From an uncultured Opitutia bacterium (GTDB taxonomy: Bacteria > Verrucomicrobiota > Verrucomicrobiia > Opitutales > Opitutaceae): a stretch of DNA of 64,000 nucleotides. This document shows positions 1 through 64,000 of this stretch, in pieces (position 1 is the stretch's first letter; each line of letters opens with the position of its first letter). The position numbers were made by a program, and so were the translations under genes. Location: the NCBI GenBank assembly GCA_903840415.1, contig CAIMFY010000118.1:62001-126000 (forward strand). The letters are read 5' to 3'. Below the pieces are notes generated by a model. That model did not search any database and was not told the origin of the DNA. It was given only the letters and a program-made list of their open reading frames with translations.

Positions 1-576
1 GATGGATTTTGCCTGCGCGCCGAAATGCTTCACGAGTTTCACGCACTGGCTTGGCGTGACGCCGTAGGTTTGTAGGAAAATGTAGAGTTCGCGCTCGGTG
101 CGTTTCTCGTCCCACGCCTGCTTGATCGCGGTGGCGCGCTTCTTGCCGATGCCGTCGACGTCGCGGAGCTTGCCGGACTCCTCCGTTAGGATCCGAAATG
201 TCTCCGTGCCGAACGCATCAACGATTTTGTTGGCGTAAACTTTGCCAATGCCGGGGACGAGGCCACTGCCGAGATATTTGCGGATGCCGTGCACGCTCGA
301 TGGCAGTTCGCTCTTGAACGCGATAATTTTGAACTGTGCGCCATGTTGCGCGTGGCGCGTCCATTCGCCGGTGAGGTTAAGGGTCTCGCCGCACTCGACG
401 CCGGGCAACGGGCCGACGATCGTGACGGGCTCGATGCGTGCGCCGGGCGGATCGTCGCGGCCGGGGTCGGGGCGAAACTCCGCGATCGTGTAGTGGTTTT
501 CCTCGTTGGAGAACACGATGCGCTCGAGGACGCCGGTGAGCGTGGCGGAGGGAGAAGGTGACGGAGGTTTAACCAC
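1..576 (-). CDS. recD2: ATP-dependent DNA helicase RecD2, N-terminal part (runs off the window)
   Basis: The first 192 codons of a minus-strand gene continue past base 1. After a short Pro/Ser-rich leader comes LTGVLERIVFSNEENHYTI, the typical start of the RecD2 N-terminal domain. Further on, a helix-hairpin-helix region with DVDGIGKKRA and a stretch ending GVTPSQCVKLVKHFG match the region that precedes the SF1B helicase core. The Walker motifs lie outside the window. RecD2 is a 5'-3' helicase acting alone in DNA repair, not a RecBCD subunit. The start is uncertain: a GTG at 576 lies inside a 10-bp-period repeat, while an ATG at 660 would translate the repeat and overlap the divergent gene. 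I chose GTG 576 because the conserved domain begins about 11 residues later. Confidence 0.85.
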   Translation of the reverse strand, partial: MVKPPSPSPSATLTGVLERIVFSNEENHYTIAEFRPDPGRDDPPGARIEPVTIVGPLPGVECGETLNLTGEWTRHAQHGAQFKIIAFKSELPSSVHGIRKYLGSGLVPGIGKVYANKIVDAFGTETFRILTEESGKLRDVDGIGKKRATAIKQAWDEKRTERELYIFLQTYGVTPSQCVKLVKHFGAQAKSI

Positions 577-600
577 GGATGGACACGGATAGACACGGAT
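571..600. repeat. Three-copy 10-bp direct repeat at the recD2 start
   Basis: The heptamer CACGGAT occurs at 574-580, 584-590 and 594-600, exactly 10 bp apart, with spacers GGA and AGA. On the minus strand it reads as repeated ATCCGTG and supplies the GTG taken as the recD2 start. It lies between the divergent recD2 and DUF2721 genes. Similar short-period elements occur at 9666, 53478 and 57493. Confidence 0.8.
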
Positions 601-658
601 TTTCTGCGCGAAGCAAACCGGTGTTGCACGTGCGATTTTCACCACCCACGCTGCACGC

Positions 659-1114
659 ATGGATCCTGTCACGCCGAGTCCGTTTCTGCCGGTCATCCAA
701 TTGGCGATCTCGCCTATGATTTTGATGACGGGCGTCGGCGGGTTGATGCTCACGCTTACGAACCGGATGGGCCGTATCGTGGACCGCACGCGTGCGCTGG
801 CGGAAAAAGTGCGCAGCGCGGCAGAGTTGGACCGCGTCCATCTCGAGACTCAGTTGGCGATTTTGTGGCGCCGGGCGAAAATGATCCGGCAGGCGGTGAC
901 GTTTGCGGGGTTGAGCATGCTGCTGTCGTGCCTGCTGGTCGTGGTGGTTTTTGTCGACGCGTCGGTGCGGCGCGAGTTTGGCGTCGAGCTGGTCGTGACA
1001 TTTCTAGCCAGTGTGCTGTGCCTCATCGCGGCGCTGGTAAATTTCCTGCGCGACATTTGGGTGTCGCTGCACGCGCTGCGGCTGGAGGTGGAACGCGCGC
1101 TGCCGTCGCGATGA
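659..1114 (+). CDS. DUF2721 family small membrane protein
   Basis: This 151-residue protein fits the DUF2721 family in length and layout. A first hydrophobic segment lies at about residues 11-33 (LAISPMILMTGVGGLMLTL). It is followed by a basic cytoplasmic helix containing NRMGRIVDRTRAL, then two more membrane segments at about 83-102 and 108-130. The family is widespread in bacteria and has no established function. It is transcribed away from recD2 and converges on the sugar porter gene. No Shine-Dalgarno sequence precedes the ATG. Confidence 0.75.
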   Translation: MDPVTPSPFLPVIQLAISPMILMTGVGGLMLTLTNRMGRIVDRTRALAEKVRSAAELDRVHLETQLAILWRRAKMIRQAVTFAGLSMLLSCLLVVVVFVDASVRREFGVELVVTFLASVLCLIAALVNFLRDIWVSLHALRLEVERALPSR

Positions 1115-1133
1115 GGACGCGGCGGCGGAGGTG

Positions 1134-2927
1134 TTATGACTTGGAGCTGCCTTTGGCGAAGTGCTCCTCGATTTCCTCAAGGGTGCGGCCCTTCGTCTCG
1201 GGCAGGAAAAACGCGGCTGTGATAAAATAAACGACGGTGCAGCCGGCGAAGGCGAAGAACATCGTCGAGTAGCCGAAGCGGCCGACGGTCGGCAGGAAGA
1301 CGGCGGCGATGCCGGTGGAGACGGCTTGGTTGATGAGGAGCGCGATGCTCATGCCGTTGGAGCGGATGCGCGTCGGCATCAGCTCGGAGAGAGCGAGCCA
1401 AACGCACACGCCGGGACCGACGGCGAAGCACGCCATGAAGGCGAAGATCGCGATGGCGGTGATCCAGCCGTTGCGCTCGCTCGGCACGGGGGTGATGAGG
1501 GCGTTTTCGATCTTGAGCGGCGCGGTGCGTGCGACGGCGAGATCGGCGAACGGATTGGAGAAAAACGCGACGACCTTGTTCGGCGGCAAGCAACTGTCGC
1601 GCGTGATTTCGACGGGCTTCGCGGTGGCGTCGTCGGAGCGGACGACGGTCGTGGCAGCGCGGAAATCGCCATAGGAATAAATCACGACGAGGGTCGCCGG
1701 TCGGCCGGCGAGCGCGCGGGCGGCCTCGCCAGAAGTGGCGAGGAGTTTCTCGGCAGTCGCTTGGTTGAACGAAATCGTGGCGCATTGTTCGTTCGTGACG
1801 AGCGCTTGCACCGCGGCGCCGGTATCGACGCGGAGTTTTTCGGTGCGGTGAAACAGCGTGCCGACGACGAGCAGCGAAACGATGATGCCAGCGCTGCCGA
1901 TGGAGAGCAGGAACTTGCGGCCCTTGCGATCGACGAGCGCGACGCCGGCCATCGTCACGAGAAAATTCACCGTGGTGAGAATCAGATAACCCCAGTGCGC
2001 GGCGACATCGGAGAGCCCGCTTTGCAGTAGGATCGTGGTGTTGTAGCCGATGATGGAGTTGACGCCGGTTGCCTGATTGCAGGCGAGGATAATGCAGGCG
2101 AGGACGAAGGGGATGACGTATTTGCGGTGAAGGAGCGATTCGCGCGCGGCGCCGGCAGAGGCGCCGGCTTGTTCGGCGGCGGCGGTCGCGGCCATTTCCT
2201 TCAACTCCAGTTCCGCCTGCTCGTTGGTGCGCGAGCGGAGGAGCGCGGCGCGGGCAGCGTCGATTTTTCCGCGGCGGTGCAGCCAGCGCGGCGACTCCGC
2301 GACGAGGAAACTGCCAATCACGAACAGTACGCCCGGGGGCAGCGACACCCAGAAAATGCGCCGCCATGCGGTGTCCTTGTAGGCGAGGAGTTGGGTGGCG
2401 TTGCCGAGCTTGGCGACCGCGTCGACCTGCATGCTGAAGTAAATTCCAATCGCGGCGGCGGTCACGATGCCGAGCGTGAGGAGCCACTGGAAGATGCCGG
2501 TGCCCTTGCCGCGGTCGTCTTTCGAGAGGCACTCGGCAAGGTAGAGCGGAATCACGACACCGATCAGGCCGGCGCTGATACCTTGGAGCAGACGGCCGAG
2601 CACGAGTGCGCTGTAACCGTGCGATAGAGCGATCATCGGGATGCTCGCGACGAAGAGCACGCCGCTGAGCGCCATGAGATTTTTGCGGCCCATCCAATCC
2701 GCGAGCGTGCCGGCGAACAGTGTCGAAATCACGCTGCCGAGCAGCACGGCGGCGACGATGAACGAGAGCTGGCCGGCGTTGAGTCCGGAGGTCGCTTCGA
2801 GATAGGGCAGGGCGCTCGCGATAATGCCGACGTCGACGCCATAGAGCAGGCCGCCGAGACCGGCGACGAGCAGGAGAAAGCGGTTGTAGTTGCGATGCGC
2901 CGGAGCGGGCAGGATGGCAGTGCTCAT
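1134..2927 (-). CDS. MFS sugar porter with a large periplasmic insert
   Basis: A 597-residue sugar/H+ symporter-type MFS permease. Family signatures are visible: DWMGRKN after TM2, a PLYLAE motif after TM4, ESPRWL after TM6, DRKGRK between TM8 and TM9, and PETKGRTLEEIEEHF at the C-terminus. The usual length is 450-480 residues. The excess is a hydrophilic stretch at about 361-487 between the TM9 and TM10 regions, with cysteines at 382 and 446. I chose the ATG at 2927 over an in-frame upstream ATG at 2981 because the conserved N-terminus begins there. Substrate cannot be read from sequence; the neighbours suggest a plant-derived sugar. It diverges from the MFS/GH43 pair. Confidence 0.85.
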   Translation of the reverse strand: MSTAILPAPAHRNYNRFLLLVAGLGGLLYGVDVGIIASALPYLEATSGLNAGQLSFIVAAVLLGSVISTLFAGTLADWMGRKNLMALSGVLFVASIPMIALSHGYSALVLGRLLQGISAGLIGVVIPLYLAECLSKDDRGKGTGIFQWLLTLGIVTAAAIGIYFSMQVDAVAKLGNATQLLAYKDTAWRRIFWVSLPPGVLFVIGSFLVAESPRWLHRRGKIDAARAALLRSRTNEQAELELKEMAATAAAEQAGASAGAARESLLHRKYVIPFVLACIILACNQATGVNSIIGYNTTILLQSGLSDVAAHWGYLILTTVNFLVTMAGVALVDRKGRKFLLSIGSAGIIVSLLVVGTLFHRTEKLRVDTGAAVQALVTNEQCATISFNQATAEKLLATSGEAARALAGRPATLVVIYSYGDFRAATTVVRSDDATAKPVEITRDSCLPPNKVVAFFSNPFADLAVARTAPLKIENALITPVPSERNGWITAIAIFAFMACFAVGPGVCVWLALSELMPTRIRSNGMSIALLINQAVSTGIAAVFLPTVGRFGYSTMFFAFAGCTVVYFITAAFFLPETKGRTLEEIEEHFAKGSSKS

Positions 2928-3094
2928 GGGGTCGGGCGAAGTTGGGAGATTCGCGGGATGCGCGCAATGCTCCTCGTGCAAATGTTAGTGCGAAATGGCG
3001 CGGCGTCGCGCTCGACAAACCGCGGGCCGATGCGCACACACCTGCACACCCTGTGCGCGGCGAGCGTTTTCTCCGCGCCCTTGCCCCCGAAACT

Positions 3095-4351
3095 ATGACC
3101 GTGCCAAAAATCCGATGTCTCCGCTGGTGGATGATCGGTCTGCTGATGCTCGGCTCGATCATCAACTATCTCACGCGCAGCACGCTCGCGGTCGCGGCGC
3201 CGACGTTGAAAACCGATCTGCACATCACGGAGCAGGAATACTCGTGGGTGCTCACAGCGTTTCAGCTGACCATTATGTTGCAGCCACTCTGCGGCTACGT
3301 GCTCGACGTGATCGGCCTGAAGATCGGTTTCGCGGTGTTTGCGATCGCGTGGTCGTTCGTCTCGATGGCGCACGGGCTCGCGCACACCTGGCAGGGTTTC
3401 GCGTGGTTGCGTGGTGTGCTTGGGCTCGCCGAGGGCTGCGCCAATCCCGCTGGCATGAAGGCGACAGCGGAGTGGTTTCCCGCGAAGGAACGCGGATTTG
3501 CCGGCGGACTTTTCAACGTCGGCGCTTCCGTCGGCTCGATGCTCGCCCCGCCGCTCGTGGTGTGGGCCATCCTGCGCTACAACTGGCAGGCGGCGTTTGT
3601 CATCACCGGTGGAATCGGTCTGGTCTGGGTCGCGCTGTGGTTGTGGTTCTACCAGTCGCCGCAACAACATCCCGCGCTCTCCGACGCCGAGCGCGAGCAT
3701 ATCGTGTCCGGTCAGGAACGGCACCTCCAGAGCGACGGCGCACGCCCAGCGATCGGTAAACTGATCGGACAGCGGAATTTCTGGGGCATCGCGCTGCCGC
3801 GCTTTCTGGCCGACCCGACGTGGAGCACGCTTACGTTCTGGCTACCGCTTTACCTGACAACGGTGCGGCACTTCGATCTGAAGCAAATCGCGCTGTTCGG
3901 GTGGCTGCCGTTTCTCGCCGCGGATCTCGGTTGTCTGTTCGGGCCGGCGGTGACGGTGGCGTTGCAGAGACGCGGGCTCAGCCTGATCAACGCGCGGCGC
4001 GGCACGTTTACGCTGGGCGCGGTGTTGATGATGGGCGTGGCGTTCGCCGGTTTCGCGGCGAGCCCCTACACCGCCATCGCATTCATTTGTCTCGGCGGCT
4101 TCGCGCACCAGACGCTCTCGGTCACGGTGATTACGATGTCATCGGATTTGTTCAAACGAAACGAGGTCGCGACAGTCGCCGGACTGGCCGGCACCTGCGG
4201 CAACGCGGGCGTGCTGGTCTTCAACCTCCTCATCGGCGCGCTCGTCCTCACGATCGGCTACACGCCGTTTTTCATTGGCCTGAGTGTGCTCGACCTGGTC
4301 GGCGCGGTGGTATTGTGGACGGTGGTGCGGGAAAAAACTTCGACCACGTGA
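3095..4351 (+). CDS. MFS transporter, anion:cation symporter (ExuT/GudP-like) family
   Basis: A 418-residue, 12-TM MFS permease. The N-terminus RWWMIGLLMLGSIINYLTRS, the LGLAEGCANPAGMKATAEWF segment in the TM4-TM5 area and GGLFNVGASVGSMLAPP are typical of the ACS family, which imports hexuronates, aldarates and related organic anions. The ATG at 3095 is preferred over the in-frame ATG at 2942 because the extra 51 residues are low-quality and precede the conserved start. Its stop overlaps the GTG start of the GH43 gene (GTGA, 4348-4351), so the two are translationally coupled and the transporter probably carries a product of that enzyme. Substrate remains inference. Confidence 0.85.
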   Translation: MTVPKIRCLRWWMIGLLMLGSIINYLTRSTLAVAAPTLKTDLHITEQEYSWVLTAFQLTIMLQPLCGYVLDVIGLKIGFAVFAIAWSFVSMAHGLAHTWQGFAWLRGVLGLAEGCANPAGMKATAEWFPAKERGFAGGLFNVGASVGSMLAPPLVVWAILRYNWQAAFVITGGIGLVWVALWLWFYQSPQQHPALSDAEREHIVSGQERHLQSDGARPAIGKLIGQRNFWGIALPRFLADPTWSTLTFWLPLYLTTVRHFDLKQIALFGWLPFLAADLGCLFGPAVTVALQRRGLSLINARRGTFTLGAVLMMGVAFAGFAASPYTAIAFICLGGFAHQTLSVTVITMSSDLFKRNEVATVAGLAGTCGNAGVLVFNLLIGALVLTIGYTPFFIGLSVLDLVGAVVLWTVVREKTSTT

Positions 4352-5997
4352 AAATCCAAAATCCCATCCTCCCCGGCTTCAACCCCGACCCGTCGATCGT
4401 GCGCGTCGGCGACGATTTCTACGTCGCGACCTCGACCTTCGAGTGGTTTCCCGGCGTGCAGATTCACCACTCGCGCGATCTCGTCCACTGGCGGTTGCTC
4501 ACGCGCCCGCTCACTCGGCCGAGCCAGCTCAACATGCTCGGCGATCCGGATTCGTGCGGCATCTGGGCGCCGTGCCTCACGCACGCCGACGGGCTTTTCT
4601 GGCTCATCTACACCGACGTGAAACGTTACGGTCGCACGACCGTCGGCGGCGCGAGCGGCGCCTCGTTGCGAGATTTCCACAACTATCTCGTCACGTGCGC
4701 GACCATCGACGGCGAGTGGTCCGATCCGGTTTACCTCAACAGCAGCGGCTTCGATCCATCGATGTTTCACGACGACGACGGCCGGAAATATCTCGTCAAC
4801 CAACTCTGGGATCACCGGCCCGGCCAGAATCGTTTCGCCGGCATCGTGTTGCAGGAATATTCTGTCGCCGAACGCAAACTCATCGGTCGCCGCGAAAATA
4901 TTTTTTCCGGCACGCCGCTCGGTCTCACCGAGGCGCCGCATCTCTACCGGCGCAACGGCTGGTATTATCTACTCACCGCCGAGGGTGGCACGGGCTGGGG
5001 CCACGCCGTCACGATGGCGCGCTCGCGCAAACTCACCGGGCCCTACGAGCTGCATCCCGACACCCATATTTTGAGTTCGCGTCATCGGCCCGACGTCGAA
5101 CTCCAGCGTGCCGGCCACGCCGATCTCGTCGAGACGCAGCACGGCGAGACTTACCTGGTTTATCTTTGCGGCCGTCCACTGCGAAACCGCGGCCGTTGCA
5201 CGCTTGGGCGCGAGACGGCGATTCAGAAAATGATTTGGGGTGCGGATGGCTGGCTGCGCACGAGTGACGGCGCGGGCCTTGCCCAAACCGAAGCCGCGGC
5301 GCCCGCCGGACTGGCGACGCACGTTTTTTCGGTGGAGCCGGTGCGGGAAAATTTCGACGACCCAAAGCTGCCGCTTGAGTTTCAATGGTTGCGCTCGCCG
5401 TGGCCCGACGAGCTTTTTTCGCTGACGGCGCGGCTTGGAAATTTGCGGCTCTTCGGTCGCGAGACGATCGGCAGTCAGTTCAAGCAGTCGCTCGTGGCGC
5501 GGCGGCAGCAGGCGCACTGCATCAGTGCGGCGACAGTGATCGAGTTTGAGCCTGAGCACTTTCAACAAATGGCCGGGCTCGTATGCTACTACAACAGCGC
5601 GAAGTTTCACTACCTCCTCCTCTCTCACGACGAGACGATCGGGAAACATCTGCGCGTGATGTCGGCGCTGCCCGACTCGCCGCAAGCCGACGCGTTTACG
5701 GCGCCGATTTCGATTCCGAGCGGCGAGCCCGTGCAACTACGTGTCGAGATCGATCAGGAGCGGTTGCTCTTCGCGTATCGCATAGAAAGCCGCGACACCG
5801 CATGGCAATGGCTCCCGCAGCAATTCGACGCCAGTATCCTTTCCGACGAGGCGAGCGCTCCGGGGTTGCCCAACTTCACCGGCGCCTTTGTCGGTCTGGC
5901 GTGCCAAGATATGTCGGGCACCGCGCGCCTTGCGGACTTCGACTGGTTCGACTATCGCGAACGCGAATTCCGCGCCGATCCGCGCGTCGAGGGCTAG
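4348..5997 (+). CDS. Glycoside hydrolase family 43 (beta-xylosidase/arabinofuranosidase-like)
   Basis: A 549-residue protein starting at a GTG that overlaps the upstream stop. The five-bladed GH43 domain occupies about residues 1-300, with the expected acid residues: the general base Asp14 in FNPDPSIV, the pKa-modulating Asp136 in GFDPSMFHDDDG, and the acid Glu195 in LTEAPHLY. A C-terminal beta-sandwich at about 335-545 resembles the concanavalin-like domain of XynB-type beta-xylosidases. No signal peptide is present, so it probably acts in the cytoplasm on imported oligosaccharides, in keeping with the coupled MFS gene. Exact specificity (xylose or arabinose linkages) cannot be told apart here. 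Its stop overlaps that of the convergent HAD gene. Confidence 0.9.
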   Translation: MKIQNPILPGFNPDPSIVRVGDDFYVATSTFEWFPGVQIHHSRDLVHWRLLTRPLTRPSQLNMLGDPDSCGIWAPCLTHADGLFWLIYTDVKRYGRTTVGGASGASLRDFHNYLVTCATIDGEWSDPVYLNSSGFDPSMFHDDDGRKYLVNQLWDHRPGQNRFAGIVLQEYSVAERKLIGRRENIFSGTPLGLTEAPHLYRRNGWYYLLTAEGGTGWGHAVTMARSRKLTGPYELHPDTHILSSRHRPDVELQRAGHADLVETQHGETYLVYLCGRPLRNRGRCTLGRETAIQKMIWGADGWLRTSDGAGLAQTEAAAPAGLATHVFSVEPVRENFDDPKLPLEFQWLRSPWPDELFSLTARLGNLRLFGRETIGSQFKQSLVARRQQAHCISAATVIEFEPEHFQQMAGLVCYYNSAKFHYLLLSHDETIGKHLRVMSALPDSPQADAFTAPISIPSGEPVQLRVEIDQERLLFAYRIESRDTAWQWLPQQFDASILSDEASAPGLPNFTGAFVGLACQDMSGTARLADFDWFDYREREFRADPRVEG

Positions 5998-6638
5998 CTG
6001 GTCAATGCCGCGCCCAGCGCCGTCAGATTCGCGAATACCGCGTCTGCTCCGGCCGCACGCAACTCCTCGGCACTATGCGTGCCCGTGGTGACGACCCAGC
6101 AGGGGAATCCGCCATTGTGCGCGGCCTGCACGTCATAGGGCGAGTCGCCGATAAGGACCGTGGTCGCGGGCGCGGCTCCAATTTCTGCGAGCGCGTGCGC
6201 AGCAAACTCAGCCGCCGGCTTGATCCATTCCGTGTCCTTCGCGCCAAAATTTCCGTCGAGCAGCGAAGCAATGCCGAGATGCTCACAGATGAGCCGCGAA
6301 GAGGAGCCGAGCTTGTTGGTAAACACCGCCAGCTTTGCGCCTCGCGCATGCAGCATCGTCAGCAATTCGCGCGCCCCGGGCAACAGCGCGACATCGTCGA
6401 GCACAATGGTTTCCCAATAGGCCCGGTAGATCGGCACCGCGGCGGCCACGTGCTCGGGTCCCGCGATCCGCTCGATGGCGGCTTCGAGGCCGCCGCCGAC
6501 CGCCGCACGAACCTGCGCGAGCGTCGGCGGAGGCAGGCCGAGTGTTGCCATCGTGTGCGCGTGACACCGATGGATCGCCGCGAAATGATCGATGAGAGTG
6601 CCATCGAGATCGAAGAGGACGGTGGTGAAACGCGGCAT
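5994..6638 (-). CDS. HAD-family hydrolase, phosphoglycolate phosphatase-like
   Basis: A 214-residue HAD subfamily IA phosphatase. Motif I is FDLDGTLID with nucleophile Asp10 and acid/base Asp12. Motif II is VFTNK. Motif III Lys lies in the EWIKPA segment, and motif IV is GDSPYD. A helical cap of the Gph/PGP type lies between motifs I and II. The start at 6638 directly precedes the conserved beta strand; an in-frame ATG at 6788 would add 50 residues unlike the family. It could be a phosphoglycolate phosphatase or act on another small phosphoester. It faces the GH43 gene and shares one base of stop codon with it on each strand. Confidence 0.85.
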   Translation of the reverse strand: MPRFTTVLFDLDGTLIDHFAAIHRCHAHTMATLGLPPPTLAQVRAAVGGGLEAAIERIAGPEHVAAAVPIYRAYWETIVLDDVALLPGARELLTMLHARGAKLAVFTNKLGSSSRLICEHLGIASLLDGNFGAKDTEWIKPAAEFAAHALAEIGAAPATTVLIGDSPYDVQAAHNGGFPCWVVTTGTHSAEELRAAGADAVFANLTALGAALTS

Positions 6639-6693
6639 CGTAGGGCAGAGATTTGGTTTGGCGACGGGCCGTGTCACGAGTGAAGTGGTCGGG

Positions 6694-7821
6694 ATGTCTG
6701 CGAGCCCCGCCACCCTCCGTGCCTCTGCGACGACCACGTCGGAGGGCGACGGCCTGACGGTTGCCCTCGCGGGCACGTGGCAAATCACGGCCCCGCGGCC
6801 GATGTGGGCCGTCGTGCGCGGCGGGCAGAATCCCGCGCGCGTGCGGCTCCAGGCTGAGGCGGTGGAGAAGTGGGACAGCTCACTCCTGCTCTTTTTGTTT
6901 GAGGTGCAGCAATGGTGCCGGGACTCCGGCGCCTATTTCGAGGCCGAGGCGCTGCCGGAGAAAATCCGACTGCTGCTCGCGCAGCTCGCCGCCTCGCACG
7001 AGACGAGCGTGCCGTTTGATCGGGCGGAGAACTTCCTGACGACCGTCGGGCTCGCCACGCAAAACGCCGTCGAACAGGCCAAGGCGATCTCGCATTTTGT
7101 CGGCGAGTGTGTGCTCGGCGCGCGTCGGCTGGCAGAGAATCCCGGCAAATTCCGCTGGCGCGATTGCCTCGACGAAATGCAACAGTGCGGGGCGATGGCG
7201 CTGCCGATCGTGAGCCTAATCAGTTTTCTCGTCGGCGTGACGCTCGCCTACACCGGCGCGATCGTGTTGCGGCTCTACGGTGGCGATATTTACATCGCGG
7301 ACCTGATCGGGCTTTCGATGGTGCGCGAAATGGGTGCGGTGATGACGGCGGTTGTGCTCGCGGGCCGCACGGGCGCGGCGTTTGCAGCGACCCTCGGCAA
7401 CATGCGCGCCAATGAGGAAATCGATGCGCTCGAGGTCGTCGGCATTCCCGTTGTGCAGTTTCTGGTGCTTCCGCGGATTTTCGCGCTGGCGGTGATGATG
7501 CCGTTGCTCGCGCTTTACGCCAACGCGCTCGGCATGCTCGGCGGTATGACGGTGGCGCTGGGCCTGTTGTCGATCCCCCCGGCAGCCTACTGGGTCGAGA
7601 TGCAGACGATCGTCGACCTCTCGGACATTTCGACGGGCGTGATTAAAGCGATCGCGTTTGGGTTGATCATTGGGTTGTCGGGTTGTTTGCGCGGGTTGCA
7701 GGCAGAGCGCAGCGCGGCGGGCGTGGGCCGCGCGGCAACCTCGGCGGTCGTGACCGCGCTGCTGCTGCTCGTGGTGGCCGACGCCATCTTCGCGGTGACC
7801 TTCAACATTCTCGGCTGGTAA
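6694..7821 (+). CDS. mlaE: MlaE-family ABC transporter permease with N-terminal STAS-like domain
   Basis: A 375-residue protein. Residues 1-110 form a STAS-like region, fused here as in many MlaE homologues rather than encoded as a separate MlaB. Residues about 150-375 form the MlaE permease fold: LPIVSLISFLVGVTLAY, LSMVREMGAVMTAVVLAGRTG and a conserved ANEEIDALEVVGIP coupling segment that contacts the ATPase. It moves phospholipid between the inner and outer membranes together with the downstream ATPase, MCE protein and lipoprotein. The ATG at 6694 was chosen because the STAS-like fold starts soon after; an upstream ATG at 6592 would overlap the HAD gene. The spacing to mlaF is 5 bp. Confidence 0.9.
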   Translation: MSASPATLRASATTTSEGDGLTVALAGTWQITAPRPMWAVVRGGQNPARVRLQAEAVEKWDSSLLLFLFEVQQWCRDSGAYFEAEALPEKIRLLLAQLAASHETSVPFDRAENFLTTVGLATQNAVEQAKAISHFVGECVLGARRLAENPGKFRWRDCLDEMQQCGAMALPIVSLISFLVGVTLAYTGAIVLRLYGGDIYIADLIGLSMVREMGAVMTAVVLAGRTGAAFAATLGNMRANEEIDALEVVGIPVVQFLVLPRIFALAVMMPLLALYANALGMLGGMTVALGLLSIPPAAYWVEMQTIVDLSDISTGVIKAIAFGLIIGLSGCLRGLQAERSAAGVGRAATSAVVTALLLLVVADAIFAVTFNILGW

Positions 7822-7826
7822 AATTC

Positions 7827-8612
7827 ATGACCACCGAAGCCACCTCCAGCGCCGCTGCCGCCCCCGCCATCGAGGTCGCCAACCTTGAGTGCGGCTACGA
7901 TGGCGATGTCGTGCTCCGCGACGTGTCGCTGACCATCGCGCGCGGCGAAGTTTTTTTCATCATCGGCGGCTCCGGCTGCGGCAAGAGCACGCTCCTGCGC
8001 CACATCGTCGGGCTGAACCAGCCGACGCAAGGCACGGTGAAATTTTTCGGCCAACCGTTCAGCGCGGCCGATCCAGCGTCGCGTCGCGCGCAGTTGCGGA
8101 CTTTCGGCATGCTGTTTCAGAGCGGCGCACTCTGGACTTCGCTCACCCTCCGCCAAAACGTGGCGCTGCCACTGGAGGAATACACCACGCTCTCGAAGCG
8201 CGAAATTCAGGAACTCGCCACACTCAAACTCGCGCAGGTCGGACTCGGCGGCTTCGAGGATTATTTTCCGGCGGAGATCAGTGGTGGCATGAAGAAACGC
8301 GCCGGCCTCGCCCGCGCCCTCGCGCTCGATCCGGCTATCGTGTTTTTCGACGAACCGTCGGCGGGTCTCGATCCGGTGACTTCGCGCAAGCTGGACGAGT
8401 TGATCCTCCAGGTGCGGGAGAATTTCGGGACCACGATCGTCGTCGTCTCGCACGAACTCGCCTCGATTTTCAGCATCGCAGATCGCGTCGTGATGCTCGA
8501 CCGCGCGCACCGCGGGATCATCGCCGCGGGCCGGCCAGCGGTGCTGGCGGAGACGAGCCGCGATCCGCGCGTGACGGAATTTCTGCGGCGCGTGGACCGA
8601 CCCGCGCAGTAA
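7827..8612 (+). CDS. mlaF: MlaF-family ABC transporter ATPase
   Basis: A 261-residue ABC ATPase. The Walker A is GGSGCGKST, the signature is ISGGMKKRAGLARAL, the Walker B is IVFFDEPSAGLDP and the switch histidine is in VVVSHEL. The signature SGGMKKR instead of SGGQ is diagnostic of the MlaF/Ttg2A group that powers MCE systems. The ATG lies 5 bp after the mlaE stop and no Shine-Dalgarno sequence is present, so it probably depends on the same transcript. It provides the energy for lipid trafficking by the MlaE permease. Confidence 0.92.
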   Translation: MTTEATSSAAAAPAIEVANLECGYDGDVVLRDVSLTIARGEVFFIIGGSGCGKSTLLRHIVGLNQPTQGTVKFFGQPFSAADPASRRAQLRTFGMLFQSGALWTSLTLRQNVALPLEEYTTLSKREIQELATLKLAQVGLGGFEDYFPAEISGGMKKRAGLARALALDPAIVFFDEPSAGLDPVTSRKLDELILQVRENFGTTIVVVSHELASIFSIADRVVMLDRAHRGIIAAGRPAVLAETSRDPRVTEFLRRVDRPAQ

Positions 8613-8655
8613 AATCTTTCCCCGCCGCACGCGAACCGCTTAGCTCCTCTTCCCC

Positions 8656-9657
8656 GTGAACACCAAGATCAGTCCAGCCATCGTCGGTGCCTTCGTCATC
8701 GGGGCGTTTGCGCTCGGCGTCGTAGCGCTGCTGACCTTCGGGGGCGTGAGCATTTTTTCGAAGCCGCAACGGTTCGTGGTGTATTTTAATGAATCGATCC
8801 ACGGTCTCGATCTCGGTTCGCCGGTGAAGCTGCGGGGCGTGCGCGTGGGGCGCGTCGCCGATCTCAACATCCGCTACGACGAAAAAACCAACCGGTCGGT
8901 CGTGGCGGTCGTGTGCGAATTTAGCCGCGACATGATGTCCGATACGAACGGCGCGACGATCAACGTGGCGAACCGCGCCGAGTTGCAGACGCTCGTCGAT
9001 CGCGGGTTGCGCGCCCAGTTGGGCGTGCTCGGGCTCGCCACCGGACTGTTGTTCGTCGAACTCGACTTCTTCAATCCGAAGGAATTTCCCGTCAGCGACA
9101 AACAGACGGAATTGAAATACGTCGTCGTGCCGGCAGTGACGTCGGCGATCACGGAGTTTCAAAACAGCGCGAGCGAGATTTTGGCGAATTTGAAGAAAGT
9201 GGATTTCGCTGGACTCGCGCGCGAGGTGACGGCCCTCGCGGCGGAGTCGCGCAAGCAGCTCAACGGCGTCGATTTCAATGGCGTGACCGAACAGTGGAAG
9301 AAAACCGGCGCGCAGGTCGAGTCGCTCGCGGCGGCGCCGGAAATCAAGCAAACCTTTGCCAATCTCAACGCCGCCATCGCCGACCTCCGCGGTGTGCTGG
9401 GGAGGTTCGATGCGCAGATCGGCCCGGCGGGCAAAGAGCTGACCGAGACGCTCGCGCAGGCGAAGGTCGCGATCGAGTCGTTCAACGCGACGGCGACCGA
9501 GGCACGAAAATTCATCGCGACACATGCCGGACTGGGTGACGAGATGGTCGGCACGCTGGAGCAACTCAACGAGGCGGCCGACGCCGTGAAGCGGCTGGCG
9601 GATTTCCTCGAGCGCAACCCGAATGCGCTTCTCACTGGCAAAAAGCGGCCGCAATGA
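8656..9657 (+). CDS. mlaD: MlaD/MCE-domain periplasmic lipid-binding protein
   Basis: A 333-residue protein starting at GTG 8656. A single N-terminal membrane anchor at about residues 7-29 (VGAFVIGAFALGVVALLTF) is followed by one MCE domain at about 38-115 (FNESIHGLDLGSPVKLRGV, then VGRVADL). A long alpha-helical C-terminal region of about 200 residues follows, rich in Ala and Glu. In E. coli MlaD the MCE domains form a hexameric ring around a lipid channel; the longer helical tail here resembles the PqiB/YebT or Mce1 style that could reach across the periplasm. Its stop overlaps the first ATG of the next frame (ATGA), although the next protein probably starts downstream. Confidence 0.9.
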   Translation: MNTKISPAIVGAFVIGAFALGVVALLTFGGVSIFSKPQRFVVYFNESIHGLDLGSPVKLRGVRVGRVADLNIRYDEKTNRSVVAVVCEFSRDMMSDTNGATINVANRAELQTLVDRGLRAQLGVLGLATGLLFVELDFFNPKEFPVSDKQTELKYVVVPAVTSAITEFQNSASEILANLKKVDFAGLAREVTALAAESRKQLNGVDFNGVTEQWKKTGAQVESLAAAPEIKQTFANLNAAIADLRGVLGRFDAQIGPAGKELTETLAQAKVAIESFNATATEARKFIATHAGLGDEMVGTLEQLNEAADAVKRLADFLERNPNALLTGKKRPQ

Positions 9658-9665
9658 GTGGGGCA

Positions 9666-9692
9666 ACACGCAATACACGAACGACACGAAAA
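9666..9692. repeat. Three-copy 9-bp direct repeat between mlaD and the lipoprotein gene
   Basis: ACACG recurs at 9666, 9675 and 9684, spaced exactly 9 bp, in the order ACACGCAAT, ACACGAACG, ACACGAAAA. It fills the 41 bp between the mlaD stop and the likely lipoprotein start at 9699. If translated from the ATGA overlap at 9654 it would encode a Thr/Arg-rich leader that spoils the signal peptide. Confidence 0.65.
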
Positions 9693-9698
9693 AATCAG

Positions 9699-10322
9699 AT
9701 GAAGGCGCACTCGAATATTTCCCTCAGTCTCCTCTTGTCGGTCGTCAGTCTCTGGTCGCTCTCCGGTTGCTCGCTGTGGCAGGCGCAGTCCGATCCGACG
9801 CGGTTCTTTGTTTTGTCGGCACCTGGCTCCGTCGCGGTTGGGACGGCGACAAACGGTCCGGTGGTGCACCTGCGTCCAGTCGAGCTCGCCAGCTATATCA
9901 AGGCAAAGCCGATGATCGTGCGGCGCGGCGACAACGAAATCGAGTTTCGCGAATATGCGCGCTGGGGCGAACCGCTCGAGCTCGGCATTGGTCGGGTGCT
10001 GCGCGAGGAATTGCTCGCGCGCGGTGCCGCGAGTGCCGTGCTTTCGACCGGGCTGCGGGCCTTCAATGTCGATTACACCTACGAGCTGAGCGTGCGCGTC
10101 CTTGCATGCGAGGGCACGGCTGATGGCGGCGTGCAGTTTCGCGCCGTGTGGGAATTGTCCTCTGCGGGTGCGGCGCCGAAGGTCGCGGCGCATGGAGATT
10201 TTCACGCGGAAGGCTTGCGATGGGACGGAAAAAACGAGGCGTCGCTCGCCGCGCAGTTGAGCCGGGCCGCGAGCGATCTCAGCGGCGAGATCGCGACCGG
10301 GCTGGCGAACGCGGGAAAATAA
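9699..10322 (+). CDS. PqiC-like ABC-transport auxiliary lipoprotein
   Basis: A 207-residue outer-membrane-type lipoprotein. The signal peptide from Met1 ends in the lipobox LSGC with Cys24 as lipidation site. The mature part shows the features of the PqiC family: DPTRFFVLSAP at its N-terminus, then a central RPVELASYIKAKPMIVRRGDNEI-type strand region and an ALA-rich C-terminal helix. PqiC lipoproteins tether MCE complexes to the outer membrane. I placed the start at 9699, where a normal lipoprotein signal begins. The alternative ATG at 9654 overlaps the mlaD stop but would put 15 repeat-derived residues before the signal. It closes the mlaEFD unit and faces dapL. Confidence 0.85.
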   Translation: MKAHSNISLSLLLSVVSLWSLSGCSLWQAQSDPTRFFVLSAPGSVAVGTATNGPVVHLRPVELASYIKAKPMIVRRGDNEIEFREYARWGEPLELGIGRVLREELLARGAASAVLSTGLRAFNVDYTYELSVRVLACEGTADGGVQFRAVWELSSAGAAPKVAAHGDFHAEGLRWDGKNEASLAAQLSRAASDLSGEIATGLANAGK

Positions 10323-10340
10323 TCCGGTTCGCTGCGGCGG

Positions 10341-11564
10341 TCACTTCAGCGCCGCGCTGATCCGCGCGAGGGCGGTCTCGACGTTGGCGCGCGAGTTGAA
10401 GGCGCTGATGCGAACGTGCCCTTCGCCGCATTTGCCGAACCCGGCGCCGGGCGTGCAGACGACCTGCGCCTGGTTCAGCAGCAGATCGAAAAACTCCCAC
10501 GAGTCGCGGCCGGTATTGATCCAGAGATAGGGCGCGTTGTCGCCGCCGACGCAGCTGAAGCCCCAACTCTTGACGGCGTCGCGGATGAGCTTCGCGTTGC
10601 CGAGGTAGAAATCGATCAGCGCCTTCGTCTGCTGCTGGCCCGCGGCGGTGAAGATTGCGGCGGCGGCTTTTTGGATCGGGTAGGCGACACTGTTGAATTT
10701 CGTCGATTGCCGGCGATTCCAGAGCGCGTGGACGGAGTGCGCGTGACCCGCGACATCGTAGGCCAGAAGCGATTTCGGAACGACGGTGTAGGCGCAGCGC
10801 GTCCCGGTGAAGCCAGCGGTCTTCGAAAAACTGCGGAACTCGATCGCAACCTCGCGCGCACCCTCGAGTTCGTAGATAGAACGGGGAATGTGCGGATCGC
10901 GGATGTAGGCTTCGTAGGCGGAGTCGAAGAGGATGATGGCCTTGTTCTGCTTCGCATAGGCGATCCAGGCGGCGAGCTGAGCTTTGGTGGCGACGGCGCC
11001 GGTCGGGTTGTTCGGGAAGCAGAGGTAGATCAGATCCGTCGCGACGGACGGAATCGCGGGCACATAACCGTTGGCGGGCGTGCAGTCGAGGTAGGTGACA
11101 CCCGAGTAGCGGCCGTCGATATTGGCGCCGGTGCGGCCGGCCATAACGTTTGTGTCGATGTAAACGGGATAAACCGGATCGGGGATCGCGAGGCGCAGGT
11201 CGGTGGCGAAGATTTCCTGAATATTGCCGCAGTCGCATTTCGCGCCGTCGGAGATGAAAATTTCGTCGGCGTCGATTTTGCAGCCGCGGGCGGCGTAGTC
11301 GTATTGCGCGACGGCGTCGCGGAGAAACGCGTAGCCTTGCTCCGGGCCGTAACCCTTGAAGGTTTCGCGTTTGCTCATCTCATCGGTCGCGTCGTGGAGC
11401 GCTTCGATGCACACGGGCGGGAGCGGCTCGGTGACGTCGCCAATGCCGAGGCGGATGAGGGGCTTCGCCGGGTGGGCGGCGACGTAGGCACTCACGCGCT
11501 TGGCGATGTCGCTGAACAGGTAAGAGGCCTTGAGCTTGGTGTAGTTCTCGTTGATGCGAATCAT
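10341..11564 (-). CDS. dapL: LL-diaminopimelate aminotransferase
   Basis: A 407-residue class I/II PLP aminotransferase. DapL signatures are present: the N-terminal [17 protein letters not shown], the substrate loop [20 protein letters not shown], the PLP-contacting CFPNNPTG and the Schiff-base Lys248 in [17 protein letters not shown]. The enzyme converts tetrahydrodipicolinate directly to LL-diaminopimelate with glutamate as amino donor. It thereby bypasses the succinylase or acetylase steps of lysine and peptidoglycan synthesis. This route is known from plants, chlamydiae, Verrucomicrobiota and some other phyla. The ATG at 11564 precedes the conserved N-terminus; an in-frame ATG at 11627 adds an unrelated leader. 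It diverges from panC over 116 bp. Confidence 0.95.
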
Positions 11565-11618
11565 AGCAGTGGTGGAGCGTGAAGGGCGGCAAAATTTGTC
11601 CGCGACCCGGGCGAAAAA

Positions 11619-11651
11619 CTTGAACAAATGCGCCGCGCGGGTTAGTTCAAG
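11619..11651. promoter_or_regulatory. Inverted repeat in the dapL/panC divergent region
   Basis: CTTGAAC at 11619-11625 is mirrored by GTTCAAG at 11645-11651, a perfect 7-bp inverted repeat with a 19-bp spacer. It lies 30-62 bp upstream of the panC start. The half-site separation is about 2.5 helical turns from centre to centre. It could be an operator shared by the two divergent genes or chance. No convincing -10 box was recognised. Confidence 0.3.
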
Positions 11652-11680
11652 CTCGCGTTTATCCCAAACCCACAGCGCTC

Positions 11681-12523
11681 ATGCAAAATATCCAATCGGT
11701 GTCCGAGATGCGGTCGCGGGCCGCGCGTTTCCAGGTCGAAGGCAAGACTATCGCGCTCGTGCCGACTTCGGGTGCACTCCACGCGGGCCACGCGGCGCTC
11801 ATCGCCGCGGCCGAAGCGACGGCGGACGTGGTGGTGGTGTCGGTCTTCGTAAACCCGCTGGCGTTTGGGCCGAGCGAAAACTTCGCCGGCTATCCGCGCA
11901 GCCCCGATGCCGATTTGAAACTGTGCGAGGAACTCAACGTGGACGTGGTTTTCATGCCCACGGTCGAAGAGATGTTTCCGCGAGGCTACTCCACCAGCGT
12001 GACCGAGGACGCCGTGAGCAAGCCGCTCTGCGGGGCGTCGCGCCCGACGCATTTCCGCGGGGTGACGACGCTCGCCGCCAAGTTGCTGAATGTCGTGCGC
12101 CCGTCGTCGGTTGTGCTCGGCCAGAAGGATGCGCAACACGCCGCGGTTGTGCGCAAGATGATCGCCGATCTGCTCTTCGGCGTCGAGGTCGTGCTCGTGC
12201 CAACGGTGCGCGAATCCGACGGCTTGGCGATCCATGTGCGGAATCGCGACCTGACCCTGAACCAACGGCAGGAAGCGCTCGCGATCTACGCCGCTCTGCA
12301 ACGGGCGCAGGAGATGGTGGCGCAGGGCGTCCGGAGCACCGATCGCGTCGTTGCCGAGGCCACCCACCTGCTCGGCGAACGCCGGCGCATCCGCGTGATC
12401 TATGTCTCGACGGTCGATGTGGCGACGATGGAGCCCATGCGCGAAATCGTCCCCGGCCGCACGCTGCTCGCCATCGCGGTCTGGGTTGACGAAGTGCGCC
12501 TGACCGACAACACGCTGCTCTGA
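11681..12523 (+). CDS. panC: Pantothenate synthetase with altered ATP-site motifs
   Basis: A 280-residue PanC, which joins pantoate and beta-alanine using ATP in coenzyme A synthesis. The nucleotidyltransferase fold is clear: GALHAGH with the HxxH pair at 34-37, VFVNPLAFGPSENFAGYPR, and VLGQKDAQH at about 146-153. Two normally invariant sites differ. PTMG is PTSG (28-31), and the ATP-loop DGLAxSSRN reads DGLAIHVRN (180-188). The rest of the fold is intact and the length is normal, so it is probably a functional but divergent enzyme. The start is the first in-frame ATG, with no Shine-Dalgarno sequence. Confidence 0.88.
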   Translation: MQNIQSVSEMRSRAARFQVEGKTIALVPTSGALHAGHAALIAAAEATADVVVVSVFVNPLAFGPSENFAGYPRSPDADLKLCEELNVDVVFMPTVEEMFPRGYSTSVTEDAVSKPLCGASRPTHFRGVTTLAAKLLNVVRPSSVVLGQKDAQHAAVVRKMIADLLFGVEVVLVPTVRESDGLAIHVRNRDLTLNQRQEALAIYAALQRAQEMVAQGVRSTDRVVAEATHLLGERRRIRVIYVSTVDVATMEPMREIVPGRTLLAIAVWVDEVRLTDNTLL

Positions 12524-12563
12524 CCCGCAAGTCTTCCGACGGTCAGAAATCGTGGCGATAGAA

Positions 12564-12591
12564 TTTGGTGGAAATCTACCAAAATCTACCA
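12564..12591. promoter_or_regulatory. Tandem 10-mer, probable operator of the rhamnose block
   Basis: AAATCTACCA occurs twice in perfect tandem at 12572-12581 and 12582-12591. It is preceded by TTGGTGG, which pairs as an inverted half-site with CTACCAA (6 of 7). The element ends 21 bp before the aldolase start at 12613. One-helical-turn spacing of identical sites is typical of a bound regulator dimer or cooperative binding. No regulator gene is present nearby. Function is inference. Confidence 0.45.
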
Positions 12592-12612
12592 TTCATTCCC
12601 GGTTCGTCTCCC

Positions 12613-13377
12613 ATGGCCGCCTCGCCCAATCCACTTCATCGGCTCCTCGATCTCTCGCACCAACTCGGTCGGGAGGACCGTCGGCTGGCCATCCTCGGCG
12701 AGGGCAACACCTCGGTCCGCGTCTCGATCGATACGTTTCTCGTCAAGGCAAGCGGCTCCAACCTCGCCACCCTCAGCGACGCCAGCGTGACCGAATGCAA
12801 CTTTAGCGCGCTGCTGCCGCTGCTCGGCAAAAAGTCGATGCCCGACGCCGAAATCGACCGGGCGCTCTTGGCCTCGCGCCTCAACGCCGATGCAAAAAAA
12901 CCCTCCGTCGAGGCAATTTTCCACGCCTATCTCCTCGCGCTGCCCGGGGTTAACTACGTCGGTCACACCCATCCGATCGCGGTGAACCGGCTCCTGTGCT
13001 CGAAGCATGCGCGGACCTTTGCGCAGCGCCGGCTTTTTCCCGACGAGATTGTATGCTGCGGGGTCGAGAGCGTCTTTGTGCCCTACACCGATCCGGGCCT
13101 CAAGCTGGCGCAGGCAATCCGCACCGCGGTCGTCGCTTGCATCAAGCGTCTGGCCCGACCGCCGCGCGTGATTCTCCTCGAGAATCACGGCCTCATCGCC
13201 CTAGGTGCGACGTCCCAAGCCGTCCTCGCTGCGACGCTCATGGCGGCGAAGGCGGCGGAAATTTTCATCGGCGCGGCGGCTGCGGGCGGGCAGCCTCACT
13301 TCCTTTCCGCCGCGCAGGTGGCGCGCATCGCCGGTCGCCCCGATGAGCATTACCGGCAGCAGGCGCTCGGGCTCTGA
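12613..13377 (+). CDS. Class II aldolase/adducin-domain protein (fuculose-phosphate aldolase-like)
   Basis: A 254-residue member of the zinc class II aldolase family. The phosphate loop region GEGNTSVRV and KASGSNLATL, the acid-containing PSVEAIFHAYLL, the zinc histidines in VGHTHPIAVN and the third histidine in LLENHGLIALG are all present. Members cleave fuculose-1-P, rhamnulose-1-P or ribulose-5-P, or decarboxylate related ketose phosphates. The stop is 10 bp before the RhaEW start, so the two genes are in one operon. RhaEW carries its own aldolase, so this one may handle a second sugar such as fucose, or be auxiliary. The ATG at 12613 is preferred over 12565, which lies inside the tandem 10-mer. 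Confidence 0.8.
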   Translation: MAASPNPLHRLLDLSHQLGREDRRLAILGEGNTSVRVSIDTFLVKASGSNLATLSDASVTECNFSALLPLLGKKSMPDAEIDRALLASRLNADAKKPSVEAIFHAYLLALPGVNYVGHTHPIAVNRLLCSKHARTFAQRRLFPDEIVCCGVESVFVPYTDPGLKLAQAIRTAVVACIKRLARPPRVILLENHGLIALGATSQAVLAATLMAAKAAEIFIGAAAAGGQPHFLSAAQVARIAGRPDEHYRQQALGL

Positions 13378-13387
13378 ATTTTTTCCC

Positions 13388-15580
13388 ATGAAATCCTACC
13401 ACTACGTCAACTTCGCCTGGGACGACGCCAAGGCGGCTTCGCTCGATCCCGTTGGGCGACTGATCTATCGCTCCAATCTCCTCGGCGGCGATCAGCGTAT
13501 TACCAACACCGGCGGCGGCAACACCTCCGCCAAGATCGCCGAGAAGGATCCGCTTTCGGGCGAGCCCACGTCCGTCCTCTGGGTGAAAGGCTCCGGCGGC
13601 GATCTTCGCACGAGCACGCGGGAAAATTTTTCTTCGCTCTATCAGGATAAGCTGATCGGGCTCCAAAAGATTTACGCCGCCCGTCCGGACAAAGGGCTTA
13701 AGTCGCAGGCGGAAGACGACATGGTGGGCATGTTCACCCACGCGACGTTCAACCTGAACCCGCGCGCCTCCTCGATCGACACGACGCTCCACTCGTTCCT
13801 CCCCGGTGCCCACGTCGATCACATGCACCCCAACGCGATCATCGCGATCGCGGCGTCGCAGCATTGCGAACGGCTCACGCAGGAAATCTTCGGCGGCGCG
13901 ATGGCCTACGTGCCGTGGATGCGGCCCGGCTTCGAACTCGGTCTCGCGATGCAGGCCATCGCGAAAAAAAATCCGCAAGTGCAGGCCATCATGATGGGCC
14001 AGCATGGGTTCATCTCGTGGGATCACGACGACAGAGCGTGCTACACGCTCACGCTTGATCTCATCGAAAAGGCCTCCGCTTACATCGAGGCGAACTACGC
14101 CGCGAAGGGCGGCGACGCGACGGCGTTTGGCGGCGCGAAATATTCCACGCTCACACCGACCCAGCGCCGCGCGACGCTCGCCGCCGTGCTACCGTGGCTG
14201 CGCGGAAAGGTTTCCAAGGAAAAGCGTTTCATCGGCACGGTGCAGGACGACGAAAAGATTCTGCGCTTCGTCAATTCGAAGGACGCCGCCCGTCTCGCCG
14301 AGCTTGGCACCTCGTGCCCCGACCATTTCCTCCGCACGAAGATCAAGCCGCTTTACGTCGATTGGAATCCGCAGGCCGAGGACACCGCAGCCCTGAAGGC
14401 GAAACTCGCCGCCGGCTTCGACGCCTACCGCAAGGACTACGCCGCTTACTACGCGAAGTGCCGGCACCCCAATTCACCTGCGATGCGCGACCCCAGCCCT
14501 ACGGTCGTGCTCATTCCCGGTGTCGGCATGGTCGCGTGGGGCAAGGACAAATCCGAGTCGCGCGTCACCGCCGAATTCTACAACTGCGCCGTCGAAGTCA
14601 TGCGCGGTGCTGAGGCGATCGACCGCTACATCGCGCTGCCGCAGCAGGAGGCGTTCGACATCGAGTATTGGCTGCTTGAGGAGGCGAAGCTCAAGCGCAT
14701 GCCCGCCGAGAAGGAACTTGCGCGCCAGGTCGTCGTCGTCATTGGCGCCGGCTCCGGCATCGGCAAGGAAACTGCGCACCGCCTCGTGAAGGAGGGCGCC
14801 CAAGTCGTGTGCGTCGATCTCAACGAAGCCGCGGCGCAGGCGACCGCGAAGGAAATAACCGACCGGCACGGCGTCGGTATCGGCGTCGCCGGCACGGGCC
14901 TGTCCAACTGCGGCCCGGCCATCGGACTCGCCGCCAACATCACCGATCGCGCCTCGATCCGCCGGATGCTCGACGACGTGGCGCTCGCCTACGGAGGCTT
15001 CGATTCGATTTGCGTGACCGCCGGCATCTTTGTGCCGAGCGATACGACCGGGCACATCCCCGACGACAAGTGGGCGCTCACGTTTGGCATCAACGTCACC
15101 GGTTCCTATCTCGTCGGCGACGAGGCGTTCAAGACCTGGAAGGAACAGGGCCTGCGCGGCAACCTCGTCCTCACCACTTCGGCCAACGCCGCCGTCGCGA
15201 AAAAAGGCTCGGTCGCCTACGACTGCTCGAAGGCCGCCGCAAACCACCTCGTGCGCGAACTCGCGATCGAACTCTCGCCACTTGTCCGCGTGAATGGCGT
15301 CGCGCCGGCGACGGTTGTGCAGGGCTCGGCGATGTTTCCGCGCGACCGTGTCATCGGCTCGCTCGCGAAATACAATATCCCTTACCAAGACGACGAGGCC
15401 ACCGAATCGCTCGTGAGCAAGCTCGCGCAGTTCTACGCCGACCGCACGCTGACGAAGGCACCGATCACGCCAGCGGACCAAGCGGAAGCATATTTCCTTT
15501 TGGTTTCGCAACGCCTGAGCAAGACGACCGGCCAAGTGATTACCGTCGATGGCGGGCTGCACGAGGCGTTTCTGCGGTAA
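13388..15580 (+). CDS. rhaEW: Bifunctional rhamnulose-1-phosphate aldolase/L-lactaldehyde dehydrogenase
   Basis: A 730-residue fusion. Residues 1 to about 430 are a class II aldolase with NTGGGNTSAK, WVKGSGGD, the metal histidines of HVDHMHPNA and GQHGFISW. Residues about 455-730 are a short-chain dehydrogenase with the NAD loop GAGSGIG and the catalytic YDCSK (YxxxK). The domain order and length match the RhaEW proteins of the Bacillus YuxG type. These cleave L-rhamnulose-1-P to DHAP and L-lactaldehyde and oxidise the latter to L-lactate. The rhamnulokinase gene lies 5.8 kb downstream on the other strand and a lactate oxidation cluster follows it. The upstream spacer reads TTTTTTCCC without a Shine-Dalgarno sequence. 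Confidence 0.93.
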   Translation: MKSYHYVNFAWDDAKAASLDPVGRLIYRSNLLGGDQRITNTGGGNTSAKIAEKDPLSGEPTSVLWVKGSGGDLRTSTRENFSSLYQDKLIGLQKIYAARPDKGLKSQAEDDMVGMFTHATFNLNPRASSIDTTLHSFLPGAHVDHMHPNAIIAIAASQHCERLTQEIFGGAMAYVPWMRPGFELGLAMQAIAKKNPQVQAIMMGQHGFISWDHDDRACYTLTLDLIEKASAYIEANYAAKGGDATAFGGAKYSTLTPTQRRATLAAVLPWLRGKVSKEKRFIGTVQDDEKILRFVNSKDAARLAELGTSCPDHFLRTKIKPLYVDWNPQAEDTAALKAKLAAGFDAYRKDYAAYYAKCRHPNSPAMRDPSPTVVLIPGVGMVAWGKDKSESRVTAEFYNCAVEVMRGAEAIDRYIALPQQEAFDIEYWLLEEAKLKRMPAEKELARQVVVVIGAGSGIGKETAHRLVKEGAQVVCVDLNEAAAQATAKEITDRHGVGIGVAGTGLSNCGPAIGLAANITDRASIRRMLDDVALAYGGFDSICVTAGIFVPSDTTGHIPDDKWALTFGINVTGSYLVGDEAFKTWKEQGLRGNLVLTTSANAAVAKKGSVAYDCSKAAANHLVRELAIELSPLVRVNGVAPATVVQGSAMFPRDRVIGSLAKYNIPYQDDEATESLVSKLAQFYADRTLTKAPITPADQAEAYFLLVSQRLSKTTGQVITVDGGLHEAFLR

Positions 15581-15620
15581 CCGAACAACGGCCCGCGCGG
15601 AATTCGCGGAGATGCTGAGC

Positions 15621-15649
15621 CGCGCCGTCACGAAATCCGTGGCGGCGCG
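15621..15649. other. Stem-loop between rhaEW and the pectinesterase gene
   Basis: CGCGCCGTCACG (15621-15632) pairs with CGTGGCGGCGCG (15638-15649) over 12 bp with one G-U pair and a 5-base loop AAATC. No T-run follows, so it is not a classic terminator. It could stabilise the 3' end of the rhaEW message or attenuate transcription into the secreted enzymes. Confidence 0.5.
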
Positions 15650-15661
15650 TCTCGCTGCGGA

Positions 15662-16621
15662 ATGAAAATCATTCGCGGCCTCGCGCTTCTCCCGTTGTTG
15701 CTTGTCCCGCTGAGCGTCTTCGCCGCGCCGCCCAAGTCTGAACTTGTCGTCGCCGCCGATGGCTCCGGCGATTTCAAAACCGTGCAGGCAGCGATCGATG
15801 CGGTGCCGGCCAACTCCGCGGCGCGCACAACGATCCGCGTCAAGCGCGGCACCTACGCCGAACTCATCATCGTGGCCGCCGAAAAGAAAAACCTCACGCT
15901 CCGCGGCGAGGATCGCCACGGCACGGTCATCGCGGCGACGAACAATGCGAAACTCAACCCGCGTCGCCGCGAGATGTTCTCCGCCGAAGCCGACGGCTTC
16001 GTACTCGAAAATCTCACGCTCCACAACACCACACCCTACCGCGGTTCTCAGGCCGAGACGATCCGCGTGCATGCCGATCGCGTGGTGTTGCGCGACTGCG
16101 ATTTTCTCAGTTTTCAGGACACGCTGCGGCTCGACGGCCGCGTCTTCGTCGATCGCTGCTACGTCGAGGGCGATGTCGATTTTGTCTGGGGCGGTGGCGC
16201 CGTTTATTTCAATCGCTGCGAACTGAAGGCGCTACACGACGGCTACCTCGTCCAATCGCGCAACGGCGCCGACAAACTCGGTTACATCTTTGTCGACTGC
16301 CGGCTCACCGGCGCGCCCGACATCGTGAAATACGTGCTCGGCCGCATCGATCCGGCGCGCTATCCGGCGAGCCATGTGGCGTTCATCAACTGCGCCATGG
16401 ATAAACACATTCTGCCCGCCGGCTGGGTTTTCGACGGCCTCGGCGCGGTGGCACCGAAAGAGAATAACCGCTTCGAGGAATTTCAATCGACTGACCTCGC
16501 GGGCAAACCGGTCGACGTCTCGCAACGCATCGCTGGCTCGCGCCAACTCACCGCCGCCGACGCCGCCCGCGAACGCGACCTCGCGCACGTCTTCGGTGAC
16601 TGGAATCCAATCGCCCCGTAG
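15662..16621 (+). CDS. Pectinesterase (carbohydrate esterase family 8), secreted
   Basis: A 319-residue protein with a signal peptide (MKIIRGLALLPLLLVPLSVF, cleavage near residue 21) followed by the parallel beta-helix of CE8. Pectin methylesterase motifs are visible: VAADGSGDFKTVQAAIDAVP, GTYAE, the oxyanion Gln in GSQAE, the acid Asp in SFQDTLRL and the nucleophile Asp in GDVDFVWG. The C-terminal LGRxW motif reads LGRIDP, so the aromatic residue is missing. The enzyme removes methyl groups from homogalacturonan outside the inner membrane and so prepares it for the GH28 enzyme encoded next. It lies 81 bp after rhaEW on the same strand. Confidence 0.9.
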   Translation: MKIIRGLALLPLLLVPLSVFAAPPKSELVVAADGSGDFKTVQAAIDAVPANSAARTTIRVKRGTYAELIIVAAEKKNLTLRGEDRHGTVIAATNNAKLNPRRREMFSAEADGFVLENLTLHNTTPYRGSQAETIRVHADRVVLRDCDFLSFQDTLRLDGRVFVDRCYVEGDVDFVWGGGAVYFNRCELKALHDGYLVQSRNGADKLGYIFVDCRLTGAPDIVKYVLGRIDPARYPASHVAFINCAMDKHILPAGWVFDGLGAVAPKENNRFEEFQSTDLAGKPVDVSQRIAGSRQLTAADAARERDLAHVFGDWNPIAP

Positions 16622-16698
16622 ATTTCCCCGAGAAATTGGGATCGCTCGACTTTGGCTGCGGATCAGAGTCCGGTGCGATCCGCCCCGCAAACATCCCG

Positions 16699-19194
16699 AT
16701 GAATCACGTTCGAATCAGACCGGCCGCCACGTTCGCTTTCATAATGTGTCTGGTGGCCGCGCCGTTGCGCGCCGATCCCACGCTGCCGACGATTCCATCC
16801 GCGGTCTTCAACGTCACCGCCTATGGCGCCATCGGTGACGGTATCACCGACAACACCACAGCGATCCAAAACGCCATCCGCGCGGCGCAGACGGCGGGCG
16901 GCGGTACGGTGGAGTTGCCCGCCGCCTCCGCGCCGTATCTCGCCGGCCCGCTCACCGTCGGCAGCAACCTCAACCTCCAGATCGATTCCGGCGCGACGTT
17001 GCAGTTGCTGCCCTACGGCGCCGGCTCGAATGCCGCCGGCACCTATCCGCTCGGCGGCAGCACTTATACGAATTTTCTCAGCATTACCGGCAACAACGTC
17101 GCACTCACCGGCGGCGGCACGATCGAGGGCAACGGCGCGGCGTGGTGGGCGGCGTTCAACGCTAACAACAACATGCCGCACCGGCCCTACATGATCCGGT
17201 TCAACAACTCCAATTTTGTCCTGATCAAAAACCTCACGTTGAAAAACTCGCCGATGTTTCACGTCGCCTTCGGCGCGACCAGCAACGTCACGATCGACAA
17301 CATCACGATTTTGACGCCGACGACCTCGGTGAACACCGACGGCATCGATCCCGCCGGCCAGCACTACCTGATCAAGAACTGCAACATTTCGACCGGCGAC
17401 GACAACGTCTGCCTCAAACCGCAAAGCTCGTTTTGCTCCGACATCACGATCGTCAACTGCGTGTTTGGCACCGGGCACGGCGTGTCGGTCGGCGGCCAGA
17501 CCAACAGCGGCCTCGACGGCCTGACGGTCACCAACTGCACGTTCACCGGCACGACCAACGGCCTGCGCCTCAAAGCCGATCCCACCGAGGGCGGCCTCGT
17601 GCAGAACGTCACTTACTCCAATATCACGATGACGAACGTCCAATACCCGATCGTCTTCTACAGTTACTACGATCAGGTCGGCAACCCCGGCGCCCTCAGC
17701 GGCACGAATCACGCGACGGTGGCACAGGCTGGCAATTGGAACGCCACGCCGCCCAATACCGCCTACCTCTCCTACAAAACGACGACGATGCCCACGTGGC
17801 GCAACGTCACCATCAACAACCTCACCGCCACGCGCACGGCCAGCGGCGCCGACGGCCTCAGCGTCATTTGGGGCCTGCCAAATCTTCCCGTCGCCAACGT
17901 CACGCTGAACAACGTCCAACTGATCGGCTACTCGGGTGCCGCGATTTTCGATGCGCAGAATGTCCAACTCACGGGCGGCACCAGCCTGCCCGGACTGATC
18001 ACCTACAACGCCCAGATCATCACGGCACCACCACCGAGCCAGTCGACGGCTCCCGGTGGGCAGATAAAATTCTCCGCGCTCGTCGCCGCCACCACGGTTG
18101 CCGCGGGTGCCGTCGTTCCGGCCGTGCAATGGAGTTTCAACGGCCGGCCGCTGGCGGACGGTGTGCAGCCGGACGGTTCGGCGATCACTGGTTCCGGCAC
18201 AGTGAGCCTTACCCTCACCAACGCGCAGAGCGGAGAAACCGGTTTTTATTTCGCGACGATCACGTCCGCGCTGGACACGTTTAACTCTAGTCTTGTCGCC
18301 CAAGGAATTTCCGCCGTTGCCACGACCAGCCCCGCGGCGTTGACGGTAGGAAGCGCCACCAATGTCGGCCGCCTCATCAATCTCTCGGCCCGCGCGGCCG
18401 TCGGCGGCGGAGCGAATGGTCTGATCGCCGGCTTCGTGCTCGGTGGCACGGGCACGGACGGCTCGGCGAAAAAAATCCTTTTGCGCGGCGTTGGCCCCGG
18501 GCTTGCGGCGTTCAACGTCCCCGGCGCCCTCGCCGATCCGCTGCTGCAGGTTTACAACGCGAGCACCGGTGCGTTCGTCGTCGCCAACGACAATTGGAGC
18601 GGCGATGCGGCGGTGATCGCCGCCGCATCGCAGGTCGGCGCGTTTCCGCTGGCGAATCCCAATAGCGCCGACGCCGCGCTCGTCCCCAGCCTCACTTCCG
18701 GCAACTACACCGCGAATCTCTCCGGCGTCGCCGGTGCCACCGGAGTGGCGTTGCTCGAAGTTTACGATACGGCGGTCACCAGCTCCGCGACGACGCCACG
18801 CCTGATCAACGTGTCCGCCCGGGCGCCGGTGAGCGCAGGCGCCGGGGCGTTGATTGCCGGCTTTGTCATCAACGGTTCGGTGGCGAAGACTGTGCTCATC
18901 CGCGGTATCGGACCGTCGCTGACACCGTTCGGCGTGCCCGGCGTGCTCGCTGACCCGGTCCTCCAGGTTTTTAGTTCGGGCTCCGGCGTGCTCGTCGCCG
19001 CGAACGACAACTGGAGCGGCGATCCCGCCGTGGTCTCCGCCACGGGGCGGGTCGGCGCCTTCACACTCGCCGATCCGGGAAGCAAGGATGCTGCGCTCGT
19101 CGTCACCCTGCCGCCCGGCGGCTACACCGCGAATGTCACCGGCAACAACGGCGGCACCGGGGTCGCGCTGGTCGAAGTTTACGAAGTGCCCTGA
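16699..19194 (+). CDS. GH28 polygalacturonase with Ig-like domain and two C-terminal repeats, secreted
   Basis: An 831-residue secreted protein with a signal peptide ending near residue 26 (LRA-DP). The GH28 beta-helix spans about 33-455 with all catalytic motifs: NTD 212-214, DD 234-235, GHG 259-261 and RLK 290-292. An Ig-like segment follows at about 460-550 (VQWSFNGRPL, SGETGFYF). Two repeats of about 130 residues end the protein. Each starts RLIN(L/V)SARA, passes through LIAGFV, LRG(V/I)GP and NDNWSGD, and ends GVAL(L/V)EVY. Such repeats are frequent in secreted Opitutaceae proteins and may serve in surface attachment or export. The enzyme hydrolyses polygalacturonan or rhamnogalacturonan; the subfamily is unclear. 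I chose the ATG at 16699 because a signal peptide follows. Confidence 0.9.
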   Translation: MNHVRIRPAATFAFIMCLVAAPLRADPTLPTIPSAVFNVTAYGAIGDGITDNTTAIQNAIRAAQTAGGGTVELPAASAPYLAGPLTVGSNLNLQIDSGATLQLLPYGAGSNAAGTYPLGGSTYTNFLSITGNNVALTGGGTIEGNGAAWWAAFNANNNMPHRPYMIRFNNSNFVLIKNLTLKNSPMFHVAFGATSNVTIDNITILTPTTSVNTDGIDPAGQHYLIKNCNISTGDDNVCLKPQSSFCSDITIVNCVFGTGHGVSVGGQTNSGLDGLTVTNCTFTGTTNGLRLKADPTEGGLVQNVTYSNITMTNVQYPIVFYSYYDQVGNPGALSGTNHATVAQAGNWNATPPNTAYLSYKTTTMPTWRNVTINNLTATRTASGADGLSVIWGLPNLPVANVTLNNVQLIGYSGAAIFDAQNVQLTGGTSLPGLITYNAQIITAPPPSQSTAPGGQIKFSALVAATTVAAGAVVPAVQWSFNGRPLADGVQPDGSAITGSGTVSLTLTNAQSGETGFYFATITSALDTFNSSLVAQGISAVATTSPAALTVGSATNVGRLINLSARAAVGGGANGLIAGFVLGGTGTDGSAKKILLRGVGPGLAAFNVPGALADPLLQVYNASTGAFVVANDNWSGDAAVIAAASQVGAFPLANPNSADAALVPSLTSGNYTANLSGVAGATGVALLEVYDTAVTSSATTPRLINVSARAPVSAGAGALIAGFVINGSVAKTVLIRGIGPSLTPFGVPGVLADPVLQVFSSGSGVLVAANDNWSGDPAVVSATGRVGAFTLADPGSKDAALVVTLPPGGYTANVTGNNGGTGVALVEVYEVP

Positions 19195-19301
19195 ATCCGC
19201 GCCGTCCCGCCGCCTATCCAGCGGAGCGACCGTCCACCCCGCCGCACGGCGTCTGGTCTCATCCCGCTTGCCGTGCCGAATTTTCCTTCAAAACTCGCCA
19301 G

Positions 19302-21311
19302 ATGCGAAAACTCCCTCTGGTCGCCGCCGCGGCCACGCTCGCCCTCACGCTCGGCGCCCGCGCCGAAATCGATCTGAAAAATTTCGACCTGACGGTAAAG
19401 CCGCAGGACGACTTCTACCACTACACCAACGGCACGTGGCTGAAAAACACCCCGATCCCGGCCGACCGCGCGATCTGGGCCAGCTTCAGCGAAATCGACG
19501 ACCGCAATCAGGCTAACCTGCACGCTATCTGCGATCGGGTCGCCGCGAAAAAGGAAGGCGCGACCGCGACCGAGAAAATGGTCGGCGACCTCTACGCGAG
19601 CGGCATGGACGAGGCTGCGATCAACGCCGCTGGCGCGAAACCGCTCCAGTCCGAGCTCGATCGCATCGCCGCGATCAAGTCGCCGAGCGACGTGCTCAAG
19701 GCCATCGCACACCTCCAGTCGTATGGCGTCGGATGCGGCTTCCGCTTCGGCAGCTCCCCCGACTTGAAGCAGAGCGATCGCGAGATCGCCTCGCTCGGCC
19801 AGGGCGGACTCGGGTTGCCCGAGCGCGGCTACTATTTCAACGACGACGAGAAGTCCCAGAAGATCCGCCAGCAATACGTGGCGCACATGACCAATATGCT
19901 CGTGCTCCTCGGCGAGCCGCGCGAGTCGGCGACTGTCTCCGCGCAGGCCGTGCTCGCGCTGGAAACCAAACTCGCCGTGGGCAGCCTCGCGCGGGTCCAA
20001 CTTCGCGATCCCTATCGCAGCTACCACAAGATGAAGGTGAGCGAAGCCGCAGCGAAGACGCCCGGCATCGATTTCCAGCTCCTGTTTGCCGAACGCGGCG
20101 CGCCGGCCTTCGACGAGATCAATCTCGCGCACCCGGAATTTTTCAAGGGCTTCGAGGCCGCGCTCAACTCCGTGGCGGTTTCCGACTGGCAGGCTTATCT
20201 CCGCTGGCATCTCGTGCGCCGCGCGGCGCCGTATCTCAGCGAGGGGTTCGTTGCCGAGGACTTTGCGTTTAACGGGAAAATTCTCACCGGCACGACGGAG
20301 CAAAAGCCGCGGTGGAAGCGCGTGGTGGGTGTTATCGACGGCCAGATTGGCGAGGCGCTCGGTCAGCTCTACGTCGCCGAATATTTTCCGCCCGAGGCGA
20401 AGGCCCGCATGGCCCGGCTCGTCGAGGATTTGCGCGCTTCGCTGCACGATCGCATCAACGCCCTTGAGTGGATGGATGCACCGACCAAGGAAAAGGCGCA
20501 GGCGAAGCTCGCCGCGTTCAGCGTGAAGATCGGTTATCCGGAAAAGTGGCTCGACTACGGCGCGGTGAAAATCACGCGCGACGATTATTTCGGCAACATC
20601 CTGCGTTCGGATGCGTTTGAAGTTTCCCGCCGGCTCGCCCGCATCGGCCAGGCCGTCGATCGCAAGGAGTGGGGGATGACGCCGCCGACCGTCAACGCCT
20701 ACTACAACGCCACGAACAACGAGATCGTGTTCCCCGCCGGCATCCTCCAACCGCCGTTCTTCGACTTCAAGGCGGACGACGCCGTGAACTACGGCGGCAT
20801 CGGCGCCGTGATTGGCCATGAGATGACGCACGGGTTCGACGACAGCGGCGCGAAGTATGATGCGCACGGCAACCTCAACAACTGGTGGAGCGACGAGAGT
20901 GCGAAGAATTTCAAGGTGCGGACGAGCGCGGTCGTGAAGCAGTTTGCCGCTTACGAACCGCTGCCCGGCCTCCACCTCAATGGCGAGCTGACGCAGGGCG
21001 AAAACATCGCCGACCTCGGCGGCGCGAAAATCGCCTACTACGCGTTGCAAAAGGCGCTGGCCGACAAGCCGCGCGATCCGATCGACGGGTTTACGCCGGA
21101 GCAGCGGTTCTTCCTGAACTACGCCGCTATCTGGCGCGTGAACTCGCGGCCCGAGGAGACGCGCCGTCGCGTGAATATCGACCCGCACTCGCCCGGCGAA
21201 TTCCGGTGCAACGGCCCGCTATCGAATCTCGACGAGTTTGCTAAGGCGTTCGCCGTGCCCGACGGTGCCGCCATGCGCCGCCCGCCCGAGACACGCGTGA
21301 CGATTTGGTGA
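19302..21311 (+). CDS. M13-family zinc metallopeptidase (neprilysin/PepO-like), exported
   Basis: A 669-residue protein with a signal peptide (cleavage near ARA-E22). The N-terminal M13 domain begins with PQDDFYHYTNGTWL. The catalytic domain has NAYYNATNNEIVFPAG, the zinc motif HEMTH (His506, Glu507, His510), the third zinc ligand Glu567 in GENIADLGG, and the C-terminal NIDPHSPGEFR. M13 peptidases cut short peptides of roughly 40 residues or fewer. It is the last plus-strand gene before a strong terminator and follows the polygalacturonase by 107 bp. A role in pectin use is not obvious; it may use peptides released from plant cell-wall proteins, or simply be a neighbour. Confidence 0.93.
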   Translation: MRKLPLVAAAATLALTLGARAEIDLKNFDLTVKPQDDFYHYTNGTWLKNTPIPADRAIWASFSEIDDRNQANLHAICDRVAAKKEGATATEKMVGDLYASGMDEAAINAAGAKPLQSELDRIAAIKSPSDVLKAIAHLQSYGVGCGFRFGSSPDLKQSDREIASLGQGGLGLPERGYYFNDDEKSQKIRQQYVAHMTNMLVLLGEPRESATVSAQAVLALETKLAVGSLARVQLRDPYRSYHKMKVSEAAAKTPGIDFQLLFAERGAPAFDEINLAHPEFFKGFEAALNSVAVSDWQAYLRWHLVRRAAPYLSEGFVAEDFAFNGKILTGTTEQKPRWKRVVGVIDGQIGEALGQLYVAEYFPPEAKARMARLVEDLRASLHDRINALEWMDAPTKEKAQAKLAAFSVKIGYPEKWLDYGAVKITRDDYFGNILRSDAFEVSRRLARIGQAVDRKEWGMTPPTVNAYYNATNNEIVFPAGILQPPFFDFKADDAVNYGGIGAVIGHEMTHGFDDSGAKYDAHGNLNNWWSDESAKNFKVRTSAVVKQFAAYEPLPGLHLNGELTQGENIADLGGAKIAYYALQKALADKPRDPIDGFTPEQRFFLNYAAIWRVNSRPEETRRRVNIDPHSPGEFRCNGPLSNLDEFAKAFAVPDGAAMRRPPETRVTIW

Positions 21312-21334
21312 GCGTGCGACACGCCTAAACATTG

Positions 21335-21363
21335 AGGCGCGGGCTCCGGCTCGCGCCTTTTTT
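21335..21363 (+). terminator. Rho-independent terminator after the M13 peptidase gene
   Basis: AGGCGCGGGC pairs with GCTCGCGCCT around a TCCG tetraloop (21335-21358), a 10-bp GC-rich stem with one G-T pair, followed by six T (21358-21363). It ends the plus-strand pectin block and overlaps the stop codon of the convergent rhaB. There is no T-run for the minus strand. Confidence 0.9.
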
Positions 21364-22795
21364 ATGAGCGCGGCGCGTAAACCGTCTGTTTCAATTCCGC
21401 GCCGAGATGGCGGCGGAATGTCGCGAGATCCTTGACTGCGCGGAGGGCGATGAGCTGGCTCGCGAGGTTGCCGACCGCGGTGCCTTCGAGACTGAACGAG
21501 ACGACCGGCAGGCCCGCGGCGTTGGCGGTTGCCTGACAGAGCAGGCGGTTCTTCGAGCCGCCACCGACAATGAGGATGCGGCGGAAAATTTTTCCGGTCA
21601 TCTTCTCGAAGGCGCGCATGGCGTCGGCGTGTCCGCGGCCCAGCGAGTCGCAGATGAGGCGCGTGTAGCCGGTGAGGTTTTTCGGGGCCGGGATCTTCCG
21701 GCGCTTAAGCTGCGAGTCGATCGCCGCACGCATCGAGGGCGGGTTGGCGAACGCGGGATCGGCGACGTCAAGCAGCGCGGTGGGCGCCGAGAGCTTCTCC
21801 GCCGTTGCGATCAGTGTGGCCCATTCCTTGTCGCTGGTCGGCCGCGACGCGAAATCCTTGAGCGTGCCCTCAAGCAGCCAGAGGCCGATGACATTCGTGA
21901 GCGGCCGGTAGCGGCCGTCGCCGATGCGCTCATTGGAGACGCGGGCGGCAAGGGCGGCGGGGCCGAGCACGGGTGTGTCGCTCTCGAACCCGACCAGCGA
22001 CCACGTGCCGGAGCTGATATAGAGATCGGTGCCGTCGGGCGAGGCGGGCATGGCGTCGTAGGCGCACGCGGTGTCGTGGCCGGGGACAGCGATGACTTGG
22101 GCGCCGGCGAGTTCGGGAAAGTTCTTCACGCGGCTGAGCTTGGTGCCGGCGAGCACCGGTTTCGAAAACCACTGCGGCGGGAGCCGGAAGTGATCGAGCG
22201 TGGCGCGCGACCAGTTGGTCGAGTGGACGTCGATGAGCTGGGAGGTGGACGAAATCGTCAGCTCGTTCTCCATGCGGCCGCTGAGGAGAAAATTGAAATA
22301 GTCGGGCAGGAAAAGGCAGCGCGTCGCGAGGTCTTCGATGGCTGGACAGTGCGCGACGACTTCTTCGAGTTGGAGCGAGGTGTTGTAGAAAACGTTCGGG
22401 ATGCCGGTGGCCGCATAGACCCGCTCCAGCGCAGCGCGGGTGTTGCCGAGACGCCGGAGACCGGCCTGCGTGCGGGCGTCGCGATAGGCATGCACGGGGA
22501 AAACGAGCCTGCCGGCATCGTTCACGAGTGCGTAGTCGACGCCCCAAGTGTCGACCCCGACCGAGGCGAGCTTGGCACCGCGCGGCAACGCGGCGACGGC
22601 CTTGCGCAGTCCGGTCTGGGCCTCGTGCCAGAGGGTGCCGAGATCCCAGTAGTCGTGCGCGCCGAGCGTGCGGAAGGTATTAGGAAATCGGTGGACCTCA
22701 TTTAGCGTGAGGCGGTGATTCGCCCATGTGCCGAGGATGATGCGGCCGCTCGTGGCACCTAGATCGATCGCGGCGGAAAAAACAGAAGATGACAT
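21362..22795 (-). CDS. rhaB: Rhamnulokinase
   Basis: A 477-residue FGGY-family carbohydrate kinase. The N-terminal phosphate loop AAIDLGATSGRIILG, HRFPN, the substrate Asp region VGVDTWGVDYAL, the ATP-site ISSGTWSLVG and the C-terminal GGGSKN match RhaB. The enzyme phosphorylates L-rhamnulose at O1, giving the substrate of RhaEW. The ATG at 22795 is followed directly by the conserved strand; the in-frame ATG at 22834 would extend into the divergent promoter region. It is transcribed away from lutA over only 56 bp, so both genes may answer to one regulator. Rhamnose isomerase is not in the window. Confidence 0.92.
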   Translation of the reverse strand: MSSSVFSAAIDLGATSGRIILGTWANHRLTLNEVHRFPNTFRTLGAHDYWDLGTLWHEAQTGLRKAVAALPRGAKLASVGVDTWGVDYALVNDAGRLVFPVHAYRDARTQAGLRRLGNTRAALERVYAATGIPNVFYNTSLQLEEVVAHCPAIEDLATRCLFLPDYFNFLLSGRMENELTISSTSQLIDVHSTNWSRATLDHFRLPPQWFSKPVLAGTKLSRVKNFPELAGAQVIAVPGHDTACAYDAMPASPDGTDLYISSGTWSLVGFESDTPVLGPAALAARVSNERIGDGRYRPLTNVIGLWLLEGTLKDFASRPTSDKEWATLIATAEKLSAPTALLDVADPAFANPPSMRAAIDSQLKRRKIPAPKNLTGYTRLICDSLGRGHADAMRAFEKMTGKIFRRILIVGGGSKNRLLCQATANAAGLPVVSFSLEGTAVGNLASQLIALRAVKDLATFRRHLGAELKQTVYAPRS

Positions 22796-22851
22796 GGCGG
22801 AAAATTCCTTTGCAACAAACTCGGCGTCACCCACGGTTTTCCAATCCCAAA

Positions 22852-23610
22852 ATGCTGAACGCCGAGCGAGCGCCCGTGACAGGCAAACGCGTCCAACTCA
22901 TGGCCACGTGCCTGTGTGACGCCTTCTACGACGACGTGGCTGCGGCCACCGTGGAGGTGTTGGAGCACTTGGGCGTCGAGGTGATTTTTCCCGAGGGGCA
23001 GACCTGCTGCGGACAGCCCGCCTTCAACGGCGGCGACTGGGTTGCCTCGCGCAAAGTCGTCCGGCACACCGTAAAAACTTTTGCCGGCGACGAGCCGGTC
23101 GTCGTGCCGAGCGGCTCGTGCGCCGCCATGATGTTTCACGGTGCGGTGCTCGAATTCGAAAACGAGTCCGACCTCCCCGAAGTCGAGGCGCTCGGCCGCC
23201 GCACGTGGGAGCTGGGCGATTTCATCGTCAATGGCCTCGGCGTGAAGACGTGGCCGGGAAAATTCGCGGCGACCGTCGCGCTCCATCGCGCGTGCCACAC
23301 CCGCGGCACCGGCAGCATCGCCGCCGCCAACCTGCTCCTGAAATCGATCGTCGGTGTGCAGGTGGTGGAGTTTGGCGAAGTGGAACAGTGCTGCGGATTT
23401 GGCGGAACATTTTCCGTCGCGTTCCCGAATATCTCGACGGCGATGGGCGCGTTGAAGCTCGATCACCTTCGGGCGGCGAAGCCCGACATCCTCGTTTCGC
23501 CCGACATGAGCTGCATGATGCACCTCACCGGCCTTGCCGCGAAAGAGGGTCAACCGATCAAGGCGATGCACCTCGCCCAAGTGTTGCGCGACGCACTCAA
23601 GGCCCAATGA
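22852..23610 (+). CDS. lutA: L-lactate utilisation protein LutA ((Fe-S)-binding, CCG domains)
   Basis: A 252-residue protein with two CCG cysteine-rich domains: QTCCGQPAFNGG near residue 50 and EQCCGFGGTFSV near 185, plus upstream Cys of TCLCDAF and HRACH. This is the layout of LutA (YvfV/YkgE), one of three subunits of the non-flavin L-lactate dehydrogenase first described in Bacillus subtilis. Its stop overlaps the lutB start (ATGA, 23607-23610). I chose the ATG at 22852; an earlier in-frame ATG at 22789 would overlap the divergent rhaB start. The position beside rhamnose genes suggests it oxidises lactate made by RhaEW. Confidence 0.9.
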   Translation: MLNAERAPVTGKRVQLMATCLCDAFYDDVAAATVEVLEHLGVEVIFPEGQTCCGQPAFNGGDWVASRKVVRHTVKTFAGDEPVVVPSGSCAAMMFHGAVLEFENESDLPEVEALGRRTWELGDFIVNGLGVKTWPGKFAATVALHRACHTRGTGSIAAANLLLKSIVGVQVVEFGEVEQCCGFGGTFSVAFPNISTAMGALKLDHLRAAKPDILVSPDMSCMMHLTGLAAKEGQPIKAMHLAQVLRDALKAQ

Positions 23611-24992
23611 GATTCCAGCAATTCGATCAGTTCGCCGCCGAGCTCAAGGCAGACACACGCGCCGCCGTTTACGACGGATCGAAGAAGGGGCACGAAAAAC
23701 GCACGAAGCTCCTCTTCGACGAATATCCTGATCCGAACCGGCTCCGCCATCTGGCCGGCGAAATCAAACAGCACGTCATCGAAAATCTCGACACCTACCT
23801 GCCTGCGGTCGAGGCGAAGATGAAGGCCAACGGCGTGCAGGTTCATTGGGCCGGCACGGCCGAAGCCGCCAACGAAGCCGTCCTGCGCATCATGCGCGCC
23901 CGTGGTGCGACGAAACTGGTCAAGGCAAAGACGATGGTAAGCGAGGAAACGGAACTCGCGGCGTTTCTCGAAAAACACGGCATCGAGGCTCTCGAGACGG
24001 ACCTCGGGGAGTTCATCGTCCAAATAGACGGCGACCACCCGTCACACATCGTCAAACCGATCATTCATAAAAATCGCCGCGAGATCGCGCAGAGCTTCGA
24101 GCGCGAGGGCCTCGGCGCTTACAACGACGATCCTGCGACGATCACGCAGCGCGCGCGAAAATTTCTCCGTCACAAATACCTCGTCGCCGATGTCGGGCTC
24201 ACGGGCGCGAACTTTGTCTCGGCCGAAAGCGGCCGCATGGTGCTCGTGACCAACGAAGGTAACTCGCGCTTTTGCCTTGCTGCCACGAAGTGCCACATCG
24301 CGATGATCGGCATCGAGAAGATCGTGCCGCGCGACTACGACCTAGCCCTGTTCCTGAATCTGCTCGCGCGCAGCGCCACGGCGCAGGAGCTCACCGTTTA
24401 CACCGAGTTTATTTCCGGACCGAAATCGCCGGTGCAGCCCGACGGACCCGAGGTGATGCACGTTATCTTTGTCGACAACGGCCGCACCGAGGTGCTCGCC
24501 AGCACTTGCCGCGAAATCCTCCGCTGCATCCGCTGCGGCGCGTGCCTCAACGTGTGCCCGGTTTACCGACAGGCGAGCGGCCATGCGTATCGCAGTGTTT
24601 ACCCCGGGCCGGTCGGCGCCGTGCTTTCGCCGCTGCTGATGGGCGACAAATTCCCCCAAAAGGCCGACCTGCCAAAGGCGTCGTCGCTCTGTGGCGCGTG
24701 CAACGAAGTCTGTCCGGTCAACATCCCGATTCCCGATTTGCTGCTGCGGTTGCGCAACCGCGCCAAGGAAGAAAACGTTCCATCGCCTGGCACGCCGCCA
24801 ATGGGCGCGTGGGCGTTGCTCGCCTCGCAGCCGCTGGCGTGGCGCGCGTCGTTGCTCGGCGGTAAATTGATTGATTATGTGCCGACGAAACTGATTCCGG
24901 TGCCGGCGTTGCAGGCGTGGGCCGCGAAACGCGCGCTCCCGGCGTGGCGCGGCGGCGAATTTCGAAAATGGCTGAAAGCGCGTCGCAAATAA
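23607..24992 (+). CDS. lutB: L-lactate utilisation iron-sulfur protein LutB
   Basis: A 461-residue protein with an N-terminal LUD domain (about 50-285, including NEGNSRFC) and a C-terminal ferredoxin-like region. The latter has two four-cysteine motifs, CIRCGACLNVCP at 307-318 and CGACNEVCP at 362-370, expected to hold two 4Fe-4S clusters. A tail of about 85 residues follows. The length and order match LutB (YvfW/YkgF). It starts inside the lutA stop, so synthesis is coupled. The downstream OPT transporter starts 10 bp later, which separates lutB from lutC within the operon. Confidence 0.93.
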   Translation: MRFQQFDQFAAELKADTRAAVYDGSKKGHEKRTKLLFDEYPDPNRLRHLAGEIKQHVIENLDTYLPAVEAKMKANGVQVHWAGTAEAANEAVLRIMRARGATKLVKAKTMVSEETELAAFLEKHGIEALETDLGEFIVQIDGDHPSHIVKPIIHKNRREIAQSFEREGLGAYNDDPATITQRARKFLRHKYLVADVGLTGANFVSAESGRMVLVTNEGNSRFCLAATKCHIAMIGIEKIVPRDYDLALFLNLLARSATAQELTVYTEFISGPKSPVQPDGPEVMHVIFVDNGRTEVLASTCREILRCIRCGACLNVCPVYRQASGHAYRSVYPGPVGAVLSPLLMGDKFPQKADLPKASSLCGACNEVCPVNIPIPDLLLRLRNRAKEENVPSPGTPPMGAWALLASQPLAWRASLLGGKLIDYVPTKLIPVPALQAWAAKRALPAWRGGEFRKWLKARRK

Positions 24993-25002
24993 TTCCACTC
25001 CC

Positions 25003-27285
25003 ATGCACCCCCCGAAAAAATTCGAACCTTTCATCCCCGATTCCGTCACGATGCGTGAGTTCACGCTCCGTGCCGTGGTGACCGGTGCGATCCTCGGCAT
25101 GATCTTTGGCGCGTCGTCGCTTTACCTCGTGCTCAAGGTCGGGCTCACGGTCAGCGCGTCGATTCCGGTGGCGGTCATCTCGCTCGCAGTGTTTCGCGGT
25201 CTCTCGAAATTCGGCCTGCGCGACGCCACCATCCTCGAGCACAACATCACGCAGACCGCCGGCTCGGCCGGCGAATCGATCGCGTTTGGCGTTGGTGTGA
25301 CGATGCCGGCGATTCTGATTCTCGGTTTCGATCTTGAGCTCACGCGCGTGCTGCTGGTCGCGGCGATGGGCGGGCTCCTGGGCATCCTGATGATGATTCC
25401 GCTGCGGCGCGCGCTGATCGTTAAGGAGCATGGCGTCTTGAAATATCCCGAGGGCACCGCTTGCGCTGCGGTCCTCCGCGCCGGGGCCAATCCCGCCGAC
25501 CGCGAGCAGGCTTCGCCGTCCGCGCAGGCGGAGATGCGGGCGGCGGAGGCTGCCGGCCTCGGCCAGTCACCGGGCGCGAAAGTCATCTTCGGCGGCTTTG
25601 GCCTCGGGCTGCTCTACACCACGCTCAATCTCGCGCTCCGCGGCTGGAAAGATGTGTCAGAAAAAGTTTTCGGTCCGCCGCTGAAATCGGGCTCGGTGAG
25701 CGTGGAAGTTTCGCCGGCGCTCCTCGGTGTCGGCTACATCATCGGCCCGCGCATCGCCTCGATCATGTGCGCCGGTGGCGTGTTGAGCTACCTGCTGCTC
25801 ATCCCGATGATCAAGTTCTTCGGCGAAAAGATCATCGGGCCGCTAGCGCCCGGCACGATCCCGATCACTGACATGAGTCCGCATCAGGTGCGCGGCGCCT
25901 ACGTCCTCTACATCGGCGCGGGCGCGGTCGCGGCGGGCGGGATTTTCAGCCTCATCCAATCGTTGCCGACCATCTGGCACGGCCTGCGCGAAGGTCTGCG
26001 CGATTTCGGTCTCGCGCGCGGCAACGGCAGCGGCGCGGTGGTGCCCCGCACCGAACGCGATCTTTCGATGAAGTTCGTCGCCGGTGGCGTCGTCTTGCTG
26101 CTTGCGGCAATCACGTTTGCACCGGGACTCGAAATGAACCTGCTCGGCGCGCTGCTCGTCGTGCTGTTTGGATTTCTCTTTGTGACGGTGTCGTCGCGGC
26201 TCACGGGCGAAATCGGCTCCTCCTCGAATCCCATTTCTGGTATGACGGTGGCGACGCTGCTCTTCACGTGCCTCATCTTCCTCCTCGTCGGGTGGACGGG
26301 CGGCACGCATTACGTGACGGCGCTTTCCATCGGCGCGATCGTGTGCATCGCTGCGTCGAACGGCGGCACGACCTCGCAGGATCTCAAGACCGGCTACCTG
26401 CTCGGCTCGACGCCGAAATACCAGCAGATCGCGATTCTCGCGGGCTCGCTGCTTTCGGCGGTCTGCCTCGGGCCGATTTTGCTAAAGCTCAACGAGTCAA
26501 AGACCGTTTACGTCCCCATCGCGAAAGTCGCGCCGGCCGGTTTGCACACCGACACGAGCAAGCTCGTGAAGCAGGAAAAACTTGTCGGACCACAGGCGCG
26601 CGACGACGCAAACATGTATTCCGTCTGGCAGAAAACCGACGATACCGGTGGCCCGGCCGGCCGCTATCTCGTGAACAAAGACGGTGCCGCCGTCTGGCTC
26701 GTCGATCCCGGCATCAATGGCGCCTACAACACGCGACCCGACGGAACGACTGTCGCGAAGTTCGACGCGCCGAAGGCCACGCTGATGTCTTACATCATCA
26801 AGGGCATTCTCGATCGAAAACTCCCTTGGGCGCTCGTGCTGCTCGGCGTGATGATCGCGGTTACGCTTGAGCTTTCGTTTGTGCCAGCACTGGCGTTTGC
26901 GGTGGGTGTTTACCTGCCGCTGTCATCGTCGTCGCCGATCTTCTTCGGCGGCCTCGTGCGCTGGCTCGTGGATCGGCAGACACGAAAACAGGCGGCCCAC
27001 GCCGCGATGACAGCGGAGCAGTTTGCCGAGGAGAGCGACAAGAGCCCCGGCGTGCTGCTCGCTTCGGGCTACATCGCCGGTGGGGCGATCGCGGGCATCA
27101 TCATCGCGTTCATTCAGGGTGCGCTCGATGATGTCGACGCGGCTATCGTCAAATGGTCCACGGCGCATAATCCCTTTTACGAGGGGCCGCACTCCGATGC
27201 GCTCACGCTGATCCCGTTCGCGGTGCTGATGGTGGTGCTCTACCTCGTCGGCCGCGAAAAATTGCTCGCCCCGAAAAAAACCTGA
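25003..27285 (+). CDS. OPT-family oligopeptide transporter
   Basis: A 760-residue polytopic protein with about 15 membrane segments. The N-terminus EFTLRAVVTGAILGMIFGAS and the motif KYPEGTACAAVLRAG are characteristic of prokaryotic OPT transporters. It also has EIGSSSNPISGMTVATLLF and a periplasmic or cytoplasmic loop at about 500-590. OPT proteins carry peptides or metal chelates by proton symport. It is inserted between lutB (10 bp upstream) and lutC (1 bp downstream), so it is co-transcribed with lactate oxidation genes. The natural substrate is unknown; the secreted M13 peptidase 4 kb upstream would produce short peptides it could take up. Confidence 0.9.
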   Translation: MHPPKKFEPFIPDSVTMREFTLRAVVTGAILGMIFGASSLYLVLKVGLTVSASIPVAVISLAVFRGLSKFGLRDATILEHNITQTAGSAGESIAFGVGVTMPAILILGFDLELTRVLLVAAMGGLLGILMMIPLRRALIVKEHGVLKYPEGTACAAVLRAGANPADREQASPSAQAEMRAAEAAGLGQSPGAKVIFGGFGLGLLYTTLNLALRGWKDVSEKVFGPPLKSGSVSVEVSPALLGVGYIIGPRIASIMCAGGVLSYLLLIPMIKFFGEKIIGPLAPGTIPITDMSPHQVRGAYVLYIGAGAVAAGGIFSLIQSLPTIWHGLREGLRDFGLARGNGSGAVVPRTERDLSMKFVAGGVVLLLAAITFAPGLEMNLLGALLVVLFGFLFVTVSSRLTGEIGSSSNPISGMTVATLLFTCLIFLLVGWTGGTHYVTALSIGAIVCIAASNGGTTSQDLKTGYLLGSTPKYQQIAILAGSLLSAVCLGPILLKLNESKTVYVPIAKVAPAGLHTDTSKLVKQEKLVGPQARDDANMYSVWQKTDDTGGPAGRYLVNKDGAAVWLVDPGINGAYNTRPDGTTVAKFDAPKATLMSYIIKGILDRKLPWALVLLGVMIAVTLELSFVPALAFAVGVYLPLSSSSPIFFGGLVRWLVDRQTRKQAAHAAMTAEQFAEESDKSPGVLLASGYIAGGAIAGIIIAFIQGALDDVDAAIVKWSTAHNPFYEGPHSDALTLIPFAVLMVVLYLVGREKLLAPKKT

Positions 27286-27286
27286 C

Positions 27287-27907
27287 ATGACGGCGCCCGA
27301 CGATCGCGAATCGATTCTTTCCCGCGTGCGCGGCGCGCTTGCGCCGTTGCATGAGCGAGCGCCGCTGCCGGATTATTCGACCGAAATCGCAGTCATGCGC
27401 AGCCTTGTCGCCGGCCGCGACCTCGTCGAGCTGCTGGGCGAGCGGATGAAACGCGTCAACGGCCTCGCGCTGACCGAAGTGGCGGCGCTCGTCGCCCACC
27501 TGCGCGCGGGCGGCTGGCTGCACGGCTACTGCGATCCGGTGCTGTGGCCGAGACTCGCGCCGCATTTTGGCGCGGAGTTAAAGGTGGAGACCGAATTCGA
27601 TCGGACGCGGGTGGACGACTATGCGTTCGGCATCACCCGCGCGGCCGGCGCAATTGCGGAATCGGGCACGCTGATTCTGCACGATGCGACGACTTCACGG
27701 CGGCTCGCAGCGCTGACGCCCTGGGTGCATGTTGCGGTCGTCGAGCGCGCGCAGATTTTTTCGGATTTGCCGCAAGCGGTCGCTGCGCTCGGCCGCGATC
27801 CGAATGTGATTTGGTGCACCGGCCCGTCAAAGACCGCCGACGTGGAGGGCATCCTCATCGAGGGTGTGCATGGACCCGGCCAACAAATCGCGTTGGTCCT
27901 CGGCTGA
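27287..27907 (+). CDS. lutC: L-lactate utilisation protein LutC (LUD domain)
   Basis: A 206-residue LUD-domain protein. The conserved C-terminal block is present: FGITRAAGAIAESGTLIL, RRLAALTPWVHVAVV, and WCTGPSKTADVEGILIEGVHGP. This identifies LutC (YvbY/YkgG), the third component of the L-lactate oxidising complex. The ATG lies 1 bp after the OPT stop, so translation is probably coupled to the transporter. With lutA and lutB it completes the set despite the transporter between them. It converges on the bicupin gene with 12 bp between stops. Confidence 0.92.
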   Translation: MTAPDDRESILSRVRGALAPLHERAPLPDYSTEIAVMRSLVAGRDLVELLGERMKRVNGLALTEVAALVAHLRAGGWLHGYCDPVLWPRLAPHFGAELKVETEFDRTRVDDYAFGITRAAGAIAESGTLILHDATTSRRLAALTPWVHVAVVERAQIFSDLPQAVAALGRDPNVIWCTGPSKTADVEGILIEGVHGPGQQIALVLG

Positions 27908-27919
27908 CTTGGCTGTCGG

Positions 27920-28945
27920 TCACTCCTCGCCGTCCCAATAGTTGAGTTCGGTGATGCGGAAAAATTTTCGCGGCTCGCGCAGGCCCCATTTACCGGAATC
28001 GGGATAGTGCCAGTAATCGACGGGCGGATTGTCGGCGACGAGGTAGAAAATGAGTTCGTCGGTCGCTGACGCGTTCGTGATTTGGTGCGCTTCGCCCGGT
28101 GGATGCAGCACCACGTCGCCTGATCTCAGCGTGTGGGTTTCAGTGTTCGCGCGCACGGTAGCCGTGCCGCTCACGATCAAAAACAATTCCCACTGCGCGG
28201 CGTGGGAGTGAAACGGGCAACCGACCTCATCGGGCGCGAGCTTGCTGAGCTCGAGATCGAACGGGTGCCCTCCTTGCCCGGTCGGCTTGTTGCGCTTCGC
28301 ACCGAGAGCAATGGAGAGTTCCTTGCTCGCACCGCGAAATTTTTTCTTCGGCGATTCCCAAGTTTCCCACGACAGCGAATCGGGATGAATTTTTCGCTGG
28401 TCGAAAGGCGCCAGAACCGGTGCCGCTGGTGAGCCTAGAGGACGATAGGCCGGTGCGCCGGGCACCTTAGGCTCTTCGCCGTCAAAGTAGTGCACTGCGG
28501 TCATCCGGAAATATTTTCCCGGCGGATGCAGATACCACTTGTCCGAGTCGGGATAATAGCAGCCGTCCATCGGTGGATTGTCCGCGATGATGAGCACTTC
28601 GAGATCAGTGCCGCCGGTGTTCGTGAGCTGGTGCGGCGTGCCCGGGGGATGCAAAAACACATCGCCGGTTTGCACCGCGGTGTGCGCCTCGCTGGTGCGC
28701 TCAGTGCCGGTGCCGTCCAGCACGATGAACATTTCCCATTGCGCGAGCTCCGCGTGAAACGGGCACACCGCCGCGCCCGGCGGCACGCGGCGAATCTGCA
28801 GATCGAACGGATGCCCGCCGCCCCAAGTCCCCTTGTTGCACACGCCGCCGAGCGCGAGCGAGATGTTCTTGAAGAACGAATGGAATTTCTTCGCGGGCGA
28901 AGAAATTTCCTCCCACGGCAGATTAGGAATGTGAACCGTGTTCAT
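27920..28945 (-). CDS. Bicupin protein of unknown substrate
   Basis: A 341-residue protein made of two similar halves, each a cupin. The first has CPFHAELAQWEMF and HPPGTPHQLTN; the second has CPFHSHAAQWELF and HPPGEAHQITN. Both halves also repeat the flanks GGHPFDL and DNPP-(M/V)D-x-(C/W)-YYPDS-like segments and end FR(M/I)T-x-Y(F/W)DGEE, so the gene arose by internal duplication. The retained His and Glu residues suggest both barrels may bind metal. No signal peptide is visible. I cannot assign a reaction; cupins of this kind include sugar isomerases, dioxygenases and simple binding proteins. Confidence 0.8.
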   Translation of the reverse strand: MNTVHIPNLPWEEISSPAKKFHSFFKNISLALGGVCNKGTWGGGHPFDLQIRRVPPGAAVCPFHAELAQWEMFIVLDGTGTERTSEAHTAVQTGDVFLHPPGTPHQLTNTGGTDLEVLIIADNPPMDGCYYPDSDKWYLHPPGKYFRMTAVHYFDGEEPKVPGAPAYRPLGSPAAPVLAPFDQRKIHPDSLSWETWESPKKKFRGASKELSIALGAKRNKPTGQGGHPFDLELSKLAPDEVGCPFHSHAAQWELFLIVSGTATVRANTETHTLRSGDVVLHPPGEAHQITNASATDELIFYLVADNPPVDYWHYPDSGKWGLREPRKFFRITELNYWDGEE

Positions 28946-28972
28946 TAGGCGGCGGAAAAGTCCTGCCGCGAA

Positions 28973-29200
28973 TCAGCTCCCGGTCAACTTCCAGCGCACA
29001 AACATGTCTTCCACCTTGGCGCGCGCCCACGGCGTTTTGCGGAGAAACGTGAGGCTCGACTTCACACTCGGGTCAAACTGGAAGCAGCGCACCGGCACGC
29101 GCCGCGCCAACTCCACCCAGCCGAAATGCGCAGAAAGATCGGTGACGATGCGCTCGAGGGTGACGCCGTGCAGCGGGTCGTTGGTGCTCACGGTCGCCAC
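28973..29200 (-). CDS. VF530 (DUF2132) family small DNA-binding-like protein
   Basis: A 75-residue protein that matches the VF530 family along its full length: [16 protein letters not shown], then [14 protein letters not shown] and [20 protein letters not shown]. The family has a solved structure reported as a helical, SAP-like fold with inferred nucleic-acid binding, but no proven role. The start codon lies within the 3' end of the GH42 gene (13-bp overlap), so it is likely translated from the same message. The link to beta-galactosidase is probably positional only. Confidence 0.85.
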
Positions 29201-31296
29201 ACGGTCACGCCGGCGATCGGGACGGTCGCGGTGCCGACGAGAATCTTGGCGCCCGCCGGCACGGGGGCGGAGACGGGATTTTCCGTGAAGTTCGTCGCGA
29301 TCCAGAGGCCGTCGCGGAAATCAACGGCGAAGCCTTCGGGGAAGTTTTCCGCGGCGACACCGGCGCGCGCAAATTCTTCGCGGACAATCTGCGCTTCGAG
29401 CGAACCGTTGGTGGAATCGGCTCCGATGTAAGTCACTCTGCCCTTGCCGAGCTTGCGGGTGACAGCGGCGACACTGCCAGCGTAGTAGTGGTCGGTGTAG
29501 GTCGCGAGCGTTTGGGTGCCGTCGCCAGGGACCAGCACGTCGCCCCACGTGAACCATTCGTGCGATTGGTCGCCGGCCTTCACGTGGCCGGTGTTCGGCG
29601 CGGGGAGTGTGTCGTAGAATTTAATTTTCGCGCCGATGAGATCAAGGATCGGTGCGGCCCACGGGCCTTCCCAGAGGAAGCCGCGGCGATCTTTTTGGCC
29701 GGTGCGGCACGAGAGGATGAGGTGGCCGCCGTTTTCGACGTAGGTTTTCCAGCGGGCGACGAGTGGGGCGTCGAGGAGTTGGTAGGCCGGCGCGATCAGG
29801 AACGCGAAGGTGGAAAAATCTTTGTCTTCGGTGATGACGTCGATGGGCGCGCCGGCGCGGGAAAGCGCGCGGTGATATTTGAGGAGGTGTTCATAACTAT
29901 CCCAGCCCTTGTTTTGCTTGTGGTTATCGAGATCCCAGCGGTTGTCGTAGTTATATAGAATCGCGGAGCGGCGCGCGGCGTAGGCGGGCGGGAGCGGTGC
30001 GCCAGGCTGCGCGACGGCGCGGAGCTGGGCGAGTTCGCGCGCGGCCTGGGCGTATTGTTCGCCGCCGGTGGTCGTCGTGACGCCGTCCGGGCCGACAAAG
30101 CCGTAGTGATACATCTCGGCGCCGGAGAGCGGTTCGCGGTAGCGATACGCGCAGACGAATTTCGAGCCGGCGGCAAACGCGCGCATGATCCAAAGATGCA
30201 CGGCGCCGGGATAGGGCTGCGGGTTGACCTCACCCCAGTTCACCTGGCCGGGCTGGAGTTCCATGATGCCGGCCTGGCCGTTGAGACTGCGCATGAAGTC
30301 GGCGGCGAACGTCAGCACTGCGGGATCGCCGAGGCGGAAGCCGAGCGGGCCGCGGTTGGCGTTGCCGTGGACGGGATAGAGCGTCCACGCGACGACGTCG
30401 AAATCGCGCGCGGTGAGGGCGGGATTCACCGCGCCGAAATCGTGCATGTGATTCGTCGTAATCCACTGGGTGTGACTGCAGTATTGGCGGAGGATCTCTG
30501 TCTGGAATCGCAGGTAGTCCGCGGCTTCGTCGGCAAACCAGCGCTGCGAATCGAGCATCTGCTGCGGGTTGAACTGCGCGACGTATTCCTGCGGATTTGG
30601 CAGGCGGACTTGGTCGAAGCGCTGATAAAGCTGCGACCAGAACGCGGTGCCCCAGTCGCGATTCAGCGCGGCGATCGTGCCGTATTTTTTCTGGAGCCAT
30701 GCTTGGAATTTTTTCTGCGACGGCGCGCTAAAATCGGGCTCCTTGCCGTAGTGGCTGAGCTCGTTGTCGAGTTGCCAACCCCAGATGCGCGCGTCGTGGC
30801 CGTAGCGGCGGCCTAGTTCGTGGACGATCTTCGCGACGTAGCCGCGGTAAATTTCGGAGCTCCACGTCGCATGCTGTCGCGTGCCGTGGACTTGGGTGTG
30901 GCCGGCGGCATCGACCATCAGCACTTCGGGATGTTTTTCCGTGAGCCAGACCGGCGGCGTGGGCGACGGCGTGCAAAGGACGATCTTGAGGCCCTGCGCA
31001 GCGGCGAGCGCGATGTTTTGATCGAGCCACGCGAAATCGAAGTGGCCCTCGGTTGGCTCCATGAACGCCCAGGCGAACTCGCCCATGTGGACAAACTCCA
31101 TCCCGAGTTTCCGGATGTTTGCCATGTCGCGCGGCCACTGCGACGCAGGCCACGCCTCGGGATAGTAATAGACGCCGACGTTCATCAGGTCGGCGGGAGG
31201 AAACGTGTAAGACGGGGCGGCGGTTTGAGCGGGCATGACGGACGCGACGGAGCAGAGCGCAAACGCGCCGAGAGCGCGAAGCAGATTGTGTTTCAT
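29188..31296 (-). CDS. GH42 beta-galactosidase, secreted
   Basis: A 702-residue protein with a signal peptide (cleavage near residue 24, MPAQ-TA). The TIM barrel starts [19 protein letters not shown]. The acid/base is Glu179 in [10 protein letters not shown] and the nucleophile is Glu346 in [12 protein letters not shown], both canonical for GH42. A trimerisation/glutamine amidotransferase-like domain follows at about 440-620 and a small beta domain ends the protein. Most GH42 enzymes are cytoplasmic, so the export signal points to extracytoplasmic removal of galactose from plant galactans, for instance pectin side chains. The FAH gene lies 97 bp upstream on the same strand. Confidence 0.92.
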
Positions 31297-31362
31297 GGGG
31301 CGGGTTTGCCCCAGACTGGCGCGCAGCGTGGCGAAATAAAAACCAAATCAGCGCGTGACAGT

Positions 31363-31392
31363 CCGGCTCGTGGGCGAGCCGGGCTCGCGAGC
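31363..31392 (-). other. Stem-loop plus palindrome after the FAH-family gene
   Basis: CCGGCTCG (31363-31370) pairs perfectly with CGAGCCGG (31375-31382) around a TGGG loop. It is followed by the 10-bp palindrome GCTCGCGAGC (31383-31392), which ends two bases before the FAH stop codon. On the minus strand the nearest T-run is about 20 bases further on, so termination would be imperfect. It may separate the FAH and GH42 transcripts. Confidence 0.5.
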
Positions 31393-31393
31393 G

Positions 31394-32191
31394 TCAACCC
31401 GCCGCCACCGGATTCGTGAGCGTGCCGATTTTCTCGATCTCGACGGAGATGGTGTCACCGGCTTTCAGCCATACGGGCGGCTTGCGGGCGAAGCCGACGC
31501 CTTCAGGGGTTCCGGTGAGAATCACGGTGCCGGCCGGGAGCGTCTTGTCGGCGGTGAGAAACTCGAGGGCGGTCGGCACGTCGAAGATCTGATCGGCGGT
31601 GCTGGAGTCCTGCATCACGGTGCCGTTGAGGATCGAACGGATGCGGAGCGCGTTGGGATTGCCGATTTCATCGGGTGTGACGATGACCGGGCCAAGCGGG
31701 CAAAACGTGTCGAAGCTCTTCGCGTGGCAGAATTGGCCACCGCCGAATTCGCGCTGCCAGTCGCGGGCGCTGACGTCGTTGGCGCAGGTGAAGCCGAGCA
31801 CGTAGTCGAGCGCGTTGGCTTTGGTCAGATTGCGGGCAGACTTTTTCAGAACGATGGCGAGCTCGGCTTCGTAGTCGGGCTGTGTGGTGGGCTGCGAGGC
31901 GGGGAGCCGGATCGGATCGCCGGGATTTTGCAGGGTGCCGGGCAGTTTCATGAACCACATCGGGCGCACTGGCGGCGGCTTGCCGCCCTCGGCGGCGTGC
32001 TTCGCGTAATTGAGTCCGATGGCGGGCATGCAGGTCGGCACGATCGGCGCGAGGAGTTTGCCATGTTTGATCACGCGATCGGTGACGCGGAAGTCGCCGA
32101 GGATGTCGCCGGCGATTTCGCGGGCGGTGCCGTCGGGTTGGAGAGCGGCGTAAGCGGGGCCGGTGGGCGAGAGGTGGCGGATGATTTTCAT
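31394..32191 (-). CDS. Fumarylacetoacetate hydrolase family protein
   Basis: A 265-residue FAH-superfamily protein. The C-terminal catalytic domain shows the metal-binding acids in PDYEAELAIVLKK, the FTCANDVSARDWQ segment, AKSFDTFCPLGP, and the closing TGTPEGVGFARKPPVWLKAGD. The N-terminal 60 residues are the short ULLxPIVPTCMPAIGLNYAKHA-like lead typical of 2,4-diketo acid hydrolases. Members hydrolyse or decarboxylate beta-diketo or 2-keto acids; 2,4-diketo-3-deoxy-L-rhamnonate hydrolase of the oxidative rhamnose pathway belongs here. Its real substrate is not readable. The ATG at 32191 is the first that fits the family; upstream residues to 32398 do not. Confidence 0.85.
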   Translation of the reverse strand: MKIIRHLSPTGPAYAALQPDGTAREIAGDILGDFRVTDRVIKHGKLLAPIVPTCMPAIGLNYAKHAAEGGKPPPVRPMWFMKLPGTLQNPGDPIRLPASQPTTQPDYEAELAIVLKKSARNLTKANALDYVLGFTCANDVSARDWQREFGGGQFCHAKSFDTFCPLGPVIVTPDEIGNPNALRIRSILNGTVMQDSSTADQIFDVPTALEFLTADKTLPAGTVILTGTPEGVGFARKPPVWLKAGDTISVEIEKIGTLTNPVAAG

Positions 32192-32331
32192 GGGAGGAAG
32201 CGACTGCGAAAGACGGCGCGGAGGCGGAGATTGTCGAGGCGTTTTTCGGTGATGAGTTTCTCCGGGCGCGACGATCCCGGGTTCAGGCAACTTGCGCCGG
32301 TCGGGCAATTCCGAGCCGGCGCGGAGGCAGT

Positions 32332-33324
32332 TCAGACGCGCCAGCTCTGGAGGATGCGCACGTAGTTCGCGCGTTCGAAGCCGGCGGGATCGGGGCAACG
32401 TTTGAGATTCAGCGCGCCACGGAATTCATTCACATCGGTGTAGTCGTGCTCACGCATCCAGTGTTGCAGGCCGTCAAGCAGCGTCGAGAGCACGCGCGGG
32501 CCGTGCTTGAGCAGGACGGAGACGAGTTGCACGCCGTGTGCGCCGGCGAGGATGGCCTTCGCGACGTCGTCGGAGCTATGCACTCCGCCGGTCGCTCCGA
32601 GTGAGCCGCGCACGTGGGGCGAGAGAATCGCCAGCCAACGCAGGCGCATCAGCAATTCGGACGGATCGGAGAGTTTGAGCTGCGCCTGCACCTCAAGGTC
32701 CTCGAGGTTGAAATCGGGCTGGTAAAAGCGGTTGAATATGACGACGCCGGCGGCGCCGGCGTGTTCGAGCGCGAGCACGAATTGCGCGGGCGAGGTGTGG
32801 AACGAGGAGATTTTTACGGCGACCGGGATCTTGACCGAACTCGTCACGCTCTTGACGGTTTCAAGCATGTCGGCCTCGACCTCGTCGGCGGACAGTTCGG
32901 GATCGGTGACGAGTTGGTAGAGGTTTAACTCGATCGCATCGGCGCCGGCGGCGGCAAATTTTTGTGCGTAGCCGGTCCAGCCGCCGGGGCGGCTGCCGTT
33001 GAGCGAGGCGATGACCGGGATCGTGAGCGAGTTTTTCAGGTGCTCGATCTGGCGAAGGTAGAGGTCGGGAGTGAGTTGGTATTCGGCGAAGCTCGGAAAA
33101 TACGAGGTGGCCTCTGCATTGCTCTCGGCGGCCGTTTCGACGTGGTGCATGAGCGCACGCTGTTCGGCGTCGATCTGCTCCTCGAAGAGCGAGCGCATCA
33201 CGAGGGCGGCGGCGCCGGCGTCCTGCAACTGGCAGGCCGCGTGGACACTGTCGCTGAAGGGCGAGGCGCCGACGATGAGGGGATTGCGGAGTTGGAGGCC
33301 GAGATAAGCGGTGGCGAGTTTCAT
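32332..33324 (-). CDS. Dihydroorotate dehydrogenase-like protein
   Basis: A 330-residue TIM-barrel flavoprotein of the DHODH superfamily. It has TAYLGLQLRNPLIVGASPFSD at the N-terminus, PVIASLNGS, ELNLYQL, PVAVKIS, GVVIFNRFYQPD and the FMN-phosphate site ATGGVHSSDDVAKAILAGAHGVQ. It is a paralogue often found beside nifJ rather than the pyrimidine enzyme, and lacks clear orotate-site identity. Its ATG overlaps the nifJ stop (33321-33324), so it is coupled to pyruvate:ferredoxin oxidoreductase and may act in the same electron-transfer context. That role is inference. Confidence 0.85.
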   Translation of the reverse strand: MKLATAYLGLQLRNPLIVGASPFSDSVHAACQLQDAGAAALVMRSLFEEQIDAEQRALMHHVETAAESNAEATSYFPSFAEYQLTPDLYLRQIEHLKNSLTIPVIASLNGSRPGGWTGYAQKFAAAGADAIELNLYQLVTDPELSADEVEADMLETVKSVTSSVKIPVAVKISSFHTSPAQFVLALEHAGAAGVVIFNRFYQPDFNLEDLEVQAQLKLSDPSELLMRLRWLAILSPHVRGSLGATGGVHSSDDVAKAILAGAHGVQLVSVLLKHGPRVLSTLLDGLQHWMREHDYTDVNEFRGALNLKRCPDPAGFERANYVRILQSWRV

Positions 33325-36300
33325 GGGTGGGTGGGGGTGGCCTGCGTTTTTGGTGCCGCTAGCACCGCGGCGGGAGCGACCGTGCCGTTGGTGGCGGCCG
33401 GCGTGGCGAGATGTTGATAGAGCGCGTAGTGTCGGCGGACTTGGGCCTGCGACTGCAGGGCTAGTTCGGCGGCGCGTTCGGGTGCGATGTTTTTCAGGAT
33501 ACCGAACCGCGTCTCGTTGGCCATGAACTTGTCGAGTGCGACTTTCGGCGCGGTGGAATCAAGGCGGAGTGGCACCTCGCCCTTTTCGGCGAGTCGCGGA
33601 TCGAAGCGGAAGAGCGGCCAGTAGCCGGAGTCGACGGCGAGTTTCTGCTGCTCGAGCCCGAGGTGCAGGCCGTAGCCGTGGGCGATGCAGTGCGAGTAGG
33701 CGATGATGAGCGCGGGGCCTTGATAGCTTTCGGCCTCGCGGAGCGCGGTGACGGTCTGGTTGTCCTTCGCGCCAAACGCGACGCGGGCCACGTAGACATG
33801 GCCGTATTGCATGGCGATGAGGGCGAGATCTTTTTTCGCGGTGCCTTTGCCGCCGGAGGCGAACTTGGCGACGGCGCCCATCGGGGTGGATTTCGAGGCT
33901 TGGCCACCGGTGTTGGAGTAAACCTCGGTGTCGAGGACGAGCACTTTCACGTTGGCGCCGGAGGCGAGCACGTGATCGAGGCCGCCGTAACCGATGTCGT
34001 AGGCCCAGCCATCGCCGCCGATGATCCAGACGGATTTTTTCACGAGATCGTCGGCAAGGAAATCGAGGCGCTTGGCGGCGGAATCGTCGCGAAGCGTCGA
34101 GAGCTTGGCGCGGAGCGCGATGACCCGGTTGCGTTGTTCCGCAATGCCGGCCTCGGTGGTCTGATCGGCGCCGATGAGGGCGGTGACGGTATCCGGGCCG
34201 ACGCGTGCCGCGAGTTGGTGGAGGAGGGCGCGCGCAGTCTTGGCGCGCTGCTCGACGGCGAGGTGCAGGCCGAGGCCAAACTCGGCGTTGTCCTCGAAGA
34301 GGGAATTGGCCCACGCGGGGCCGCGGCCGTCCTGGTTGGAGCAATAGGGCGTAGTCGGAAGATTTCCGCCGTAAATCGAGGAGCAGCCGGTGGCGTTGGC
34401 GATGATCAGGCGATCGCCGACGAGCTGGGTGAGGAGCTTGAGGTAGGGCGTCTCGCCACAGCCAGCGCAGGCGCCGGAAAACTCCATCAGCGGCGTCATG
34501 AACTGCGTGCCCTTGACGGAGGTCACGTCGAGCTTCGCGCGATCGGGATCAGGGAGGGCGAGAAAGAAATCCCAGTTGGCGCGCTCCTGGGCGAGAAGCG
34601 GCGGTTGCGCGACCATGTTGAGGGCCTTGTGGCGCGGATTGGTTTTGTCCTTCGCGGGGCAGACCTGCACGCAGAGCGAGCAGCCGGTGCAATCCTCGGG
34701 CGCGACTTGAATCGTGTATTTCTGGCCCGGAAACTCGGTCGAGCGGAACGGCACCGAGGCAAAGCCGGTGGGCGCGCCGGTGAGTTGTTCGGGTGCGTAG
34801 AACTTCGCGCGGATCGCGGCGTGCGGGCACACCATCGCGCACTTGTTGCATTGAATGCAGATCGATGCGTCCCAAGCAGGAATCTCGAGGGCGATGTTGC
34901 GTTTCTCGAAGCGGGCGGTGCCGGTCGGCCAGCAGCCGTCGAGTGGGATCGCGCTGACAGGCATGAGGTCGCCTTCCTCGGCGAGGAGGCGGGCGGTGAC
35001 TTTCTGCACAAACTCGGGCGCGTGCGAATAGGACGGCGGCACGCTGGCGACAGCGGTGGTGTCTTCTTCAGCGGGGATTTTCACCTCGTGCAGGCCGGCG
35101 AGCGCGGCGTCGACGGCGGCGTAGTTCATCTTCACGATTTGCTCGCCCTTTTTGCCGTAGGTTTTGTCGATGGCCTTCTTGATTTGTTTGATGGCCTCGT
35201 CCTGCGGAAGCACTCCGGAGAGCGCGAAGAAACAAGTCTGAAGCACGGTGTTGGTGCGACGGCCCATGCCGCTCGCCTGCGCGACGGCGGTGGCGTCGAT
35301 GACGAAGAGCCGGAGCTGCTTCGCGATGAGCGTGTGCTGCCATTCACGGGGAAGTTTCTTCCAGGTGTCCTCGGCGGAGTGGGGCGAATTGAGGAGGACG
35401 GTCGCACCTTTCGCGGCGTATTTGAGCACGTCGGTGCGGCCGACGAAACTAAACTGACTGCACGCAACGAAGTCCGCCTGAGAAATCAGGTAGGGCGCGC
35501 GAATCGGCCGCGGGCCGAAACGTAGGTGCGAGGTGGTCATCGAGCCGGATTTCTTCGAGTCGTAGACGAAGAAGCCCTGCGCGAAATTCTCGGTCTGTTC
35601 GCCGATGATTTTGATCGAGTTTTTGTTCGCGCCGACTGTGCCATCGGCGCCGAGCCCGACAAACACGCAGCGACGCACATCCGCCGCCTCGAGATCGAAA
35701 TCGCTCTCGAACGGCAGCGAAGTGCCGGTGACATCGTCGTTGATGCCGACGGTGAAATGATTCTGCGGCTCCCACTGGCCGAGGTGTTTGAACACCGCGT
35801 GCGCCATAGCGGGTGTAAATTCCTTCGAGCCGAGCCCGTAGCGGCCGCCGACCACGCGGGGCGAGCCGGCGAGCTGCGAGCGGCTTTCGGCGAGCGCGGC
35901 GACGACGTTGAGGTAAAGCGGTTCGCCGATCGAGCCGGGTTCCTTGGTGCGATCGAGCGCGGCGATTGCTTTCACCGTTTTCGGCAGCGCGGCGAGGAAC
36001 GATTTCACGTGGAACGGGAGGAAGAGGCGGACGGAAACGACGCCGACCTTCTCGCCGCGAGCGACGAGCCAGTCGACCGTTTCGGTGATCGTCTCGACAC
36101 TGCTGCCCATCGCGACGACTACTCGTTCCGCCTCCGGGTGCCCGTGATAGTCGAACAGATGGTAGCTCCGGCCGGAAGCTGCGGCCAGTTTGTCCATTGT
36201 TGCCTGCACGGTGCCTGGCAGGTCCTCGTAAAACCGGTTTACGGCCTCGCGGCCTTGGAAGTAGACATCGGGATTCTGGGCGGTGCCACGGAGCGTCGGC

Positions 36301-36950
36301 CGGTCGGGCGTCATCGCCCGCGCGCGAAACGCCGCGATGTCAGCCTCGTCGATCACCGTGCGCAGGTCGTCATCCGAGAGGTGCGCGATCTTGGAGACTT
36401 CGTGCGAAGTGCGGAAACCATCGAAGAAATGGATGAAAGGCACGCGCGAACGATAGCTCGCCGCATGGGCCACGAGCGCGAGATCGTGCGCTTCCTGGCC
36501 CGAATTGCTGCACAACAGTGAACAACCCGACGCGCGGCACGCCATTACGTCCTGATGGTCGCCGAAAATCGAAAGTCCCTGCGCCGCCAGCGCCCGGGCG
36601 CTCACGTGCATCGTGAACGGCAGTAGCTCGCCCGCGATCTTGTAGAGATTCGGGATCATCAGCAGCAGACCTTGTGACGCGGTGAACGTCGTCGTCAGCG
36701 CGCCGCCAAGCAGCCCGCCATGCACCGCGCCGGCGACGCCGGCCTCGGATTGCATTTGGACGATGCGCGGCACCTCGTCCCAGAGGTTTTTTTTGCCGAG
36801 TGCGACCCATTCGTCGCAGGTTTCCGCCATCGTCGACGAGGGCGTGATGGGGTAGATGGCGATCAGCTCGTTCAGCCGGAACGCGACGGAAGCGACGGCG
36901 TCGTTGGCATCGCAGGTGATAAAGTTAGGTTTGCGTCCGGATGATTTCAT
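33321..36950 (-). CDS. nifJ: Pyruvate:ferredoxin (flavodoxin) oxidoreductase
   Basis: A 1209-residue single-chain PFOR. Domain I begins with FRLNELIAIYPITPSSTMAE. Two ferredoxin-type clusters are held by CIQCNKCAMVCP starting at Cys698 and CTGCSLCVQVCP starting at Cys754. The thiamine pyrophosphate domain has ACAGCGETPY, GDGWAYDIGYGGLDH near residue 977 and DTEVYSNTGGQASKSTP. The enzyme decarboxylates pyruvate to acetyl-CoA and passes electrons to ferredoxin or flavodoxin, which supports at least facultatively anaerobic metabolism. The length is normal, with an Ala/Pro/Thr-rich tail of about 30 residues. The DHODH-like gene is translationally coupled downstream. Confidence 0.96.
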   Translation of the reverse strand: MKSSGRKPNFITCDANDAVASVAFRLNELIAIYPITPSSTMAETCDEWVALGKKNLWDEVPRIVQMQSEAGVAGAVHGGLLGGALTTTFTASQGLLLMIPNLYKIAGELLPFTMHVSARALAAQGLSIFGDHQDVMACRASGCSLLCSNSGQEAHDLALVAHAASYRSRVPFIHFFDGFRTSHEVSKIAHLSDDDLRTVIDEADIAAFRARAMTPDRPTLRGTAQNPDVYFQGREAVNRFYEDLPGTVQATMDKLAAASGRSYHLFDYHGHPEAERVVVAMGSSVETITETVDWLVARGEKVGVVSVRLFLPFHVKSFLAALPKTVKAIAALDRTKEPGSIGEPLYLNVVAALAESRSQLAGSPRVVGGRYGLGSKEFTPAMAHAVFKHLGQWEPQNHFTVGINDDVTGTSLPFESDFDLEAADVRRCVFVGLGADGTVGANKNSIKIIGEQTENFAQGFFVYDSKKSGSMTTSHLRFGPRPIRAPYLISQADFVACSQFSFVGRTDVLKYAAKGATVLLNSPHSAEDTWKKLPREWQHTLIAKQLRLFVIDATAVAQASGMGRRTNTVLQTCFFALSGVLPQDEAIKQIKKAIDKTYGKKGEQIVKMNYAAVDAALAGLHEVKIPAEEDTTAVASVPPSYSHAPEFVQKVTARLLAEEGDLMPVSAIPLDGCWPTGTARFEKRNIALEIPAWDASICIQCNKCAMVCPHAAIRAKFYAPEQLTGAPTGFASVPFRSTEFPGQKYTIQVAPEDCTGCSLCVQVCPAKDKTNPRHKALNMVAQPPLLAQERANWDFFLALPDPDRAKLDVTSVKGTQFMTPLMEFSGACAGCGETPYLKLLTQLVGDRLIIANATGCSSIYGGNLPTTPYCSNQDGRGPAWANSLFEDNAEFGLGLHLAVEQRAKTARALLHQLAARVGPDTVTALIGADQTTEAGIAEQRNRVIALRAKLSTLRDDSAAKRLDFLADDLVKKSVWIIGGDGWAYDIGYGGLDHVLASGANVKVLVLDTEVYSNTGGQASKSTPMGAVAKFASGGKGTAKKDLALIAMQYGHVYVARVAFGAKDNQTVTALREAESYQGPALIIAYSHCIAHGYGLHLGLEQQKLAVDSGYWPLFRFDPRLAEKGEVPLRLDSTAPKVALDKFMANETRFGILKNIAPERAAELALQSQAQVRRHYALYQHLATPAATNGTVAPAAVLAAPKTQATPTHP

Positions 36951-37133
36951 ATCGATGGAACGCGAGCCGGCAGAGTGAGCCGATTAGCGCATCGGTCATG
37001 ATGCCAAGAAACGCGCAGCCGGACTCCGCATGGCTTGGCAAGTTAGGCGCAAGGCTTGCGGCGCGAGGCATGCAAGCGCTTCGCAACGCGCGTTACTGAG
37101 CCCGAAAACAACGTGTCGCAGCGCGGACGCGGC

Positions 37134-38366
37134 CTACGCCGCGCCGAAAAACTTCAGCGTGCGACGGAGGCTCGCGACGAGGACGTCGATTTCTTCCGCG
37201 GTGTTGTAAACGTAAAAGCTCGCACGGGTCGTGCCGGTGAGGCCGAGCTTACGCATCAAGGGCTGGTTGCAGTGGTGGCCGCCGCGCAGCGCGACACCGT
37301 CTTCGTCGGCGAATGTCACGATGTCGTGTGCATGCACTTCGGCGAAGGCGAAGCTCACGAGCCCGCTGCGTGCGCCACGCGGACCGAGCAGGCGGATGCC
37401 TGGAAGCTCGGAAAGTTTTTCGAACGCGAGACACGCGAGCGCTCCGTCGTGCTGCGCGATGGCTTCGCGACCAAGGACGTCGAGGTAGTCGCAGGCCGCG
37501 CCGAGCGCGACGGCATCGGCGAAATTCGGGGTGCCGGCCTCGAAGCGTTCGGGTGCGGGCTTCCAGCGGCTCTCGAAGAAATCGACGTTGCTGATCATGC
37601 CGCCGCCGCCCTGCCAGGGCGGCATCGCATCGAGCATCGCGCGGCGGCCGTAGAGCACGCCGATGCCAGTGACGCCGGCCATCTTGTGGCCGGAAAACGC
37701 ATAGAAGTCGCAGTCGAGCGCGCGGACATCGACCGGCATGTGGCCGATCGATTGGGCGCCGTCGACGACGGTAATAATGCCGCGGGCGCGCGCCTTGGCG
37801 CAGAGTTCGGCGGCAGGATTGACGACACCGAGTGAGTTCGAGACGTGAGTGAACGCGAAGAGTTTCACCTCGGGCGTGAGCAGCGAATCGAGGCGCGTGA
37901 GATCGAGGCCACCCTCGGCGTCGGCGCCGATAACCGGGAGATAGCGCAGCGTAGCGCCCGTGCGTTTCGCGATGAGCTGCCACGGCACGAGATTGGAGTG
38001 GTGCTCCATCTCCGTGAGAAGAATCACGTCGCCCGGCTTAAGATTGGCGCTGCCCCAACTCGCCGCCACGAGGTTGATCGATTCTGTGGTGCCGCGAGTG
38101 AAGATGATCTCAGCGGGGTCGGCGGCGTTGATGAATTTCGCGACGCGGCTGCGCGCGCTCTCGTAGGCATCGGTCGCGCGCATGGAGAGGGCGTGGAGGC
38201 CGCGGTGGACGTTGCTGTTGTCGCGCTCGTAGAAGTGGGAGAGCGTGTCGATGACGATTTGCGGTTTCTGCGCGGTGGCGGCGTTGTCGAGATATACAAG
38301 CGGCTTGCCATGGACTAGTTGGTGGAGCGCGGGAAAGTCGGCGCGGATTTTTTGCGGGTCGAGCAT
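37134..38366 (-). CDS. sufS: Cysteine desulfurase SufS
   Basis: A 410-residue class V PLP enzyme. The N-terminal LVYLDNAATAQKPQ, TRGTTESINLVA, EMEHHSNLVPWQ, the Schiff-base Lys228 in FSGHKMAGVTGIG and the persulfide-forming Cys366 in RGGHHCNQPLM identify group II SufS. It takes sulfur from cysteine to start Fe-S cluster assembly. The SufU gene ends 9 bp upstream, so the pair works as in Firmicutes, where SufU is the zinc-dependent sulfur acceptor. This supply is relevant to the many Fe-S proteins nearby (NifJ, LutAB, complex I). Confidence 0.95.
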   Translation of the reverse strand: MLDPQKIRADFPALHQLVHGKPLVYLDNAATAQKPQIVIDTLSHFYERDNSNVHRGLHALSMRATDAYESARSRVAKFINAADPAEIIFTRGTTESINLVAASWGSANLKPGDVILLTEMEHHSNLVPWQLIAKRTGATLRYLPVIGADAEGGLDLTRLDSLLTPEVKLFAFTHVSNSLGVVNPAAELCAKARARGIITVVDGAQSIGHMPVDVRALDCDFYAFSGHKMAGVTGIGVLYGRRAMLDAMPPWQGGGGMISNVDFFESRWKPAPERFEAGTPNFADAVALGAACDYLDVLGREAIAQHDGALACLAFEKLSELPGIRLLGPRGARSGLVSFAFAEVHAHDIVTFADEDGVALRGGHHCNQPLMRKLGLTGTTRASFYVYNTAEEIDVLVASLRRTLKFFGAA

Positions 38367-38375
38367 GGCGGCGCG

Positions 38376-38849
38376 TCAGTCGGTGTGGCTTTCAGTCGTG
38401 GTGGGCAGCGAATCGGACTTCAGCGCCTCAAGCGCTGCGTGCCAGCCGAGGGTCGCGCACTTGATCCGGGCCGGAAACGCATGCACGCCGGCAAACGCCG
38501 CGAGATCGCTGACTTCGTCGGGGGAATTTCCAGTCGTGACGATGTCATGAAACTCCTTGTAGAGCGCGGCTACCTCGGCGGCGTTCTTTCCTTTCACCTT
38601 CGTGGTCATGAGCGATGCGCTGGCCTGCGAAATCGCGCAGCCGGAGCCGTCAAACGAGATCTCCGTGATGCGGTTCGGCTGCCCCGGAAGGCCGGGAGCG
38701 AGCCGTAGGTAAACGCTGCACTGGTCACCGCAAGTCGGGTTATCGCCGTGGGCGACGCGGTTGGCGGTGGGCAGCTTGCCGCGGTTGCGCGGGCGCTTGT
38801 TGTGGTCGAGGATGACCTGCTGGTAGAGATCGGTGAGATCGGCGGACAT
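38376..38849 (-). CDS. sufU: SufU-type Fe-S assembly/sulfur-acceptor protein
   Basis: A 157-residue IscU/SufU-fold protein. It has YQQVILDHNKRPRNRG near the N-terminus and the cysteines Cys40 (NPTCGD), Cys71 (GSGCAIS) and Cys131 (RIKCATLGW) with Asp42, the zinc ligands of SufU. The spacer between the second and third cysteines is long, as in SufU rather than IscU. It accepts persulfide from SufS. It lies upstream of sufS in the same orientation with 9 bp between them. The other suf genes (sufBCD) are not in the window. Confidence 0.92.
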   Translation of the reverse strand: MSADLTDLYQQVILDHNKRPRNRGKLPTANRVAHGDNPTCGDQCSVYLRLAPGLPGQPNRITEISFDGSGCAISQASASLMTTKVKGKNAAEVAALYKEFHDIVTTGNSPDEVSDLAAFAGVHAFPARIKCATLGWHAALEALKSDSLPTTTESHTD

Positions 38850-38931
38850 GGCGGAGCTCGTCGAATTTCGAGGGCGTTTCGCCGAATGGCAACTCGCGAG
38901 CGCGGATCGCCGGGCCCGCGTGGCGCAGCGG

Positions 38932-39381
38932 TTATTCGGCGTATTCCGCCCAACTCGTGGCCGTCTCGGTCACCCGCACCCGTTCCAGCCGGACGCCCGG
39001 ATCGATCGGGTAGGTGGGGTCGGTGCTGAGCGTGGCCAATCGGGCGCGGACCGCCCGGAAAATCTCCCGTGCCAGCACTTCGCTCGTTGGATCGGTGGTT
39101 TCAAAGGGAATGATGCGATCACCGTAGGCCGCGCGCAGCTCCTCGAAGCGGGAATCGGTGGTGTTGAGTGCGAAGGAATGGTCGAAGCGGGCGACGACCT
39201 CGGTGGCGGCGGCTTTCAACGCCCCAAAATCGCACACCATGTCGCGCCGGTCGAGTGCGTCGCTCGTGACGACGATTTCGATGGTGCGGCTATGACCGTG
39301 CGGAAAACGGCACGCTCCCGGATGTTTGGTGAGCAGGTGGCCGCTCTCGACGGTGAAACATTTGGCGATGCGGAAGGGCAT
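38932..39381 (-). CDS. queD: 6-carboxytetrahydropterin synthase (QueD)-like protein
   Basis: A 149-residue member of the 6-pyruvoyltetrahydropterin synthase/QueD family. The zinc site is formed by the His of VESGHLL and the HGH in CRFPHGHSRTIEIVV. The catalytic Cys precedes HGH in the CxxxHGH spacing expected of QueD. DHSFALN carries the catalytic-triad Asp-His, and VTETATSWAEY is the C-terminal family end. QueD makes the pterin precursor of queuosine. No other queuosine gene lies here, so the exact reaction is inferred. I chose the ATG at 39381; longer in-frame extensions run antisense into the tRNA-Ser gene. Confidence 0.82.
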   Translation of the reverse strand: MPFRIAKCFTVESGHLLTKHPGACRFPHGHSRTIEIVVTSDALDRRDMVCDFGALKAAATEVVARFDHSFALNTTDSRFEELRAAYGDRIIPFETTDPTSEVLAREIFRAVRARLATLSTDPTYPIDPGVRLERVRVTETATSWAEYAE

Positions 39382-39566
39382 GAAGGAGGTGCAGGCAGGG
39401 TTGCGTGCTGGCACCGTGTTGCGTGGCGCGGAAGTTGGCAAGGTTTGCGCAGATCCCTTGGTGTGGCCGGCGGAGCAATTGGGCGTTGACCCGAACGAGT
39501 CGGAAATCTTTCTTCGCCCCCTTCGCCCGACGACTGACTGCGCGCAACGCAGCGGGCCGGACACCT

Positions 39567-39658
<92 letters not shown>

Positions 39659-39660
39659 TT

Positions 39661-39677
39661 CTTTCGAAATCCGAAAG
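39661..39677 (+). terminator. Small hairpin just after tRNA-Ser
   Basis: CTTTCG (39661-39666) pairs with CGAAAG (39672-39677) around AAATC, four bases after the tRNA CCA end. There is no T-run after the stem, only TTTT before it. It may help tRNA 3' processing or weakly terminate. The rest of 39678-39923 holds no gene I can recognise and presumably carries the nuo promoter, but I see no clear -35/-10 pair. Confidence 0.3.
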
Positions 39678-39923
39678 GACACGGGCCTGTGCCGCCGCGT
39701 GGCGGTAGGTCGCGGACGGTGCCAACTGAACTCGGACCCGGTCAACCTGCGGCAGGGTTGCCACTTAAATCACTCTCCGGGAAGTTGAAAGCCGGGCTGA
39801 TTTTCCGCGTGCCGGGTCTACTAACCTGAATGCTTTTGGGAAGTTTTTGGAAAAGCGTCTTGCGCGTCCCGGAGGTGCGCTCAACCCTGCGGGGGATCTT
39901 CATTCTGCCACCACCGCCCAACC

Positions 39924-40433
39924 ATGGTCACCTCCAGCACTGAACTGGCCTACAACAGCAAGATCGAGGGCGAGGTCGTCGTTTCGCGGGCTGATGCGGT
40001 CATTAACTGGATCCGGACCAACTCGATGTGGCCGATGCCGATGGGCCTCGCCTGCTGCGCCATCGAGTTGATGGGCGTGGGCGCGAGCCGGTTCGACATT
40101 GCGCGCTTCGGTGCCGAAGTGATGCGTTTCTCGCCCCGTCAGTCCGATTGCATGATCGTGGCCGGCACGGTCACCTACAAGATGGCTCCCCAGGTCCGCC
40201 GGATCTACGATCAGATGGCGGCGCCGAAATGGGTCATCGCGATGGGCGCCTGTGCCAGCTCTGGCGGCATGTATCGCAGCTACGCGACCCTTCAGGGCGT
40301 GGATCGGATCATACCGGTGAACGTCTATGTGAGCGGGTGCCCTCCACGGCCCGAGGCGCTGCTCGATGCGTTGATGAAACTCCAGGCCAAGGTCCGGCGC
40401 GAACCGTCCGCCAAGAACTTGCTGTCGGTCTGA
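39924..40433 (+). CDS. nuoB: NADH-quinone oxidoreductase subunit B
   Basis: A 169-residue subunit holding the terminal 4Fe-4S cluster N2. All four ligands are present: the adjacent Cys44-Cys45 in [10 protein letters not shown], Cys110 in MGACASSGG and Cys139 in [12 protein letters not shown]. It passes electrons to quinone at the junction of the peripheral and membrane arms. It is the first gene of a thirteen-gene operon in the standard order. The usual preceding gene, nuoA, is missing: the 267 bp back to tRNA-Ser contain no such frame. Confidence 0.97.
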
Positions 40434-40465
40434 GCGCGACCGCCACCGCACCACTTTTCCACGCG

Positions 40466-41113
40466 ATGCCCGCCGCCGACGCCACCAGCGCCCTCAAGGA
40501 AAAATTTCCCCAGGTGACCGACCGCCCCAGCGCCGATCATCCGGCAGTGAATATTCCGGCGGCTGACAACGTCGCTGTGCTGCGTTCGCTGCGCGACGAT
40601 TTCGGTTTTGATCATCTGGCGGATCTGACCGCTATCGACTGGGCCGAAGGGGCGTCGCCGCGTTTCACGGTGGTCTATCACCTGTTCTCGACGACGAATC
40701 ACAATTATTTGCGCGTCGCGGCTCACTGTCCGAGTGACGCTGAACCCGCCGTGCCGAGCATCGTCAGCCTCTGGCCCGGCGCCAACTGGCACGAACGCGA
40801 GTGCTACGACATGTTCGGGATCAAATTTGCCGACCATCCGGACCTGCGCCGCATCCTGATGTGGGACAGTTATCCCTATCATCCGCTGCGAAAGGAATTC
40901 CCGCTCGCCGGCATCGAAACGCCGCTGTCCGATCCCGAAATTTCTGCCGAAATTAAAGTCAACGCCATCGCCGCTCCGATGGCCGGTGGGCCGTTCGTGG
41001 CCTCGCCCGGCGAGATGAACCTCACCGACGCCGAACCACGGGCGAAAGACGAAAGCTGGAACGAACGCCGCGCCCAACCCGGTCAAGACGAACTGCGGCA
41101 GGCGAAAGAATAA
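40466..41113 (+). CDS. nuoC: NADH-quinone oxidoreductase subunit C
   Basis: A 215-residue subunit of the peripheral arm. The family signature WHERECYDMFGIKFADHPDLRRILM is split across residues about 113-137 and is followed by the HPLRKEFPL end motif. A C-terminal extension of about 60 residues (Ala, Glu and Pro rich) goes beyond the usual core. NuoC stabilises the quinone module with NuoD, which is encoded separately 4 bp later rather than fused. The ATG at 40466 follows the nuoB stop by 32 bp. Confidence 0.95.
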   Translation: MPAADATSALKEKFPQVTDRPSADHPAVNIPAADNVAVLRSLRDDFGFDHLADLTAIDWAEGASPRFTVVYHLFSTTNHNYLRVAAHCPSDAEPAVPSIVSLWPGANWHERECYDMFGIKFADHPDLRRILMWDSYPYHPLRKEFPLAGIETPLSDPEISAEIKVNAIAAPMAGGPFVASPGEMNLTDAEPRAKDESWNERRAQPGQDELRQAKE

Positions 41114-41117
41114 CCCG

Positions 41118-42350
41118 ATGGCCACGGAATTTTCATTTCCCGATAGCGCGGCGAAAGCTGCGGCCGCGAAGCCGGAGTTCGAGCCCGAAAAGATGTCGCT
41201 CTCGATGGGCCCGTCGCATCCCTCGACGCACGGCGTGCTCCGGCTCCAGATGGAACTCGACGGCGAAATCCTGACCAAGTGCGATCCGGTGATCGGCTAC
41301 CTCCACCGCGGCGACGAGAAGATCGCGGAAAACATGACCTACAACCAGTTCGTGCCCTACACGGACCGGTTGGACTACATCGCACCGCTCGCGAACAACA
41401 TGGCCTACGCCATCGCGGTCGAGAAGCTCGCGAAGCTCGAAGTGCCGGCGCGCTGCCAGGCGATCCGCGTGCTTACCGCGGAGATGGCGCGCATCTCATC
41501 GCACCTCCTCGGCCTCGGCGCCTTCGGCATCGATACCGGCGCGTGGACGGTGTTTATGTATTCTTTCGAAGAGCGCGAAAAGCTCTACAAGCTCTTCGAA
41601 GAGTTGACGGGTGCGCGCTTCACGACGAGTTACTCGCGCATCGGCGGCCTGCAGCGCGACGTTCCCGAAGGTTGGACCGGTCGCGTGAACGCGTTCTGCG
41701 ATCAATTCCTGCCGATCCTCGAAGAAACCCTGTCGCTGCTCACGCGAAACAAGATCTTCATGGATCGCACCGTCGGCGTTGGCGTCATCTCGAAGGCAGA
41801 TGCGATCGCCTACGGCCTCACTGGTCCGAACCTGCGCGGCAGCGGTGTCGGACTCGATCTTCGCAAGGACAAGCCCTACTCGGGTTACGAGCAGTATGAG
41901 TTCGACGTGCCCGTCGGCACAAAGGGCGACAGCTACGACCGCTATCTCGTGCGCGGCGAGGAGATGCGCCAGTCCGTCCGCATCATCAAGCAGGTCATCG
42001 CGAAGTTTCCCGGCGGCGACTGGTATGCGAAGGATGCGCGGAGGATTTTTGCGCCGCCGAAGGACAAGATTCTCACCTCGATGGAGGAGCTGATTCAGAA
42101 TTTCATGCTCGTGACTGAAGGCCCGCAGATGCCGGCGGGCGAAGTCTATTTCGAGGCGGAAAATCCGAAAGGCATCCTCGGCTTCTACGTCGTGAGCAAG
42201 GGCGGCGGCGTTCCCTGGCGCCTGAAGATACGCGCGCCGTCATTCTGCAATCTCTCGATCCTTCCGAAAATTTGCGTCGGTTGTCTGGTCTCCGACGTTG
42301 TCGCCATCCTCGGTTCGCTCGACTTCGTGATGGGCGAGTGTGACCGCTGA
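41118..42350 (+). CDS. nuoD: NADH-quinone oxidoreductase subunit D
   Basis: A 410-residue 49-kDa-type subunit that forms the quinone-binding pocket with NuoB. Visible signatures are SMGPSHPSTHGVLRL near the N-terminus with the quinone-pocket His, YLHRGDEKIAE, the conserved Tyr in QFVPYTDRLDY, and the C-terminal GSLDFVMGECDR, which ends with the family's typical Asp-Arg. The length is normal. It starts 4 bp after nuoC. Confidence 0.97.
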   Translation: MATEFSFPDSAAKAAAAKPEFEPEKMSLSMGPSHPSTHGVLRLQMELDGEILTKCDPVIGYLHRGDEKIAENMTYNQFVPYTDRLDYIAPLANNMAYAIAVEKLAKLEVPARCQAIRVLTAEMARISSHLLGLGAFGIDTGAWTVFMYSFEEREKLYKLFEELTGARFTTSYSRIGGLQRDVPEGWTGRVNAFCDQFLPILEETLSLLTRNKIFMDRTVGVGVISKADAIAYGLTGPNLRGSGVGLDLRKDKPYSGYEQYEFDVPVGTKGDSYDRYLVRGEEMRQSVRIIKQVIAKFPGGDWYAKDARRIFAPPKDKILTSMEELIQNFMLVTEGPQMPAGEVYFEAENPKGILGFYVVSKGGGVPWRLKIRAPSFCNLSILPKICVGCLVSDVVAILGSLDFVMGECDR

Positions 42351-42368
42351 TTTCCTGAGCCGCGCCGA

Positions 42369-42854
42369 ATGAATCTCAAGCCCGACACGCTTTCCAAGAT
42401 TGACGAGGTCATCACGCATTACCCCGTGAAGCGTAGCGCCACGCTCCCGCTCCTGCATCTCATCCAGGAAGACGTCGGCTACATTCCGGAAAAAGCCGAG
42501 GAATGGATTGCGGCCAAACTCGAGATCGAGCCCATCAACGTTTACGAGGTCATCTCGTTTTACCCGATGTTCCGGCGCAAGCCGATCGGCCGACGCCATG
42601 TAAAAGTCTGCCGCACGCTTTCGTGCGCGCTCATGGGCGGCTACAAGACGTGCGAGCAGTTCGAGAACGAATTCAACACGCACCGTGGCGAAGTTTCGCC
42701 CGACGGCGAGGTGACAATCGAATTTGTCGAGTGCCTCGCCAGTTGCGGCACCGCCCCCGTCGTCCTGATCGACGACGATCTCCACGAGAAGGTCGACTGC
42801 GCGAAGGCCAAACAACTCGCCGACCAGATCAAGGCGGAGGCAAAGAAGCGTTAA
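42369..42854 (+). CDS. nuoE: NADH-quinone oxidoreductase subunit E
   Basis: A 161-residue thioredoxin-like 2Fe-2S protein of the NADH-oxidising module. Ligands for cluster N1a are Cys81 and Cys86 in VCRTLSCALMG and Cys122 and Cys126 in ECLASCGTAP. An N-terminal helical bundle (residues 1-65) packs against NuoF. It starts 18 bp after nuoD and ends 4 bp before nuoF. Confidence 0.96.
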   Translation: MNLKPDTLSKIDEVITHYPVKRSATLPLLHLIQEDVGYIPEKAEEWIAAKLEIEPINVYEVISFYPMFRRKPIGRRHVKVCRTLSCALMGGYKTCEQFENEFNTHRGEVSPDGEVTIEFVECLASCGTAPVVLIDDDLHEKVDCAKAKQLADQIKAEAKKR

Positions 42855-42858
42855 TCCC

Positions 42859-44220
<1,362 letters not shown>

Positions 44221-44234
44221 AAATTTTCCGCTCG

Positions 44235-45923
44235 ATGATTCAACCTGCCAAACCTGCCGACCTCGTCACCGTCAATGTTGACGGCAAGGACATCGCCGTG
44301 CCGAAGGGCACGAACGTGATCGAGGCTGCGCGCCAGCTCGGGATCGACATCCCGCATTACTGCTATCACCCGAAACTCACCATCGTGGGCAACTGTCGGA
44401 TGTGCCTTATCGAAATGGGCCTGCCGGCCGTCGATCCCGCGACGAAGGCGCCGATCGTGGATCCGGCGACGGGCAAGCCGAAGATCAACTGGATGCCGCG
44501 CCCGCAGATCGGCTGTGGCACCAACGCCTCGCCGGGCCTGCACATCCGCACAACCTCGCCACTGGTGAAGGACTGCCGCGAGGGCGTGATGGAGTTTCTC
44601 CTGATCAACCACCCGCTCGACTGTCCGATTTGCGATCAGGCGGGCGAGTGCAAACTGCAGGAGCAATCGACGGGCTACGGCCGTGGTTACTCGCGTTTCG
44701 TGGAGCAGAAAAACGTGAAGCCGAAGCGCACGCAGCTCGGGCCGCGCGTTACGCTCGACGACGAGCGCTGCATCCTCTGCTCGCGCTGCATCCGCTTCTC
44801 GAAGGAAATTGCGAAGGACGACGTCCTCGGTTTTATCGATCGCGGCAGTTACTCGACGCTCACGTGCTATCCGGGCAGGAAGCTCGAGAACAATTATTCG
44901 CTCAACACCGTCGATATCTGCCCCGTCGGCGCGCTCACGAGCACGGATTTCCGTTTCAAGATGCGCGTCTGGTTCCTGAAGCAGACGAACAGCATCGACA
45001 CCGAGTCGTCGGTGGGCGCCAACACTGTCGTCTGGTCGCGCGAAGGCGCCATCTACCGCATCACGCCGCGCCGCAACGACGAGGTGAACGACACATGGAT
45101 GGCCGACAGCGGCCGCGAGCTTTTCAAGGCGGTGAAAGCCGCCGATCGCCTCACCGCGATCAAGGTCAACGGCGCCGACAGCGAGCTCGACATCGCGATC
45201 AATGCGGCCACGCAGCTCTGCAAAGAGGGTGGTGTCGCCGTTGTTGGCTCAGGTCGCAGCTCGGTAGAAGAACAATTTCTCACGAAGAAACTCGCCGACA
45301 CGCTGAAGGCTTCGACGTTTCTCGTCAGTTGGGTCGGGCAGGGCGATAAGCTCCTCGTCTCCGCCGATCGCAACCCGAACGTCCGCGGCGCGCTCGTCAC
45401 CGGCCTAATCAAGACGCTGCCGGCGCCGAAACTCACCGACCTCGCCGCGCAAATCGATGCGGGCAAAATCAGAACCGTGATTTCGGTCGGCGAGGATCTC
45501 GCGGCGGCTGGTCTGTCCGCCGTGCAGTTCGCCAAAATTTCCGTGATCTACCTCGGCACGCACGCGAACGCCACGAGCGCCGCGGCGAAGGTCGTGATTC
45601 CGACGCAGAGCGTGTTCGAGAAACACGGCACGTTGGTGAACCAGCAGTTCCGCCTCCAGAAATTCGCTCAGGCCGTGCCTGCGCCCGTCGGCACCACCGA
45701 CGATCTTGTCGTGCTCGCGAAGCTCGCGGGTGTCGCCGTGGCCGACGTCGGCTCCGCATGGAAGCTCATCGCGGCCGAAGTCCCCGCGCTCGGCACGATG
45801 ACGTTCGTGAACATTCCCGAGACCGGCCTGCTGCTCGACGCGACGCCGTGGGCCGCGCTGCCCTTCGTCGAGGGCGAGACGCTTCACTACAAACCCGCCG
45901 TGCCCGCGGCTGTCACCGCCTGA
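44235..45923 (+). CDS. nuoG: NADH-quinone oxidoreductase subunit G, short form
   Basis: A 562-residue 75-kDa-type subunit. The N-terminal 2Fe-2S cluster N1b uses Cys43, Cys54, Cys57 and Cys94. Cluster N5 uses His126, Cys130, Cys133 and Cys139. Cluster N4 uses Cys179, Cys182 and Cys185, and the Cys of DICPVGALT. The molybdopterin-oxidoreductase-like C-terminal region is present only in reduced form (about 215-560), whereas E. coli NuoG has about 900 residues. The extra cluster N7 cysteine set of longer homologues is not seen. The reading frame is intact, so the short form seems native. Confidence 0.93.
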   Translation: MIQPAKPADLVTVNVDGKDIAVPKGTNVIEAARQLGIDIPHYCYHPKLTIVGNCRMCLIEMGLPAVDPATKAPIVDPATGKPKINWMPRPQIGCGTNASPGLHIRTTSPLVKDCREGVMEFLLINHPLDCPICDQAGECKLQEQSTGYGRGYSRFVEQKNVKPKRTQLGPRVTLDDERCILCSRCIRFSKEIAKDDVLGFIDRGSYSTLTCYPGRKLENNYSLNTVDICPVGALTSTDFRFKMRVWFLKQTNSIDTESSVGANTVVWSREGAIYRITPRRNDEVNDTWMADSGRELFKAVKAADRLTAIKVNGADSELDIAINAATQLCKEGGVAVVGSGRSSVEEQFLTKKLADTLKASTFLVSWVGQGDKLLVSADRNPNVRGALVTGLIKTLPAPKLTDLAAQIDAGKIRTVISVGEDLAAAGLSAVQFAKISVIYLGTHANATSAAAKVVIPTQSVFEKHGTLVNQQFRLQKFAQAVPAPVGTTDDLVVLAKLAGVAVADVGSAWKLIAAEVPALGTMTFVNIPETGLLLDATPWAALPFVEGETLHYKPAVPAAVTA

Positions 45924-45940
45924 CGTAGAAACCTGACGCC

Positions 45941-47089
45941 ATGGCCGATTTCTACTTCAACCTCCCGCTCTGGTTCCGCTCCCTCGTGCAGGGGCTCGCG
46001 GTGATCGCCGTGATTTTTCCGATCGCGGGCATGTGCTCGATGGCGGAACGCAAGGTGTCGGCTTGGCTGCAAGGTCGGCCGGGACCGAACCGCGCGCTGC
46101 CGTTCTGGTTCGCGTGGGTGCCGGTTGTCGGACCGTTGCTCCAGCGGCTTGGGATTTTCCACGTGATGGCCGACGGGGGCAAAATGCTTTTCAAGGAAGA
46201 TTCGCTGCCCGGTCACGTGAACAAGTTCTATTTTATTCTCGCGCCGATAATCGCGATGATGCCCGCACTGACGACTGTGACGACAGTGCCGTTCGGCGCT
46301 TACTTCGATGTCGCCGGCAACGTAATCCCGCTCGGTCTGGCGCGTGTCGATATTGGGTTGCTCGCGGTGTTCGCAGTCTCGTCGCTGGGAGTTTATTCGC
46401 TGATTCTTGCGGGCTGGGCGTCGAATTCGAAATATCCGTTCCTCGGCGGCGTGCGCGCCTCGGCGCAGCTGATTTCCTACGAACTGGCGATGACCCTTTC
46501 CGTCATCCCGGTGTTTCTCTGGATCAACGCGCCGGGCCAGCCGGGCACGATGAGCCTGGCGCGCGCGGTCGAGTTCCAGAGCCAGCCAGGTCTGCTCGGG
46601 GGGGCGTGGTTTATTTTCATCATGCCGGTCGCGGCGTTGATTTTTCTCGTGTCGCTTTTTGCGGAGACGAACCGCCATCCGTTCGACATGGCCGAAGGCG
46701 AGGCGGATCTCGTGGGCGGCTTCCACACGGAATACGGCGCGTTCAAGTGGGGCCTGTTTTTCGTCGCGGAGTATTCGCACATGCTGATCGGCTCGGGCGT
46801 GTTCACGCTGCTGTTCCTCGGCGGCTGGAATCCGCTGCCGTGGGTCACGCTCAGCCAGTTGGCCGTTTGGCTCCACGTCGCGCAACTGCCGCTGGTGGTC
46901 GGCGTGCTCTCGATCGCAATCTTCCTGGCGAAGGTGCTCGCGTTGATCTTTTTCTTTATGTGGGTGCGCTGGACCGTGCCGCGGTTCCGCTACGATCAGG
47001 TGATGGAAATCGGTTGGAAGAAACTTCTCCCGCTCGCCATCGCCAACTTGATCGCCTACGCCATCGGCATCGCCGTGCTGCAAAAGTAA
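45941..47089 (+). CDS. nuoH: NADH-quinone oxidoreductase subunit H
   Basis: A 382-residue, eight-TM subunit that joins the arms and lines the quinone entry channel. Signature stretches are MAERKVSAWLQGRPGPN, the acidic loop LFAETNRHPFDMAEGEADLVGGFHTEY split around residues 238-265, and WVRWTVPRFRYDQVM near the C-terminus. All the conserved charged residues of the E-channel region appear to be kept. It starts 17 bp after nuoG. Confidence 0.97.
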   Translation: MADFYFNLPLWFRSLVQGLAVIAVIFPIAGMCSMAERKVSAWLQGRPGPNRALPFWFAWVPVVGPLLQRLGIFHVMADGGKMLFKEDSLPGHVNKFYFILAPIIAMMPALTTVTTVPFGAYFDVAGNVIPLGLARVDIGLLAVFAVSSLGVYSLILAGWASNSKYPFLGGVRASAQLISYELAMTLSVIPVFLWINAPGQPGTMSLARAVEFQSQPGLLGGAWFIFIMPVAALIFLVSLFAETNRHPFDMAEGEADLVGGFHTEYGAFKWGLFFVAEYSHMLIGSGVFTLLFLGGWNPLPWVTLSQLAVWLHVAQLPLVVGVLSIAIFLAKVLALIFFFMWVRWTVPRFRYDQVMEIGWKKLLPLAIANLIAYAIGIAVLQK

Positions 47090-47108
47090 ACCGTCAATCA
47101 CCCACGCG

Positions 47109-47651
47109 ATGGCTATCATCCCTCTCGAACGCAAACCGCTCACCTTCGTGGAGCGCACCTATCTGCCCGGGATTGCGAGCGGGTTGAAGACGACGTTCAA
47201 GCACCTGTTCCAGCCCAAGGTCACGATGGAATATCCGGAGCAGCGGCCCGCGATTTCGCCGGGCTACCGCGGCGTGCCTACGCTCGTGAAGGATCCGCAC
47301 GGCCGCGAGAAATGTGTTTCGTGCCAGCTGTGCGAGTTCGTCTGTCCGCCGAAGGCGATCCGCATCACGCCTGGCGAGGTGCCGGCCGATCAGACCGATC
47401 GCACGCATGTCGAGAAGGCGCCGCAGGCGTTCGACATCGACATGCTCCGGTGCATTTATTGCGGGCTCTGCCAGGAGGTTTGCCCGGAGGAGGCGATTTT
47501 CCTCCAGAACCAATACTCCATGACTGGCTACAGTCGCGCGGAGATGGTCAACGACAAGGCGCGCCTCTACGAACTTGGCGGCACGCTGCCGGACGCGCAC
47601 TTCAAGTGGGACAAGAAACTCGTGGCCGAACAGCACGGCAACGCCCACTGA
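47109..47651 (+). CDS. nuoI: NADH-quinone oxidoreductase subunit I
   Basis: A 180-residue ferredoxin-like subunit. Two 4Fe-4S clusters (N6a and N6b) are held by CVSCQLCEFVCPPKAI at about residues 65-80 and CIYCGLCQEVCPEEAIF at about 116-132. An N-terminal amphipathic helix attaches it to the membrane arm. It links NuoG clusters to N2 in NuoB. It starts 19 bp after nuoH. Confidence 0.97.
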   Translation: MAIIPLERKPLTFVERTYLPGIASGLKTTFKHLFQPKVTMEYPEQRPAISPGYRGVPTLVKDPHGREKCVSCQLCEFVCPPKAIRITPGEVPADQTDRTHVEKAPQAFDIDMLRCIYCGLCQEVCPEEAIFLQNQYSMTGYSRAEMVNDKARLYELGGTLPDAHFKWDKKLVAEQHGNAH

Positions 47652-47667
47652 TCCGCCCCGCACCGCC

Positions 47668-48183
47668 ATGGCTCAACTGCTCTTCAACTGCTTCGCCGCT
47701 TTCACGGTCGTGTGTGCCGCCGGCGTCGTGCTGAACAAGAACGTCGTCAACGCCGCGATGTGCCTGCTCTTGTCGCTCGTGGGCGTCGCGGGCCTGTTCG
47801 TCGCGCTCAACGCCTACCTTCTAGCGTTCTTGCTCCTGCTCGTTTACGCAGGCGCCGTCGTCGCACTGTTCCTCTTCATCATCATGCTGCTCGATACGAA
47901 GGGCGATCAGCAGCCCGGTCTGAAACATCTCTCGCTCGTCGCGCGCATCCTCGCCTTCGCGCTGGTGGCGGGCGGTTTTGTTTCGTTCTTCATGCGCAGC
48001 CAACTGCCGGAGCCCGCGCTCGCGACGACCCCCGCGCTGGGCGCCGAGCTTAAGCTCTACGCCTACCAGCTCTTCACCACTTACCTGCTGCCCGTGCAGG
48101 TGCTCGGGTTTCTCCTCCTCATTGCCATGATTGGCGTGATCGTGCTCAGCAAGAAATTCGCCGCCACGGAGGACGCCAAATGA
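47668..48183 (+). CDS. nuoJ: NADH-quinone oxidoreductase subunit J
   Basis: A 171-residue membrane subunit with five TM segments. The TM3 motif [20 protein letters not shown] with its pi-bulge region is characteristic. It takes part in the conformational coupling between quinone reduction and proton pumping. The ATG at 47668 follows the nuoI stop by 16 bp, and its stop overlaps the nuoK start (ATGA, 48180-48183). Confidence 0.95.
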
Positions 48184-48488
48184 TCGCGCCGACGCTCCAT
48201 GCCTATCTCACGATCAGCGCGCTGCTCTTTGCCCTCGGGTTTCTCGGCGTGCTCATCCGCCGCAACACCCTGGTCGTCTTCATGTGCCTCGAACTCATGC
48301 TCGTCGCCTCGACGCTGGCGCTGGTCGCGTTCTCGCGCTTCAACGGCACGATGGATGGCAACGTCTTCGTCTTCTTCATCCTCACCGTCGCCGCTGCCGA
48401 AGTCGCGGTCGGCCTTGCCATCATCGTCGCGCTGTTCCGCCAGCGCCGCACCATCCAGGTGGACGAGTTGAACTCGCTGAAGAACTGA
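48180..48488 (+). CDS. nuoK: NADH-quinone oxidoreductase subunit K
   Basis: A 102-residue, three-TM subunit. The conserved Glu in [11 protein letters not shown] (TM2) and the second acidic residue in [18 protein letters not shown] (TM3) are in place; both belong to the proton path shared with NuoJ. Translation is coupled to nuoJ by a 4-bp overlap. The C-terminus VDELNSLKN is the usual family end. Confidence 0.96.
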
Positions 48489-48494
48489 CGCGCC

Positions 48495-50372
48495 ATGCAT
48501 TCGATGCCGCTGCACGCCATTCTCGTCCTCGTCCTACCGCTGATTACGGCGACGTTCATCGCGCTGTTCTTACGCCGGCGCGGGAGTGCCGCGGCTGCGG
48601 TATCGGTGATCGCGGCGGCGTTCATCGCCACGATTGCGGTGATCCTCGCGGTGCACCGCGAACGCTTCGAAACCTCCGTCGCGTGGCTTCAATTCGGCGA
48701 TTTCACGCTCTCGCTCGGCATCAAGTTCGACGACCTCGCCTCGCTCATGCTGTGCGTCGTCGGCGTCGTCGGATTTTTCATCCACGTTTTTTCGCTCGGC
48801 TACATGCACGACGACGCCGCGAAGGCGCGTTACTTCGGCGGTCTCTCCATCTTCATGTTTTCGATGATCGGCATCGTGCTCGCCGACAATCTTTTCATGA
48901 TGTTCATCTTTTGGGAGCTGGTGGGTTTCAGCTCCTATCTGCTCATCGGCCACTGGCACGAAAAGCAGTCGGCGAGCGACGCCGCGAAGAAGGCCTTCAT
49001 CACGAACCGTGTCGGCGACTTCGGTTTTCTCCTCGGCATCATCTGGTGCTACTACGCCAACGGCACCGTCAACCTCACCGCCCTCGGCGATCACCACGTG
49101 TTCAGCACGTGGATTCCGCTGCTGCTCTTCTGCGGCGCCGTCGGCAAGTCCGCGCAACTCCCGCTGCAAGTCTGGCTGCCCGACGCGATGGAAGGCCCGA
49201 CGCCCGTCTCCGCACTCATCCATGCCGCCACAATGGTCGCTGCCGGCGTTTACATGCTTTGTCGCATCAACGTCCTCATGGTGCCCGAAGCGCTCACCGC
49301 CATCATGTGGACCGGCACCGCCACCGCGCTTTACGCCGCGCTCTGCGCCATCACGCAGAGCGACATCAAGAAGGTGCTCGCTTACTCCACGCTCTCGCAG
49401 CTCGGCTACATGATCGCGGCGTTCGGGCTGGGATCGCTCGCCGTGACTCACGAGATGACCGGCCAAACGCACACGATGCTAGTCGCCGCCGGCGTCGGCG
49501 CCGCGATGTTCCACCTGACGACGCACGCCTGCTTCAAGGCGCTCCTCTTCCTCGGCTCTGGCTCCGTCATCTACGGCTGCCACCACGAGCAGGATATTTT
49601 TAAGATGGGCGGACTCGCCAAAAAAATGCCGCTCACCTTCGCGACGTTTACAATCGGCGTCGCTGCGATCATCGGGCTGCCGTTTCTTGCCGGTTTCTTC
49701 TCGAAGGATGCGATCCTCTATCTGGCGTTTGCGAACAACAAGGTAGTCTTCGCCGTCCTCACGTTCACTGCGGTGCTGACCTCGCTCTACATGGTGCGCC
49801 TCTGGAAAATCACGTTTCTTGGCGCGCCCCGCAGCGATCACGCCGCGCACTCTCACGAGGGCGGCTTCACGCTCACGCTGCCGCTCATCGTTCTCGCCGC
49901 ACTTTCAATCATCGGTGGTTACACGGGCCTCTACTCGCACCTTTTCGACGGCGTGCTGAAGCTCATCCCCGAGGCCGAAGGCTCCGATCATACGATCATC
50001 CTCGCTACGAGCCTTGCCGTCATGCTCCTCGGCGCCGGCACCGCGCTCGCGTTTTACGCGCCGGCGGCGACCGACTCGCTCGCACAAAAATCTCCCGGTC
50101 TCTTCGCCGCGCTGGGGGCGCTCAAAAATTCCTTCGACCGCGCCTACGACTACTACATCGCGAAAATCCAGCAGCGGTTCGCGATGCTGCTCAATTTCCT
50201 CGAGCAAATCTTCCTCGCCGGCGTGATCGTCCGCGGGCTCGCCGGTGTCGTCGGGCTCTTCGGTCTCGGTGCCCGCGCGCTTCACGTCGGCAACCTCAAC
50301 GCCTACGTTTACTGGTTCCTCTTCGGCGCCGTGATGCTGTGGGCCTTCGCCACTGGCGTGCTCGCCTTCTGA
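48495..50372 (+). CDS. nuoL: NADH-quinone oxidoreductase subunit L
   Basis: A 625-residue antiporter-like proton-pumping subunit at the distal end of the membrane arm. Recognisable blocks are FIFWELVGFSSYLLIGHW with the essential Glu, GAVGKSAQLPLQVWLPDAMEGPTPVSALIHAATMVAAG split around residues 215-255, and HACFKALLFLGSGSVI with the central Lys. The C-terminal region carries the long lateral helix (about 515-600). The length matches typical NuoL proteins. It is 6 bp downstream of nuoK. Confidence 0.97.
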   Translation: MHSMPLHAILVLVLPLITATFIALFLRRRGSAAAAVSVIAAAFIATIAVILAVHRERFETSVAWLQFGDFTLSLGIKFDDLASLMLCVVGVVGFFIHVFSLGYMHDDAAKARYFGGLSIFMFSMIGIVLADNLFMMFIFWELVGFSSYLLIGHWHEKQSASDAAKKAFITNRVGDFGFLLGIIWCYYANGTVNLTALGDHHVFSTWIPLLLFCGAVGKSAQLPLQVWLPDAMEGPTPVSALIHAATMVAAGVYMLCRINVLMVPEALTAIMWTGTATALYAALCAITQSDIKKVLAYSTLSQLGYMIAAFGLGSLAVTHEMTGQTHTMLVAAGVGAAMFHLTTHACFKALLFLGSGSVIYGCHHEQDIFKMGGLAKKMPLTFATFTIGVAAIIGLPFLAGFFSKDAILYLAFANNKVVFAVLTFTAVLTSLYMVRLWKITFLGAPRSDHAAHSHEGGFTLTLPLIVLAALSIIGGYTGLYSHLFDGVLKLIPEAEGSDHTIILATSLAVMLLGAGTALAFYAPAATDSLAQKSPGLFAALGALKNSFDRAYDYYIAKIQQRFAMLLNFLEQIFLAGVIVRGLAGVVGLFGLGARALHVGNLNAYVYWFLFGAVMLWAFATGVLAF

Positions 50373-50387
50373 TTTCGCGCCCAGCCC

Positions 50388-51920
50388 ATGCCTCTTTTCG
50401 ATCCACTCCTCATTGCCATCCTCGCGCCACTCGCGCTGGCCCTCGCCATCGCATGCGGGCTGCCGAAACGCTGGTCGGTGCGGCTCGCCTACGTCGCCTT
50501 TGCGATCCCGGCGCTCATGGCGCTCCACACTTGGTGGCATTTTTCCGCGCAGACTCAGGATCACGGCTACGCGTTCGTCTCGCGCTATTCGACCGGGCTC
50601 GAGACACTCGGGATTTCGCTGCACCTCGGTCTCAACGGCATCTCGTTGCCGCTCTTCGTGCTGGCGGGGCTCGTTGGTTTCGCGGCCGGGCTCTACGCCC
50701 TCCAGTCCGGTGCCGAGCGGCTGAAAATCTACCTCATGCTGCTCCTCATCATGCAGGGCGGGCTGATGGGTGTGTTCGCCAGCATCGACGTGTTCTTCTT
50801 CTATTTCTTCCACGAACTCGCGCTCATCCCGACGTTTATCATGATCGGCGTGTGGGGCGGACGCGATCGCAGCTACGCCGCGATGAAGGTGACGATCTAC
50901 CTCACGCTCGGCGCAATGATTTCGCTGGTCGGACTCATCGCGCTCTACGTAAAGAGTGGGGCCAACACATTCGACTTTATCGCGCTCCGCGCGCACCTCG
51001 CCGCGCATCCGCTGGCGGAAACCGTTCAATCCAATATCGCCGGCCTCCTCCTCCTTGGCCTCGGCATCCTCGTCTCGCTCTGGCCACTGCACACGTGGGC
51101 GCCGATCGGCTATGGCGCCGCGCCCAGCTCCGCCGCGATGCTCCACGCCGGCGTATTGAAAAAATTCGGCCTCTATGGGCTCATCCAAATCGCCGCGCCG
51201 CTCCTGCCGGCCGGCCTCGCGCATTGGTCTCATTGGCTCGCGTGGCTCGCGGTCGTTGGCAACGTCCTCGTCGTCGGCCTCATCACCATCGCGCAGCGCG
51301 ATCTCAAGCAGATGCTCGGCTACAGCTCGGTCATGCACATGGGTTATGCGTTTCTCGGCATCGCCTCGGCTTCAGTGCTCGGCACCGGCGGCGTCGTGCT
51401 GCTGATGGTTGCCCACGGACTTTCCATCGCGCTGCTCTTTCTGCTCGCGACCAGCATCCACCACCGCACGCACACCTTCGCGCTCGATGAGATGGGCGGC
51501 CTCGCGCAAAAGACGCCGGTGCTTGCGGCGTTCTTCGTCGCCGCCACGCTCGCCAGCATCGGCCTGCCCGGCTTCGCCAACTTCTGGGGCGAGCTCACCA
51601 TCTTCGTCGCGCTCTGGAAATTCTCCCCACTCATCACTGCGCTCGCCGTCGCTGGCGTGGTCATCTCCGCGATCTACGGACTGCGGTCCGCTGCGCGGGT
51701 GTTCTTCGGCCCGCCGACTGCGCAACTCGCGCAGGTCACGGCCGCGCATCCGCCCACCGATCTGCGGTGGAACGAAAAAATTCCCGCGCTCATCCTCCTC
51801 GCCGCGCTCTTCTTCGTGGGCTTCTGGCCCAAGTCGATTACGACCGCCCTCAACGCCGCGCTGACCGCCCCCGCGCCGGTTGCGTCGGTCGCCGCCAAAT
51901 CAGCCGCCCTCCCGCGATGA
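50388..51920 (+). CDS. nuoM: NADH-quinone oxidoreductase subunit M
   Basis: A 510-residue antiporter-like subunit with about 14 TM segments. FYFFHELALIPTFIMIGVWGG holds the conserved Glu, and LHTWAPIGYGAAPSSAAMLH and VMHMGYAFLGIAS are further family blocks. It contributes one of the proton channels. Its stop overlaps the nuoN start (ATGA, 51917-51920). A C-terminal Ala/Pro/Val-rich tail of about 20 residues is present. Confidence 0.96.
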   Translation: MPLFDPLLIAILAPLALALAIACGLPKRWSVRLAYVAFAIPALMALHTWWHFSAQTQDHGYAFVSRYSTGLETLGISLHLGLNGISLPLFVLAGLVGFAAGLYALQSGAERLKIYLMLLLIMQGGLMGVFASIDVFFFYFFHELALIPTFIMIGVWGGRDRSYAAMKVTIYLTLGAMISLVGLIALYVKSGANTFDFIALRAHLAAHPLAETVQSNIAGLLLLGLGILVSLWPLHTWAPIGYGAAPSSAAMLHAGVLKKFGLYGLIQIAAPLLPAGLAHWSHWLAWLAVVGNVLVVGLITIAQRDLKQMLGYSSVMHMGYAFLGIASASVLGTGGVVLLMVAHGLSIALLFLLATSIHHRTHTFALDEMGGLAQKTPVLAAFFVAATLASIGLPGFANFWGELTIFVALWKFSPLITALAVAGVVISAIYGLRSAARVFFGPPTAQLAQVTAAHPPTDLRWNEKIPALILLAALFFVGFWPKSITTALNAALTAPAPVASVAAKSAALPR

Positions 51921-53443
51921 ATCTCGAAGCCGTCAAACTCGCCGCCGCGGACAACCTTTGGGGCGCCCTCTTCCCGGAGATGATGATCGCGGGCCTCGCG
52001 TTGCTGCTCTTGGTCATCGAACTCGTGCTGCCGAAGAAAGAGCACGCCGTCATCCCGGACATCGCGCTCGTCGGAATTTTCGGGACGCTCGCTGGACTGC
52101 TCCTGAATTTCAATTCGGCCACGCTCGACACCGATTCGTTCAATCACCTGATCCACCACAGTATGGGCGGACAGGTGATGCGCGCGTTCTTCCTGCTCGC
52201 CGCCCTCTTTGTTTGTGCGTTGGCGCGCGTCAACCTCGCCCGGCGACCGGTGCCGCGCGTGGAGTTCTATCACATCGTCCTCGTCATCACCGCGGCGATG
52301 ATGCTGCTGGTGCAGTCGAATCACTTCGTGATGCTCTTTGTCGCGTTGGAGACCGTCACGATCGGGTTCTACATTCTTGTCAGCTATTTTCGCACGAGTG
52401 GCGCCTCGCTTGAGGCCGGTTTGAAATACCTCGTGATGGGCGCGCTCGGTTCCGGGATGCTCCTCTTCGGGATCGTGCTGCTCTATGGCGTCGCGGGCAA
52501 TCCGGCGCTCCGGTCGTATACGGCGGACTCGATGCAGTTCGGCCCGCTCGCAGTTTTTCTCGCGGCCAACCCCCACCAATTCCTCGCGAGCGTCGGCATC
52601 GTCCTCGTGCTCGCCGGCGTCGCCTTCAAGATCGGCGCGTTTCCGTTTCAAATCTGGATTCCGGACGTTTACCAAGGCGCTCCCACGCCCGTGACGGCGT
52701 TTCTCGCTGTTGGCTCGAAGGCCGCCGGCTTCGCCGTGTTGCTGGCGCTCGCCGGTAAGGACGGCGTCTTTAACTCTTACGCCTGGCTCGTCACACCGGT
52801 GCTCACGCTCATGGCCGCGGCCACGATCATCTTTGGCAACCTCGCCGCGCTCACGCAACACAACGTCAAACGCCTCATCGGCCTCTCCGGCGTCTCGCAC
52901 GCCGGCTTCCTGCTGCTCGGCGTCATCGCGGCGTCGCGAGTGCCGATGGCAACCGGCGCGGTTTATTTTTACCTCTTCGCCTACCTGCTCGCATCGTTCG
53001 CGGTCTTCGGCGTGATGACGCACCTCGCCGGCGCCGACGACTCCGATCAGGAACTCGACCACTACGCCGGCCTCGCGAAGGAAAATCCATTCCTCGCCGC
53101 CATTCTCGCGATCGGCCTCGGCTCGCTCGCCGGCATCCCGCCGCTCGCTGGCTTCATGGGCAAACTCTTCGTTTTCATCGCGGCCTTCCAAGCCGGCGCT
53201 CGTTGGCTCCTCGTGATCGCCGCCGCCGGCGTGGTGATTTCGATCTACTACTACTTCGGCTGGATCAAAGCGGCGTTCTTCGAGACGTGGACGCCGCCCG
53301 CAGATACCGCTGGCGCACCCGCCCGCCCCGTGCGCACACCGGTGGCGTTCGCCGCCGGCGCCGCGCTGGTCGTCCTCGCGCTCGGCTCGCTCGCTCTCGG
53401 ATTCTTCCCGGGCCCGTTTGGGCAGTTGCTCACGCTGCGCTGA
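51917..53443 (+). CDS. nuoN: NADH-quinone oxidoreductase subunit N
   Basis: A 508-residue antiporter-like subunit with 14 TM segments. Key blocks are LFVALETVTIGFYILVSYF, KYLVMGALGSGMLLFGI, FKIGAFPFQIWIPDVYQGAP with a conserved Lys, and GIPPLAGFMGKLFVF. It is the last gene of the operon. The next gene starts 75 bp later behind a short-period repeat. No clear hairpin terminator was found in this gap. Confidence 0.96.
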   Translation: MNLEAVKLAAADNLWGALFPEMMIAGLALLLLVIELVLPKKEHAVIPDIALVGIFGTLAGLLLNFNSATLDTDSFNHLIHHSMGGQVMRAFFLLAALFVCALARVNLARRPVPRVEFYHIVLVITAAMMLLVQSNHFVMLFVALETVTIGFYILVSYFRTSGASLEAGLKYLVMGALGSGMLLFGIVLLYGVAGNPALRSYTADSMQFGPLAVFLAANPHQFLASVGIVLVLAGVAFKIGAFPFQIWIPDVYQGAPTPVTAFLAVGSKAAGFAVLLALAGKDGVFNSYAWLVTPVLTLMAAATIIFGNLAALTQHNVKRLIGLSGVSHAGFLLLGVIAASRVPMATGAVYFYLFAYLLASFAVFGVMTHLAGADDSDQELDHYAGLAKENPFLAAILAIGLGSLAGIPPLAGFMGKLFVFIAAFQAGARWLLVIAAAGVVISIYYYFGWIKAAFFETWTPPADTAGAPARPVRTPVAFAAGAALVVLALGSLALGFFPGPFGQLLTLR

Positions 53444-53477
53444 CCAGCGAATTTCGGTTCCCGTTCCGTTTCCCTGC

Positions 53478-53504
53478 TTGCGCCTTTTGCGCCTCTTTGC
53501 GGCC
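53478..53504. repeat. Three-copy 9/10-bp direct repeat upstream of the ThyX-like gene
   Basis: TTGCG recurs at 53478, 53487 and 53497 in the units CTTGCGCCT, TTTGCGCCTC and TTTGCGGCCA. The element ends 14 bp before the ATG of the ThyX-like gene and follows nuoN by 34 bp. It resembles in style the elements at 571, 9666 and 57493 but has a different sequence. Confidence 0.65.
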
Positions 53505-53518
53505 ATGTGTCCCGCTGC

Positions 53519-54865
53519 ATGAGAATCACCGGCCTCGCCCTCGTCCCGCCTCCGACTGCCGCCGACCAGCCCAAGGTCACGCCTGAACTCCTCGCGTCGG
53601 TCCTCGCGCGCTACTCGCGCAGCAATGACGGTCTCGCCAACATCCTCTCCAAGGTCGATCTCGCGAACCCCGACGCCTCGATCGATCGCATTCTGAAATT
53701 CGTCGATTACGGCCACGCTTCCATCGGCGGTCTCACCGGCGGGCTCGCGGTGGCGCTCGATGGCGTCTCGATGTGGCTCGCTTGGAAAATTTTTGAAATT
53801 TCCACGATGGCCGACGGTCAGGAGTCGAGCACGCGCTACATCACAATGGACGCATCTAACCTCCCGACGCCCGACGAACTCGGCCTCCCCGCCGATCTCG
53901 CTGATCGTTGGCGCGACGTGATGGGGCGCGCGTTCGCTGCCTATCACGCCGAGTATGCGCGGCTTGATGCGCTTTCGGTGGCGGAGCCGGCGCGCGTGCG
54001 CCTGCCGGCCAACGCGAGCCCCGCTGTCGTCTCGCGGCTCCGCAAAAACTACGCACTGGATCGGGCGCGCTACTTCATCCCGCTCGCCACGCGCACCAAT
54101 CTCGGCCTCGTCCAGTCCTCGCGCATGTGGGCGACGACGGTGAAGCACCTCGATTCGCTGCCGCAGCCCGAGGCCCGTGCCGCCGCGAAACTTCTCCGCG
54201 ACGAACTCCTCAAGCAGTCGCCGCGGCTCATGCGCCACAGCTCCGCGGAGCAATCCTTCAAGGCGCAAACGGCGCAGGAACTCGCGGCCTCGCTCGCACT
54301 CGGCCGCGCCTGCCTTTCGGCCGCGCCACTCGCCGACGAAGTCTGGGTCCGCGTTGATCGCGCCACACCGTCGTTCCTCGCGGAAACGCAGCCCGTCGCC
54401 GAGTCGCTCCGCCACCGCGCGAACCGCTACGGTCATCAAGGCTTGGCGACGCGTCGCATGAGAGTGAGCTTCGCATGGAACAACCTCGCGCTCGCCGAAC
54501 TCCGCGACCTCAACCGCCACCGCACCGGCCATCGCTACACCCCGCTGATTCAGGCGGGCTTTTATCTGCCGCCCGAAATCGATCGCGCGCCGCACGCCGC
54601 GCTCCTCGCCGATCAACTAGCGCTGACCCGCGAACTCCTCGATCGTGGCTCGCCGGCCTATGTTTACTCGCTGCTGCTCGGCGCGCAGACACCCTTCGAA
54701 CACAGCACGCACGCCGATAAATTCATCTATGAGGCTGAGCTCCGCACCGGCATGGGCGCGCACTTTCGCTATGCCGAGCACATGAGCGCGGCGCTTCGCG
54801 AGTTTTTCAAACAGGTGCCCGAGGCCCACGACTGGGTCGTCGAAGGCACGGCCGAACCGGAGTGA
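53519..54865 (+). CDS. Double-length ThyX-like (FAD-dependent thymidylate synthase family) protein
   Basis: A 448-residue protein made of two ThyX-like halves, against about 220-280 residues for ordinary ThyX. The N-terminal half (about 20-235) has VDYGHASIGGL, a QESSTRY motif at 101-107 and DRARYFIPLA...SSRMW. The RHR triad expected before the serine loop reads EIS at 93-95. The C-terminal half (about 285-448) has NRHRTGHRYTPL at 332-343 and YVYSLLLGAQTPFEH, but lacks the SxRY serine part. Each half thus keeps a different part of the RHRxxSxxxSxRY signature. ThyX makes dTMP with FAD and methylene-tetrahydrofolate. Double-length versions also occur in chlamydiae, to my knowledge. I chose ATG 53519; a GTG at 53507 is possible. 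Confidence 0.75.
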   Translation: MRITGLALVPPPTAADQPKVTPELLASVLARYSRSNDGLANILSKVDLANPDASIDRILKFVDYGHASIGGLTGGLAVALDGVSMWLAWKIFEISTMADGQESSTRYITMDASNLPTPDELGLPADLADRWRDVMGRAFAAYHAEYARLDALSVAEPARVRLPANASPAVVSRLRKNYALDRARYFIPLATRTNLGLVQSSRMWATTVKHLDSLPQPEARAAAKLLRDELLKQSPRLMRHSSAEQSFKAQTAQELAASLALGRACLSAAPLADEVWVRVDRATPSFLAETQPVAESLRHRANRYGHQGLATRRMRVSFAWNNLALAELRDLNRHRTGHRYTPLIQAGFYLPPEIDRAPHAALLADQLALTRELLDRGSPAYVYSLLLGAQTPFEHSTHADKFIYEAELRTGMGAHFRYAEHMSAALREFFKQVPEAHDWVVEGTAEPE

Positions 54866-54972
54866 AGCCGATGCCGTGCCGGCCCTTTGGCCGTACGTTT
54901 ATTTTGGTCCCAGCGCCGCATAATTGGGTTGCCGCAAACTACTGGCGGCGCATCCTCAGCCCCGCATCCCTC

Positions 54973-55539
54973 ATGAAGTTGCCCAGCCTCATCGGAGCAG
55001 CGGGTCTGAGCGTCCTTTGCATGGGCATGGTGCGCGCCGACCCCACCGCTCCCCTCGATCCCGCCCAGCGCAACACGCCCTTTGCGCCGGCAGCGACCGT
55101 GATACCGAACCAGCAGACGCCGGCGCTCAACGAGGCGGTGCAGGCCCGGCGGGTGGAAAAAAACACCATCGAGAAAGCCACCTCCGCGCTGGGCGATCGC
55201 CGCGCCGCGATCGACGTGCAGGAGGCGCACACTAAGAATATCCGCGACAAGCAATCCTCCCGGCCCGAGGCGATCGATCAAACCCTAAGCGCTTTCAATC
55301 ATCGCGAGGCGCCGTTTGCGACCGCGACCGACACGACCCGACCGTCGCTCGTCGCGAAATTTCAGGACGGACTCCACGCGGCGAGCGCCACCAACATGGC
55401 GCGTTTTCCCGCGATCGATCGCGCGACCACCGCGAAGCTCAACCGGTTTGTCTTCCGCAAAAACGCCCCCGATCCCGCGCCCATCACGGGCGACGCCACG
55501 GTGACGCCGGCCGCCGGCGGCTCACCCGTGCGCAACTGA
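54973..55539 (+). CDS. Exported protein of unknown function
   Basis: A 188-residue protein with a signal peptide (MKLPSLIGAAGLSVLCMGMV, cleavage after VRA near residue 22). The mature part is hydrophilic and rich in Ala, Thr, Arg and Pro, with a predicted helical stretch around VEKNTIEKATSALGDRRAA and a basic patch RATTAKLNRFVFRKN. There is no cysteine in the mature part and no known motif. I do not recognise it. It sits between the ThyX-like gene and an EEP-family gene, 10 bp upstream of the latter. The ATG at 54973 was chosen for the signal peptide; an earlier in-frame ATG at 54862 overlaps the previous gene. Confidence 0.65.
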   Translation: MKLPSLIGAAGLSVLCMGMVRADPTAPLDPAQRNTPFAPAATVIPNQQTPALNEAVQARRVEKNTIEKATSALGDRRAAIDVQEAHTKNIRDKQSSRPEAIDQTLSAFNHREAPFATATDTTRPSLVAKFQDGLHAASATNMARFPAIDRATTAKLNRFVFRKNAPDPAPITGDATVTPAAGGSPVRN

Positions 55540-55549
55540 AGCGCCGCCG

Positions 55550-56323
55550 ATGAACACTTTTCGCGTTCTCCAGTTCAACATGCAGTTCGGCCAAGTTTGG
55601 GACGACACCTACCCGGATCGCGCGCCGATTCGGATCGAAGCGACCCTCGCGGAGATTCGTCGGCACGACGCCGATGTGATTCTGCTGCAAGAGGTCGAAC
55701 AGGCGCAGCCCGGTGGCGTGCAGATTCAACCGCCACCCAACTACACCCGACTGAAAGCGGAACTCACTGGCTACGACAGCTGGTTTTCCTACCCCAAAGC
55801 CGATCCGCGCGAGCTGCCCTTCGGCATCGGCCTCGCGATTTTTTCGAAGACTCCGCTGCGCGATATGATGCGGCTCGACCTGCCGTCGCCGTCCATCGAG
55901 TTCGAGTTTTTCGGCAAGAAAATGACGCCGACCGATCGTGTGCTGATTGGGGCGAAGACCACGCTCCTCGGCCATGAGGTGCAGTTCTTCAACACGCACT
56001 TGCTCGCGTTTTTCATGCTCGGCTCCAGCAGCGCGGTGAATCGTACCCAGCGCAATCTCGTCGCTGATCAACTCGCCTCGGCCCGCGGCCCGACGATCCT
56101 CACCGGCGATTTCAACGTGAGTAAACACAACTCGCTCGTCGCCCAGTTTGCGGAGCGCGGTTTTTCGACCGTGCAGGCCAAGGAAATCACCTGGCGCCGC
56201 CGGCCCTATGTGCTCGATCACGTGTTTCACAACGCGCCGCTGCGCTGCGTGGCGCACCGGGTGTTGCCCACGCCGGCCAGCGACCATCATGTGCTGGTCG
56301 CGGATTTCGAGTTCGCCGGGTAG
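55550..56323 (+). CDS. Endonuclease/exonuclease/phosphatase (EEP) family protein
   Basis: A 257-residue EEP-fold enzyme. The catalytic Asn and Glu occur in VLQFNMQF and ILLQEVEQ, the central His/Asp in FFNTHLLAF and LTGDFNVSKHN, and the C-terminal Asp-His pair in PASDHHVLVADFEF. LDHVFHNAP is a further family block. Members are Mg-dependent phosphodiesterases such as nucleases, sphingomyelinases or inositol phosphatases. No signal peptide is present, so a cytoplasmic role is likely. The substrate cannot be assigned. It starts 10 bp after the exported protein gene. Confidence 0.85.
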   Translation: MNTFRVLQFNMQFGQVWDDTYPDRAPIRIEATLAEIRRHDADVILLQEVEQAQPGGVQIQPPPNYTRLKAELTGYDSWFSYPKADPRELPFGIGLAIFSKTPLRDMMRLDLPSPSIEFEFFGKKMTPTDRVLIGAKTTLLGHEVQFFNTHLLAFFMLGSSSAVNRTQRNLVADQLASARGPTILTGDFNVSKHNSLVAQFAERGFSTVQAKEITWRRRPYVLDHVFHNAPLRCVAHRVLPTPASDHHVLVADFEFAG

Positions 56324-56344
56324 GGTGGAGACTGGCGGGCCGTG

Positions 56345-56629
56345 CTACTTGGCGCGCCGCACGCGCTCCTTTTCTTCCTCGCGATCCTCTTCGAGGCGGG
56401 CGCGTTCACTGGCGAGTTGCTTCTGGATCTTGTCGACCTCCTCCGCCTTCTGCGCGGCGTAGGCTTCGTCGAGCTGCTTCTTCAAAAAAATCTCCCGCTC
56501 GGCGAGCTTGCCCTTGTAAACGAGATCGATCTCGGCGAGTCGCGCCTTCTTTTCGGGCGTGAGCGGACGCGACGTCTCCGGGTCGGATTTGGCCAGCCGT
56601 TCCATCGCAAGTTCGTAAGCGCTTTTCAT
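56345..56629 (-). CDS. Small charged coiled-coil protein
   Basis: A 94-residue protein that is almost entirely charged helix: MKSAYELAMERLAKSDPE, then LTPEKKARLAEIDLVYKGKL and a C-terminal Lys/Glu/Arg-rich coiled coil ending in EEEKERVRRAK. There is no cysteine or membrane segment. I recognise no domain; the pattern of an N-terminal YELAMERL followed by EKKA-LAEID suggests a conserved family rather than a chance frame. It converges with the EEP gene (21 bp between stops). Confidence 0.7.
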   Translation of the reverse strand: MKSAYELAMERLAKSDPETSRPLTPEKKARLAEIDLVYKGKLAEREIFLKKQLDEAYAAQKAEEVDKIQKQLASERARLEEDREEEKERVRRAK

Positions 56630-56655
56630 GGTGTGTAGGAGAGTGTCCGGTTAAC

Positions 56656-57489
56656 TCATCCAAACTTCACGCCCAAAATCAGCCCAAGCGCAGCGACTAG
56701 CACCGGAAGCCACCAGCTACCGCGTTCCTTTTTCCACCCGCCGGCATAACCCGCGAGCAACGCCCCGAGCACGAGCGCCAGCGCCGTCGCCGCCATCCAC
56801 GGCGCGCGCCAGTTCGCCGTCCACCAGGCGCTTGGAGCCTGCACGCCGCCGCGAATCAGCCAGTCGATCGCGACGAGCAGCGTGGTGGCGGCGTGGTTAA
56901 ACAGCACGCCGAGCCAGATGAGCCCCGCGAGACCAGCGACCACTGACGCAAATCCCCCCACGATCACGATCAACGCCAGCGGCAAGAGCACGAGGTTCGA
57001 GATCAGGCCGCCCGGCGCCCACACGTGGAAAAATTGCCGGCCCGACACCGTGCTCACCAGCGCTGCGGCCAGCCCGATGCCCAGCACCGGCCAGAACCAT
57101 CGGAGCGCCGCAGCCAGTGCGCGTTGCCACCACGCCCACGTCACCTCCGGCAGATCCTTGAATGGGGTGAAACGCGCGGCCATTTTCTCGGTGAGCGGCA
57201 AACCAAAGCACAGAATCGCCAGCACCACGCCATAGCTCATCTGGAAACTCTCGCTGAACAGCGCCATCGGCTCGATGAGCAGCACGATTGCCGCCTCGTA
57301 GCACGCCACGAGAATGAACGCCCGCACCGCCGATTGGCTCGCCCCAGTGGTATCGACGTCCAACCAAAGCACCGCGAGTGTCACAACCGCCGCGATCGGC
57401 CGCGGGCAGCGCGCCACAGCGAGCAAGGCGTGCTGCGCCACGCCAGCACGCCGATGTGGAGTCCGTTGACTCGCGAAGAGTTGTAAGTA
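56656..57489 (-). pseudogene. ComEC/Rec2-like competence protein remnant (5' half lost, local frameshifts)
   Basis: The minus-strand frame reading on from GTG 57441 encodes the membrane part of ComEC: LDVDTTGASQSAVRAFIL, then ALFSESFQMSYGVVLAILC, followed by several membrane helices and a stop at 56656. Upstream, the ComEC hallmark LFAxxGLHIGVLA is recoverable only by skipping A57471 (LFA at 57480-57472, then VNGLHIGVLA from 57470 to 57441) and shifting back near 57441. The two indels compensate, so the frame stays open but that motif is garbled. The homology then stops at a TGA (57504-57502) inside the inverted repeat. The N-terminal OB-fold and first helices are gone and there is no metallo-beta-lactamase domain. 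It is probably non-functional in DNA uptake. Confidence 0.7.
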
Positions 57490-57492
57490 GAT

Positions 57493-57567
57493 AACCGCTA
57501 ATCATCGCTAATCGACGCTAATCTGAAATGCCTTTTCATTCGCAGGGATTAGCGAAGATTAGCGGTT
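57493..57567. repeat. 21-bp inverted repeat built of 10-bp units, upstream of rarA
   Basis: The left arm 57493-57513 and right arm 57547-57567 are reverse complements with one mismatch in 21. Each arm contains two CGCTAATC units 10 bp apart, and the left side has a third at 57516-57523. The 33-bp loop contains TGAAATGCCTTTTCATT. The right arm ends 7 bp before the rarA ATG. The comEC remnant breaks off at the left arm. Confidence 0.85.
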
Positions 57568-57574
57568 CAAGAAA

Positions 57575-58939
57575 ATGCCCGCGCCCGACCAACCTGATCT
57601 TTTTGGCGACGAAGCTGTGCGCGCCGAGTGGCCGGCGGCGGCCCGGCGCGCGAGCCAGCCGCTCGCCGCGCGGATGAGACCGCGCAATCTTTCCGAGGTC
57701 GTCGGCCAGACGCACCTGCTCAAACCCGGTTCGCTCCTCCCGCGGCTGGTTGCGCAAAACCGTTTCGGCTCGCTCCTCTTTTACGGTCCGCCCGGCTGCG
57801 GCAAGACCTCGATCGCCGAGGCGATTGCCCGCGAAACGCAGAGCCGCTTCGTGCGCGTCAACGCCGTCATGTCCAATGTCGCCGAGTTGCGCGAAATTCT
57901 CGCTGCCGCGCGCCGCAAACCCGAAGCCGCGACGATTCTCTTCATCGACGAGCTCCACCGTTTTAACAAATCGCAGCAAGACCTGCTCCTCCCCGACGTT
58001 GAGGAAGGCACCGTCCGCCTCATCGGCGCGACCACGCACAATCCCGGTTTCTACGTCAACCCGCCGCTCCTCTCGCGCAGCCACCTCTTCCGCCTGGAGC
58101 CGCTGGCGGCGGCGGAAATCACCGGCGTGCTGCGCGCCGCGCTGACGGACGCCGAACGTGGACTCGGTGCGCGCGGCGTGACCGCCGAGGACAAACTCCT
58201 CTCCGACCTCGCCGTGCTCTGCGACGGCGACCTCCGCCGCGCGCTCAACGCTCTCGAGGTCCTCGTGCTCGGCTTGCCCGAGCGCGCCGCGCTCACCGCT
58301 ACCGAACTCGAAGTCTTCGCCCGCGAGCGCCGCATCCGCTACGACTCCGACGAGGACGAACACTATGACACGATTTCCGCGTTCATCAAAAGCTGCCGCG
58401 GCAGCGATCCCGATGCCGCGATGTATTGGCTCGCGAAGATGCTTGCCGGTGGCGAAGACCCGCGCTTCATCGCGCGGCGCCTCGTCATCCTCGCGAGCGA
58501 GGACGTCGGCCTAGCCGATCCGCAGGCGCTGCCGCTCACGGTCGCCGCGCACCACGCCTGCGATTTCATCGGCCTGCCCGAAGCCGAACTCACGCTCGCG
58601 CACGCCACGCTCTACATCGCCACCGCGCCGAAGAGCAACTCCGCCACGCTCGCGCTAGGCGAGGCGCATCGCGCACTCAAAGAATCGCCTGTGCAAACGA
58701 TTCCGTCCGCGCTCCGCAGCAAAAGCGGTCAGGCAAACAAACGCATCGGTCAGGGCCAGGGCTACGCCTACTCGCACGATTTTCCGGAAAACATTTCCGG
58801 CCAGGATTACCTCGAGAAATCGCTCGCGCTCTACATCCCAAAGCCCGTCGGCTGGGAAACCAAAATCGCCGACCGCCTCGCGCGCTGGAAGGAACTGAAG
58901 GCGCAGGTGCGAGGTGCGCCGACAGCGAAGCGGGCGTAA
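57575..58939 (+). CDS. rarA: Replication-associated recombination protein A (RarA/MgsA AAA ATPase)
   Basis: A 454-residue clamp-loader-like AAA ATPase. The N-terminus carries a DLFGDEA motif. The lead RMRPRNLSEVVGQTHLL is followed by the Walker A GPPGCGKTS at 71-79, the Walker B ILFIDELHRFNKSQQD at 121-136, sensor 1 LIGATTHNPGF, and the sensor 2/tetramerisation region with GGEDPRFIARRLVILASEDVG. The length is normal for RarA. It acts at stalled replication forks. The 5' untranslated region is an inverted repeat of 10-bp units, which could form a hairpin close to the start codon. Confidence 0.95.
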   Translation: MPAPDQPDLFGDEAVRAEWPAAARRASQPLAARMRPRNLSEVVGQTHLLKPGSLLPRLVAQNRFGSLLFYGPPGCGKTSIAEAIARETQSRFVRVNAVMSNVAELREILAAARRKPEAATILFIDELHRFNKSQQDLLLPDVEEGTVRLIGATTHNPGFYVNPPLLSRSHLFRLEPLAAAEITGVLRAALTDAERGLGARGVTAEDKLLSDLAVLCDGDLRRALNALEVLVLGLPERAALTATELEVFARERRIRYDSDEDEHYDTISAFIKSCRGSDPDAAMYWLAKMLAGGEDPRFIARRLVILASEDVGLADPQALPLTVAAHHACDFIGLPEAELTLAHATLYIATAPKSNSATLALGEAHRALKESPVQTIPSALRSKSGQANKRIGQGQGYAYSHDFPENISGQDYLEKSLALYIPKPVGWETKIADRLARWKELKAQVRGAPTAKRA

Positions 58940-58998
58940 AATCCCGGCGAGCTCGGGTTGCGACTTGCGCGGAATGGCGTTGAGTTTAGAGTCGGCGC

Positions 58999-59496
58999 AT
59001 GAAAACATTCGCGGTGTTCGCGGTGACGTTGGCGTGCGTTACGGCGGCGTTGGCGCAATCGTCGCCGCCGACTTCTGGTGGCCTGCGCATCGACCTCGAC
59101 AAACCCACCGCGCCTGCGCCTACGACGCCGAAAAAGGACGACAAAAAAAAAGACGACGGCAAAAAGAAGGAAGTCCCGATGGGGAAAATCGAGGGGATCG
59201 AGATTGCTCGCGGCACCGGATTCATTGGCCTCCAACTGGTCGGCGGCACGTTCAGGCTCTCGTTCTACGACGCGAAGAAAAAGCCGGTCGCGCCTGATGT
59301 CACGCGGGCCAACCTGCGGTGGAACGTGAAATACCAGTCGCTACCTGAGCGCGCCGTGCTCAATCCCGACGGCACGGCGCTTACTTCCGCGAAAGTCGTG
59401 AAGCCGCCCTATGCGTTCACCCTTTTTATCATCCTCGTTAAAGGCGAGGGTGACGATGCGCCGGTGGAAAACTTCACGGTGGATTTTCACCAGTGA
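58999..59496 (+). CDS. Exported protein with Lys/Asp-rich linker, unknown function
   Basis: A 165-residue protein with a signal peptide (MKTFAVFAVTLACVTAALAQ, cleavage after ALA). A Pro/Thr stretch leads into a Lys/Asp-rich linker of about 25 residues (residues 38-62). This is followed by a compact beta-rich domain with GFIGLQLVGGTFRLSFYD, NLRWNVKYQ and a final ENFTVDFHQ. It has no mature cysteine or catalytic signature. I do not recognise the family. It stands alone between rarA and ribBA. Confidence 0.7.
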   Translation: MKTFAVFAVTLACVTAALAQSSPPTSGGLRIDLDKPTAPAPTTPKKDDKKKDDGKKKEVPMGKIEGIEIARGTGFIGLQLVGGTFRLSFYDAKKKPVAPDVTRANLRWNVKYQSLPERAVLNPDGTALTSAKVVKPPYAFTLFIILVKGEGDDAPVENFTVDFHQ

Positions 59497-59582
59497 GCGC
59501 GTGCGGTGGCGATGGCACAGCCGTCGCAGTGCGAGCGGGTTGACACTGCGCTCGCCCCGCGAGACGTTGGCACTCCTCTCGC

Positions 59583-60686
59583 ATGACTGCTTCCGCCCAA
59601 GCGCCCTTTGATTCCGTCGAGTCCGCCATCGCGGACATCGCCGCGGGAAAACTCGTGATCGTCACCGACGATGAGAACCGGGAAAACGAGGGTGACCTTA
59701 TCATGGCTGCGTCGAAGACGACGCCCGAGACCGTCAACATGATGATCCGCTACTGCAGCGGTATCGTGTGCGTGCCGACGGTCGAGGCGCAGCTTCGCCG
59801 ACTCGGGCTCGGGCCGATGGTGCAACAAAACCGCGAGGTGCAGCGGACAGATTTCACGGTGAGTGTCGATGCGGCTGCTGGAATCTCGACCGGGATCAGC
59901 GCCGCCGATCGCACGCAGACGATTCGCGTGCTCGCCGATCCGGCGGCCCGGCCGGAGCAGCTCGTGCAGCCCGGCCATGTGTTTCCTCTGCGGTCGCGGC
60001 CGGGCGGCGTGCTGGAGCGCGCGGGCCACACCGAGGCCGCCGTCGATCTCGCGACGCTGGCCGGTCTGCCGCCCGCCGGCGTGTTATGCGAACTCGTCAA
60101 CGACGACGGCACGGTGCAACGCCTGCCGCAGCTCGTTGAGTTCAAACAGAAGTTCGGCCTAAAAATGATCTCGATCGCGGCGCTGATCGAATACCGATCG
60201 CGGCGTGAGCAGCTCGTCGCGCGGATCGTCTCGCGGCCGTTTTCTTCCGATTTTGGCGAATTTACGTTGCACGTTTTTCGGAGTTCGCTCGATGGCCGCG
60301 ATCATCTCGCGCTCGTCATGGGCACGCTCGGGCCGGAGCCTGCGCTGGTGCGCGTGCACAGCGAGAATTTATTGAGCGATGTGTTTCGCGCGAAGGGCAT
60401 GGCCAGCGGCCACGCGTTGAACGCTTCGCTTGAGACCATCGCCCGGGAGGGCCGCGGCGTGGTGCTTTACATGCAGCCGGCGCAGCCGGGTGAGGTGCTT
60501 TTGCGCCGGCTTGCCGCTAAGCCTGGCGAGGCGCCGCCGCCTATGAGCTTCCGCGACTACGGCATTGGCGCGCAGATTCTCGCGGCGCTCGGGTTGAAAA
60601 AAATCCGGCTGCTGTCGAACAGCGCACGCAAGGTCGTCGGCCTCGACGGCTACGGTCTCGAGATCGTCGAGCAGGTGGCGATTTGA
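59583..60686 (+). CDS. ribB: RibBA-type protein: DHBP synthase with degenerate GTP cyclohydrolase II domain
   Basis: A 367-residue riboflavin protein. Residues 1-205 are 3,4-dihydroxy-2-butanone-4-phosphate synthase with DDENRENEGDL, the CSGIVCVP loop, and RAGHTEAAVDL. Residues about 208-367 align with GTP cyclohydrolase II (VRVHSE, FRDYGIGAQIL, KVVGLDGYGLEIVE), but the three zinc cysteines are missing. HSEC reads HSEN at 259-262 and the CDCG segment reads KGMASGHAL at 271-279. The second half is therefore probably inactive for GTP ring opening, and a separate RibA would be needed elsewhere. A TTGACA occurs at 59540-59545 upstream, without a convincing -10 box. Confidence 0.9.
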   Translation: MTASAQAPFDSVESAIADIAAGKLVIVTDDENRENEGDLIMAASKTTPETVNMMIRYCSGIVCVPTVEAQLRRLGLGPMVQQNREVQRTDFTVSVDAAAGISTGISAADRTQTIRVLADPAARPEQLVQPGHVFPLRSRPGGVLERAGHTEAAVDLATLAGLPPAGVLCELVNDDGTVQRLPQLVEFKQKFGLKMISIAALIEYRSRREQLVARIVSRPFSSDFGEFTLHVFRSSLDGRDHLALVMGTLGPEPALVRVHSENLLSDVFRAKGMASGHALNASLETIAREGRGVVLYMQPAQPGEVLLRRLAAKPGEAPPPMSFRDYGIGAQILAALGLKKIRLLSNSARKVVGLDGYGLEIVEQVAI

Positions 60687-60752
60687 CGTCGGCGCGCGCT
60701 TGGCGATTTCGGGTTGCGCCTCGCGGGTTGCCGGTTGTGCTCTGACCCTTCC

Positions 60753-61226
60753 ATGAGTCTCGCCTCGCCCAAACCCGCCGCCATCAACGGTGCCGCTTTC
60801 AAGATCGGCCTCGTCGCGGCGCGTTTTAATGGAGAACTCGTGGATGCGCTGCTGGCCCGCGTGCTCGCCACGCTGAAGTCCGCGGGCGTGAAAGAGGCGA
60901 ACCTCACCGTCGTGCGCGTGCCCGGCTCCCACGAGGTGCCGTGGGCGGCCCAGCGCCTTGCTGACCGAAAAGGTTGCGACGGCGTGATCGCGTTGGGTGT
61001 CCTCATCGGCGGCGATACCAACCATCACGAAATGGTCGGCCAAAGCGTGTCGCATGCCCTGCAACGCGTGGCGCTCGACACGGACGTGCCGGTCATCAAC
61101 GGGGTCATCGTAACGCACACGCTCGAACAAGCGCGCGAGCGTTGCCTCGACCCAATCGATCGCGGCACGGAGTTTGCCCAGGCGGGCCTCGCCATGGCGG
61201 CGCTGAAGAAGGAGCTGGCCCGATGA
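60753..61226 (+). CDS. ribH: 6,7-dimethyl-8-ribityllumazine synthase
   Basis: A 157-residue lumazine synthase. It has the N-terminal KIGLVAARFNGELVDALL with the substrate-stacking aromatic, VRVPGSHEVPWAAQRL, the GVLIGGDTNHHEMV loop with the catalytic His, and PVINGVIVTHTLEQARER. It condenses DHBP, made by the upstream ribB domain, with the pyrimidine intermediate. The ATG at 60753 follows ribBA by 66 bp. Its stop overlaps the nusB start (ATGA, 61223-61226). RibH-NusB linkage is common in bacteria. Confidence 0.95.
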   Translation: MSLASPKPAAINGAAFKIGLVAARFNGELVDALLARVLATLKSAGVKEANLTVVRVPGSHEVPWAAQRLADRKGCDGVIALGVLIGGDTNHHEMVGQSVSHALQRVALDTDVPVINGVIVTHTLEQARERCLDPIDRGTEFAQAGLAMAALKKELAR

Positions 61227-61666
61227 GCAAAGCCCAATTCGCCCAGCGCCGTGACGGCCGCGTGGCTGCGATGCAATTTCTCTATGCGTGGAGCCTGAAT
61301 CCGCCGGCAAATCTGGCGAACGACCTCGTCACGTTTTTCGAGCAGTGCGAGGGGCCGCGCGAGAACTATGCATTCGGTGAGGAGCTAATCCACGGCGTGA
61401 TCACCAATCTCGCGGACCTCGATGCGCGCATCAAGGGCCTCGCGCACAACTGGGAGTTCGAGCGCATCGCGAAGATCGACCTCGCGATCCTGCGGGTGGC
61501 GATGTTCGAGATGCTTTATCGGAAAGACATCCCGCCGGTGGTCTCTATCAACGAAGCGATCGATTTGTCGAAGCAGTTTTCCAACGCCGACTCGAAGCGC
61601 TTCATCAACGGCATTCTGGATCGGTTGAAGGATCAGCTGGGCCGCGACGCGCGGAAGGCGGAGTGA
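61223..61666 (+). CDS. nusB: Transcription antitermination factor NusB
   Basis: A 147-residue all-helical NusB. It has RRDGRVAAMQFLYAWSL at the N-terminus, then the family's central segment ending in IAKIDLAILRVAMFEMLY, and the motif PPVVSINEAIDLSKQFSNADS followed by FINGILDRL. It binds boxA RNA with NusE in rRNA antitermination. It overlaps ribH by 4 bp and shares one base with the ftsY start, so the three genes are tightly coupled. Confidence 0.95.
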   Translation: MSKAQFAQRRDGRVAAMQFLYAWSLNPPANLANDLVTFFEQCEGPRENYAFGEELIHGVITNLADLDARIKGLAHNWEFERIAKIDLAILRVAMFEMLYRKDIPPVVSINEAIDLSKQFSNADSKRFINGILDRLKDQLGRDARKAE

Positions 61667-62583
61667 TGTTTGGTTTGTTCAAGAAATTTAAAGACGGGTT
61701 TTCCAAAACCGTCTCGGCGATCGCGGCGAAGACGCACGGGCTCTTCGGCGGGAGGAAAATCGACGCTTCTTCACTCGACGAACTAGAGGAGGCGCTCATC
61801 ACCGCGGACTTTGGCGTCGAGACGACCGCCGAGATTCTCGCCGAGGTCAAAGCGGCCTACAAAGCGGATGCAGCGCTGCGCGGCCAGCAGGCGGCTGCGA
61901 TTGGTGCCGCGGTGCTCAAGCGTGTGCTCGCGGGGAGCGAGGGCGTACTCGCGCCAGCGGCGACGGCTCCCACGGTGATCGCGATGATCGGCGTCAACGG
62001 TTCGGGCAAGACGACGACAGCGGCGAAGCTCGGGTGGCGGCTGAAACAAGACGGCAAGACCGTCACGCTCGCGGCATGCGATACGTTTCGCGCCGCGGCG
62101 GTCGAGCAATTGAAAACGTGGGCGACCCGGCTCGAACTCGAAATCATCGCGAGTCACACGGGCGCGGATTCGGCGGCGGTGGCGTTTGATGCGTGGCAGG
62201 CGGCGAAGTCGCGCGGACGCGACTATCTCATCGTCGACACCGCGGGCCGGCTCCACACGAAATCAAACCTGATGGAGGAACTCGCGAAGATCCGGCGCGT
62301 GCTGCAAAAGCACGACGCGACGGCACCGCAGCATCGCTGGCTGGTCGTCGACGGATCACTCGGCAGCAACTCGATCGAGCAGGCGAAAGTGTTTCACCAA
62401 AGCTTCGGGCTCACGGGACTCGTCGTGACGAAGCTCGATGGCACGAGCCGCGGCGGCGCGCTGGTCGGCATCTGGCGGCAGTTGAAGATTCCGATTTATT
62501 TTCTCGGACTCGGAGAAAAGGCGGAAGATCTGCAGCCGTTCAGCGTCGAGAACTACGCGAAGGCGGTTTTCGGGTTGGAGTAG
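61666..62583 (+). CDS. ftsY: Signal recognition particle receptor FtsY
   Basis: A 305-residue SRP GTPase. A short N domain has LFKKFKDGFSKT and LEEALITADFGVETT. The G domain has the P-loop GVNGSGKTTTAAKLG at 109-123, DTFRAAAVEQL, DTAGRLHTKSNLMEEL and TKLDGTSRGGALVGI. The usual DATTGQN segment reads DGSLGSN. No acidic A domain is present, as in many short FtsY proteins. It docks ribosome-SRP complexes to the membrane. I chose ATG 61666, one base inside the nusB stop; a GTG at 61663 adds one codon. It converges with the GH106 gene. Confidence 0.95.
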   Translation: MFGLFKKFKDGFSKTVSAIAAKTHGLFGGRKIDASSLDELEEALITADFGVETTAEILAEVKAAYKADAALRGQQAAAIGAAVLKRVLAGSEGVLAPAATAPTVIAMIGVNGSGKTTTAAKLGWRLKQDGKTVTLAACDTFRAAAVEQLKTWATRLELEIIASHTGADSAAVAFDAWQAAKSRGRDYLIVDTAGRLHTKSNLMEELAKIRRVLQKHDATAPQHRWLVVDGSLGSNSIEQAKVFHQSFGLTGLVVTKLDGTSRGGALVGIWRQLKIPIYFLGLGEKAEDLQPFSVENYAKAVFGLE

Positions 62584-62598
62584 CGCAAGCCCGTGCCG

Positions 62599-64000
62599 TC
62601 ACTTTTGCGTTTCCGAGGCGAAAAGTTTGATCGGGCCGAGGAGGCCTGATGCCACGGGAGCGATGAGATTCATTTCCTGCGGCTGAAACCGGTCGCCGTA
62701 TTTTGCGATGAGCGCCTTGTAGTCGGGCAGCGGATGGCCGGCCATGAAGTTGACCGCGAGGTTAGCGACTTCGATCGAGAGTGTATTCTGCCCAGAGTGG
62801 AGCAGACTGGTCACATCGACGACGTAGGGTGGATGCCAGAGAGAACCAGCGCGCCGGCCATTGAGGTAAACGACGGCGGCTTCGCGCACGGGGCCCTCGA
62901 AGAGCGTTTGAAAACGCTGTGCGCCGCGTCCGGTAGGTGCGGCAATGGGGTGGCCTTCGCCAAAAGTTATCTCCAAATGCGGCGAGGCGAGGAGGGCAGC
63001 GGAAGCTTCGAATGATTTCGTGTAAGTTGCGACGCCGGAGAAGTGCTTCGTGGCGTCACTGTCAGTCCACGAAGTGAGTGTTTCCATCGCGACGGGTTTC
63101 GAATCTTTGGAAAATGTCACGTTCCAGCCGGTGCTGAGATCGAGCGCGAGAGTGGCCGCTGCCGGTTTTGGTTTGTAGGTGAGCGAGCGCGCGGTGAACA
63201 CTAGGACGCGGGAACCGAAGGGCTCGAGGTCGAGAGCCACGGTAGTGCCGCCCGCGGTCCGCCCGGAAATTTTGGCCGGGCTCGTGCGTCCGCTCATCGG
63301 GTCCCACCACTCGGCGGAGCGGCCCTCGACACGAAATGTCGCAGAGGTGTGGCATGGCACGTTCGCAGTGTTGGCGATGAAATAGAGCTCGCTGTCGTCG
63401 GTATGGCGGTGAACGAAACCGACTTCCGGCGTAACGGGCACGAGCGCGATGTCGGGATGCGCGCGGGCGGCGAGCGCGACGCCAAGTTGCATTTCGTCTT
63501 GGACGAAAAGTCCAGGCGCGTTTGGCGCGGTGAAGAGGCGTGCGGCGATGGCGGCCACTTCGTGTGAGTCCGCATCCGGGGTAATGTAGCCGGGGGCGAA
63601 GGCGGGGAGGCGGTGGGTGGCGGCGACGAGGCCGCCGGCCTGTGCGAATTTCTCCAGCGCGCGCATGGTGGCGAGCGGGATGCGCTCGACGCCGGGAAGC
63701 ACGACAGTCTTGAACCGCACGGCGCCGAAGGCGAGCGCGGCACCGTCGATGCGACCACGCGAATCGAGCAATCCGTCGTCGAAGAAGTCGAAGGTAAAGC
63801 CGGCATCGAGCAGCGCGCGCGGGACTTCGCGGCCGATCATCTGGGCGAGGATGGTGTTGAGTTGGGTGTGGCCGGGAGTGAACGAGGCCCACGCGTCGTC
63901 GGTCGGTAGATAAAGGGCGACATCGTTGGCGGGTTGGCCTTGCCGGAGCACATAGCTGACGCGCTGGAGATAGGCGGCGACGTCGGGCATGACGATCCAC
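62599..64000 (-). CDS. Probable GH106-type alpha-L-rhamnosidase, C-terminal part (runs off the window)
   Basis: The last 466 codons of a large minus-strand gene. The visible part begins WIVMPDVAAYLQRVSYVLRQG followed by NDVALYLP, the pattern seen around the late barrel region of GH106 rhamnosidases. An amidotransferase-like Rossmann region comes next (FKTVVLPGVERIPLATM), then a beta-sandwich with YFIANTANV. A C-terminal galactose-binding-like jelly roll ends the protein (VVYLNGRRAGSLWHPPYVVDVT, NTLSIEVANLAVNFMAG). The catalytic residues lie mostly outside the window, so the family is assigned from architecture and is uncertain. An alpha-rhamnosidase would release rhamnose for the rhaB/rhaEW pathway. 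Confidence 0.65.
   Translation of the reverse strand, partial: WIVMPDVAAYLQRVSYVLRQGQPANDVALYLPTDDAWASFTPGHTQLNTILAQMIGREVPRALLDAGFTFDFFDDGLLDSRGRIDGAALAFGAVRFKTVVLPGVERIPLATMRALEKFAQAGGLVAATHRLPAFAPGYITPDADSHEVAAIAARLFTAPNAPGLFVQDEMQLGVALAARAHPDIALVPVTPEVGFVHRHTDDSELYFIANTANVPCHTSATFRVEGRSAEWWDPMSGRTSPAKISGRTAGGTTVALDLEPFGSRVLVFTARSLTYKPKPAAATLALDLSTGWNVTFSKDSKPVAMETLTSWTDSDATKHFSGVATYTKSFEASAALLASPHLEITFGEGHPIAAPTGRGAQRFQTLFEGPVREAAVVYLNGRRAGSLWHPPYVVDVTSLLHSGQNTLSIEVANLAVNFMAGHPLPDYKALIAKYGDRFQPQEMNLIAPVASGLLGPIKLFASETQK

Follow-up and report, generated by a model that had tools for sequence, protein, structure and literature searches.

The question raised by this locus is how a bacterium might make thymidylate with a ThyX-like protein that consists of two fused halves and carries the complete catalytic motif in neither of them. 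ThyX is a drug target of interest, with an unusual flavin-borne one-carbon chemistry and an active site that lies between three subunits. The gene was found in a stretch of 64,000 nucleotides (hereafter the window), and the preliminary description of its product as a tandem ThyX had proposed that the two halves rebuild a composite site between them. From the residues that each half retains, this bacterium appears to make thymidylate by means of a double-length ThyX with a shared site.

The gene and the residues discussed below are listed in Table 1. A GTG at 53507 is an alternative in-frame upstream start; in all 37 complete relatives extracted a methionine was aligned with the ATG at 53519, the 38th relative being truncated by the end of its contig. 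The window protein scored 62.6 bits against Pfam PF02511 (Thy1; gathering cut-off 24.8), with two matched stretches, and fell short of the NCBIfam ThyX equivalog TIGR02170 (16.2 bits against a cut-off of 87.9), a cut-off that none of the seven tandem proteins tested reached. It had no match to PF00303 and is thus not of the ThyA type; by Pfam and by profile comparison it holds two ThyX domains within one chain. Relatives were encoded in 311 genome stretches, the best 80 of which were analysed further. Estimates of dN/dS were 0.07–0.18 for the N-terminal half (16 pairs) and 0.04–0.14 for the C-terminal half (14 of the 16 pairs being computable), indicating purifying selection on both, with dS near saturation (about 1 or above) in many pairs. 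A chance or artefactual frame was ruled out by the open frame, the conserved start, the 311 stretches encoding relatives and the purifying selection on both halves. A minus-strand frame of 980 amino acids (51674–54616) that overlaps the gene was taken for a by-product of the high G+C content.

Table 1. Positions in the window of the tandem ThyX gene, its two halves and the residues compared with ordinary ThyX; counts refer to 61 tandem proteins
Feature	Position	Strand	Observation
Tandem ThyX gene	53519–54865	+	448 aa plus stop; ATG start at 53519; PF02511 62.6 bits
N-terminal ThyX half	53519–54304	+	Residues 1–262, border chosen by the authors; profile and structure matches
C-terminal ThyX half	54305–54862	+	Residues 263–448; profile match to ordinary ThyX
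H66-A-S68, equivalents of T. maritima H53 and T55 (folate-/FAD-side)	53714–53722	+	H 59/61, S or T 61/61
E93-I94-S95-T96, in the RHR place of ordinary ThyX, motif lost	53795–53806	+	N-half RHR 0/61
G100-QESSTRY-107, active-site loop; S104, R106 and Y107 are S88-, R90- and Y91-type	53816–53839	+	S 61, R 61, Y 58 of 61
D181-R-A-R184, equivalents of E144 and R147	54059–54070	+	D or E 61/61, R184 60/61
R202, equivalent of R165 (M. tuberculosis R190)	54122–54124	+	R 48/61
R329-D-L-N-R333-H-R335, RHR motif, only in the C-half	54503–54523	+	R 61, H 58, R 60 of 61
D400, in the R165 place, Arg lost	54716–54718	+	R 3/61; Asp or Pro 39/61
R409, equivalent of R174 (dUMP activation)	54743–54745	+	R 61/61

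Homology of the two halves was assessed with profiles against a set of 32 ordinary ThyX sequences, made up of the 30 best-scoring Verrucomicrobiota loci and the proteins of T. maritima and M. tuberculosis. The N-half profile (38 sequences, window included) matched this set with a probability of 98.8 (E 1.3e-16, 200 columns), and the corresponding C-half profile (38 sequences, window included) gave a weaker match (probability 94.3, E 9.9e-8, 184 columns). Direct comparison of the N-half and C-half profiles resulted in hardly any match (14.6). As both halves match ordinary ThyX and scarcely match each other, each is a ThyX domain and the two have long diverged. An AlphaFold2 model of the window protein based on 43 sequences (pLDDT 92.2, pTM 0.90) superseded an earlier one from 18 sequences (pLDDT 74.6), which had given weak Foldseek matches. 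Among the matches listed by VIA-align, residues 1 to about 244 matched all 45 ThyX entries with Z-scores of 11.0–13.2 and PolB with 10.2–10.7, the next row standing at 3.8. The two best matches in the Foldseek viral library were full-length, one being the thymidylate synthase of Microcystis phage LMM01 (491 aa) and the other an unnamed protein of 461 aa. In the model, judged by eye, the order of helices (H) and strands (E) in the N-half (E76-84, H85-94, H168-186, E192-199, H201-213, H217-231) is repeated in the C-half (E315-324, H325-331, H357-375/H379-384, E389-398, H399-409, H416-432). A scan of four tandem proteins against PHROGs gave one matching family, phrog_36506 'thymidylate synthase', whose 491 positions equal the length of the LMM01 protein; a single-sequence phmmer search against the PDB gave nothing useful.

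Residue conservation was counted in 61 tandem proteins that were less than 75% identical, window included. Dereplication of 78 tandem proteins (window included) at this threshold left 38, a second viral scan added 26 of its 38 loci (12 were excluded by our own choice from the listing as repeat contigs or likely repeats), and the resulting 64 rows were reduced to 61 by a further dereplication that dropped L216, L227 and L233. Viral frame starts were placed at the last methionine ahead of the match, and one row (L068) was truncated at its N-terminus; the loci L091–L170, which were used for neighbouring genes and in five cases for dN/dS, were excluded from the residue counts. The viral scans contributed 46 of the 61 rows and used patterns that included GQESSTRY and [YF][SNA]GQESST, so that conservation of the N-half loop is partly built in for these 46 rows, one of the two search patterns lying in that loop. 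GQESST was nevertheless absent from 26 of the 46 pattern-found rows, and the regions of RHR and R409 were part of no viral pattern.

The N-half keeps the residues of H53-, T55-, S88-, R90-, Y91- and R147-type (T. maritima numbering) and lacks RHR and R174; these two are present in the C-half, in which all six of the former types are lost. The E86-type residue is likewise kept in the N-half (60 of 61, plus one Q). Substitutions in the kept residues were few, namely two D at H66, two A and one F at Y107 and one G at R184 in the N-half, and three Q at H334 and one N at R335 in the C-half. In the 43-sequence alignment, window included, 21 columns were invariant, among them H66, S68, E102, S104, R106, Y107 and D181 of the N-half and R329, D330, R333, H334, R335 and R409 of the C-half. 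The preliminary description had stated that the N-half retains the serine loop, as was found (GQESSTRY at residues 100–107), and that it reads EIS where RHR should be, which is right to within a residue, the profile alignment placing E93, S95 and T96 at the RHR positions. Its further statement that the C-half retains RHRTGHR and lacks the serine part also holds, RHR being residues 333–335 and an S/R/Y triplet of roughly canonical spacing being absent.

Across the 61 tandem proteins, no N-half contained RHR and no C-half showed S, R and Y downstream of its RHR at roughly the canonical distance; an SNRY string in two C-halves (L067, L183) is positioned before RHR. RHR and S-x-R-Y at their usual spacing within one domain were found in neither half of any of the 61 tandem proteins, against all 30 of the best-scoring ordinary loci, which had been trimmed around this very pattern (R78, H79, R80, S88, R90, Y91) and all carried it. 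H53, R147 and R174 were present in 32 of the 32 ordinary ThyX, as were the six pattern residues; a weaker single-domain locus outside the 30 (L073) reads RHE. The R174 place of the N-half falls on a conserved Leu/Met column (column 211; L in 48, M in 10) or on the adjacent variable column 210 (Arg in 6 of 61); in the C-half, a Tyr (residue 383) is found close to the R147 place in 56 of 61. The same division was seen in the 15 rows free of any motif-pattern choice, in which the N-half residues of H53-, T55-, E86-, S88-, R90-, Y91-, R147- and R165-type were present in 14, 15, 14, 15, 15, 14, 15 and 10 rows and the C-half residues of R78-, H79-, R80- and R174-type in 15, 15, 14 and 15. Judged from these alignments, the split pattern is not due to chance.

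The division of residues can be compared with that between subunits in published structures. For the active site of M. tuberculosis FDTS, the available parts of the source (PMC6514825) assign RHR 95–97 and R199 to subunit A, S71 and R190 to subunit B, and S105, R107, Y108 and the dUMP contact R87 to subunit C. For PolB, the accessible text (PMC5003785) has R82/H83 belonging to one monomer and S96', R98' and R166' provided by the adjacent one; excerpts of two further papers place H53 on 'monomer-3' (PMC11940539) and give the role of R174 as dUMP activation (PMC8316439). The subunit-A residues are kept only in the C-halves of the tandem proteins, and those of subunits B and C, with the exception of R87, only in the N-halves. 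R87 was excluded from the split count since the corresponding T. maritima residue is I70; it is not conserved among ordinary ThyX, and the aligned residue in the window N-half was read as Met, this published dUMP contact thus being kept by neither half.

The split matches the known geometry, as RHR and R174 are on one subunit and the remaining residues on its neighbours in the published structures. With the catalytic parts missing from one half retained in the other, the two would have to share a working site, and across both halves together the sequence holds the full set of catalytic residues for one oligomeric site. A tetramer of 222 symmetry permits such a split if a true two-fold relates B to C, in which case each N-half would be B at one site and C at the other and each C-half would act as A at one site; sites needing an N-half as A would be incomplete, there being no RHR and no R174 in it. 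From sequence and published geometry we infer two complete sites per dimer, that is two per pseudo-tetramer and one per chain. A composite site formed by both halves accounts best for the way the residues are divided and is supported as a reading. The composite site suggested by the preliminary description has thus gained in detail, through further residues (R174, R147, T55, H53 and, less strictly, R165) and published subunit roles, and is also backed by conservation in distant relatives and by the mutual exclusion with ThyA described below.

The enzyme that we propose would convert dUMP to dTMP with FAD and methylene-tetrahydrofolate, and would have arisen by duplication of a ThyX, fusion of the copies and complementary degradation of the two halves. 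Two chains would pair into a dimer that mimics the tetramer of ordinary ThyX. The C-half would bring to each working site the RHR motif, for the FAD phosphates and flavin N1, together with the dUMP-activating R174-type Arg. The S-x-R-Y loop and the R147-type Arg, which serve dUMP and the lid, would come from one N-half; the other N-half would add the T55- and R165-type residues for FAD and probably H66 for folate. As only two of the four interfaces would hold the full set, a dimer would have two working sites and two dead interfaces, and the enzyme would carry out the thymidylate synthesis of the cell in place of ThyA. We consider it highly probable that the gene encodes a functional ThyX of this duplicated, fused and complementarily degraded kind with two sites per dimer, its activity, quaternary structure and site number being predictions.

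The preliminary description had noted that neither thyA nor an ordinary thyX lies in the window, and had set out a search of the genome for another thymidylate synthase as a check. In the genome of the window (98.08% complete), PF02511 gave one match, the tandem gene, and PF00303 gave none, so the observation made for the window extends to this genome, in which neither model revealed a second thymidylate synthase. The genome also carries a gene for thymidine kinase, which makes salvage possible, and one for DHFR, an enzyme that a ThyX-only cell needs less. The best 80 of the 311 stretches were labelled Opitutae, Opitutia, Opitutaceae or Verrucomicrobia without closer placement, further genera among them being presumably Opitutaceae as well, and the family bearing the tandem gene was taken to be the Opitutaceae. 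Among 200 genomes drawn from this family, 176 contained the tandem gene and 24 did not; a full-length ThyA was found in 14 and a ThyA fragment at a contig edge in one more, none of these 15 having the tandem gene, and nine genomes had neither gene, the seven of them listed being at most 84% complete. In the 147 good genomes of the family (at least 90% complete, at most 5% contamination) the exclusion was complete, 136 having the tandem gene without full-length ThyA, 11 full-length ThyA without the tandem gene and none both or neither; as the genomes of a family are related, these are not 147 independent events. A draw of 387 genomes from the phylum yielded the tandem gene in 39, comprising 34 of the 37 genomes of the family and five of other Verrucomicrobiota families, and none of the 39 had a full-length ThyA or a ThyX match of ordinary strength. 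The tandem protein thus seems to be the sole enzyme of this function in most of the Opitutaceae. In the window the gene adjoins nuoN, and among the best 80 of the 311 stretches a nuoN relative was found no more than 6 kb away in 38 of the 47 loci that span at least 13 kb (55 of all 80), pointing to a fixed chromosomal place.

Weak partial matches to PF00303 (best 34–69 bits) were found in ten tandem-bearing genomes. Frames of this kind, about 300–510 aa long with about 34–88 bits and often covering profile positions 93–222, occur beside tandem ThyX or full ThyA (G010, G099, G122, G412, G421, G426, G444, G461, G472, G475 and others of the phylum), and may represent a ThyA-like family with another job.

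The distribution bears on whether the protein is the thymidylate synthase of the cell at all. It could instead be a ThyX-fold methylase acting on another substrate, such as UMP, dCMP or a base of phage DNA, and there is precedent in that the PolB fold accepts UMP, according to the accessible text of that work (PMC5003785); many relatives, moreover, are encoded by phages and viral contigs, where DNA modification is possible, as can be read in sections of one phage paper (PMC7824862). Against it stand the exclusion of ThyA in 147 of 147 good family genomes and the finding of no other thymidylate synthase in the own genome, and a dUTPase neighbour on a viral contig points to dUMP; we regard this possibility as improbable. 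Even less credit is due to the idea of a degenerate, non-catalytic relative in cells that live by thymidine salvage. The lack of a complete motif in either half and the presence of thymidine kinase speak for it, as does an atypical ThyX of Corynebacterium that the title of PDB 3ge9 describes as dispensable for thymidylate synthesis; yet the catalytic residues rank with the most conserved columns, purifying selection acts on each half and ThyA has been replaced across a family.

A working synthase might also have retained four sites, with replacement residues rebuilding the two interfaces that seem dead. The C-half has invariant or near-invariant residues of its own that could serve as substitutes (R329, D330, G388, Y383), but the lost N-half positions 93, 95, 96 and 210 are variable columns, unlike a replacement ligand, and the S/R/Y triplet after the C-half RHR is absent in 61 of 61 proteins; we think a four-site enzyme very unlikely. 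The tandem synthase with two composite sites per dimer is the reading retained in what follows.

Relatives of the gene are widespread in phages. A tblastn search matched 17 phage records, 11 of them with at least 80% query coverage, including Microcystis phage LMM01 and Vibrio phage BONAISHI; in Tunturiibacter phage Tunturi_5 the match extended over the N-half, the tandem gene there encoding 518 aa. Scans of viral contigs gave 31 and 38 loci, on partly shared contigs. One such contig (L176) is a phage by its neighbour genes, which encode a phage single-strand binding protein, primase, RuvC-like resolvase, exonuclease, head closure protein, sliding clamp, clamp loader and dNMP kinase. On a 211-kb viral contig (L171) a dUTPase gene (4540–5004) overlaps the start of the tandem thyX (5001–6350) by four bases including its stop codon, and the two may form a compact dUTP-to-dTMP pair; in Tunturi_5 a dCMP deaminase gene adjoins the tandem gene and dUTPase is two genes beyond. 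A longer form of 516–565 aa with the same split was found on large plasmids of Bacillus, Paenibacillus, Euzebya and Miltoncostaea and in one record labelled Parabacteroides. The split was the same in five plasmid proteins read by eye (L249–L253), with RHNR for RHR in L249, L250 and L253.

A tree of 66 rows united the Opitutaceae in a clade (support 99) with seven viral rows as its sister group (support 95 for the two together), and placed the loci of other Verrucomicrobiota (L064–L068) elsewhere among viral rows. The tree came from a quick search with SH-aLRT support only; its root is uncertain, two long branches (L074, L205) that join at the root may be misplaced, and most viral rows are database contigs and not isolates. 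By parsimony the tandem gene was probably captured from large phages, and, with the uncertainty of the root in mind, two captures by Verrucomicrobiota are the simplest reading. On balance, and with some reserve, we favour a wider view in which duplication, fusion and complementary loss made out of a four-site homotetramer a subclass of ThyX that is an obligate two-site pseudo-heterotetramer. This subclass would be of long standing and common among large phages, and Verrucomicrobiota would have captured it on two occasions or more; in them it would have displaced ThyA and become the sole synthase in most of the family, the dead interfaces being free for some other role, for example in regulation or substrate delivery.

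Compared with ordinary ThyX (PF02511, TIGR02170; T. maritima TM0449, M. tuberculosis and H. pylori), the tandem protein shares the fold of its N-half, the catalytic residues, which are present somewhere in the chain, and presumably the role. It differs in the fusion of the halves, in the location of RHR and the S-x-R-Y loop in different halves, in having probably two sites per dimer where the homotetramer has four, and in its score below the equivalog cut-off. The chlamydial ThyX, the subject of a 2005 paper by Griffin et al., may also be double-length. A 'domain duplication' of ThyX in Chloroflexi was noted in 2009 by Valas and Bourne (PMC3224940), whose available text states that the duplicated ThyX was the only thymidylate synthase in the Chloroflexi genomes of that date except Dehalococcoides; domain duplication is thus common to both, common descent is likely, and a residue split is not described in that text. 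The thymidylate synthases of Microcystis phages LMM01 and MaMV, Vibrio phage BONAISHI and Tunturi_5 have the same tandem design, with the split of the window protein in those of LMM01, BONAISHI and Tunturi_5; these phage proteins share about 23–27% identity with the window protein in the matched regions and carry no annotation beyond thymidylate synthase, thymidylate synthase-like or hypothetical protein. Three phage papers (PMC7824862, PMC7431792, PMC9927357), in the portions available, mention ThyX or thymidylate synthase only. PolB, the UMP/dUMP methylase of polyoxin biosynthesis, has the ThyX fold and binds dUMP at a site between two monomers that divide the residues in the same way, but is, by the accessible text, a tetramer of single-domain chains (PMC5003785). 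No account of a split site was found in the literature searched, which covered few subscription journals and included the available parts of PMC1971073, PMC5954106, PMC3498832 and PMC10733785. The duplication was thus already known, whereas no description was found in that literature of the complementary loss, its fit to the subunit geometry or the apparent role as sole synthase in most of a family.

A fused ThyX with such a forced division of labour would allow the role of each subunit to be probed with mutations confined to one half of a single chain, and might reveal whether ThyX sites depend on one another. If our reading is true, the majority of genomes in a bacterial family rely, as do many large phages, on an enzyme that stays below NCBI's ThyX equivalog cut-off, although Pfam's broader Thy1 model does recognise it, and an enzyme that is probably derived from phages has replaced a core DNA-precursor enzyme of the host.

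Some further loci met in the searches depart from the common form. On a 479-kb viral contig with a tandem thyX, a groEL-type chaperonin is encoded about 2.4 kb upstream of it (L182:1017-2633). RHNR in the C-half, with an inserted or changed residue, was read in four proteins of 528–565 aa (L205, L249, L250, L253) from Paenibacillus and Bacillus plasmids of about 200–230 kb. One tandem ThyX (L074, genome G004) has a stronger PF02511 match per half, with HNH for RHR in its N-half and QRHR in its C-half. Finally, five genomes of another Verrucomicrobiota family (family code f36; G225, G338, G264, G068 and G095), which are not in the list of ThyA matches, contain frames of 251–323 aa with a weak PF02511 match (L081–L085). 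Their parts follow in the order THRLFSRNASSSR (RHR and loop), VRWHPDAQPEI (the R174 part) and ARCARVSY...LHASPMEH, which is N-terminal in ordinary ThyX, so that, read by eye, these frames look like a circularly permuted ThyX.
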